DNA of 64,000 nt, taken from assembly GCF_001625215.2 (NCBI RefSeq), contig NC_030385.2, positions 45,347,598-45,411,597 of the forward strand, given 5' to 3'. Positions 1 through 64,000 of the stretch are shown piece by piece. The notes under the pieces were generated by a model. It searched no databases, had not been told where the DNA came from, and saw only the letters and a list, made by a program, of their open reading frames with translations. This DNA comes from Daucus carota subsp. sativus. Lineage: Eukaryota > Streptophyta > Magnoliopsida > Apiales > Apiaceae. Each line of letters opens with the position of its first letter. Positions within the stretch are counted from its first letter, which is position 1. Position numbers and translations under genes: made by a program.

Positions 1-59
1 CTGCAGAGGTTCAATAACTCTAAAACAAAATGAATAAATTAAGATCAAAGATTATTGAC

Positions 60-1745
60 CTTCAAGACTGATGAATGCGAGTTGATAGACCTGTGAATGG
101 ATTTATCTATTAGAATGTCCTCAACAATGCTCACTCCACCCATCTCCCTCCAATGCCGCAAAGAGGCATTTGATGCACGCGCAATAAGCTGGCAGCTCCA
201 ATAGACTACATCATGGGGGAAAAGGAAAAAGTAGCTGTTAATTGCAGCAAATATGTTACTGAGCTGGATAGAAGAATTTACACTGTGCAATAGCTGTGAG
301 TACCATAGACAGTCATATTTGCACAACCAAGTGCACAAGATGTCTCTTTACTTACCATTTACACTTGGAAACACGATGGGGTAGCAAGGACCTTGAAGCT
401 GAAGAGAACTATTTCTTAGTTGCGGGGTTAAATCGGCAAAATAGTCGTAATTTCTATCAATCCAGTCATCTATTGAGAGATGAATCTCGCCATCAGGATA
501 ATCACATACCCAACCTAGAGAATCCTCTGATGGGTTTGGGCAATCCAACAAACACACACTTCTAGCATTGCCAAGCTTGAATTGACTATTCTTCAAACCG
601 CTTTGGTAAACCTGGTTGGGATTTAGCCAGTAATGAAGTTCCAGTTCACGAAGGTTACGATGTGCATGTCTGTCACCACATACATTGCCCTCATAGTCCA
701 AGCCAAAATTAAGCCTGTGAAACCAAATTTTGGTCATGACAATAACCAAATAAGGGAAACAAAACAAAACAACTAATGACTGACCCAAGCAGGAAGGAAG
801 TAAGATTTGGATATACATAACAAGAGTGCTGTGAGATATAGTAGTCTGCGTAAGGAAGTTCCAAATTAATATTCATTTTGCTTTACTTGCAGTTTGTATA
901 AACTACTTCAAGGAATTAAAACATGTGTTTAGTCCTTTTGTTTGCTAAATGAACCATGGTCATAACTAAGATGCTAAATTTACACTACGGAAAACACATT
1001 ATTAGTAATTAATGATGTATGATAGATAGACCCTAAATATGGGAAGCCGACATTGTTGCATCACACTATTAGCTGACCAATACTTGGGTCTCATAAAGCA
1101 AGACAACTGATAACAAGAAATTATGCCAGATTGCCAGCCACCAGTTTACACTACACATGGACCATTGGTATTACGGTCTGCTAAACCGTAAAACCTCAGC
1201 TTCTGTGGACAATTGCTTTGCTTGATTAGTTTCGTCCTACTCATTTAATAGTTATTTCAAAGTTATTTTATTTAGCAAAAACCCTGAGAACCTCCCAACT
1301 TGATGAACCTATAACCTAATTAAAACCTATTTTCACATAACAAAGCTAAAATAAAACAAAAAGCAAAATAGAAAACTTTCTGAAAAAGACCCTTAATCTT
1401 CCTCAACAATATAGATCAAACCAACAGATCAAAAAAACATTTTTTTTTTAGAAAAAAAACTAAAGTTGGGCATAAAATCTGCAAAAGCAAAGCAAGCATT
1501 GGGCAGTGTGAACATTATATTTCTTCAAAATAAAAAGATAACACAAGCAAGTACCTCAAAGGGTTTCCTTGGTTAAAAGCAAAGCTAGAGTTAACAATCA
1601 TAGCAACCCAGAAAGCAATGAAGAAGACAAGAAACACTACATCTCTGCACCTCCTGTTGTGCTTGATGATGCCATTATTATCACCACTCATTTCAGTTGA
1701 AGCTGGGTGTGTTGTGCCTACAACAGCTCCCAATGGCCCTCTCAT
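60..1745 (-). CDS. Choline transporter-like protein (CTL/SLC44 family), 5' part, runs off the left edge
   Basis: Three exons on the minus strand are visible: 1555-1745 (ATG at 1745), 356-714 and 60-205. They encode the first 232 residues in one open frame with GT/AG junctions; the rest lies left of the window. The protein begins MRGPLGAVVG, has a hydrophobic span near residues 40-60 (FLVFFIAFWVAMIVNSSFAF), then the conserved extracellular segment with GLDYEGNVCG, LNPNQVYQSGL and LQGPCYPIVFPS, and later ARASNASLRHW. These match plant CTL1 (CHER1 in Arabidopsis) as I remember it. CTL proteins are multi-pass membrane proteins linked to choline and lipid homeostasis, membrane trafficking and sieve-plate formation. 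A second, broken copy lies at 10,027-13,246. Family certain, exact orthology inferred. Confidence 0.9.
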
Positions 1746-1750
1746 ATTAC

Positions 1751-1772
1751 TGTGTGTGTGTGTGTGTGTGTA
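1751..1772. repeat. (TG)n microsatellite in the CTL 5' UTR
   Basis: About eleven TG units lie a few bases upstream of the CTL start codon on the minus strand. In the paralogous copy this site is split by a MITE (13,251-13,623), and only a short TG run remains beside it. Confidence 0.85.
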
Positions 1773-2770
1773 ATGGGTTGCTGAAACTGCAGAGTTTAGG
1801 GAGGAGAGTGGGAGATGAAAAGGGCTTGCGCGGAAAAAGCGGTGGAAAGAGTGTGTAAAAGAGGAGAATAAGACGATGGGGGCAGCAGTGAACTTGAACA
1901 ACGATTGAGAAATTATTTTCTCAAAAAAAAAACGATTGAGAAATTATAGTAAATAATTTTAGTGGGATATTATTAGCGACAAAAAAAATAAAGATTGACG
2001 GTAAAAATTTATAGTAAATAATTGTCTGTGTTAAAAGTATTATTTTAAACATTATGATTATTTAAATGAATTACTGATTAATTTGTTTTATAATTTATCA
2101 AACTGATTAAATTTTTGATTATTTAATTATTCATTTGATCAATCTAATTAATTTTTTTTAAGTGTCTTGATTTTCGTTTTTTATAATATTGGTCGAAAAG
2201 TATTGTAATTCTATTTTAAACTAAAATAATTAACTTGATAAATAATTAAGTTAAGACTATTTTTTGTAGAGATTTACTGTATTTATGATAATCTTGATTA
2301 TTGATTATCTGTCTGTAACGTCAACATTAATTAAGTAGTTAGTGTGGTTAGTTAGATTTACAGGACAAAGATTTTCATTTTTGTTTATGTCATTAATGGA
2401 AAAACTAAAACGAGGAATCTAAAGTGGCTTGGCTGGTGTTCTTTTCTAGTCGAGCACTTTAGCTTGTCTTAAGCCGACAATCAAACGAGTTGTCTGCTTG
2501 TCATTTCGGGCCGAGGCCAGTTTAATCAACTCAAATGGGCTTTTGTCTTGTACTATTACTGTTATCACTTTCTGGGCCAAAAGGTTCATCATGTATTTCT
2601 TCCGGAAAGTATGATTTAATTTTTGTTATCGGTTATTTATCTGATCAAATTTTCTCAACCAAACATTTCGAAACAAATTCAGAAACCAATTATAGATCTC
2701 TTGCCTTTTTCTAATATTTATGTTTACAATTTTCACTTTTCAGAAACATAAACAGTACACAGCTTTAAGA
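1773..2770. other. CTL upstream region and AT-rich spacer
   Basis: Positions 1773 to about 1895 match the 5' flank of the second CTL copy (about 14,780-14,867) and are probably 5' UTR or core promoter of the minus-strand gene. From about 1900 the two copies diverge. The rest is AT-rich spacer with no open frame or element end that I can support. Confidence 0.5.
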
Positions 2771-3006
2771 TACTCCTTCCGTCCCCCCGAGTAGTTTACG
2801 TACATTGTTTGCATGCATTCTGAGACTCTTAAAAAATATAATTTCATAATATTTTTTTAAAATTTTCATTTTTTGAATAAAAGTTTAAACATCAAAATTT
2901 TATTCAGAGAAAAAAATTAAAAATATATTATAGAACTATACTTAAAATGAGCGTGAAAAAACGTGCCAAAAAGTAACGTAAAGAAATTAGGGGAACAGAG
3001 GGAGTA
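2771..3006. mobile_element. Stowaway-type MITE (Tc1/mariner)
   Basis: A 236-bp element starts TACTCCTTCCGTCCCC and ends AGGGGAACAGAGGGAGTA. The reverse complement of the end gives TACTCCCTCTGTTCCCCT, so the ends are terminal inverted repeats of the classic Stowaway form with TA target duplications. The interior is AT-rich and non-coding. Confidence 0.9.
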
Positions 3007-3484
3007 CATGTTTTGATATTGATCCAACACAAATTTCTGTGTATTATTTACTAAAGTTCCACAAATATTTCAGACAAAGTAAGCAAGTTTCACATAAATG
3101 ATGTTTTGAGCCGTTTGAACTGATATTTTGAGGTTTTTAAAATTGAAATTATTACATATAAATTGGGTTATTTTCAACTAGTATCCATGAAATCTTTATG
3201 AAATAAACGTAAATAAAAGAGTTGATGCTTTAAAAAAAAAAAAAAAAATGTAGATGCTACTAGCCTCAGCCGGACAGAACAAATCCAAGTCACAAGGTTA
3301 AATTCTCCTATGTCAGCTTGCTAAATTTGACCAACCTTCAAAACTCAAATGCATAACTGTTCTGTATAATGAACATTTGGAAATAGATGGTCAGATGACT
3401 CAGATGACTCAGATCTGTAGTATCAGGGGTTCTGACTTCTGAGGCAACTTTAGTGGCCGATATCGAGAAAATTAATGGCAGAAG
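3007..3484. other. Spacer downstream of the PPR gene
   Basis: AT-rich sequence between a MITE and the PPR stop codon. It contains an A-tract around 3232-3247 and probably the PPR 3' UTR. Nothing else is supported. Confidence 0.4.
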
Positions 3485-4876
3485 TCATTCACTTCCGTCT
3501 GTTTGAGAATTAAGAATTCTCATGGTATCTTCATCAGCGTCGATTTTATCAGACTTCATCCTTTCTATAATTTCATCGACTCCTTCACCACCTCTTATAT
3601 TTGCCTTAATCAGAGCATGGTACATTTCTCTATTAACAGGAATAACAGACCTCAAAGAGCTGACAAAAGCTTCAACATCTGTGATCTTGCCCTCCTCGCC
3701 AAGCCACTGCAATAAGCTTGAAATCAACACGGGTTTTGGTTTCCAACCTGGACTCTCTTGTGATACTGCCAGAGCTTCCTTCATGCACTCAAAAGCTTTC
3801 TCCAGATTTATCATCTGCAAGTACCCAAAAGAAATGATAGCCCAAGAGTTTGGGATTGTTGTCTTGCCGGTGCCAATCATGTTCTTCAGCAGAGTTTCAG
3901 CTTTCTCTGTCAATCCCTTTGAACATAACCCTATAAAGAGAACATTTGGAACACGAAAATCAAAAGTCCGGCATGATGATTCCCATTCCTTGAGCACTTT
4001 TGTGCATTCCTCGAACTCCCCAAGTCTCACCAACATACCTAGCATTGTTATATAGTCTCTGTTAACTTGTTTCTTGCAAATAACTTTTTGAAGGCCCCAG
4101 AGTCTCATGACCTGATCCTTGCTTCCAAGCTTCGCATAGTGCGAGATCAAATGACTATATCCGATAGCATCTTTATTTATCTTCTCCAGTTTCTTCAAGA
4201 CAACAAGTGCTTTATCCTTATGATCCCCATTGATGTAATGATTGACTGCTGTAGAATACGTGCTCCAGTCCATAGTGATCTGTGGTTGGCTCTCCATTTC
4301 TTCCAAAAGCTTTTCCATACTGTTGAAATCCAATTGATCTCCGCAAGTATTAATGCAGATTCTGTAGCTAAAGTTATTAGGAGGGATGCCATTTTTCTTC
4401 ATCTCTGACAGAAGATCCAGAACTTTCTCAGGTTGATCAGTGCGGGAATATAGACACATGAGATTATTGTAAGCAAGAGGTGAAGTTACGAAACCAATCT
4501 CCTTCATTGTCTGCATAAGCGAAAGAGATTTGTCAACAACGCCTTCTCGAGTATAACAATTAAGTAGAGCACCATATGTCCTTTCATCTTTTTCTTTATC
4601 AGTCAAGTTGCTGAAGTAGTTTTCGGCCGCATCAATTCCCCGAACCGCGCCAATTAGATCCAACTGCACGGCATGATTTCCAGAAGAATCTCGGCAGTAA
4701 TTGTTGGTGTTCACCCACTCAGAAAGCTGCATAAAATAAATTTATACCATATCCAGAAATTAGGATTTTAATCTTGTCAGAAGACATTAGTACAAAGCAT
4801 GATAGCAAAAATTTATACCAACCAGAAAACAAAGGGGAATTTACAAGCATAAAGCAGTTTTTTTGGTACATATAAG

Positions 4877-4910
<34 letters not shown>

Positions 4911-5911
4911 GAGGACTATGGGTGACCCTGCATAATCTCTTATTCGCAGCCTGTAGACTTTCCCATCTCATTTTCTAATTACCCCATTCCCATCTTTGCA
5001 AACACCATCATAATCACACCATCGCTCTCATAATTAGAGACTCCACCACATCTCAGTATCTCACCCTCACAATCACAATATCAAACCTTAAAAATTTGAA
5101 GCTCAAAACAGTGAAGGAGTAAATTGCTTAAATGCAAATAGCGACTACATTGAGGAAATCGAAAAACATTTTGAGCTAAAACGTCTTGGCTCCACAATGG
5201 CTAAAACCAATATGAAAAATAATTTCAAGGCCACGCCATAAGACTTATACAATTCCATATTAACAGTCAAATCAAATAAAACTATAGAAACGCTCCCTAT
5301 TCCATAATTTCCATCAGCCAATTCAACAAGCCCTTTTTCTTCCCTTTAAAACCGATGATTAGTCACCAAAAAACCCAAACCACCAAAATACTTCTACTGC
5401 TCTTTTTTACTATTTTCCCGTCCATTTTGGGCAAGTATATAGGCACAAACATACAAAAAATTCTACAAACATATACTACTTTCGTCTCACTCATTTCTAT
5501 ACAAGATTTTTCAGTGTTTCAAGGCTTCCGTAAAATATAATTCAATTACTTTTTTCTAAAAGTTTTTGCTTTTGAATAAAAATTTAAACAAGAAGGAAAA
5601 AAAGCTAAAATAATTTATGAAACTATATTTTATAAAACCTTAAAATACGCACTGAACTCTCCGTCCCAGACTTATACAACTCAACGGGGCCGACACTAAA
5701 AGATATTCAAGAAAGAAACCTGGAGGGCATGTAAGTATCGTTTTCGAGACCGTAATTCCCGAACAAACCGCTGCAAATCAGCTGCCTTGACCTTATTTCC
5801 CTCCCTGATGTACTGATCAAGCACGGGAACAATACTAGCTTTCGGGTCCCGAAAAGTACTTATCTTTTGAAACAGGCCATTGCTTCCATTTGAGCTTATT
5901 TTTGATTTCAT
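3485..5911 (-). CDS. P-class pentatricopeptide repeat protein, At2g20710-like
   Basis: Two exons: 5720-5911 (64 codons) and 3485-4726 (413 codons plus stop), about 477 aa. The splice junction reads HALQ then LSEWVN, with GT donor at 5719 and AG acceptor at 4727-4728. Exon 2 contains successive PPR-type helical pairs such as TYGALLNCYTREGVVDKSL, AYNNLMCLYSRTDQPEKV and FSYRICINTCG. Such proteins bind organellar RNA, and the family resembled (At2g20710) is annotated as mitochondrial. The start at 5911 is the first Met after an in-frame stop. The N-terminus is short for a transit peptide, so the start is the weakest part. The intron carries a G31 tract and a degraded MITE, and a MITE sits just upstream. 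A scrap of the 5' region is duplicated at 18,199-18,318. Confidence 0.85.
4879..4909. repeat. Homopolymer tract of 31 G
   Basis: An uninterrupted run of 31 G on the plus strand, 31 C on the sense strand of the PPR intron. It has strong G-quadruplex potential. The exact length is likely to be unreliable in any read set. Confidence 0.85.
5473..5655. mobile_element. Degraded Stowaway-like MITE in the PPR intron
   Basis: The left end TACTTTCGTCTCACTCAT resembles the Stowaway consensus. The interior, with CTTAAAATACGC near its right side, resembles other Stowaway copies here. The right terminal repeat is not recognisable, so limits are approximate. Confidence 0.45.
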
Positions 5912-6055
5912 GTTTGATCTAATTGCAGTACAATAGGGGGCTTTTCTGGGAGATTAGAAGCCTGTGAAGATTCTGCGAGGTTGAATTGGACCTGATTGTT
6001 GATATTGTTGTACCCATTTTTTAAGTGTGGTTGAAAGAACTGAGTCAGGGTTTTA

Positions 6056-6502
6056 GGGGTCGTTTGGTTGGAGAGGGGGTATGGGGTTGGAACGAGGAAT
6101 CGGGTTGAGATGGTATGGGTTTGAGGTATCATTTCTGATATCAGGTGTTTGGTTGAGTGATGGAATAAATATGATGGAATTATAATATTTATTAGTTATT
6201 AGTTGTAATTACTTTAAAATATCATTAAAGTGATATCTATATACATTTTTGAGTCATTAATTTAATTTTGTATTAATAATTTACATGAAATGATATAGAT
6301 ATTAATGAAATAAAAGAAAAAGAATTTGATTCCAGAAACCCATGTTTCATACCCATCTCCCCCTTTGGGTATGAAAATCTCATACCTTGTGGGTTTGAGG
6401 AATGGGGTTGATAAAAGAAAATTTCCAACCAAACACCAGGTATGGGTTTGGAATGAACAAAACCCATACCTGATACCATAGACGCCCCAACCAAACGACC
6501 CC
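6056..6502. mobile_element. Tourist-like (PIF/Harbinger) MITE upstream of the PPR gene
   Basis: A 447-bp element begins GGGGTCGTTTGGTTGG and ends CCAACCAAACGACCCC, perfect inverted ends. It is flanked by TTA at 6053-6055 and 6503-6505. The three-base TTA duplication and GTTTGGTT core are typical of Tourist-type elements. The paralogous site near 18,311-18,318 lacks it, so it arrived after the segmental duplication. Confidence 0.9.
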
Positions 6503-6530
6503 TTAGAGGTTTCTACTTTCAAGTTTTCAG

Positions 6531-6541
6531 GGTTTAGGGTT
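6531..6541 (-). promoter_or_regulatory. Telo-box-like motif upstream of the PPR gene
   Basis: The minus strand reads AACCCTAAACC. Telo-boxes are common near transcription starts of plant genes for translation and organelle function. It is separated from the PPR coding start by the 447-bp MITE. Confidence 0.4.
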
Positions 6542-7146
6542 CCTTCTATTTGAGAAAACCGTACATCTTAAACAATAGTAATTAATTGCTTTTATGAATA
6601 TACTCCATTAAAATTTCTCAGTTATTACAAATAATATATTTTACTTATTATAAATTCTTCTGTCAAAAGAAAAATTTACTTTGGTTTCATTTCTATTTGT
6701 AGTTATAAATTTTGATAATTTCTTTTAAAGTTTATTTTCACCATAATATTAAATCGTGTGTTATGAATTCGTTTTACAACCATATGCAACAAGAATTACA
6801 TCCAATACGATCGATATCAACTCCAAATATTTCAAAAAAAATTATTTTAGGTTATATTTGATTACAAATCGTATGAAAAAAATTGCATACATGTACTTTT
6901 AGTTGCACACGATATTTTTATAATTATTTTAGAAAAATAGTAAAATTACAAAATAAAAAAACTTAATATTTTTGATAAATTCCCTAAAATTTACTTCCAT
7001 TAACTTTGATACTGCAAATATAAAGATAAAGCTCGATAATATTGTACTGAACAAAGCAATAAGACAAACTTTATGAAAAAAAGATATTATTACAAGAAAA
7101 GCTAATATTTTGAAGTAATATTTTTTAAAATCAAAGAAAAGAAACA
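6542..7146. repeat. Non-coding part of segmental duplication unit 1
   Basis: AT-rich sequence matching 23,270-24,092 in order and orientation, starting from AAACCGTACATCTT. The second copy carries a Stowaway insertion that is absent here. No gene is supported. Confidence 0.8.
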
Positions 7147-7526
7147 AATAGAGACATTACAAATAGAGACATTACAAGGCTCGAAAAGACCTATATACTT
7201 GCTGTCTCTACAAGAGCTTATCTATGGAAGTGGCAAAGTGTTGCTTTAGGAACTGCGCCAATGATTCCACAGTGTAACAAACATTACTAGGATTCTAAGA
7301 TCCATTTACAAGCACAAGTGCTAAGAGCAAAGATAAAGCTTAGTACACGCTAGTTGCTTTAGGAATGTATAACACTAAGATATTTGAATACCTGCTCCAC
7401 TCCAGATCACATCATTTTTTACATAAACATTTGTTGGGCATTCAGTTGAGAATTTGGGGTATTTAAGATTGCAGTGTTGCAATTTTACACTCTCATGCAA
7501 TAAGTGTTGTAAACAAAAAGGCCTCA
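7147..7526 (-). pseudogene. Thioredoxin-m pseudogene fragment (3' exon remnant)
   Basis: The sequence matches the 3' exon, 3' UTR and intron edge of the intact TRX-m gene (24,560-25,215). About 270 bp is missing from the middle of the exon, including the WCGPC active site. The break joins GCCAATGATT to CCACAGTG; both parental edges contain ATT, a three-base microhomology. One extra base (GGCAAAGTG against GGCAAGTG) also shifts the frame near the C-terminus. No transit-peptide exon exists in this unit. The gene cannot make thioredoxin. Confidence 0.88.
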
Positions 7527-7902
7527 GAGCATCTCCAGCAGAGTCTTAACATGTTCCCTAAATATATAATAAAATATTCAATTTTTAAGGGATTACTACA
7601 TTTTATTGAATGGGAACTCCAACAACATTCCCTATTTCTATTCCCTATTATTATTATAATATTATATTCAACTTGTAAGTAGGAGAGAGAAAGGAGGGAA
7701 AGAGGAAGAAAAAGGAGAGAAGTGAATATTTTATTATTTAAAATAGTATGAGGAATGGTTCCACAATCCTTAAAAATGAGGAATGAAGTGGGCATCCTAA
7801 CTTTTTAAGGGATGGCTAGGACTCTGCTGGAGTTGTGTTTTATGTCATATTCCTTATATTAATAGCTTAGGACACCATATAGGGAAGCTCCTGGAGATGC
7901 TC
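7527..7902. mobile_element. PIF/Harbinger-like MITE, GAGCATCTCC family, copy 1
   Basis: A 376-bp element begins GAGCATCTCCAGCAGAG and ends GGAGATGCTC, flanked by TCA at 7524-7526 and 7903-7905. The paralogous unpaired site at about 25,217 reads CCTCAGTGGGAG with a single TCA, so both element limits and target duplication are confirmed inside the window. A close copy lies inverted at 21,447-21,821. Confidence 0.95.
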
Positions 7903-7926
7903 TCAGTGGGAGTCTAGGTGCTCTAC

Positions 7927-8133
7927 TTATATTACAACTGGCCAATCACCGACTGCTAATGAAAACTCAAGCCGCGTCGGTACTCCTCTTCTCCGCCCAT
8001 CTGGTTCCATTCCTTCCCCTCCTTTACCTAATTCTCCGCCAGGGGTCATAGAAAGATCCTCTTCAATGTCAAGCAGAAGAATGAAGAAAGACAGTGATGA
8101 ATACAGGGGATAAAAGGAAAGAAGGGCAAACAA
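7927..8133 (-). other. Unrecognised 68-codon open frame
   Basis: An open minus-strand frame downstream of the small gene at 8,611. The second half is hydrophilic and G/E/R-rich (GGELGKGGEGMEPDGRRRG), unlike the AT-rich surroundings, so it may be a gene remnant. I do not recognise it. It could equally be 3' UTR. The rest of 7903-8610 holds nothing I can support. Confidence 0.2.
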
Positions 8134-8610
8134 ATTGTAAATGATATCGGAATCCTAGTATACACACAACACAGGTAGGTTATGACTGTATCATTGCAGA
8201 TAAACCCCGCTGTAATCAATTAATGTAATGTACTAACGCTGTTTAATCAGATCTCTAGTCTCTTCCTCAAATCAACCTGGCCCTTGAGATTTCTCAAAAG
8301 CAACTTACATTCTACAAACTTAATATTAGTACTAGCATTCCGCTTGTACTTCTACACACAAAATTAAGAATAATGTGATGAGACTTATAGCATAAACAAA
8401 CAATGGGCTACATCAATAATGTGAAAACCAACTTTCCTGTTTATTTCATTACTGTGTCTGATATGCATCCATCATAACTTTGTATGATTCAGATGTGAAA
8501 ACTAACCGAGCGAATCGGAAACTACAACCAAAAAGGCAAGTAAGCTAACTAAAATGAGGGAAGGGTCACAAAATACATATGGAAATAATGTTCTGTCTTT
8601 GCACTCTCAA

Positions 8611-8929
8611 TCATATATTTTCACCGGCACCAGAACCTGACTCCATACTCGCCTTCATAGCTTCAGCCATCATTTTTTCTCTATTCTGTGTTTGCCTTTC
8701 CACAGCAACCATATAAAACCCTATATAATATTTCACAGAAAACAGTAAATTGATAAGTCACAAGATCAAGCTCTATCCATATTGATTCATAAAATATAAA
8801 TACGATATCAACATATCATAAACGGGTCCATAAATCAAAAAAGAAAGTCATCATACCAACTGCAGTTCTGATTGCACATAGCCATAGAGCCCTCGATGAC
8901 CATGTATCGGCAATAGCTCCTCTCCCCAT
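8611..8929 (-). CDS. Small conserved-looking 60-aa protein, two exons, unknown function
   Basis: Exon 1 is 8857-8929 (ATG at 8929) and exon 2 is 8611-8720. The GT/AG intron splits a Gly codon (GTT G|GG TTT) and the total is 61 codons with stop. The product starts MGRGAIADTWSSRALWLC, has a weakly hydrophobic stretch around residues 15-32 ending FYMVAVERQTQNRE, and a charged then G/S-rich tail. It looks like a one-span membrane or organelle-associated microprotein, and I recall plant proteins of similar pattern without an assigned function. It is too short for usual ORF cutoffs. It sits in the junction interval of the duplication (about 7,922-9,980), so it may come from an intron of CTL or TRX, or be inserted there. 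Confidence 0.65.
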
Positions 8930-9039
8930 TTCTCACTACCGCCAACAAGTGCAAAGCATTACAACAAGTCAAATATTACAGCACCAAAAATAAAATTTAT
9001 CAAGAGCACGAAGCTATATTTTGGGTTATGTATAGAACA

Positions 9040-9285
9040 AAATATAAACCGAGCTATATTTCAGCCCTTTTTGTTGTTAAAATATAAGCTGTAACGATAA
9101 CTCCGTCTATATTAGCACAACCACTGCACTTGCTCTTACACAAGATCAAACAAAACCGAGACACGTAGCTCCCCTAAACAAAATATGAACTGAGCTATAT
9201 TTCAGCACTTTGTTGTTAAAATATAGGCTGTAGCAATAACTCCGTCTATCTTCGCACAACCATTGCACTTGCTCTTACATCAAAG
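9040..9285. repeat. Imperfect tandem duplication, unit about 145 bp
   Basis: The block GAGCTATATTTCAGC, GTTGTTAAAATATA, AACTCCGTCTAT, GCACTTGCTCTTACA occurs twice in the same order (about 9,050-9,143 and 9,195-9,282) with a few substitutions. Confidence 0.75.
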
Positions 9286-10026
9286 ATTGACTTCGTACTT
9301 CAAATATACCCCTCAGGCTAGTAACTTTAACTTTCTTACTGACAAACTCTGATTACATTTCATAGCATTCAGAATACAAACGCTAGAAAATAGCTCAAAA
9401 CCATAAAGTTGCGAAGTTAAATTTCTTAGTCCTTGTTTAGGTGTGAGTAAATTGTTAAAATTAGAGATGAAAAGGTTCTGCTTATTGTTTGGCAGAGAGG
9501 AAAGAAATAGGGAAATTCAGGCCCGTTATTTCTCTGTATTGATGTTTTAGAGTATTGATAGCAACCCAAAGGCTAGAGAACTAGAGGCAACTTTAAGGAG
9601 TATTTTAATATCATTGATTTTGACAATTGAACTTCGGATAACCTTTGTCTCCAGAAAAAAGTAATATGTATTGTAGAATTTGTAGTACCAGAAGGACTCT
9701 TGAGTCTTGACTGCAATACCCCTAGGCTCTACGGCCCTACCCACCTCACCCAAATCCTGTACACCAACTATCATTTATAATTTTATTTAAATATATTTAA
9801 TCAAGTTTATGCAGGTAAGTTCAACACCTATTTTCCACCAGCTCGACTGACTACCACCATCTAAATCTGTCAAACATGTATGTCAGCCGATGCTTCCGAG
9901 CAGCTATCTAGAAGAACTAATCAACAACTTAGTACTATGGGCTACTTCTCGTAACAGAAACACGGAACCCATACTTTAAAAGATCATGAATTAGTAATTA
10001 GATTGACAAGCCCTCTAAAATTTGCA
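9286..10026. other. Spacer at the duplication junction
   Basis: AT-rich sequence with no supported gene. It lies between the repeat above and the last recognisable CTL pseudogene exon. The CTL side of the tandem-duplication breakpoint should lie within or just left of it. Confidence 0.4.
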
Positions 10027-13000
10027 CTTGCCTTTAAGACAGATGTTGCCATTAAGATACGACGAATGATGGCTATAGGGGAAAGAATGGCAACAATCAT
10101 CACCCCAGTCATAAAAACAGCAGCAACACGAATATGATTCAACTCCTGAAGAATGTAACAATTGAGAAACAGAAAAATATCCAAAGCTTTTAACATCAAA
10201 GACTTAGTATCCCAAACCCACCCTTGCAGAGACAGTGTAGTAGGGATCACGCTTACCAATGATTGGAGAGATTGCACTATTTCCGATCCATCCAGCTGAT
10301 AATAATATGAAAAACATTTGCATCATAAGTATTTTATAATATCTAGTTCCTTCACTTGGTATGATTGTACCAGGAATAGTTATATACACAAATAGAGGAT
10401 CACAAAGTATATCTGCTTGTAGAAACAAAAGATTATCACAAAAAAACACAAGTTAAATTGAAAGCAAATGCATTAAAGGAAAACTCTTAAGCAGTCTCTT
10501 ATCAAATGTAATTCTATAGGAAGAGAGAAAAATGAACTAGGGAGTAAGCGTTCATCAATAATTAGGTTTTATGCTACCATCATATAACCAGCAAAAACAA
10601 TTTGTGTAATTGATGATAAAAAGAATACCAACTTTTGTATAGAGAGCTTAGAATGATTCTGCAAATGGATGGCAAAAAACATGAAACTTTGTTAAAGCCA
10701 ACTGCCTACCTGGTTAATAGTTTCTTTTGGATAAAAGGGTTAATAGTGGCCCCGTGCTTTCATATATTTGGTATATCTATGAAGGTCTTACTTATAAAAA
10801 AATTATTTCACTAAGATTATTGAAGAGGTGAATTTTAATAAACTAAGCAAATAGCAGATTAGCAAAAGCACAGACAAAGACTTCTTAAGAGTAAAATATA
10901 ATATGATCTTGCAACCTGACGCAAAAGTAATGTTTATATAAAAAATGAAAATTGACAATAACAAACATTTCAAACATGCCATAAATAGAGTTAATTGACT
11001 TTGCAGCTTTAATATTATCCCATGAGGCATGAGCTTTTGTCATCCCTGGTCTTGGTCCTAGAATCAGTTCAAGTATTAATTCATGATCCAACCTCAATCA
11101 CTATTCTTACACCAACTTAGAAACCCAATCAGCAGTTATTTTTCGAATCAGCACCATAAAAAATAGATACGGGATTAGTAGGGCACACCTTTCAAGTAGT
11201 AGAACATCGTGACTGATATTATAAGAACATTGAAGAGGATGACAGTTATCCATGGCATTCCAGCAACAAAATGTCGGATCAGCAAAAGCCATATCACGGA
11301 CAGAAACAAGGGTACAATTCCACCACAAACAATCAAAACAGGCCAAGCTTTCCCAACATCAGCTACATATCTCTAAATATTAACAATGGATATAAGTATT
11401 AAACTTAGAAATTAACAAACAACAATACATCACAATTATGATATTCCATAATACGAACACACATGACACATCATTACTTCTACAGGTGAGCAGGGTTCTT
11501 GCAGAGGTTCAATGATTAAGGATTAATAACTCTACGAACAAAATGAATAAATTAAGGTTAAAGATTATTGACCTTCAAGACTGATGAATGTGAGTTGATA
11601 GACCTGTGAATGGATTTATCTATGAGAATGTCATCAACAATGCTCACTCCACCCATCTCCCTCCAATGCCGCAAAGAGGCATTTGATGCACGCGCAATAA
11701 GCTGGCAGCTCCAATAGACTACATCATGGGGGGAAGGAAAAAGTAGGTGTTAATTGCAGCAAATGTGTTCCTGAGCTGGATAGAAGAATTTTCACTGTGT
11801 AATAGCTGTGAGTATCACGGACAGTCATTTTTTCACAACCAAGTGCACAAGATGTCTCTTTACTTACCATTTACACTTGGAAACACGATGGGGTAGCAAG
11901 GACCTTGAAGCTGAAGAGAACTATTTCTTAGTTGAGGGGTTAAATCGGCAAAATAGTCATAATTTCTATCAATCCAGTCATCTATTGAGAGACGAATATC
12001 GCCATCAGGATAATCACATACCCAACCTAGAGAATCCTCTGACGGGTTAGGGCAATCCAACAAACAGACACTTCTAGCATTGCCAAGCTTGAACTGACTA
12101 TTCTTCAAACCACTTTGGTAAACCTGGTTAGGATTTAGTCAGTAATGAAGTTCCAGTTCACGAAGGTTACGATGTGCATGTCTGTTACCACATACATTGC
12201 CCTCGTAGTCCAAGCCAAAATTAAGCCTGTGAAACCAAATTTTGGTCATGACAATAACCAAATAAGGGAAAAAAAGCAAAACAATTAATGACTGACCCAA
12301 GCAAGAAAGGCAGTAACATTTGGATATACATAACAAGAGAGCTGTGATATATAGTAGTCTGCGGAAGGAAGTTTCAATTTGCATTACTTGCAGTTTGTTA
12401 AATCTACTTCAAGAAAGTAAAACATGTGATTTATCCTTTTGTTTGCTAAATAAGTCATGGTCATAACTAAGATGCTAAATTTACGCTATGGAAAACACAT
12501 TACTAGTAATTAATGATGTATGATAGATAGACCCTAAATATGGGAAGCCGGATTGTTGCATCACACCATTAGCCGATCAATACTTGGGTCTAACAAAGCA
12601 AGACAACTAATCATAACAAAAAATTATGCCAGATTGCCAGCCACCTGTTTACACTACACATGGACTGTTGGCATTACTGTCTGTTAAACCGCAGCTTCTG
12701 TGGACAATTGCTTTGCTTGATTAGTTTCATCCTACTCGTTTAATAGTTACTTCAAAGTTAATTTTATTTAGCAAAAACCATGAGAACCTCCCAACTTGAT
12801 GAACCTATAACCTAATTAAAACCTATTTTTACATAACAAAGCCAAGATACTATACAAAAGCAAAATATAAAACTTTCTGAAAAAGACCCTTAATCTTGCT
12901 CAACAATACAGATCAAACCAACAGATCAAAAACACATTTAAAAAAAAAAAACTAAAGTTACCCTTTTAGGGCATAAAATGTGCAAAAGCAAAGCAAGCAT

Positions 13001-13246
13001 TGGGCAGTGTGAACATCATATTTCTTCAAAATATAAAGATAACAAAAGCAAGTACCTCAAAGGGTTTCCTTTGTTAAAAGCAAAGCTGGAGTTAACAATC
13101 ATGGCAACCCAGAAAGCAATGAAGAAGACAAGAAACACTACATCTCTACACTTCCTATTGTGCTTGATGATGCCATTATTATTACCACCCATTTCAGTTG
13201 AAGCTGGGTGTGTTGTGCTTACAACAGCTCCCAATGGCCCTCTCAT
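10027..13246 (-). pseudogene. CTL pseudogene: second copy, 3'-truncated, with a nonsense codon
   Basis: Exons on the minus strand: 13,056-13,246, 11,868-12,226, 11,573-11,718, 11,189-11,372, 10,222-10,295 and about 10,027-10,145. They follow CTL in order: MRGPLGAVVS, then GLDYEGNVCGN, ARASNASLRHW, RYVADVGKAWPVLIVCGG, AGWIGNSAISPIIG, and AILSPIAIIRRILMATSVLK. Exon lengths equal the intact copy (191, 359, 146). TGG of the intact gene (HYWLN) is TGA here at 12,139-12,141. No exon for the rest of the transporter follows, so at least half the protein is missing. Later exons remain open with good splice sites, so decay is recent or a short transcript persists. Two MITEs sit in its 5' UTR. Confidence 0.92.
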
Positions 13247-13250
13247 ATTA

Positions 13251-13623
13251 GAGCAACCCCAAGATTGCACACTCTTCTTGCTCATATTTGGTCTAGGTGG
13301 ACAAGATTTAGGGGTTAATATCAAAAATTAGTCCTACAACGCTACTACTTATCCCCTAAAAATTTTAGAGGAGAGAAAACTCATCCCCTATAATGTCACA
13401 TCATCAATATTACCTATATAATATAACATATATTTACTTCAACTCTACCTCTTCTCACCTATATTACCTTAAATATTAAATAAATATTAATTTTTAAATT
13501 ATAAGTAACAAGTATAGATAATACCATTGGAGTAAAATAATTTTTTGCTTACCTATATTTTAAGTAACCATTATTTTATTATTTTTTAAGTAACCAGTAC
13601 AGGGATTACCCTTGGAGATGCTC
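13251..13623. mobile_element. PIF/Harbinger-like MITE in the 5' UTR of the CTL pseudogene
   Basis: A 373-bp element with ends GAGCAACCCCAAG and CTTGGAGATGCTC, flanked by TTA at 13,248-13,250 and 13,624-13,626. The intact CTL copy reads CTCATATTACTG at this point, an empty site. The insertion lies four bases 5' of the CTL start codon and adds an in-frame upstream ATG (product extension starting MILTPKSCPP). Confidence 0.93.
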
Positions 13624-13664
13624 TTACTCTGTGTGTGTAAAGGTTGCTAAAATTGCAGAGTTTA

Positions 13665-14776
13665 GAGCATCTCCAACGCAGGTCACCTGTTAGCTTTAAA
13701 ATCTACGTGTCAATCCATATACCTAATATGTCAAAAAAACACAACTCCAACGGAGAGACCTTTTAGCAATATTTTTAGATACCGAAAAATCAGCACGCTA
13801 CATTTGCTGTATGAGAGCCTGTCATCTATATCATATCCACGTCATTTTCTTTTAAAATCCAACTCAAAAGAAAATTTAACTCTGCTTCAACCTAGGTTAT
13901 TATATATGTATTATAATATTATAATTATATTATATATATTTGTATAGCTTTTTTATTTTATAATTTAATTTTATGTATTGTTAAGTGTAAAAATATTTGT
14001 ATAAAATAAATAATATAATAAAAATAATATAATAAAACTAATATAATAACTTATATAGTTATTTAACGTCAATTGTGAATTTTTAACAAAGAAAATTAGT
14101 AAATCTTTTACATAATATAAATAATTTTTGTTGATTAGTTTTTTCAAGTTTTTATTATTATAATAGTATCGGTATATATGTTTTTATTAATTATATTTTT
14201 TATTTTCACTTATATTAAATAAAAAAATAATTAATTTTATATTTTTAATTCTTTCAAACTCTTTTTATCAAAAGATAATTAGCTTGAAATCTTTCACTTT
14301 AACTTTGATTCTTGCCCTTCTAAATTTCATTTTTTTTATTTATAACAGATAATATTATACCTTAAATCATTTTTACAATATTTCAATTGAAATATTTAAG
14401 ATACTATTATTATTATATTGCAAGTATATATGTATTGTTCTTGTTTTTTATAAATAATATTGTTATGTAATATTATGTGAAAATGTTACTTTACTGTCAA
14501 TCAAATTTTTAAAAAATTATAATATAATAATATAAAAATGTTAAATATTTATAATTAATCATTATTATAAAAGATATTATTTTGTTGTCAATAATATAGA
14601 ATAAAAACTAAATAAATTATTTTATTGAAATTTATAATTAACATTTAAAATAATATTTTAGATATAGCTAATGATTTTAGCTAATACCCACTGGAGCAAA
14701 AATCTTTACAGGCTCAAAATTTTTTTAGCTAATGATATTTTAGCTAACAGTTTCATCTTCAGCCTTGGAGATGCTC
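13665..14776. mobile_element. 1.1-kb non-autonomous PIF/Harbinger-like element
   Basis: It begins GAGCATCTCCAACG and ends CTTGGAGATGCTC, flanked by TTA at 13,662-13,664 and 14,777-14,779. The intact copy near 1,790-1,803 reads GCAGAGTTTAGGGAGGAG without interruption, the empty site. The interior is extremely AT-rich with no meaningful open frame, so it needs a transposase from elsewhere. Confidence 0.92.
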
Positions 14777-14869
14777 TTAGGGAGGAGAGTGGGGGATTAA
14801 AAGGACATGCGCGGAAAGAGCGTGTAAAAGAGGAGAAATGGAAAATATGAAGATGGGGGCAGCTCTAAA

Positions 14870-15829
14870 CTTTCACAACAAATCCAACAATAAAAAACAT
14901 AAGCCAGCTTATAATAAAAAGAAGTGATTAATTTGGTAGCCAAACACCCACAATGTTCTAACACTGATATAATTATTAAAAAAAAAATCTCACTGGTCAC
15001 TAAGTTGATAATAAATGTTAACGGTCCCCCTGCATTCACATCAATTCCACCAATTAAAAAAAATCATTTTCATAAAAATTGGTGTTTATTATGTGCCACA
15101 CATATTAGGAAAACAAGTAAAAATAATAGTGTTAATCTTAATATATCAACTCTAACAACATGTCTTGTTGTTCCGTGTTATTATTAATATAGAAATATAT
15201 TTGAATTGTAGTTGGATGGAAATGAAAAGGAGAGACGAGGGAGATGTATTTAAATGGGAGAAAGTTAATTTTTTATTGATAAAAATGATTTAGGATATGC
15301 ATAGATGGTGTATCAAAAATAAGACATTTGTTATGTCCTAGTGTTCAAGACTCTACTAGCACGTCGTTGGAGCACTCATTTGCTTTAAATACCTTAAATT
15401 TTGATTAGAATTTAAAAGCATATGATACTTAATATAAGTCAATATATTATTATTAAATATTAACCAATTTTTGATTGAATCAATTGACTTTTGACCGTTT
15501 TAAAAAAAACGTACTTTGACATGATTTCTGATTAATCAGAGGACGGGATTCATCCGAACTCCGATTAATTGGCCGAATTTTAGAACAGTATGTAGAAATA
15601 ACCAAAATATCTCTTGTATGATTTGGTGATACTAACTATTTATAAATTTTGACTAAAAATATCAGAATAATATACAATTGACATCCAGATATCACCAATA
15701 CACATTTAAAAAAATGGATATTATGTAAAAAATTATAAAAAAACTGTTAAAAAGAAAAGACAAAGACGCATTTCAGAAATATGTGTCACTCAAAACTTCA
15801 ATATTCTATCTCCTTCAAAGCTTCACTGC
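14870..15829. other. AT-rich spacer upstream of the CTL pseudogene
   Basis: Similarity to unit 1 ends near 14,867. Short open frames near 14,797-15,187 are low-complexity and overlap on both strands. I see no gene or element end that I can support. Confidence 0.4.
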
Positions 15830-16335
15830 CCTATTAGAGTTATAACTCTTTTCATTATCAATTAATTGATCTTCAGGATCCAAAAGGAATGCAATTTTGA
15901 TGTGATAGTCAGGGGACTTCATGTTCCTAACTTGGACATCAACCACATAAGTCTCTCTGGCCATCTTCATCAATAGATTCATAGCATACTTGTTTGTTAT
16001 AGCCCCCTCTTCACCTTTTGACTTAATATTTGTTTAAACTTTATCATAAGTTGTGGCGAGTTATAACGGCCTTCTTCCACAAGAAACTTGGAAGCAAACC
16101 TTGCCACAACATTACAATAATTCACATTCATAATCTTTTTTTTTATATGTTGTGAGTTATACATTGATAGATCCTGAATTTCATTGGACTACCAAATATA
16201 GCCTTCCAATATGGTTTTCTAAATTCCCTCACCCACTTTGTTGCACGGCCATAAACCATGTACAATTACTTCATCCTCAACATAATAGGTAAAAACTATT
16301 GTTTTATAAATATGGAGTTTGTCCTCCATGCTCCT
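15830..16335 (-). pseudogene. Unidentified degraded coding sequence
   Basis: The minus strand shows protein-like pieces in different frames: HIYKTIVFTYYVEDEVIVHG, then KWVREFRKPYWKAIFG, NVVARFASKFLVEEGRY, ARETYVVDVQVRNMKSPDYH and IKIAFLLDPEDQLIDNEKSY, the last ending in a stop. Their order and composition suggest one old gene with several frameshifts. I do not recognise the family. It could be a host gene copy or transposon-derived. Confidence 0.4.
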
Positions 16336-16367
16336 GATAATCTCCTAAAAATGAGTACTGGACAGTG

Positions 16368-17290
16368 GTGCCTTTACTCATGTGTTCACTTGTTCAAACT
16401 CTGTAAACATGCATCTATCCTTAATGAAAGGATATGAACATGCAACACAACATAACATCGAAAAAAATCACTTGGTCGAAAAAAATCACTTGGTGGCATG
16501 ATCAATAGAGGAAGTTGAAAAATGAAATATATAGTTAACAAAAAATTCACTAGAAATCAACTTGACAAAGCAAGGCAAGGACCAACATTAATTCTCTTGG
16601 AGTGAATTTTTAGCCCCGAAAAGGTTCCAATCATGGCTGATATTTAATCAGAATAAACACATGAAAAAGAATAATATTCAAATTATATAATTTTTTACCG
16701 TTTAACAAAATAAATAAGATATGTCCACTTTGATTAGAATGTTGGATACCAACATGATAACATAGAAAACAAAAAATTAATATTCAGATTATTGAATTTT
16801 TTACCGTTGTACGACATTATGTAAAATCAAGGACAAAAATTTAAGGACCCTCTTACCCCTCTCAAGATCCGCCTCTAGTTCCAATCATAGCCGGTGCCCT
16901 TTACTCCTGTGCTCAATGCATCTACTGTTAATGAAAAGATACTAACCTGCAACACAACAAAACATTAAAAAAACTCACTTGGTGGCATGGTCAATATAGG
17001 AAGTTGAAAAATAAAATACTATTAACAAAAAATTCACTAGAAACCAACCTGACGAAGCAAGGCAAGGACCATTAATTCTCTTGAAGTGAATTTTTAGCCC
17101 TGAAAAGATTCTAATCATGACTTGTGCCTTTACTCCTGTGTTCACTTGTTCAAACTCTCTAAACATACATCTACTGTTAATGAAAAGATACTAACATGCA
17201 ACACAACATAACATTAAAATACAACATAACATTAAAAAAAAAACTCACTAAAAAACTCACTAAGTGTTGGTGGCATGGTCAATAGAAGAA
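16368..17290. repeat. Degenerate direct repeats, three partial units
   Basis: The string CCTTTACTC(C/A)TGTG, a TTCACTTGTTCAAACTCT block, TAATGAAA(G/A)GATA, ATGCAACACAACATAACAT, TTGGTGGCATG(G/A)TCAAT and AAAATTCACTAGAAA recurs from about 16,370, 16,893 and 17,125. Spacings are unequal (about 520 and 230 bp), so internal segments were lost or inserted. No coding capacity. Confidence 0.75.
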
Positions 17291-18198
17291 GGGAAGGAAA
17301 AGAGCAAGCTAAACATTGTGTATTGTGTAGTATAGATGAAGATGTCATTTCATTTTAATAATGTTTTGACAAAAATAGATAATAGACTGTCCAAACAACC
17401 TGGTACAAAGTATTGAGAGTCGAAAACAATAGTTGGTGATCAAGAAAAGGGAACACAAAATCATTTGGCAGCATTGTTTTAGGGCGCATGATATTATGGT
17501 TCATTTATATTAGCTACCAAAATTTGTCACGTATAAATGAAGAATTGAAGTGGTCTAAAATTTACTCTTCAAAAATCATACAGCATCTTATTCAATTTAG
17601 AATTTGTTTGTTTTTTAATCTAACTTTTTGTCAATATAAATTTTAAAGATAAATAAAATATTAATTTTTAATGTAATATATATACATCTTTAATCCTTTT
17701 GAAAACTAATGTACTTGAACCTAGAATAAATATACAAATGTAAATTGTATATCTACTTTATATGCTAAGGATATTAAAATATTATTAAATAACCAATCTT
17801 TAATTTTATTAAATTATAGTTACATATCAAAGACAAAAATATTACCACACTTTGAGAATTTTATAAGTTTAATAACTATCAATTGAAAAAAAAAATCTAA
17901 AGTAAACTTATGTTATATACTTCTAAAAAATATGCTTGTTTTCACACCATAATACTTAATTTCAGAAACTTAAGAATTTTAAGCAATCATACAAAAAAAT
18001 TGTCTACCAGGATTTTGTAATTATTTTGAGAACAATTTATTAAATTTGTGAAATGTAATCTTAAATAAATTAAAGGTGTTCATTTTTCATCGTTTTTAAA
18101 GCTAATTCACTTCTTGGTGTAAATATTTAATTAAAGTTCTTATTAGTTCAACAAATTTGTACATTTTTTAATTTATTCAATTAACTCTATATATTTAT
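17291..18198. other. AT-rich spacer, nothing identified
   Basis: Very AT-rich sequence with no supportable gene, terminal repeat or promoter. In unit 1 the corresponding interval carries the PPR gene; no PPR exon 2 is found here. Confidence 0.4.
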
Positions 18199-18318
18199 GT
18201 GATTTTTCTGGGAGATTAGAAGCATGTGAAGATTGTGTGAGGTTGGATTGGACGTGATTGTTGATATTGTTGTCCCCATATTTGAGTGGGGTTGAAACAA
18301 GTGAGTCAGGGTTTTAGG
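18199..18318 (-). pseudogene. Duplicated scrap of the PPR 5' region
   Basis: About 120 bp from TTTTCTGGGAGATTAGAAGC to GAGTCAGGGTTTTAG matches 5,940-6,055 upstream of the PPR start with some substitutions. Similarity stops at the left edge and on the right is interrupted by a composite transposon. It is the only trace of the PPR gene in unit 2. Confidence 0.85.
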
Positions 18319-18515
18319 TAAGGATAGAGCAAGATCGAACCAAAAATCAAAACCGAAACTATAAAAATCGAACAAAACCGTATCATTAAAAATCGAACCG
18401 GTTAATAACTGAACCGAATAAAAACCGAACCAATAATATGGTTGCAGTTTGGTTTTGAAATTCTTAAAACCGAATACAAACCGAACCAAACCGAATAAAA
18501 TATATAAATATTTTT

Positions 18516-18521
<6 letters not shown>

Positions 18522-18580
<59 letters not shown>
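18522..18580. repeat. (TA)n microsatellite
   Basis: About 29 TA units end directly at AGGGGAGGTTC, the start of another repeat-family sequence. Confidence 0.9.
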
Positions 18581-18583
<3 letters not shown>

Positions 18584-18804
18584 GAGGTTCAAAAGAGACC
18601 AGAGTTAAGAGAGAGACCTGAGAGACCGTGCATCTGACCATTGATTATTATCTGATCCTATGGCTTAAATTTTATACATCTATATTAGTATTAATACATA
18701 TTTAACACTGCAAGGATAGTATTTGTAAATTTTAAATACGATTTCCATATACATAATAAATGTGTATTCAATCAGCATTATTACCATATTAAAATGCTAA
18801 TCAA
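18581..18804. mobile_element. Partial element beginning AGGGGAGGTTC after a TA run
   Basis: The sequence AGGGGAGGTTCAAAAGAGAC directly follows a dinucleotide run. A similar start, AGGGGAGGGTTCTGG, follows a (CA)n run near 22,061. This resembles plant elements that sit in microsatellites (Micron-like), but the other end is not defined, so family and limits are uncertain. Confidence 0.35.
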
Positions 18805-20306
18805 TCAATATACTTATATAAAGGAGAAGCGAGGGGCGTGTAGGTGGCGCTTCTCAGATAGCTCCGTTCTATTTTTCTAATTTTCTGGAATTTTTGGATG
18901 AAAGATATCAAAAAAAAAATTATTTCAGATTAATTGATATGGTATATATCTTGGCATAAATTAATCTGATTCTGTTTCAGTTTATTTATGGAATATAATA
19001 AATTGCAAGTATTAATCTGATTCCGTTTCAAATTATTTATGGAATATAGTAGCTTGCAAGTTTTTTAATATGATTCTATTTTAGATTATTTAATTATGGA
19101 ATAGAGTAGCACACAAGTTTCTCGGCACCTATAAATACCCTTATAGGTTGTAGGGTCTTGGATCATCTAAACACAACTTACACTCTCTCTAGATATCACA
19201 GTTAGGGGTGCGTATTCGATTCGGTTAACCGAAAACTGAACCGAATAACCGAAATAATTTCGGTTCGATTAATCGAAATTTATATTTCAGTTCGGTTTTC
19301 AGTAGCCAAATTTTCATTTTTCGGTTATTCAGTTATCCGGTTTTTTAATCGCATTTAACCGAAAACCGTACGGTTAACCGAAGTTTTATTTACTTTATAA
19401 AAAAAAAATCAGGTGCAGGTGCAGGTGACATTATCAAATGAATATATCAGGTGAAGGAACAGAGGCATGGCTACTGGCTGAAGACTTTTTTTATTAACTT
19501 GAATTGTGAACTTAAATATTTTTAACTATTGTCTTAAAGTGACTCATTGGAGACTTGCAGTTATAGTTTTAAAGTAACAAATTATATTAATGCTTGATGT
19601 AATGATGTTTATTCCAAATTATTTTCATAGTTTTCACTTTTCAGAGGTTTTCTGAAAATTTCGATTTTCGGTTCGGTGACAAAACTGAAATTAATTTGGT
19701 TCGGTATTCGATAGAGTTTTTCATGGAATTTCGGTTTCGGTTAACCGAATGCACACCCCTAATCACAATGATATATGTTTGTTGGTTATTCTGTTATAAT
19801 ATTTTTTTGGTCGTTGGACGTATTTGTTTTTATTTGCAAACTTACTGTCTGTTTTATTGGGCGATCGATGTATATAGCTAGATGTCAGCAATCAGTCCTA
19901 TTAAAGAGCCGTATGCTTTTTATATGCAGGAAGTGGTGTATGTGTTTAAGAAGTAGTGTTTGAAAAAATGAATGACAACGTTAGTCAAGAACATGATTAC
20001 TTTTCAAAAAGAAAAACACAATTAAAATTAAGATTCGTCGTGCTTCAAATCGTTAATTACATGCATAAATTTATTATCATTTTTTCACTCATGAATTATA
20101 GTCCAATTTTGCAGTTTTAAATATTAATATTGGTATTGTATCGAGATGTTTATAATATAAAATTTATTTTATTCTACAAATATTAATTTTGGATCATTAA
20201 TATAATTTTTATAAGTCGCCGCAAATTGATTTTATTCTACAAATATTAATTTTGAATTATTAATATTATTTTTATAGGCCGCCGCAACGCGCGGCTTCTC
20301 AACTAG
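18805..20306 (+). mobile_element. Non-autonomous Helitron
   Basis: The 5' end reads TCAATATACTTATATAAAGG followed by AGAAGCGAGGGGCG. The 3' end shows the hairpin GCCGC-AACGC-GCGGC, then TTCTCAA and the CTAG terminus followed by T. This is the usual plant Helitron architecture, with no target duplication. Tandem sub-repeats (TTTATTCTACAAATATTAAT, twice) precede the hairpin. There is no Rep/helicase frame. A hAT MITE is nested at 19,203-19,761. The TC start could be 18,801 instead. Confidence 0.8.
19203..19761. mobile_element. hAT-type MITE nested in the Helitron
   Basis: A 559-bp element begins TAGGGGTGCG and ends GCACACCCCTA, with GGTTAACCGAA near both ends. It is flanked by ATCACAGT (19,195-19,202) and ATCACAAT (19,762-19,769), an eight-base duplication with one mismatch. 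These are hAT features. Confidence 0.88.
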
Positions 20307-20487
20307 TTTTATTACTATGTGTCACAATCTTCCATAATTGCAAAACACACGCTTCAGTTGCTAAAGAAACTTAAAGATCATGATTGCATATTGTTCCCAT
20401 AATTAGAACAAATCTTTTCATAATTTAACTATCTATCTTTCTTCTTTATTATGAGTTCACGTTTACTCCTATATTATTTTACATAAG

Positions 20488-21960
20488 ATTCTTTAAGGTG
20501 TTTATCAGAAACATGATAAGAATTTTACGTAGAAAATTGAAAAAGTTGCTATTAATTATTTAATATTTTAATTATGGAGATTCCATAACTTGTTCATACA
20601 GTGATAAGAATAAATACATTTTAATATCAAAATAAAAAAAATTACAATGATATCAATGAGGTTTCACTTGTAAATTCCGCAAAATATATTGTACTTATTA
20701 CTATATTTTATTGTCTAATTTATACTTTTTATTAAATTATTAACTTAAATTCAAAAGATTCTTTAAGGTGTTCCTCATACACAACATAAAATTAAATCTC
20801 TTTGTATTATTTTTGATAAAACAAAAGCTGGTTTAAGGTGAGAAGATATGATAGGGAGATTCGTTAAGGTGTTCGTAAAGGGAGTGTTAAGAATTATTCA
20901 TTTTTGTTTAATTTTAGTTGAATTCCTACTTTTAATAATTTTCGAATACATAATAAAATCAATAATGTCTTTTTACCATCAATTAAAAGTAGTTAATATA
21001 TTTTTAATTCTTTTAGATATTGACGTTATAAAATTTAAAAAAAATATTTCACTAGATATTCAAATTAATCTCTCATAAATTTATTATTATTAAAAAAGTG
21101 AGAAAATTTATCTGGACTTTTGGGAAGGTGAATAGAGATTTGAAAAAGTTTGTATTAAAAATCTAACGTTTAATTTATATGGAGATTCTATAACGTGTTC
21201 GTGAAAGTGATAAGAATAATTATATTTAAATATTACAATTAAAAAATTAAAATTACAACAATATCAATAGAGTTCAACTTGTAATATCTGCAATATCTCA
21301 TACTTTCGTTACACTTATAGTATATTTTACCTACTATCTTAAAATTTTCAAATATTAATTCAATATGTTCTTTTGTAGAGATTCTTTAAGGTGCTACGTT
21401 GCAATAGAATAAAAATGCATAGTTGTGTTTTTTTAATATCTACTAAGAGCATCTCCAGCAGCTTCCCTATATGGTGTCCTAAGCTATTAATATAAGGAAT
21501 ATGACATAAAACACAACTCCAGCAGAGTCCTAGCCATCCCTTAAAAAGTTAGGATGCCCACTTCATTCCTCATTTTTAAGGATTGTGGAACCATTCCTCA
21601 TACTATTTTAAATAATAAAATATTCACTTCTCTCCTTTTTCTTCCTCTTTCCACCTTTCTCTCTCCTACTTACAAGTTGAATATAATATTATAATAATAA
21701 TAGAGAATAGAAATAGGGAATGTTGTTGGAGTTCCCATTCAATAAAATGTAGTAATCCCTTAAAAATTGAATATTTTATTATATATTTAGGGAACATGTT
21801 AAGACTCTGCTGGAGATGCTCTAATAGAGATTCCTTATTTTGATTAATATGGAGATTCATTAAGGTGTTCTCAAAAAACTACACGGTTGTGTTTATTTTA
21901 AAATTTACTGATAGAGATTTATTAATTTGATTATTATGGAGATTGATTGAGGTGTTTTAA
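20488..21960 (+). repeat. Dispersed short repeat GGAGATTC-n-TTAAGGTGTTC, about eight copies
   Basis: Related 20-base strings occur near 20,488, 20,578, 20,757, 20,855, 21,181, 21,379, 21,852 and 21,938, for example GGGAGATTCGTTAAGGTGTT and GGAGATTCATTAAGGTGTTC. All are on the same strand, spaced about 80-470 bp (the largest gap holds the 21,447 MITE), in AT-rich DNA without genes. A 76-codon frame at 20,848-21,078 lies among them and looks incidental. Confidence 0.7.
21447..21821. mobile_element. PIF/Harbinger-like MITE, GAGCATCTCC family, copy 2
   Basis: A 375-bp element flanked by TAA (21,444-21,446 and 21,822-21,824). It is the inverted near-identical sibling of 7,527-7,902, as shown by shared internal strings such as AGGATGCCCACTTCATTCCT and ATGGTGTCCTAAGC. 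Confidence 0.93.
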
Positions 21961-22061
21961 AATACAAGGTTCTAATGAGAGATCTAATAATATTTTTTTT
22001 TGCAAACATTGTGTTCTATATCAAGTGTTTTGAATTCAATGTAAGAACACACACACACATA

Positions 22062-22530
22062 GGGGAGGGTTCTGGTACAAACTTACAAACTTACAAACTT
22101 TTTTTGTTCAACACATATATAACTTGAGTTCAACATTTTTTTAAAATATTTTGTTGAACGTCGATTAAAATTGTGTTGGAGAATTACATAAACTAATTTT
22201 TCAATGTAAGAACTAAGTTAAACGCATTATATAACCAATATTTATCGTTCTCGACCCTACCCAAACCTCAGAGGTATAGTTTAAGTATCTCTATAAATAT
22301 ATTCAACACAATGATAACTAATGTTCTACACCCAATGTTGAACCCCAGTTATAAATGTGTTGAATGCACGATTTATCTGTGCGTTATTTTTAAAATTATG
22401 ATGTTTTTTCAATAATTTTCAATACAGATACTTTCTATAACTAAGAATTACAAGGTTAGGAAAATAAAAAAATTTGAAATTTTTTTTTGTAAGTTTGTAA
22501 CTTAAAAAAGTTTTTATTTGATCATATCTC
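22062..22530. mobile_element. AGGGGAGGGTTCTGG-type repeat after a (CA)n run
   Basis: It begins AGGGGAGGGTTCTGGTACAA after ACACACACACACAT and contains ACTTACAAACTTACAAACTT; the sequence TTGTAAGTTTGTAACTT near 22,490 forms an inverted partner. Limits are approximate and the family is not known to me. Confidence 0.4.
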
Positions 22531-23160
22531 TATATACATATACATATAAAAATAATAATATCTTAATTTGAAATTGTAGATTTCCTTATAATTTTAATAT
22601 ATGGTCCATGTTTAAAATGTGAATCCAACCGGAATAAAAGTAGTACTACTGCCATTCTGTTGACAGAGGCTATTTCTGTTTCCAAAATAAGAAAAATATA
22701 ACAAGATTGCACACCAAGTGAAGTGCTGCTAACAAGTTTGTACACTAACTCAAGCTTATAATCACTTTTTTTTTATAAGCAGCTTATAATCACTTTAGTT
22801 TGATGGTATATGGATGATAAGTTATCTATGATTGATTCTTGTGTAATAATAGTTGTAAAATGTCCAAAAAAGTAAGGAATGTGTTTAGCCTTCCAGTGAC
22901 ATTGTCCTTGATTATTATCCTATTCTACAAAATATTAATTCTTTACGCATTGTTTTTTTAGAAATTCTAACATTCATCTGATATTAAAAAGAGGATAAAA
23001 AAAATTTTAATTTGGTTTTAAACCAAAACCGAACCATTTCAAATCGAAATCATAATTAAAAACCAAAACCACGCCAATGGTATTTGATTTGGTTTTGGTT
23101 TTTGATTTTAGAAACCGAATAAATATAGTTACGATTGAAACCAAACCACGCTATTCTCTA
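22531..23160. other. Right part of the composite insertion
   Basis: AT-rich sequence. From about 23,010 it becomes rich in AAACCAAAACCGAACC and GGTTTTGGTTTTTGATTT, mirroring the left edge (18,330-18,500) in inverted form. No gene is supported. Confidence 0.4.
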
Positions 23161-24535
23161 GTTTTAGATGTTTAGGTTCGTTCTGTTTTTGCGCTTCTCT
23201 TTTTCTTTTTTTCCAAAGGAGAAAATTCACAGTATTGTTAATTTGTTATACTTGGTCCCGGTTAGTTTGTAGTATTTGAAAAAACCGTACATCTTGAACA
23301 ATAATTAATTGCAGGTCTTGTTTTTATGATTATACTGCATTAAAATTTCTCACTTATTAGAAACCTTAACTATTTTAGTTACTCCTTCCATTCCAAATTA
23401 GATGAACTAGTTGACTTTGAGCACGTAATTTAAGGTGCATTAACCGTCTAATTCTGAAATTTATTTTTTAATTTTTCTTTTGTAAACGAAAATTTCATAT
23501 TTAAAATTTTATTTGAAAAAATAAATTTTTTAAAATAAATAATGTAACTATGCGGTCAATGGACTTTAAAATGCGTGCCCAAAGTCAATGAGCTCATCTA
23601 ATTTGGGATGGAGGGAGTATTATAAATACGTCTGTCAAAAAAAATATTTTACTTTGTTTTCATTTTTATCTGTGGTTATAATTTTTGATAATTTATGTGG
23701 GAATTATTTTCATCATTATATGAACTCACGTGTTATGAATTTATTTTACAACCATATACAACAAAAATAACATCCAATGTAACTGATTGCAATTATTGCT
23801 ATCAATTTTTCGGAAAAAAGTTGCTTTTGGTTTTATTTGATTACAAGTTCGTATAAAAAAATTGCATACAGTTGCTTTTCAATTGCAGTATGTTTCCAAA
23901 TATTTTTTAAAAATAAAAAATTAAGAAAACTATTAATTCTTGGTAAATTCCTAAATTTTGCCTGCATCAACTTTGGAACTACCAATATATAAAGCTTCAT
24001 AATATTGTATTGAACAAAGTAATAAGACAAACAGTATGAAAAAAATTATTATTATAGAAGGAGCTAACATTTTGAGATGGAAGAAGCAATATTTAAAAAC
24101 AATGGGTTAAAACATAAAACCTCAATCCTCGTACCAGGAATTTTGTAACTGGGGATTATCTCCGCATTCCCCATAATATACCAAGAGGATGTATCTACCT
24201 GTTCACAAAATGACCCCTGCAAATGAAGCCATCTACTACTAGTAGATGCAATAGAATCTCTAAAGACCCTGTATCCCAATGTACTGATGCCACCGAAATG
24301 AACTCAGACAAACTGGCAACAAGAAACTCGCTTTGCACAATAATAAATAACCATACACAGAAATAATCACTTTGTCGTCTGTAGGAGAAATAGATGTTCT
24401 GTGAGATTTGAATAGAGACCTAATCGTGTGATACAATGATTCAATACATTGCTCAAATTAAAGGGAATATACAGCATATCCGACTGTACATGAGCATATT
24501 TAGTTTATTATGCTTCATAGTATCCGAACTTCCAA
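23161..24535. repeat. Segmental duplication unit 2, non-coding block
   Basis: It matches 6,520-7,146 in order and orientation, interrupted by a Stowaway element. Positions 24,093-24,535 have no counterpart in unit 1, so they were deleted there or inserted here; I see no element ends. Confidence 0.75.
23380..23619. mobile_element. Stowaway-type MITE
   Basis: A 240-bp element begins TACTCCTTCCATTCCAAATT and ends AATTTGGGATGGAGGGAGTA, long inverted ends with TA at the borders. Unit 1 near 6,640 lacks it, so it is younger than the duplication. Confidence 0.92.
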
Positions 24536-24605
24536 CATCCAAATCAAAGAAAAGAAACAAATAGAGACATTATAAGCCTCGAAAAGACCTATATACTTGC
24601 TGTCT

Positions 24606-26860
24606 CTACAAGAGCTTATCTATGGAAGTGGCAAGTGTTGCTTTAGGAACTGCGCCAATGATTGCATCTATTTTCTCTCCACATTTAAAAATCATGACTG
24701 TTGGGATGCTTCTTATCCCATATCGAGTTGCAACCGAGGGACTCTCATCAGTGTTGACCTTGTAACACTTTAGCTTTCCTGCGTATTCTTTTGCCAGTTC
24801 ATCAATGATAGGATGAATCATGCGACATGGACCACACCATGGAGCCCAAAATTCAACAAGAACCGGAGAATCACACTCGAGGACAAGTGACTGCCATGTT
24901 GCATCAAGGACACTAGGCACTGCATTCCACAGTGGAACAAACATTACTAGGATTCTAAGATCCATTTACAAGCAGAAGTGCTAAGAGCAAAGATAAACCT
25001 TAGTACACGCTAGTTGCTAATGTAGGAAAACAAAAATTAAATTGTGCCAACTCAACCCTGTGGAATGTATAACACTAACATATCTGAATGCATGCTCCAG
25101 ATCACATCATTTTTTTTCCATAAAACATGTGTTGAGCACTGATTTGAGAATTTGGGGTATTTGAGATTGTAGTGTTGCAATTGTACACCCTCATGCAATA
25201 AGTGTGTTAAAAAAACAGGCCTCAGTGGGAGTCTAGGTGCTAGGCAAGTAGTTAGCTTGAAAAAGCTATGATAAAGGGAAAATAAGGAGGTTTTTTAGAA
25301 GACAGGCCTAGGGGGCAAAATAGAAAATCAAATCTAGAGAACAGACAAAATTCTCCAGAAACCTGGAACCACGCACAGGCAGAATTAATAATATTTTTTT
25401 CTTGATCAGAAATATTATTAACATGCATCATATTAATGATCCGATTAATCCTTGATTACCTGATTTAATCTTTTAAGGTACCCAAACTGCCTAAATACGA
25501 CCAAAAGCATTTTAAAACACTGCTCGCAAAGCAAAGTTCCAAGTAACAGAAAAAGTGATACATCAATTCATCCTCGTACACCAATCCTGATATTCTAGTC
25601 ATCCATAATTTCTTTTAGCCAAAGACCCATCTATAGTTGCATTAAGCCAAATAAATCAAATAATCCAATCCTTACTACTCAATTAAGAATCAGTAGAAGT
25701 GCACAAAATCACATTTTAGTCAAAACCATACATAAAAAATGTCAGTGGCAAAACCGACGACTTGGAGGCCAACATTACAACATTTTGTAACATCACGGAT
25801 AACATTGCTAGAAGGCGACAACTTAGAAGGTCATGTCAGTATCCAAGTCCCTGACTTGGAAAACACAACAAAACTTCCTCATTAAACAAAACAATATAAG
25901 TTAGCTATACTGTACATTTAGCTGAGTAAGTTTTCAATTACGCCCACATTATATCACCAAATTGACTATAAACTAATAACTTATGTTGTGTTTGGTTGGG
26001 GTGAATGAAAATGGAGGGTATGGAATGAAAGTTGAACTATAAATTAGTTGAATGTTTAATAATTCCATTTCTTCCATCATTCCATTCTTATCACCCTTGA
26101 CTAGAGCTCAAACCCTCCACTTTGTGAAGGAATGCTCCATTCCTTGTCATACCCAAATCTTATCATACAAAATTTACACTAGCTCATATTTTTTCAAAGT
26201 CCTCCATCCTAAACTTTATATTTCCTTTTATTTTCATTCATCCCATTCCATTCCATTCCATCACTCAAACCAAACACAACATTAATCTCCCCTGGCTGCT
26301 ACACTTAAACCTCAATATACGAATACCCTTGGCAATGGATAATTTTGTTCATTTATCAACTTAAAAAATACACCGTGCCTATTACACCGGGTCATGGAAC
26401 CGGAATACATTATTCATTTGAAAAGGTTGTATACTTATACTTACTGAAATTTCATTCATCATTTATCAATAATAGATGCTTTTACCATAATTTTACAGCA
26501 TTATCAGCCAATAGTATCGCATATCGAGATAAACAGACAGATGAATAACATACATTTCCGCAATTAGATAATTTAAAGCCTCAATTAGAATATCAAATTC
26601 ATATACAAAGATAGATTGTGAAGAGTCTAACCAACAACAGCAGTGTCCTGAGCCTCGCTGACGATACGACCAGCACGACTAACGAGCCTCGAGCTAGTAC
26701 TCACCGATCCAGTGACTCGTACGGACTGAATCTTTAGTCCTCTGGATTGAGGCAATTTAATTGAGCTCCGGTGACCGGAGAGCGAACAGACGGACGGAGA
26801 AGAAATCGCCGGAAAAGTAGAGGCGCGGGGGATAGCTAGGGTTTCCAAAACAGCCGCCAT
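24606..26860 (-). CDS. Chloroplast thioredoxin m-type (TRX-m, M4-like)
   Basis: Two exons: 26,632-26,860 (ATG at 26,860) and 24,606-24,919, giving 180 aa. The intron of 1.7 kb splits a Val codon (GTT G|TG). Exon 1 is a typical Ser/Arg-rich chloroplast transit peptide ending near EAQDTAVV. Exon 2 is the thioredoxin fold with [14 protein letters not shown] (WCGPC at about residues 104-108), [20 protein letters not shown] (with the cis-Pro IPT) and [11 protein letters not shown]-type thioredoxins reduce stromal targets with electrons from ferredoxin-thioredoxin reductase. This is the only complete copy; the unit 1 copy is a fragment. A Tourist-like MITE lies in the intron. Confidence 0.95.
25984..26281. 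mobile_element. Tourist-like MITE in the TRX-m intron
   Basis: A 298-bp element with ends TGTTGTGTTTGGTT and AACCAAACACAACA, flanked by TTA (25,981-25,983 and 26,282-26,284). Confidence 0.9.
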
Positions 26861-26861
26861 G

Positions 26862-26932
26862 GAGAGAGAGAGAGATGTGGCTGTGAAGAGTTTGTTTTGG
26901 GGAGAGAGAGAGAGATAAGAGTGAGTGAGAGA
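26862..26932. repeat. GA/CT-rich tract in the TRX-m 5' UTR
   Basis: Two GAGAGAGA runs directly upstream of the TRX-m start codon; on the sense strand this is a CT-rich leader, common in plant chloroplast-protein genes. Confidence 0.75.
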
Positions 26933-26975
26933 GACCGATCGGTGTGTGTGTCTGTAATGAGATTGGTGAATACAA

Positions 26976-27639
26976 CTAACGAAATGGCCTAATTACGAGT
27001 AAGTTACTACTTCTACTCTTTGTATTTTTCTGTTACTCACTTGTTCCGCACTTGCCTTTTGGCTGCACGCTATGATTTCCTTTTTGGTAAATTTATTTAA
27101 TTTTTTTGAGATTTCGATAATTTTTAACAAGTTTCTGAAGTTAACTAAAAACTATGGAAAGAAAGAAAGAAAGAGTTTCACTGCTTTTTTAATTAAAGAT
27201 ATTTATAACGGTTATAATTTTACAAATTTCCAATCTTACTTCTTACAAATTTGATAAATAATATTTAAATATGATGACCAGGTTATTAATGAACACGAAG
27301 AAATTATAATATAATATAATTTCAAATAAAGTGATACAGCTTCATGAAATACTAGTAATAAATGTGCAAGTTTAAAAAAAATTGAAACAAACTAAAACAT
27401 TCTTTCTCAATCCAAAATTCAAAATTTAGGCACTAAAATTTTGTAAGTATTGAACTATACAAGTTCAGCGAGATAACTAATTATAAGATTTGATGGATCA
27501 AAACTTTTACTTAATTTCATAATTTTAACAAATCAAGTCCAATTAAGATATCATAATCACACAAGTTAATTTCACGACTCGTTAAAATCACAAATATCTG
27601 ATAACCATATCATACATTCTTCATTGATCATCCCACTTA
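26976..27639. other. TRX-m upstream spacer
   Basis: Contains the presumed TRX-m promoter and AT-rich spacer. No element or gene is supported. Confidence 0.35.
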
Positions 27640-28248
27640 GGGGCCATTTGATAACGCATGAATGAGAAGATTTAACTGGACGAGAGGGAGAGAGAGTCGT
27701 CTAGATCATTTGTTTGGTTTTTTTACGTTCTGGACGAACCAAAATTCAGCTGGACGAATGGGCTTCACAATTCTATCTGAACGGTTCGGTATGCCACTGA
27801 TGCATCTTTCCCATAGGGTACGTGTTATTTCTAAGTTCATTATAAATGTGTTATATCAGTGTTTAGTTAATGAAATCAATTTAATAGAATAAATTTTAAA
27901 AAAAAAGATATGAACTTATCTAATTATTATTCCCATTAAAAATGATTTTTTATTTATATTAGTTAATATCTTTATTCATATTTAATATTAATTATAAGAC
28001 TTATAATTAACAGAGAGGTATAATAAAATCTTTTTAAATTATTAATTATTTCAAGATTATGAAGTGATTATAATTTATTTTTAGATTAAAATTTATTATA
28101 TGTTTAGTATATAATTTAAAAGTTTTCATCCATCCAGAAAAATATTGTTCAGATCAGTCAAATGACTCACATGAATGGTTCAAAAACTCGAATGATCCAG
28201 AAATTTATGTCGTTCAGAAAATATTGTTCAGATTTATCAAATGACCCC
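27640..28248. mobile_element. Tourist-like (PIF/Harbinger) MITE
   Basis: A 609-bp element begins GGGGCCATTTGATAA and ends TTATCAAATGACCCC, flanked by TTA (27,637-27,639 and 28,249-28,251). Imperfect subterminal repeats containing GTTCAGA are visible near the right end. Confidence 0.9.
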
Positions 28249-28251
28249 TTA

Positions 28252-29160
28252 GACTCTCGTGAACATGACTACAAGATCTTAACAAAAATGACGCATTTTC
28301 TCTCCTCTTTTCGTATACACAATAATTTATTTGGCATAGGCTGTTATTGTGAATCATTTAACAGTTGATGTTCTGCCTTCATAGGAATGCCAGGACACAC
28401 AACGGAATAAATCAACCACTAATCAACACCATGATAACTCCATTGCTAGGTAAATACCGTTCAAGTCATGACGGGACATCAAATTTGAGAGGGAAGAAGT
28501 AAATTTAACCATCAAAGCTTCCCTCACATAACAGTGTCCGGCCAAGATCTTCAGCAGCAGCAATTAAATTCCTCTCAAAACTAAATACGAGCAAAATCAG
28601 CTACGAACTTTTCCTAACTGGCAAAGGAAATTTGACATTTCTCCGCCAACATTCAAATTTGAGAGCAAATAAAAATGAAAAAAGAAAAACAACGATTTCT
28701 TTCATGAATGCCAGCAAGTGCCTCAATACATCAAATTTTTGTACAGACACCATTGCATTGCCAGGATGAACTATAGCTACAATCTCATCATAAACATGTA
28801 AGGGAAAATGAGATTCTGATACCGAAATTTTATTCTGATTAACCAAGTTAGATAGGAGCGGGGATGGGAATCGAAACGAGGTATATGTGAATGAGTATCG
28901 TGAAAGTGTGGAAAGAACGATTTATCCATCATGAATTCTCATTTCATACCACAAAATGGCTAATTCAAACCAGAATTGATATAATTAAAAACTTCTTAAA
29001 AATTATTATCAAAACTAAACAAAAAATGTTCAAAAACTTCTTAAAATTTATTTTGTAATAGCAAAAACTAACAAAAGAAAGTAGGCCAGACAAAACCTAC
29101 CTAATTCAATCTCTCATCAAACACAATCCATATAAGTTTTAATTTAATCTATAAAAAAAA
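28252..29160. other. Spacer downstream of the acidic-protein gene
   Basis: AT-rich. An 81-codon minus-strand frame (28,601-28,846) shows no recognisable motif. The part next to 29,160 is presumably the 3' UTR of the neighbouring gene. Confidence 0.35.
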
Positions 29161-29562
29161 TCACTTCCTCTTCTTGTAAACAGGATCTTCATCTTCATCG
29201 TCATCATCATCCACGCAATCTTCACCGTCCATTTCATCAAACTCCTCTTCATCCTCCTCCTCGAACTCATCGCTCTCGTCCTCAAAATCGTCCTCATTGA
29301 ACTCATCATCAATCTTCACCGCGCGTCCACGCGTCAACAACGCCGCCAGATTGACCTGATTGCGAATCACCGCTGCGACGTCGTTTCGGAGAGGTGAATT
29401 CGGGGTTTTAGTTTCGAAGACACGAAGCTTCGATGGAGATTCAGAGGCGGTTTCGATTGAATCCGCGGTGGCGATTGGATTGAGATGGAGATGAATTAAG
29501 CTTCTGAGCGGAACGTTCTTGCTGAATCTCAAACACTTGGAGATCGCCATGGGAGTCGTCAT
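29161..29562 (-). CDS. Small protein with acidic C-terminal tail, unknown function
   Basis: A single-exon frame of 133 codons (ATG at 29,562) with even base composition unlike the AT-rich flanks. Residues 1-30 are basic and amphipathic (KCLRFSKNVPLRSLIHLHLN), suggesting a mitochondrial or plastid presequence. Residues about 80-130 are almost wholly Asp/Glu (EEDEEEFDEMDGEDCVDDDD), ending in YKKRK. A telo-box lies about 55 bases upstream, typical of translation or organelle-biogenesis genes. I do not recognise the family. Acidic proteins of this kind are often automatically named after low-complexity matches, which should not be trusted. Confidence 0.7.
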   Translation of the reverse strand: MTTPMAISKCLRFSKNVPLRSLIHLHLNPIATADSIETASESPSKLRVFETKTPNSPLRNDVAAVIRNQVNLAALLTRGRAVKIDDEFNEDDFEDESDEFEEEDEEEFDEMDGEDCVDDDDDEDEDPVYKKRK

Positions 29563-29616
29563 TTCTAGAGCTCTAGGTGGCGTTTGTTTTGTGGTTACTT
29601 ATAGTGTAAAGAGAGG

Positions 29617-29628
29617 GGTTTAGGGTTT
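29617..29628 (-). promoter_or_regulatory. Telo-box in the promoter of the acidic-protein gene
   Basis: The minus strand reads AAACCCTAAACC, followed by further CTAAAACC upstream, within 60-80 bases of the start codon. Confidence 0.55.
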
Positions 29629-29729
29629 TAGAGTGCGCCCAACTTCGTGTCCCATACGGTAAAAATTTAGTACTGTAATTAACACTCAGATGGATTTTGT
29701 TGGGGGTAATAAAATATCTAGTCCGAATA

Positions 29730-29834
29730 TAATTTCACAAATTATTATATAATTTAATTATATATATATATTTTAAAATACGTATTGAGCAGAAAAATTA
29801 TAAAGAAATAAATTAGAGGGACGAAGGGACTACT
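29730..29834. mobile_element. Stowaway-like MITE fragment
   Basis: The right end GAGGGACGAAGGGACTA matches the Stowaway terminal repeat, preceded by TTAAAATACGTATTGAG, a usual internal string. The left end is lost. Confidence 0.55.
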
Positions 29835-30726
29835 TAAATTTATTTATTTTGTCATAAGAGGCTACTTAATTTGAAAACATTTAAAATTTAAAATCGAAAA
29901 TGATTTTAAAATCATAGACTTTTAGGTTTTGAATTGCTGTTGCAGAAAGTAAACTCAGCTTATTTATGAAAAGTAATTATGAAAAATAATTCGTCAAAAT
30001 CATTATTCTTTTATGTTCTACCTATTAATATAAAAACATTACCTACTAATTTTCTATTTCTCTATTTCTGTAATAACACTTTTTTACCTTTTTTGCTAAC
30101 ACTTTTTTCCAATATTACAACAATTTAAAACATATATTCCAAACTGACCCCTAATCTAATTACACAATCACTTTGCTTTACAATATAAATTGATGACTAC
30201 CTCATCGTATGAATCAGATACTTCCACCGGCAAGTCACGTTGATGAATATATATATTCATGAACTCAAACATATACCTGAGAGAAAAAAACACCATAGCA
30301 TAACTAACAAACAATGAAGCTGCATGTGATATCAATTCATGTCTACATATTTACATCAAACTTCTACCAAGAGTCCAAGAGAAAAGTGAACATAAGAACT
30401 ACAAAGATATTAGAAGTTCATGTTGCAACTAATGATAGCTACCCTGATAACAGATTGAGCAAGAGATAATCATAGAACAGAAAGGAAATATATGTTTAAG
30501 AAAAACTGGAAACCTAAACAGAAAAAATGAACATGGAACACGAAGAAAATATAATAGAACCAGTTTCATCCATATGATAATGTCATTTAAAAACAAAAGC
30601 ATCCCAAGATACTCTCTACGGTTTTGGTCTTGTGCTGAACCCGTCAAAACACAAAACTATAGATGACATAATTAACTTAAAGGTTGCACAATAAAATATC
30701 AAAGTCTCCCCTAGTCCCCTTCTAAT
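29835..30726. other. Spacer and UBC25 3' flank
   Basis: AT-rich sequence between the acidic-protein promoter and the E2 stop codon. A 72-codon frame near 30,429-30,647 has no recognisable feature. Confidence 0.35.
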
Positions 30727-33700
30727 TTATGAAAAATAGTTCGGCGTCTTGAGGGCAGGAGACATATGTCTGTGACCTGACTGCCTGAATCCTGTCTGGC
30801 TGTTTCCCGTCTGTGAAGGTGGAATGAATTGTTCACAGTCCTTCACGCCAATTTGTGTAAATGCGTCTACAAGTGGTTTTAAGTAAGCACCCAAAGTTGC
30901 CTTGAAATTCTGTGAACAACTCTTGTCTCCTTCATCGACATCCTGAACACCACCTTTCACAAGACAACCAACTTGAGCTCCATCCATGTAAGCTTTACAT
31001 GCCACCAAAACATCCAGTGCACACTTGAAAAAGTGCCCCACCACAAAATCTTCAAAATGCTGGATCATGAAAAGATATTGAAAAGTTTAAAAGCCAATCC
31101 CAAAATTTACATAAATTGAATTAAAAGCCAAATTTGATGTAAATGATAAGCAATACAGGCCATAGTAACACATTTTAGCCACTCTAGTAGCAATAGTATA
31201 TCTAACCAGGTCATATCAGGTATCTCCTGACAAAAAACCAGAGCAAAGTGAAACATTTACAAAAGCAAAAGCTAAACAACAATTTCATATAAATAATAAA
31301 GCTTTACGTGAAAACATTAGTGTGGCAGCATACTTAAAATTCATCTACGTCTCAAAATTAAAACGTTCACTGCCCCACAATTGTCACAGGATATCAATTA
31401 AAATTAGTGAAGTTGGGTGTTATCATAAAGTATAGCTTGTAGGAAGAAAAATCACAGGATATAACTGTAATATGGTTAAAACTATTTGATACTTCATTTC
31501 TTAACCTAAAAGAACGAGACACTTCTACCTTTGGTTGCTTCTTCAGGGTAAACACCATAGTTTTCAAGGAGAGGATAAAAGTGGACTCGTTATAGTGTTG
31601 TGAGCTCTTTTCCCCATGTGGCGTGCCGCTTAAACGATCATATGCAGGTTCGTTGAAGTATGGTTTCGCATTCAGTATTAGACCTTGTATGGAAACCAGA
31701 ACTTGGAGCATAGTTGACAAATTGGGGATCCACATCTCTTTCTGGCTACCACTCCAGGTGTTGAGAAGACTCAGGCATACTTTTCCATTATTGTACAGAT
31801 TTGGATTGAGTCTGAGACCACGTGAGTGGTAGTACACATGCTGAAAAAGTAATTCTTGGTGATTAGGTCAATGCCAGCATTACATATTACATACTTAGTA
31901 AATTTGCAATAAATACATTCAAGTAATAGATGCATACTGGTGGCACATGAGGATAATTGTCAGGAAATAACACATCAAAGAAGAAAAGGCCATCATGGTA
32001 GGGAGTCCCCTCTGCTCCTATAATTACAGCTCTCAGAAGATCCATTCTTGATTCATAAGCCCTAACAAATATAGTATCTGGACAGAAAAAACACATCAAG
32101 CCATGATTGTAAATTAGATGACCTAAATTATCACTGCAAGCTTTTATCAGATACAGAAAAGATACATGTATCTCAGAATCCAGAAAAACTAACCTGGTAA
32201 ATCCTTCTCCAGAATCTTCCATTCCTCCTGTATTTTCTTTGCCCAGCTCTTTGATGGCTGCAATAAGAAAAAAATGATTTATTTACTTGAGGGGACCTAT
32301 AATAAGAAAAGAACACTCCCAAAAGAATCTTTCAAACTTTTACCTGCTTCGATGAAGATCCATTATGCACGTAATGATGATCAGAAGGATCTTGGACAAC
32401 GTCAAATTTTTTAAATTGATGTAATTTCATGAGAATCTCATCTCTATTGACATGCTTATCTGTAACATTCTGTTGAGATGAATTAGATGGACAATCTAAG
32501 AATGTAGCATCCTTTTGGCTTCCCGAAGATGAACCTAATGGAACCCCCAAATCTGTGGCATTCGTTTGAATTGTAAAGGAATCCTGCAGGAATGGATCAT
32601 ACGCTACTCCATCGAAAGACATATGTTCACTAAGAAATGGATTATAATGGGTGGGATAATTTGGAGGAACCATTACGTACATACTGTTGTCATGTTTATA
32701 CCAGCTGCTGGTGACTGGGGACGCCTCAGAAGCATTAGGAATATAAGGATTCCTAGCTATATGCTTAGTCTTTTTACGAAGAATGTTATCACCGCGAAAG
32801 GCTGCCTTGGCTTCAATATACTGCTGGTTCAAAGAACCTGGTGGTTTATGTGGACCATGACTACTTGCAAGACCAAAGGGTGTAGATTTGTTAACAAAGC
32901 CCCAACCACCACTACTTTGCGCTTTATGCTGGAAGTACTTTGAAGAAGCTATATTTTTCTTGCTCTGAGCATTCTCAATGGTAGACCACGATGAAGACAA
33001 CCCTGCCTTATGGGGGTGACTGACTCCTTGGACTGGGGTTTCCATCCCTAGAGTATTTGTAGTGGGCATCCTTCCCCAAGGGTCTAAAGACCACAGGGAA
33101 TGTGATGCCTCCATTTCTGGAAGGATAACACCGGGGCTGGGCTGTGGTTTTGGATTTGACAGGGCTGGGTTTTTAGTGGCACCGACATTAATTTTATTTT
33201 GAGCAGGACCGGGGAACCAAGAAACAGGAGCCTCAACACCAGGTGGAATGTCAATATTATCAAAATGGGATTGTAAAATTTCATATTCATCCTCATACAT
33301 CTGATTGTCATCGAACACATGTGCACCATCAGGGTACATATCCACATAATCATCATCAAGGAATGAAAGATCACATGCAAAACCTTCTAAATTAACTACA
33401 CTATGTGATCCAGGAGCAGAGTTCTTCTTTGAAGATTGACCCCCGTCCCCATCAATTCCTAAGGAATTGTTCGTTATAGCTCCCTTGAATTGAGGAAGAG
33501 AAAGAACAACTTTAATAATTGCTTCACAACATGGAAAAAAATATAGATCTAATAGTATTAACAATCACCTCAAAGTTCAAAATACACGTTTCATAAACAA
33601 AACAAATTACCTTGCCTTTGTAGTTTGTACCAATCCCTTCAGTAAGCATAACATTGCAACTATTTTCATCCATATCAACATCAATTATTTCTTGATCCAC

Positions 33701-36691
33701 AACCTGCAGCAAATCGGGTTTCTTAGGACTCATCATGTCTGGTACAAATATAAAGTACATTGACAATATTACACTGCTAATTTAAAATCATATATTACAT
33801 TAATGCACATTCAATCGAGAAACTGTGCAAGTGATGCTTATACATAAACTGGTAAAACATCTAGAGAGCTATTCAAATTACCAATTATGTTATAAATGAT
33901 CCAGTTCTCTACTATCAAACTTAAGGCAACTACAATAACAGTATATTAAGCTACAGCTCCATCAATGATGCTTGAGAAAATATAACCCAAAGAAACTGAT
34001 ATGAGCCAGACTATTCACAAGTTTTTAATTTCAGAATTGACATTGACACTGGGATCCGGATCTGAACGTCATCCAGATATCAACTCTCCATCTTACACAG
34101 CCTATATCTAATTTCAGTGACCTATCTCTATGAGAAAGATAGGAATAAGAACATAAATGAAGAAACAGAGGTGAAATGAATGTAAAAGGAGAAAAGAAGC
34201 AACTCTTGCCTTGATTTGTGCAATTGTTTGCTATGCAGTATAATACAATGATAGGTATTTATTTATAAGAACTATCATATTATCCAAGTGTCGGATCCTT
34301 ATAAAATGTGTCCCGGAGTCTTTAATTTGGTAGTTTGAAAGATCTGACACCCTGATATGTGTCCGTGTCGGATCTTTCTAAAAGAGTTTAAGCATCATAG
34401 TATTTAACTAATAACTAGATGCATTCTTATATTCAGATAATTATCTATCTGACATCAACCGTTGTTTCAATTACTGAACTTCTCAACTCATTTCTTTTAT
34501 CTTGAAACGCGATGGTCCTATATGTGTCCATGACACAATAATCATTGTAGGCAATATCAATTGGTGTAAAACCATATTATAATCCTGATAAGGGGTGGAA
34601 AGTCCAACAATGAAACTAACTAAAATCACACTACACATCGCCATTACATGATATGCGAAAAAGGACGAGATTTAAAATTGCGGAAAACAATAAAAAGATA
34701 AATTTGGGTAGTCACTCAAAACCGACACCTCAAGATAAGATAAGAATTAGGGTGTTCCCATCGCATAAGAACAGTGTTGTTAAAGGCAAAAAGCGCAGCG
34801 AGAAGCGCACTATACAAATTTATATGTGTGTGTGTGTATTAAGATATGTGTAAAACTAAACATACTATTTAATAATTATAGCCCTAAAATATTGAACTAG
34901 ACCAATGTTTCATACTACTAAAAGATATCAAGGATAAAATTTAAATTTGTCCATCAACATCTTCTTCCTTGCCCATATACTCCCACTCATCAGAACTAAG
35001 ATCGAGACTCCTGTTCTGTGCAAATTTAATCTCCTCTTGTTGAAAAGAGAAAGTGAGAAGACAAACCTGAGAGAGAAGATTTGTAGCCGCTGGAAAGTCT
35101 CTGATAGTAGGAGGAAGGGTCTTCTTGAGGATATGTTGAAGATTTTGACGAAGCGGCTAGGTTTTGTTCTAATATTTTGTTTTATAATGGGCTTTAAAAA
35201 AGGCCCAGTAGGTTAAATACCAGCCTAGCTGTTTAATCACATCAGATCGATTAAAAATACATATCTACACAAAAGCCCGCTTTTTGACAGCTTTTATAAG
35301 CTTCTCGCTTCAGCAAAAAGCGCGCTTAAGCAGGGCTTTTGAATTTTTTCTGGGCTTTTTATAAAACGAAGCCCAACAGGTGCGCTCAAAGCGCGCTTTT
35401 AATAACACTGCATAAGGACTAAGCTTAGAACTTCCAACTCGTAGAAGAGAGAAAAAATATCCTGACCTCAACTATAAAAGAAGGGACTCAGTTTTCAAAT
35501 AGCTAATCAAAAAGAAAATTTAAAAAAATACACTTATCCATATAAGAGCAAAAATCTTAATAATAAACTAGTGAAAAATAATTATAGCATGGTTGTCCAG
35601 GAAGAAAAGGGTTAGAGATAGGATAAGTGATTTCACAATTGTTTATAAAGATATTTCAACAAGAATGGACTCTGGTAAAGCCTGCACTGCAATATTGCAC
35701 TATTTAGGGGGCTGTAAATTTACAGAGACTGTATACTTGTCAAGTCAAGTTTGTAACATTCAATATTTCTTAGTAGAGGTCAAAATTCACCAAGAATCAG
35801 CTGAACCCATTTCTCGTTGCAGTACTCTTGCACACTTTAAGCTTGTTCTCAGCTAATAATGTGCAGATAAAACAGTTTAGGTGTTCTTAAAATATCTAAT
35901 GAGTATGACTTCCACATATCAACAAATGACTTCCACCTAGCATTGCTCTCTTCCCTTACAATTATGGGCCATGATTACTTTGCAATGTTAGTGCCGGTTG
36001 ATTAAAAGACAAATAATGAGATATAAAACCAAAACTAAACTAATGAGGACCGGGAGTAATAGTAACAAAATTAACCCCTTCCTTTCTTTGACGAACAAAT
36101 TTCCAACCAGAGCCTGACCTTCCAAACTTGATACCAACAATTCATTGTACATTCTCAAATGAACATATATGCACCAACCAACAATCAACAACGAGATGCC
36201 TATATCCTCATATAAACTAGCGGAAACATGTCTTCACACATGTATAGTATTCCCTTTTCCAATTTTGCACGAGGTGTGAAAGATTAGCTAATTAGCTAGC
36301 TTAACATATCATCGAAGAGCAATCAACACCCATGTAACAAAAATAATACTTATGTTCAATTCAGCACCCAATTAATCAATCTTTACAATATTAAAAACAA
36401 GACATGCAAGAAAATCAAATTATAAAAAAGAAATAAAAATTCACCTCCTTAAGTTTAAGAGTTTTTGATTTCGAACTCCGATTAATCGGCGTCGGCGGAG
36501 GAATCTCAATCACATCGGGGTCCATAGAACTCCCTCCCGGAAACACACGCTTCCTAATATAACAATCCAATCACATACAAATCATAATCACGATATATCA
36601 GCATACATATATAGAGAGATGCATATATAGAGTGAGAGAGTTACTTCGCTTTCGCTGCTATATAACTTCTCCCTATCGCCGGCGACTCCAT
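30727..36691 (-). CDS. Ubiquitin-conjugating enzyme E2, UBC25/PHO2-related family
   Basis: Eight exons: 36,645-36,691, 36,445-36,553, 33,611-33,703, 32,344-33,483, 32,194-32,257, 31,938-32,077, 31,529-31,840 and 30,727-31,059. All have GT/AG junctions and stay in frame, giving 745 aa. The first 460 residues are a long Ser/Pro/Asn-rich linker with acidic patches ([16 protein letters not shown]). The UBC fold covers roughly 464-620: [45 protein letters not shown] and [15 protein letters not shown] with the catalytic Cys at about 553. The tail has the family-typical HFEDFV segment. These large E2s resemble Arabidopsis UBC25/UBC26 and the PHO2 (UBC24) group; the client is unknown. Introns 2 and 3 flank the 5' third, and intron 2 (2.7 kb) holds a Mutator-like element. 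It is head-to-head with NSF at 2.3 kb. Confidence 0.93.
34773..35409. mobile_element. Mutator-like non-autonomous element in UBC25 intron 2
   Basis: Ends AGTGTTGTTAAAGGC and GCGCTTTTAATAACACT are inverted repeats. They are flanked by GCATAAGAAC (34,763-34,772) and GCATAAGGAC (35,410-35,419), a ten-base duplication with one mismatch. That length fits Mutator-like elements better than hAT. GCGC-rich strings (AAAAAGCGC, AAAGCGCGC) occur at both ends. Confidence 0.7.
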
Positions 36692-36760
36692 CGTCCAATT
36701 AAATTGGGGGAACCGCTGCTAGGGTTACGTAATCCCCGACTTTTTAGCTTTCCATCTGAT

Positions 36761-36855
36761 GAGAGAGAGAGAGAGGGAGAGAGAGAGAGAGACTGTGCGT
36801 GTAAGCAGCGAGGGTTTATTTGGGAGAGATTGAGAGAGAGAGAGAGAGAGAGATT
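36761..36855. repeat. GA-rich microsatellites in the UBC25 5' flank
   Basis: Three GAGAGAGA blocks within 95 bp, 70 bases upstream of the E2 start. On the sense strand they are CT-rich, probably part of the leader or core promoter. Confidence 0.8.
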
Positions 36856-39019
36856 TGTTTCTATTATAAGACTTGGCGCCTAGTTGGTTAAGTAGATCCT
36901 ACAGAAACTGACGTTACAACTATTAGGCTTTGTGTTCTTGTAAAACTAGAATTCTGTAATTAGGTGCCCCTGGTTTTGGGGTTAATCACGGGTGTGCCAC
37001 TGCGCTTCGTTATTCTCGCTTTTGGAATGAACTGTCGTTGGTCATGCGTGTCAATGTGATGGATCCCATTAGTGCTTTTGTAGGCCATGTTTGGAAAAAC
37101 GTTTAAAGTTACCCCCTTTATCTCGCTTTTTTCCCTATTTTATCGGGTAAAAAAGAAGTTGCAATTTGGTAAATACATTCATTAGTTTATTTTATCTATT
37201 TTATCTATAAGCAACGGTGGAACAAGATCCGGTGAAAGGGAGGGGATGACAGTACATGATATTATCTTGAATTTCTACTGTAGACTGTTTTGATATTAGG
37301 TTAGTTGGATAATAATTTATGTAAGTTTAGTAGATAGGCTTTAGTTAGTTTTTGCATATATGCAATATCTCATGTATTTGAATAAAATTTTGTAAATATC
37401 GATATAAAATATTTAGGATTTGAATACAATTTTAAAATATTCGATAAATTTAAATGAGATTTTCTACGACATAAATAATACTGAGATAAATTTAAATTCG
37501 AATTATATATGTGTCATCTTCTTCGTAGTTTGATTCGAATTTTCTTGTTTGAAGAGTGGTTTATCTTATTCAAATTGAATTTTGAGCATGGTCATACACT
37601 TTAATAATTTATAGTTAACTCATACAAGAGACCAATAATATCACTCTTAAAATACAGGAGGCTCAAATCTCATGCAGATCATTTATATTTCTCATACGAT
37701 TAATTATATACATGATATTTTTTTATTATTACATGGTTAAAGATAATTTTAGTGCAATCAAAATATGTTAATTATCGTATCAAAATATAATGATTTCATG
37801 TATAACGAGCACTACATCATCATCATCATCATCATTATTATTATTGTGAGAATTATTTATGACAGTTTTGACATATAGAATCTCATGGCATGTCAATCGA
37901 ACATCATGTATGTGGTTACGTTTGTTTTTAAGTTTCATTGTACGAGTGATCAATGAGATGCGATCATCTGTTAAAAGATAACAACATTCCCACGGTACAA
38001 ACTTTGAATAAAAAGCAGAGTCTGAAGAGGGTAAAATGTACGCAGGCCATGCCCGTACCCTTAAAGTAGAGAGGCCGTTTTCGTGAGACCCCCGATTTAG
38101 TGCATAATAAATAAACTAGTGTGTCGCAAAATCCATAATTCTGTTACATGGGACTTACGTGTGTCGCAAAGTCCTCCGCCAATTGAATGATTTGAACGCT
38201 TTTCGAAATATGATAACTTGAAAATGGATCCGCCTCGAATATGCTGCTAAACGAAAACAAACACCCATGTGCCGGAAGAAGTTTATGATTACTGACTAGA
38301 GTGGTGAAATATCAATCAAGACAGTTACAAGAAGAAGAGAGAATGATGTTCCCTGCCAGATACTGTGCACGTCTCCCTCATAAGTCGAATAAATTTATGG
38401 GAAAAGTCTTAAAACAATTGATGCAAAGAAGTGAAGAAGAAGACACGGAGAAGAAAAATAGACGGGAGGGATGAACGGAGGAAAACGACACAATACTCGT
38501 CAGTATTCAAGTATTCACCCTAATTTTAGGACGCCATTCCATAGCAATTCTCATCATCATCATCGATCTTTCATGGCGATGTTAATCTCTTACTGTAGAT
38601 ATAGTGTTCGTAGCGTTCAAGAAGGCGTGAATGTATTTTCTTGTAGTCGTGTCTCTCAATTCTTGATTTTTCTCTCAATTCTTGATTTTATTTCCAAGTA
38701 GTTGATGCTAAACACCAATTTAATTTAAGTATTCTAGTAACTCAACAAAAATACATTTATCTCACAAACAAAAACAAACAAATTCGACAATTTAGCTGAC
38801 CCCACCCACACATAAATATCCCAAAACAAACGATCCCATACAAATATCAAAAGTTCAAAACGCTTTAAAAACTGGCCCAGTTAGGTATAGTAGCCCAAAC
38901 AAAAGCCCCTGTTCTTCACTTTCGAACCAGCCCAGACGCTCCATTTCTTCCAAACGAAGCAAAAACAAAACAAAACGAAACTAAAATCAACTCAAAAATC
39001 AAATTAAATCAAAGCAGCA
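36856..39019. other. Divergent intergenic region between UBC25 and NSF
   Basis: Shared 5' flank of two head-to-head genes. It contains a (CAT)n/(TAT)n microsatellite at about 37,813-37,847 and a SINE-like fragment. An unsupported 76-codon frame lies at 38,471-38,701 (His-rich centre, no known motif). The stretch before 39,020 is A/C-rich and probably the NSF leader. Confidence 0.45.
37985..38105 (-). mobile_element. Au-like SINE fragment
   Basis: The minus strand reads GGCCTCTCTACTTTAAGGGT followed by GGCCTGCGTACATTTTACCC, like the widespread angiosperm Au-type SINE body (GGCCTGCGTACAT and TTACCCTC). The 5' tRNA-related part and a clear tail are not seen. Confidence 0.45.
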
Positions 39020-50489
<11,470 letters not shown>

Positions 50490-52056
50490 ATGCAGTATCC
50501 CTTCTTCTGGTGGTGTGAACAGCAGTTTTGTAAATTTTGCATTACGAGATTATATTCATTTGACTAATATCCTTGGTCAAAGTTATAGCTGGGTGAGGAG
50601 TTATACTCAAGGTGATTATAGTTTTGGTGAAGTTATACTTGAGGTTATATGAGTTGCATGGTATTCTTCTGATCTGTTGTGTTGTAACTTATAAGGACTT
50701 AGTTACCCTGTGGGCCGAATATTATTGATTTATTATCATTCCTCTTTTTCCAGTATACTGCTCTTTGTTCATATTATAAGCAAGGTTCTACGTTCCTATA
50801 TAGAGTTTCTAAACCGTACATGTCGGGTTGATAAGGTAAGGGGCATGGCCCCCAATATTTTTTTTGTTTTTTTACATATTGTTCCCGTATAAATTTTACA
50901 AAATTATAGAAGCGCTCGCGGATGTTTTCCGAAAATTTACTTGGTGTCCTAGATACAAAACATCCTAGATCAGTAGATCCAATGTACCCCTGCCTTCGTG
51001 TCTAATCTCCTTTGAACCTGGGTCCTGCTTGAAGTAGAGAGCCTACAACTTGAGAATGATCTACAAGTATAATTATTATATTAAATCATCAATTTTTGTG
51101 GACAACAAAAAAGAATATTATACTTTTGGACTATGGAACGAAACAAAGGCATTGATTGAGACATGTATGGAGAAGAAAGTTGAAAAGGATCGAAGAAGAT
51201 GGGCATGCTTTAGTTGCTGCAATACACATACATGATAGTGGTACATTTCATACTCTCGTGCAGTAGACATTGACGTTGAAAATACGAACGAAAGGCTACG
51301 ATCTGTTTGGCAATAACACTAGTACAAAAAAAGGTTTATTATTTGAAGAAGCAATAATTATTAGCTACACAAATATAAAGGGAATACATAAATCAATTCA
51401 AAACAGAATTTCCTGGAATTTATATGATTTTTCTGGAAATAAAAGGAATCAGTGGTCTTCAAGACTTCGATATCTTTTCTACAAATGTGGTTCTTTGTTA
51501 TACGGGACAAAAGGTGTAGACCCTAAAAGAAAATGCTAGAGATTGTACTGAATTACTGATCGACTAAATGGACGGCTGGCAAATAAATAGTCTCAAACTT
51601 GGAATTCTTTTTCATCCTGAAAACTCAGATTTCAAACAAAAAAAAAAGCGTTAAATTTATACTATGAGAAACATACACGAATTTAATCAGAACTGATTAA
51701 TTTTATTTTTTTATTTTATTTTATATGCAGTTATATAATATTTTTGGTTATAAGCGTAGTCATGATATATCCATACAAGTGTATAAATAGATCTGGTAAT
51801 CGAATGAATGAATTTTGATAACTTATGACTGTGGATTGATTTTAAGAGGAAAAAATATGAAAGAATTTATGATTGAACTTTCTATAGGAATAATAGATAC
51901 TAGAGTCTTATATAATTTTTTATTTTTCTGTTTAAATTTCTGTTTTCCATATTCTTTTCAGAACTGCGGTAAAAAATAGTACAGTATTGTATGAATAAGA
52001 GTTAAATGTTTGATAACTTTATTAATATTTACATATTTTGAATTATAATATAAAAA
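50490..52056. other. NSF 3' flank and spacer
   Basis: Holds the NSF 3' UTR. A degraded repeat at about 50,836-50,985 shares GTTTTCCGAAAATTT(A/G)CTT and CAAAATTATA with the element at 54,297. An 89-codon plus-strand frame lies at 51,270-51,539 (SWNLYDFSGNKRNQWSSRLR); its aromatic and basic composition is not random-looking, but I cannot place it. Nothing else is supported. Confidence 0.4.
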
Positions 52057-52188
52057 TACTTCATCCGTCCCTATTAATTTTTATATCTTTTTATGACTTA
52101 ATATATATTTAAGATGTATGTTAAATATAATTTAATTTTTAATTTTTCGAATAATAAAATCGAATTTTATTTTGGAAGGAAGATAGTA
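52057..52188. mobile_element. Short Stowaway-like MITE upstream of the metallothionein gene
   Basis: A 132-bp element begins TACTTCATCCGTCCCTATTA and ends GGAAGGAAGATAGTA, with TA borders. It lies about 330 bp upstream of the metallothionein ATG. Confidence 0.7.
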
Positions 52189-52416
52189 CAGGATTCACAA
52201 AATGGCAAAGCATCAAGTTGATGAATGTCAGATATTTAAAAGGATGGACGAGAGAAGGATAGGTAGGCCCCATCTCCAATCTCCATTATTAAGATTCCTC
52301 AAGCAACCCCCTTTATTCATAGAAGCGTGTGCTCTTCTCATGCCTCGAAACACCCCTCACCTTACTCTACTGTACACTTGTTCCGTTTGGGCCCCCAATG
52401 GGCCCATTTCTCCCTC

Positions 52417-52424
52417 TATAAATA
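52417..52424 (+). promoter_or_regulatory. TATA box of the metallothionein gene
   Basis: TATAAATA lies 101 bases before the ATG, preceded by two GGGCCCA-like motifs (GGGCCCCCAATGGGCCCA). It is an optimal plant TATA box, expected for a highly expressed gene. Confidence 0.8.
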
Positions 52425-52524
52425 CCAGCCCAAACACACAACTGGAAATCATAGCAAACTACAAAGCTCTTACATACATTACATTCTTGCATACCATACC
52501 ACCTCTTCAAGCCTTTTACTAACC

Positions 52525-53168
52525 ATGTCGAACACCTGCGGCAACTGTGACTGCGCTGACAAGACCCAGTGCGTGTAAGTATAAATTTCCTTCTTAATAC
52601 TTTCCTATTTATCATATTTTCGGTTTAGCAGACGTGGCGCATATGTTCAGCGGAAAAAAATGGTGAAACAAAAAATTATCTCAGAATTTTCGCATTCAAC
52701 ATTTTTTTCTCTGATATATGCTAGTATCATTCGTATGTTCCGACATACTAGATTAGAGAGCCAAATATATGTTATCTTATAAGTTTTACGAAAAATTTGA
52801 GATTTTAGCAGAACCAGTAACTGACAGATAAGGAGAGAATTATATTAGTGGTTATCTATGTGCATGTATTGTTTACTAAGCAATATCTAATGGTGAATTT
52901 CGACACATGAATTGCAGGAAGAAGGGAAACAGCTTCGGCCTTGACATCGTTGAGACCGAGAAAATGTATGCTCTTCCTCGACCTTTAAAAATCACGAATC
53001 AAGCTTAGCTCGTCGTACTTTTGTTTGTTATAGATGTATTAGTGAAGTGAACTGAATTGTTATTGCAGCTCCGCTGAGACTATCATGATGGAGGGGTCTG
53101 AGAACGACGGAAAGTGCAAGTGCGGAACCAGCTGCACCTGCACCAACTGCACTTGCGGTGGCCATTAA
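52525..53168 (+). CDS. Metallothionein type 3
   Basis: Three exons, 52,525-52,574, 52,918-52,965 and 53,069-53,168, give 65 aa. Splice junctions split the Val17 and Ile33 codons. The N-terminal domain is MSNTCGNCDCADKTQC (Cys 5, 8, 10, 16). A Cys-free linker includes KKGNSFGLDIVETEK, and the C-terminal domain has six Cys in the CKCGTSCTCTNCTC pattern (49-62). This is the p3/type 3 signature. The protein binds Zn and Cu ions through thiolates in the cytosol and buffers metals and redox stress; type 3 genes are usually strong in leaves and ripening fruit. A diverged paralogue lies at 55,262-56,010. Confidence 0.97.
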
Positions 53169-53267
53169 GACGAGATCTTAACACGGAATTAGTTGGTTGA
53201 TTCTTTTGTTGGCGTTGCTTGCAAGAGGGTGATTAGCTAATTCTGATATCTCTCTATCTATCTATAC

Positions 53268-53273
53268 AATAAA
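53268..53273 (+). promoter_or_regulatory. Polyadenylation signal of the metallothionein gene
   Basis: AATAAA 100 bases after the stop codon. Confidence 0.6.
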
Positions 53274-53299
53274 AGTCATGTAACTGTAACACTAAGTAC

Positions 53300-53879
53300 T
53301 GTCGAATTGTGTTTGTTCTGTGCTTGTTTGTTGTAGAGTGTAATATATGGTCAGGACTCGCGACTCCAGTGAGCCTGTGACCATGCTCTGTGCTCTGTAA
53401 CTTGTTATGAATCTATAAATTTGTGTTGTGTTATAAGTTGACTTAGCTTCCCTAGCCGATTCGTTTATGCACCTTCTTCTTGGTAATTTATCAGTTCTAT
53501 ATAGTACATACTACGTAGTGGTCAGTGACGGAATCAGAAATTGAAATGACTTGAAAGATTTAAAAAAAATGTTTTATTCACCGTTTATTTGAATTGAATT
53601 TTTAACGTGTGCCCATCTACGTGCTATAGTGACAAGAATCAGAAATTGAAATTACGGAGGGATCTAATTTTTTATTTTTTTTTTATCGTTTATTTGAGAA
53701 GATTTTCATTTGAACATATTTTGGATATACACTAACAAATATTGTTTAGTTAAGTGGTGTATCTCAAATTTCATAATTAATTATAACACACGAAAATCTA
53801 CTATCAACAGAAATCTTTCAAATAAAAAGTAAATCAAGCAGCTCAATCATAATACTCTCAATATATTTCTAAGAACAAA
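53300..53879. other. Metallothionein 3' flank
   Basis: From 53,390 to about 53,445 it matches the 3' flank of the paralogue (near 56,085-56,130). It contains an imperfect repeat of GAATCAGAAATTGAAAT (about 53,530 and 53,636). No gene is supported. Confidence 0.45.
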
Positions 53880-54500
53880 TTTACATGACATAGTCACACA
53901 AGGTAAATTTATAAAGTCTACTACTCTGATTACACTATATGCAACTGTGCTTTGATTTCGAAATCTACAAAACAAACTATCCCACAATGTGCTCAATCAT
54001 ACCAACAAGGCAATCAGTCTGTCAAAATTGTCATATAAAAAAACAACGAAATAAATCAAGAAGCTCATAACTCACCATCAGTTTGGATGCCAGAGCTAGC
54101 AGGATCGCGGAATCTGATCCCAGAAAACTAATCATACCTCTCCCTCCAAGTGTACAGAAGAAAGAACACCCATGACAGTGCCAAGACAATATCCCCAACC
54201 ACAAGCCTTAACCAGTTGCATCAAGATCCTCGAGTTTCCTATCGAAGTAAATTCTCCACACTGCTGTAACCACATGTAGAAAAACACATCCCTGGCCGGG
54301 GCGGATCTAGGAAGAGACGCGGGGAACACGTGTCTCCCCTAGATATTTTTTTTTACATTTTTTCACCATTCTAAATTTTGCAAAATTATAAAAATGGCCC
54401 GAAAAATTTAAAAATATATAAGTGTTTTCCGAAAATTTGCTTCGTGCCATGTGCTGGATCCGTCCCAGCCCCCTCACAAAAAAGCCTTAAAAAAATCTAC
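53880..54500 (-). pseudogene. 3' fragment of the membrane-protein gene, duplicated
   Basis: Matches 56,670-57,041 plus the first bases after the LTR element (61,885-61,935). The coding part runs from the stop codon at 54,128 to about 54,500. One base is missing in the segment after CTTAACCAGTTGC, shifting the frame. No upstream part of the gene is present, and an element is inserted at 54,297. This is the truncated end of a tandem duplication with the metallothionein gene. Confidence 0.85.
54297..54471. mobile_element. Small MITE-like repeat in the pseudogene fragment
   Basis: It starts CGGGGCGGATCTAGG and ends CTGGATCCGTCCCAGC, imperfect inverted ends. Homology to the membrane gene resumes right after it (AAAAAAGCCTT), so the limits come from the paralogue. 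Flanks CCCTGGC and CCCTCAC may be a poor target duplication. Related sequence at 50,836. Confidence 0.6.
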
Positions 54501-55137
54501 CTAAATATCCTGATCTCTTATCTGTAATCCTAACGAATTTCAATATGAATTAACCTATAATCCGTTTCGAATCCAAACCAAATAAAAAAAATAGATATGT
54601 ATATGAATGTAGACGATTAGATCCAAACCCCATCGTTGACTTAGACTCTCCATAATTGACTTAATTAATGGTAATATATTAACACTTTACAAAACGTGTT
54701 AGCATGTGTCTTTCTATTAAATTGTCATCTTACGTCTTTAAATTGCTTATCAGAAGATAATGTCAAAGATTTTCTTGGATTTGCATTTGATGAGTTCAGT
54801 TGTAAATAGTTACTTCTTTAAATTACTTCTCTTGTTTTGGAGTTTCTGTGATTAATTTAAAAATTAATAGGAATTATATGATCCTATAACTACTTTATAA
54901 TACAGTTTTCATTATTATAATATATTTTGTATCATTGATATATTTTTATTAAATATCTGTTTCTAAATATTTTTCAAGATAAATATACCAGAAAATAATT
55001 GATTCTCATGCACCCCTTCCTGATCGAATATTAAAAATCCATATTTCAAGTATTTGGGTTATATTTTTAATATTTTATTTTTTATTCGGAAAACAACCAA
55101 ACTCGGGCCCCACTCAGCTCTACCACCTTTGTAAATC
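54501..55137. other. Spacer with the second duplication junction
   Basis: AT-rich spacer. The join between the truncated membrane-gene copy and the promoter of the second metallothionein copy must lie here. No gene is supported. Confidence 0.4.
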
Positions 55138-55145
55138 TATAAGTA
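55138..55145 (+). promoter_or_regulatory. TATA-like box of the metallothionein paralogue
   Basis: TATAAGTA lies 124 bases before the ATG. The leader AGCAAACTACAAAGCTC after it is identical to that of the normal metallothionein, so the promoter was duplicated with the gene. The match is one base weaker than TATAAATA of the parent. Confidence 0.6.
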
Positions 55146-55261
55146 GCAGGCTAGTAGCCCAGAAAGGCAGAAACACACAACTACACGAGGAAATATAGCA
55201 AACTACAAAGCTCAAGTTAACTACATCATACCCAACGATTTTCTCCAGTTTTTTACCGACC

Positions 55262-56010
55262 ATGTCGAACATCAGTGTTGACTCTGGCTCTGTTGAGGAG
55301 ACCCAGGACGTGTAAGTTTTTTTTTACTTCCAATTATTATTAGATTTTTAAAGTGTAAGTTTACTTTTACTTGCAGTTACTATTAGATTTGGGATAAGTC
55401 TTAAGCACATAAATTTTGATCTAACGGGTAACGGGTGTTTGGATCATAATTAATGGGATCTGTTAATATGAATAGAAACTTCAAACAAATTTTATCGTAT
55501 GTAACGAGAATCTCATTCTAATACTCTCCATTCCCGTATATATTATTTTCATTCTCATCCGCAATCCAAATACTTCCTAAATTTCGATCTCTTCAAGTTT
55601 TTTAGTTTTTTTCAGTGCACAGAGAGAGGCACATAATTTTGGCCCATGTAACTCGAGTAGTAGTAATTATCGATGTCCATGTCGTGTTTACTAATTTACT
55701 AAGAAATTTCTAGCGGTAAATTTTAATACATGAACTGCAGGAAGAAGGGAAACTCCTATGGCAGTGAAATTGTTGAAACCAGGTATGCTCTTCTTAGTTC
55801 TTTGATGCGTATAAATTACGAATCAAGCTTGTCTCTGTGTTTCGTTTCTTGTTATTGTTTTAATGAAGTGAATTTGATTGTTGCTGCAGCTCTGGAGAGA
55901 CTATTTTGCTGGAAGAGGTGTCCGAGAACACGGAAAATACAAGCGCGGAACAAACTGCACCGGTGCCGACTGCACTTGAAGATGAGGTGACCATTGAGCC
56001 AAGCCTCTGA
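55262..56010 (+). CDS. Cysteine-free, acidic metallothionein-derived protein
   Basis: Three exons, 55,262-55,311, 55,741-55,782 and 55,890-56,010, give 70 aa in one open frame with intact GT/AG sites at the positions of the normal gene. Exon 1 reads MSNISVDSGSVEETQD: all four Cys codons of the parent are changed (to Ser, Ser, Ser, Asp). Exon 2 keeps KKGNSYGSEIVET but lacks two codons. In exon 3 one base is lost after GAGAAC, so the former Cys-rich domain is read in another frame as ENTENTSAEQTAPVPTAL and runs on to a later stop. The product has no Cys, 16 Asp/Glu and only two Lys. It cannot bind metal as a metallothionein. Either a remade gene or a pseudogene that is open by chance. Confidence 0.7.
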
Positions 56011-56071
56011 TATGGAATTAGTTGATTAATTGCATGCGGTGCTTGCATGAGGTTGATTAACTGATTACCTT

Positions 56072-56545
56072 GTGTACCTTCTGTTCCTTGGAACTTGTTA
56101 TGAATGTATGAATTTATATTGCAGAAGATTTAGCTTGTTTCGATCGGTGAATGGATTCTTGGATGAAATTTCGTTGATTATTCAGGGCCCATGGCATAGA
56201 TCGGTGTCCGCTCATAAAATTAGATACAAAATTATTGAACAACATGATATCGCAATTCCTCTGTCCTTTTGTGGGGTTGCTAATGGCCAATCTCAAACTC
56301 ATAAATTAGTTCCTAAGATTGATCTTTGGGCAGAAAATAATTCTACCTGTGGGTTTAAGGGGAGGCTTATCTTGACTGAATTAGAAAAGTCAATGATCAG
56401 ATTCCTTATAAAAGTTCAACTGATTTCGAATAATCAGGCAAAAAAAACAATCATAATTTGGATTTCAATCGATGATCATTTCAATTTGATCATCCTTTCA
56501 ATATTTGATTTTTTCCACGTACTTGTGACCTCCTGGTTTCGCTAG
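56072..56545 (+). other. Unrecognised 157-codon open frame in sequence unique to this copy
   Basis: From about 56,130 to 56,650 the sequence has no counterpart in the left duplication unit. It has a more balanced base composition than its surroundings. An open frame includes GPWHRSVSAHKIRYKIIEQH and LWAENNSTCGFKGRLILTEL. I know no family that matches. The start codon lies in duplicated metallothionein flank, so the frame as given is unlikely to be a native gene. An organelle-DNA insertion is possible but unproven. Confidence 0.3.
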
Positions 56546-57041
56546 CGAGAAGAACCCTCTCATTTCCACGTATTTGAAACCCAAGCCTATGGCAAGCAGG
56601 AAAAGCATTAACAAAGGGAGCTCAGAAGAAGTGACTCCCAATGTTTTTCAAGAACTAATTAAAATTACAGATGACACAAAGTAAATCTGTAAAGTCTACT
56701 ACTCTGATTACACTATATGCAACTGTACTTTGATTTGGAAATCTACAAAACAAACTATCCCACAATGCGCTAAATCATACCAACAAGGCAATCAGTCTGT
56801 CAAAATTGTCATATAACAAACCACGAAAGTAAATCAAGAAGCTCGTAACTCACCATCAGTGTGGATGCCAGAGCTAGCAGGATCGCGGAATCTGATCCCA
56901 GAAAACTAATCATACCTCTCCCTCCAAGTGTAAAGAAGAAAGAACACCCATGACAGTGCCAAGACAATATCCCCAACCACAAGCCTTAACCAATTGCCAC
57001 CAAGATCCTCGAGTTTCCTATCGAAGTAAATTCTCCACACT

Positions 57042-59359
57042 TGTAACATCCCGAATTTTCGGAATATTAAAAACTAATTTCACAACACAAATAATACCAT
57101 TACTTAAATCAAAATCCTCAAATATTATATAAGTCAAAGCAGCGGTCAAACCCAATAATCAAAAGTCATAAATTTAGAGACGCAGCTCCAAAAATCCAAA
57201 ACCAATATCTGATAAACTCATCAAATTATTCTAAATAAACACTAAATCTTTATTCACTAATGCAAATAATCACGAAGCATAAAATCCAAAAGTCCTCGAT
57301 CTAATTCTCAAAATTCTTCCACATGATAGAACCTGAAATATAGAAAATCGGATGAGCTACACAGCTCAGCAAGTAACAATTTGACAAACAATTAATTTCG
57401 AAATCAGTGGGCGTTTTTATAAAACATTGTTCCTCAAAACAATTATAACTTTAAAACACTTGTAAAAAAACAAATCCAACCCATAGTTTATATTTTAAAA
57501 CGAATCAGAATTTAAATGAGAAGCAAAAACAGAAACAAAAATCTTATCAATACCACAGTCTTGCTCTACGGCCACACTTTCCCAGTGACCGGGATCTTAT
57601 TCTTATTCTTTGCCACATTTACCCAGTGACCGGGATCTAAAGTTCAATAATCACGCGCCCTTAGCAGGTATCTAAAGTTGCACACTTGTGCGCCTACTAA
57701 GGGTATCTAAGGCTAGTTCCGGAACTATAGCGTAAATTACGAACGGGTTCGAAACGTAGAGACTGGGTCTTCAAAGATTCTCATGTCTTATATCTTATAA
57801 ATTTTGAAACAAAATTCTTATATCTTATAAATCTCGAAACAAAATTTTCTTATATCTCATGACAAAAATCTGAAATTCACATAGCCAAAATATCTTTCGA
57901 AAATAAAAATAAGTCAAAAAGTACTTACCTCAAAGTCGACACTTAAAATCCGAAATTAATAACACGAACGAAGCCTATACATTTAATTAATAAACAAAAC
58001 ATAATTAACACATAACACTTCTTAAACAATCAAGAGCAAGGCACATAACAAGTCTTAACAAAATACAAACTTTAACAACTAATAACAATTAACATAATTT
58101 CATTTATCGAATAAGATAAATAACATGCATGCTGTTACAAATTTCAATATTAACTAAAGATAACTTCTGAATATGAGAAAATAATCAACTATAGAATTAA
58201 ATTACATTCAACAAGGATTCCAAAATGACCAGATTCATAATAAACGGACAGATAACGAATTAGTTATGAATTTTAGAAGTTCAAGTAACAGAGCAGAATT
58301 TTACTCAGGAGCAGTTTACATTCAAAGCAGATTTTCACAAAGAAAACAAACTGATATCAATTAGACTATAACTAAACACTTATATATCATTCTCAGAGGT
58401 TTCAGAATTGGTAAAGATCATAATTTTATGGCAAATAACGAGGGAGATATGAATTTTTAAACACAGAACAACTCAGCAGAAAAGTATAAACAGCCCTGAA
58501 TCTTTGTAAGTCAGTTTAGACAATTAAATCAATTTAAACAACAAATGGGTATGACTGATAACGAAAGAATATATCTCAAGCTTTCCAGATTGGTATCACG
58601 AGTAAATTTTTGACATACGATCAATTTATAGCGAATTTTTGAACATGGGAAAAAGTTTCGCGACTAAGAACTAAAGGGTAACAAAGAATGTGATTTTAAG
58701 CATAGATACACTGCTAATTTCGAAATAAGTCCTGAGACAAAAGTTGTAGGTATCGAAGAGAGCTTTTCAGAATGTCCAGAATCAACAACATCCGATCAAT
58801 TTTCAATTTACTATGAATTTTACAACCCAACTGATTCACAGAAATTACTATATACAAATTTCAGCATAAACAATTAAGCAAACATGATATATTTACATCA
58901 AATACACATGATAATAAGCAAGAAATCAATATCTCAAGTCAACATATACGTGTTATAATCAAAGAGAAAAAGAGAGCATACCCGTCCACGTAAATTGATG
59001 TCCGACTTATTCAGATTCTAAAGAGGTTCTTATATAGCACATAAAACCTAGTCGTAAATAGGAAGTCCCAAACTTGGGTCAAAATTTTCTACACATCATA
59101 AACCAATTTCCAAATATAAGGTCTTCTAAAAAAGATTTCAATTTCTAAAATAATTCTACACTTCTTTCCATTAATAAAGAATGTTCTCTATTTTATTATT
59201 CAAAATAACTAACACGAAAATAAATTCTAGAAGCTTCCAATTAATGCTAATATCTAATTATATAAATACAAACAATTTAAATCTAAAATCTAACTCATAA
59301 TAATAATACTAATTAAATAGAAATATTTAAATAAATAAATAAAATTACAGGATTTTACA
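57042..59359 (-). repeat. Left LTR (3' LTR of the minus-strand element)
   Basis: 2,318 bp, offset exactly 2,520 bp from the right LTR. It contains two CCCAGTGACCGGGATCT repeats near 57,580 and 57,613. There is no significant coding frame. Confidence 0.95.
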
Positions 59360-59561
59360 TTCTACCCCCCTTAAAAGAATTTGGTCCCCAAATTCTCCAA
59401 ATCTATTCTCCAAAATCCCATCTAAAAGTCAAGACACACAACTAAAAACTCAGTAACCACTAACAAGTCAAACTTGAACCTCAGTACTCGGATCGCACCC
59501 TAAGGAATGAGCTAGTCCCATACCTAACACACTCCGAAGGACAGCCTGCTCGGATACCAAC

Positions 59562-61879
59562 TGTAACATCCCGAATTTTCGGAATATTAAAAACTAATTT
59601 CACAACACAAATAATACCATTACTTAAATCAAAATCCTCAAATATTATATAAGTCAAAGCAGCGGTCAAACCCAATAATCAAAAGTCATAAATTTAGAGA
59701 CGCAGCTCCAAAAATCCAAAACCAATATCTGATAAACTCATCAAATTATTCTAAATAAACACTAAATCTTTATTCACTAATGCAAATAATCACGAAGCAT
59801 AAAATCCAAAAGTCCTCGATCTAATTCTCAAAATTCTTCCACATGATAGAACCTGAAATATAGAAAATCGGATGAGCTACACAGCTCAGCAAGTAACAAT
59901 TTGACAAACAATTAATTTCGAAATCAGTGGGCGTTTTTATAAAACATTGTTCCTCAAAACAATTATAACTTTAAAACACTTGTAAAAAAACAAATCCAAC
60001 CCATAGTTTATATTTTAAAACGAATCAGAATTTAAATGAGAAGCAAAAACAGAAACAAAAATCTTATCAATACCACAGTCTTGCTCTACGGCCACACTTT
60101 CCCAGTGACCGGGATCTTATTCTTATTCTTTGCCACATTTACCCAGTGACCGGGATCTAAAGTTCAATAATCACGCGCCCTTAGCAGGTATCTAAAGTTG
60201 CACACTTGTGCGCCTACTAAGGGTATCTAAGGCTAGTTCCGGAACTATAGCGTAAATTACGAACGGGTTCGAAACGTAGAGACTGGGTCTTCAAAGATTC
60301 TCATGTCTTATATCTTATAAATTTTGAAACAAAATTCTTATATCTTATAAATCTCGAAACAAAATTTTCTTATATCTCATGACAAAAATCTGAAATTCAC
60401 ATAGCCAAAATATCTTTCGAAAATAAAAGTAAGTCAAAAAGTACTTACCTCAAAGTCGACACTTAAAATCCGAAATTAATAACACGAACGAAGCCTATAC
60501 ATTTAATTAATAAACAAAACATAATTAACACATAACACTTCTTAAACAATCAAGAGCAAGGCACATAACAAGTCTTAACAAAATACAAACTTTAACAACT
60601 AATAACAATTAACATAATTTCATTTATCGAATAAGATAAATAACATGCATGCTGTTACAAATTTCAATATTAACTAAAGATAACTTCTGAATATGAGAAA
60701 ATAATCAACTATAGAATTAAATTACATTCAACAAGGATTCCAAAATGACCAGATTCATAATAAACGGACAGATAACGAATTAGTTATGAATTTTAGAAGT
60801 TCAAGTAACAGAGCAGAATTTTACTCAGGAGCAGTTTACATTCAAAGCAGATTTTCACAAAGAAAACAAACTGATATCAATTAGACTATAACTAAACACT
60901 TATATATCATTCTCAGAGGTTTCAGAATTGGTAAAGATCATAATTTTATGGCAAATAACGAGGGAGATATGAATTTTTAAACACAGAACAACTCAGCAGA
61001 AAAGTATAAACAGCCCTGAATCTTTGTAAGTCAGTTTAGACAATTAAATCAATTTAAACAACAAATGGGTATGACTGATAACGAAAGAATATATCTCAAG
61101 CTTTCCAGATTGGTATCACGAGTAAATTTTTGACATACGATCAATTTATAGCGAATTTTTGAACATGGGAAAAAGTTTCGCGACTAAGAACTAAAGGGTA
61201 ACAAAGAATGTGATTTTAAGCATAGATACACTGCTAATTTCGAAATAAGTCCTGAGACAAAAGTTGTAGGTATCGAAGAGAGCTTTTCAGAATGTCCAGA
61301 ATCAACAACATCCGATCAATTTTCAATTTACTATGAATTTTACAACCCAACTGATTCACAGAAATTACTATATACAAATTTCAGCATAAACAATTAAGCA
61401 AACATGATATATTTACATCAAATACACATGATAATAAGCAAGAAATCAATATCTCAAGTCAACATATACGTGTTATAATCAAAGAGAAAAAGAGAGCATA
61501 CCCGTCCACGTAAATTGATGTCCGACTTATTCAGATTCTAAAGAGGTTCTTATATAGCACATAAAACCTAGTCGTAAATAGGAAGTCCCAAACTTGGGTC
61601 AAAATTTTCTACACATCATAAACCAATTTCCAAATATAAGGTCTTCTAAAAAAGATTTCAATTTCTAAAATAATTCTACACTTCTTTCCATTAATAAAGA
61701 ATGTTCTCTATTTTATTATTCAAAATAACTAACACGAAAATAAATTCTAGAAGCTTCCAATTAATGCTAATATCTAATTATATAAATACAAACAATTTAA
61801 ATCTAAAATCTAACTCATAATAATAATACTAATTAAATAGAAATATTTAAATAAATAAATAAAATTACAGGATTTTACA
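59562..61879 (-). repeat. Right LTR (5' LTR of the minus-strand element)
   Basis: 2,318 bp, the same as the left LTR apart from one base that I can see. The primer-binding site lies just left of it. Confidence 0.95.
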
Positions 61880-62183
61880 ACACTGCTGTAACCACATGTA
61901 GAAAAACACACCCCCTGGCAAAAAAGCCTTGAAAATTCCGATCTTTAACAGATGCCACCATGAACAAAAGAAATCCTAGCGCAAACAGAAGCAAGCCTGA
62001 AAACGAATCAGATGTTCGGATTAACAGCTGATCATGTGGCGTCGAGCCCTTTATCTTAACCGCGATTTCTCTTCCATGAGTAAATTCAAACACCTCATTA
62101 GTATAAAACATCAGTAGAAGTCCACAAGTCATGGCTGCCACAGAGTGGAGTACACAGACTAGGTGAAAAGTATATGATCCCAT

Positions 62184-62806
62184 TTTCCAACACACTAAAC
62201 CTGTAAAAAAACACAATCACAATCCAACTCTGTAAAGAAGCCTAATTGTTAAGTTTCAAGAATATATAAGCCCTCGATAGGGTGTTCCCGGTGCTCCCGG
62301 CTATAGACAGACAAGACTTGCGTCTGGCACCCTTAGTTTCACAATCTTATATATAAAAATTCAAAGAACATGTGGCATATTATATGAATTAGGAATCCAA
62401 AATCGATTTTGACCAAGGCCTCGTAAATTTCACGAGCATATCACATATAAGCATAATACATGTAAGTTCAACTGAGTTTTCTGATGAACCAAACTGAACT
62501 GACTGATCAAACAATAAAACCCAAGAATCTGCATGGAATGAAGAAAATGAAAGAAGGGTTTGCTTGCCTTGTGGTGCTTTGAAATTGTCACCTTGCTTGA
62601 TCTCCTTCTTAGTTTTTACAGCCTGGGTTTCTGTATTTACAGGCTAGTGTTGTTAGAAAACTCTGTTTTACCAACTTTAAATTACTTTGTGATGAGGATT
62701 CTGGAAAGTCCATGATGTTTTTAGTTATGCTCCTATTTTTATTTACTTTGATTGCAAAGTGTCAACTGTGTAATAAAATATTAAGAAATACTGTTCTGTA
62801 CTTTAA
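62184..62806. other. Upstream region of the membrane-protein gene
   Basis: An acceptor-like pyrimidine/CAG (TTTTTTTACAG on the minus strand, about 62,202-62,212) suggests a 5' UTR intron here. The first non-coding exon may lie near 62,560-62,640. Its donor is not clear. Confidence 0.4.
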
Positions 62807-63376
62807 GGGGCTGTTTGGTTGGAGATAATTAACAAAGGGAAAGGGAAACAATCAGTCTCATTCCCTTTGTTATCGTTTGTTTTATATAAATCGTCATTCC
62901 CTTTCCCTTCTTTTAGTTTTAGGTTTACCCCAGATTCCTCATAATCCATTACCCACCCTCCCCTAGGTATTTCTTTTCCCTTTCCTGATCCTTATTCTAT
63001 TTTTGTTTATAATTAATTTCAGATGTCATTAACATTAAAAGTAATATGTAAAATATTTTTGGTAATCAAAAATAAATTTTAATTTAATTTTTATATATCA
63101 AAAATTATTTTAATATAAAATTAATAATATTTTTAAATAATAAAATGTATAAAATTATGAAATATAAATGAACTATATTATTATAAACATAAATATATTT
63201 AAATCTTTTGATATTAAAATATTTGAAAATCAAATATACAGATAATCATATAATTTTTCATTCCGTTTCCGGATTAAAACCAAACAGTTAATACAATTCA
63301 GCATCATTCCTTTCCTTTCTTTTCATTTCTCTTTCTGGATTCCATTCCGTTTCCCCGAGTCGAACCAAACGGCCCC
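62807..63376. mobile_element. Tourist-like (PIF/Harbinger) MITE
   Basis: A 570-bp element begins GGGGCTGTTTGGTTGG and ends CCAAACGGCCCC, flanked by TAA (62,804-62,806 and 63,377-63,379). Confidence 0.9.
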
Positions 63377-63379
63377 TAA

Positions 63380-64000
63380 AGTTAAAACCAGACATAGAAA
63401 ACTCAGAAATTACTCTCACTCTCTAAGTCTTAATTATACGGGACATTTAATATTTATTCCGAAAAATATATTTGCGAAATATCATTTTCGTATATGTGAA
63501 TTGGGGCAATAAAATGATATATACAGTTGTATGATGCACGTGTCACTTGCATTGCGTAATAAAAGTCGAACCCTTCTAATAGTAAATGATATCACTTGTT
63601 CATTTTATAGCAGTGTATTTTTTGTTGTAGATTAGATAAAGATATAAAATACACCGTAATGACATAGATAGCCCCCGTAGATGTGATAAATTAATTTCAC
63701 AAAAATAAGCTTCGACTGCAAATAATTATTCAAAAGTTTAAAACTGAGAGCTGGCATGTTTCAGTCTATCAAAGTGATATCTCGTAAGCATGCGCTGATA
63801 TATTTCCAGTAAACAGTGTTCAGGGTTGAGGGCAAAAAATGTATGGTATGACGTATCAAAATCTTTTAATTTATAGTATTTACAACAAAAAATGAATAAT
63901 TATCGACAAGTTGTGAACAAAGATTGAATCCAGCTATTCTCTTCGGATAATTCTAAGTGAGTATGCCACATCAATCCTAATTTTTGGTGGAATGACTTGG
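63380..64000. other. Terminal spacer, nothing identified
   Basis: AT-rich sequence to the right edge. I see no supportable gene, element end or promoter. Confidence 0.35.

Follow-up and report, generated by a model that had tools for sequence, protein, structure and literature searches.

A cysteine-free tandem paralogue of a type 3 metallothionein gene in Daucus carota subsp. sativus

The gene at 55262-56010 of the window, i.e., of the whole stretch of 64,000 nucleotides analysed here, is a tandem paralogue (MT-b) of an intact type 3 metallothionein gene (MT-a), and its open frame codes for 70 amino acids with 0 Cys. With moderate confidence, MT-b is regarded here as an old tandem copy of a type 3 metallothionein gene, no longer a metallothionein and now decaying, with a scaffold that is still working or was working until recently. 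The features of the two genes are as follows.

52525-53168, plus strand: MT-a, intact type 3 metallothionein gene with the Cys pattern 4 + 6 and two introns
55136-55261, plus strand: TATA-like box TCTATAAGTA and leader of MT-b, aligned with TCTATAAATA and the leader of MT-a
55262-56010, plus strand: MT-b, tandem paralogue of MT-a, collinear with it and with the same three exons and phases
55262-55311, plus strand: exon 1 of MT-b, MSNISVDSGSVEETQDV, last codon split by intron 1; 35 of 50 bases as in MT-a, no indel
55312-55740, plus strand: intron 1 of MT-b, GTAAGT...TGCAG; significant alignment with MT-a for the last 83 bp only
55741-55782, plus strand: exon 2 of MT-b, KKGNSYGSEIVET, spacer kept; identical to MT-a at 31 of 42 bases and at 10 of 13 residues
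55783-55889, plus strand: intron 2 of MT-b, GTATGC...TGCAG; 76 of 100 aligned bases as in intron 2 of MT-a
55890-56010, plus strand: exon 3 of MT-b, in the old frame until ...SEN and then shifted by a one-base loss
56014-56121, plus strand: 3' region of MT-b, two short blocks (56014-56066 and 56080-56121) matching the MT-a 3' UTR at 53185-53242 and 53387-53428

The exons of MT-a (52525-52574, 52918-52965, and 53069-53168) measure 50, 48, and 100 nt, and its product has 65 amino acids with 10 Cys. The pattern is that of type 3 metallothioneins, with 4 + 6 Cys, CGNCDC...C in the N-terminal part and CKCGTSCTCTNCTC in the C-terminal part (CxCxxxCxCxxCxC). The match to Pfam Metallothio_2 was weak (E = 0.0011, 20.3 bits, under the 23-bit cut-off), as was the best match in the PDB and NCBIfam searches (PDB entry 1m0j at E = 2.8). 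With MT-a as the query, 72 pattern matches were obtained in bacterial/archaeal contigs and 12 in viral contigs, of which 0 were confirmed as relatives; as these collections are not of plants, the result is no sign that relatives of MT-a are rare.

The homology of MT-a and MT-b is beyond doubt. The block 55658-56066 was homologous to MT-a in BLAST (E = 3.1e-51) and the block 55171-55330 matched 52432-52593 (E = 2.6e-14). The MT-b start at 55262 lies 2,737 bases downstream of the MT-a start. An earlier note on this DNA had described MT-b as collinear with the type 3 metallothionein gene 2.7 kb upstream, and the three exons with their shared phases were indeed recovered (55262-55311, 55741-55782, and 55890-56010, i.e., 50, 42, and 121 nt). 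The two introns that mark a type 3 metallothionein gene are thus present in MT-b at the positions and in the phases of MT-a, and the donors GTAAGT and GTATGC as well as both TGCAG acceptors are the same in the two genes. The ten Cys (4 + 6) that also mark this type are all absent from the 70-aa frame. A second GTGTAAGT was observed at 55353 in intron 1 of MT-b, where the start of the intron is duplicated in a short and imperfect form (55310-55395); splicing from it would put a TAA in frame at once.

The two alignable blocks of the pair are identical at 114 of 155 (73.5%) and 294 of 385 (76.4%) positions, and the genes differ by 24% in intron 2 and by 26.5% in the block of leader and exon 1. 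Exon 3 together with the 3' UTR has 147 of 216 aligned bases in common, the upstream DNA 152 of 284, and intron 1 182 of 343. A convincing alignment was not found in intron 1 except at its end, nor in the intergenic DNA except in the two 3' blocks. The transcribed scaffold of MT-b is recognisable and the surrounding DNA is not. The promoter had been said to be kept as well, which holds for the TATA-like box and for parts of the leader (one 19-base stretch is identical in the two leaders) but not further upstream, where no convincing alignment was found. The spacing from box to leader is about 18 bases greater in MT-b than in MT-a.

The alignment bears out that the four N-terminal Cys codons have been replaced, three of them by two-base changes (TGC to AGT, TGT to TCT, TGC to TCT, and TGC to GAC, now coding for S, S, S, and D). 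Compensating indels in exon 1, considered in place of substitutions, were ruled out by the alignment of this exon, which has no gap. Exon 2 is shorter by 6 nt, the two codons given in the earlier note. The alignment places a one-base loss behind codon 45 of MT-a, which corresponds to codon 44 of MT-b, and the remaining 26 codons of MT-b follow the shifted frame; this loss leads, as had been proposed, to a Cys-free acidic product of 70 aa with 16 acidic (13 E and 3 D) and 2 basic residues (2 K and 0 R). Read in the old frame, the six C-terminal Cys codons comprise three with substitutions, one that is now TGA, and two that still read TGC. The statement that all ten Cys were lost is therefore correct for the product, but only four of them were lost by in-frame substitution, and two TGC codons remain out of frame. 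Compared with its parent, MT-b is disabled in the way of a pseudogene, by the one-base deletion and by the loss of all Cys.

The lack of Cys in the new C-terminus follows from MT-a itself, since in the intact gene the shifted frame is open and lacks Cys already. When the homologous deletion was made in MT-a, a frame of 69 aa was obtained that is Cys-free after the shift and ends in ...TESASAEPAAPAPTALAVAIKTRS; it reads ...SENTESASAEPAAPAPTALAVAIKTRS and stops at a TAA aligned with the stop of MT-b. In MT-a this TAA lies out of frame within the 3' UTR, and its partner in MT-b is the TGA at 56008-56010. Among the 192 single-base deletions of MT-a, 76 leave a frame of at least 60 aa. TGC repeats read one base on become GCN, i.e., alanine, and a TGC-rich domain may for this reason be apt to stay open.

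The decay favoured here could have proceeded as follows. The deletion in exon 3, which is itself observed, would have come first and put the six-Cys C-terminal domain out of frame. A complete frame would have been left, as the shifted TGC-rich domain had neither a stop nor a Cys. The N-terminal Cys codons, whose substitutions are seen in the alignment, would then have drifted under relaxed constraint, an order and a cause that we infer. The persistence of the TATA-like box, the leader, the splice sites, and the 3' elements suggests that MT-b is still transcribed and spliced, or was until recently, and its expected output would be an RNA whose protein product has hardly any selected function, if it has one at all. 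If this is correct, MT-b would be a clean case of a TGC-rich gene staying open after a frameshift, and open frames of duplicates could be over-read as signs of selection.

A serious rival reading, possible though somewhat doubtful, is that MT-b codes for a functional acidic protein without Cys. Once the frameshift had removed the C-terminal metal domain, the lone N-terminal Cys cluster would have been useless or harmful and would have been selected away, whereas the spacer and the expression would have been kept; the product would be an acidic, largely disordered peptide capable of weak metal binding through carboxylates at most. The fuller proposal that one base deletion plus selected replacement of Cys made a new expressed, disordered protein of this kind, keeping only the spacer of its family, is tentative and rather doubtful. 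The spacer of type 3 metallothioneins is not known to have a clear role. If a selected Cys-free protein did exist, the spacer would have a function of its own, independent of the metal thiolate clusters, and if the product is real, a family defined by its ligands would have outlived the loss of all of them, with the spacer isolated. No relative of MT-b was found in Pfam, NCBIfam, or PDB up to E = 10, which does not favour a functional protein.

The kept signals argue for a functional protein and against long neutral drift. The genes agree at all 25 bases of the start codon, the two donors (6 bases each), and the two acceptors (5 bases each), as against 44 differences at the 176 other aligned exon bases (p = 0.0017; p = 0.004 when only codon positions 1 and 2 are compared). 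With the strict set of 11 essential signal bases the values are p = 0.07 and, against codon positions 1 and 2, p = 0.12. In neutral simulations, which took MT-a as the ancestor with two fixed deletions, ignored other indels, and scanned distances from 0.15 to 0.5 under two base compositions, a frame of at least 60 aa stayed open with a probability of 0.12-0.57. The open frame of MT-b is by itself not remarkable. Mononucleotide shuffles of MT-b, in contrast, were fully open in 2.3%, a figure that counts against decay. The combination of an open frame, loss of the four N-terminal Cys, and retention of the 11 signal bases had a probability of at most 1.1e-3 at every simulated distance, because short times give few hits on Cys codons and long times lose the signals. 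A probability near 0.001 would carry much weight had the locus been fixed beforehand. The hypothesis, however, was framed with the data in view, the locus was picked as an oddity, and duplicated genes are many, so that this value moves the odds and does not decide the matter. As long neutral drift would hardly preserve the frame, the start, and the splice signals, a plain dead pseudogene is not established either.

Similarly, the changes at Cys codons would fit selected replacement, with limits. In exon 1 the Cys codons have 7 of 12 bases changed as against 8 of 38 in the others (p = 0.020), and over all ten Cys codons the figures are 12 of 30 and 32 of 150 elsewhere (p = 0.030). The C-terminal Cys codons, however, show no significant excess (5 of 18 as against 5 of 32 elsewhere, p = 0.25), and double hits fall on four Cys and five non-Cys codons (p = 0.034). 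These p values are uncorrected and come from a test prompted by the data themselves; the excess is weak and only nominally significant. The view that multiple hits at the Cys codons are hard to explain by drift is weaker than it was put: the excess is nominal in exon 1 and not significant in the C-terminal domain, and the five double-hit non-Cys codons also tell against it. The same note had left the choice between an acidic peptide moulded by selection and a pseudogene open by chance. Both are supported in part: the Cys hits, to which it gave weight, turn out to be weaker ground, and the kept signals now stand beside them.

The substitution rates point in both directions, and all of these selection tests compare two sequences over 43 to 60 codons. 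Pairwise omega (dN/dS) of MT-a and MT-b over the 43 codons before the shift was 0.60 and did not differ from 1 (p = 0.25); it could be the average of one constrained and one unconstrained branch. Fitted alone, exon 1 gave an omega of 1.54 (p = 0.55 against 1) and exon 2 plus the part of exon 3 before the shift (3a) 0.27 (p = 0.033 against 1), with the spacer KKGNSYG..IVET kept, a difference that would suit a functional protein; exon 2 alone gave 0.56 (p = 0.51). However, a fit with two omegas (0.82 for exon 1 and 0.46 for the rest) brought no significant gain over a single one (p = 0.19). In the shifted frame no constraint is visible either: the differences (n = 10) are distributed over codon positions 1, 2, and 3 as 2, 4, and 4, without bias but at low power.

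Acidity was considered as a selected trait and rejected. The net acidity of MT-b is 14, or 11 without three inserted acidic codons, and values of at least 11 arose in 0.04-0.17% of the open neutral runs and values of at least 14 in 0.000 at eight distances. This rarity under drift would favour a functional protein, but when the sites were taken as observed and the target bases drawn at random, an acidity of 6.5 +/- 1.4 was expected before the shift, against 7 observed, and no Cys was left in 74% of the cases. The acidity of MT-b therefore reflects where changes did not fall, not their kind. In a charge-hydropathy comparison, MT-b falls on the disordered side, in line with the reading as an acidic peptide, and MT-a on the other. 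An AlphaFold model of MT-b alone (single-sequence) had a mean pLDDT of 68.2, a pTM of 0.23, and a pLDDT of 87 at residues 31-40, and contained one hairpin (25-29/35-39); it speaks mildly against full disorder and was not used as evidence.

The surroundings of the two genes bear on two further readings. Their main features are the following.

53854-54296, minus strand: second DUF7865 3' end, a copy both truncated and frameshifted, downstream of MT-a
56634-57041, minus strand: 3' end of a DUF7865 (PF25266) gene, interrupted by an LTR element; convergent with MT-b and located downstream of it
57042-61879: LTR element, very young, two 2,318-bp LTRs that are 99.957% identical (one base), 202 bp between them

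The two DUF7865 3' ends are 92.8% identical over 419 columns (53854-54270) and lie at a similar distance behind MT-a and MT-b. With gaps left out, they differ at 6.1% of 244 mostly non-coding and at 2.5% of 121 coding positions. Dating of the metallothionein pair by this flanking duplication was rejected, as the DUF7865 pair has diverged much less than the metallothionein pair; from this mismatch we infer either two events or a later exchange after one duplication of the whole unit. The LTR element is flanked by the target-site duplication ACACT and sits in the minus-strand coding exon of the DUF7865 gene beside MT-b, splitting its reading frame. The truncated copy has an insertion of about 175 bp at about 54297-54475, the GC-rich ends of which resemble, by eye, imperfect inverted repeats; it is perhaps a putative MITE. 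Elsewhere in the window, exons of a ubiquitin-conjugating enzyme (31394-32282, minus strand; Pfam UQ_con, E = 5.7e-10 and 2.1e-7), a PPR protein (3485-4741, minus strand; Pfam PPR_2, E = 1.5e-29), and a run of 31 G at 4879-4909 were observed. The PPR protein, the DUF7865 gene, and the three-exon MT-a together have the look of plant DNA.

MT-b could have been kept as a non-coding transcript or for an effect on its neighbours, e.g., MT-a or the convergent DUF7865 gene, with the frame being incidental. The retained leader, TATA-like box, splice sites, and 3' blocks and the unconstrained shifted frame would agree with this, as would the DUF7865 3' end that begins 0.6 kb downstream of MT-b, but it is unlikely: no Rfam match reached the gathering score within the window, and exon 2 plus 3a, fitted alone, looks constrained as a protein. 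It is most improbable that MT-b died early and that ectopic gene conversion from MT-a patched its splice-site regions and so mimicked constraint, for although the copies are 2.7 kb apart and the DUF7865 ends are alike far beyond the metallothionein copies, which suggests an exchange or a second event, there is no clear tract, identity within the two blocks is unbroken for 19 bases at most (shuffle P = 0.13), and the blocks have similar identities.

Type 3 metallothioneins have 4 + 6 Cys with a C-terminal CxCxxxCxCxxCxC, according to PMC6212650, PMC10142807, and PMC11529040, and those of cassava are described in PMC10142807 as having two introns. Expression of type 3 genes in leaf and ripening fruit is stated in PMC10142807 and PMC6212650. 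MT-a resembles the plant type 3 proteins (cassava MeMT4 and MeMT10, cucumber CsMTL3, and kiwifruit AcMT3a/b) in its 4 + 6 Cys, two introns, and C-terminal motif. In a passage of PMC6212650, these proteins are said to be without CxxC, a remark with which MT-a does not agree, as its N-terminus CGNCDC contains CGNC. MT-b has its exon structure, its spacer, and MSN as its first residues in common with MT-a. It departs from the type 3 metallothioneins in that none of the 10 Cys is present, the C-terminus is shifted, and acidic residues exceed basic ones by 14. Among the matches listed, in which subscription journals were thinly covered, no title or abstract announced a Cys-free plant metallothionein paralogue.

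For a selected Cys-free peptide, two other systems are sound precedents. The euAP3 motif of APETALA3, a new and conserved C-terminal motif, was made by a single-base deletion in a plant duplicate, as stated in PMC1513400, and MT-b is similar in that one missing base led to an open but different C-terminus. According to that source, euAP3 evolves as a coding region across many homologues, whereas MT-b comes from one genome and its shifted part has no such signal. According to PMC3049755, 173 lineage-specific genes of Arabidopsis have an out-of-frame CDS match and no significant peptide match to older Arabidopsis genes; compared with the genes described there, MT-b keeps the whole exon structure and its first 44 codons in the old frame. 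MT-b is also like a tandem-duplicate pseudogene in its frameshift, the loss of all ligand residues, and an omega not different from 1, and is unlike one in that the start codon, all splice signals, and the open frame are intact.
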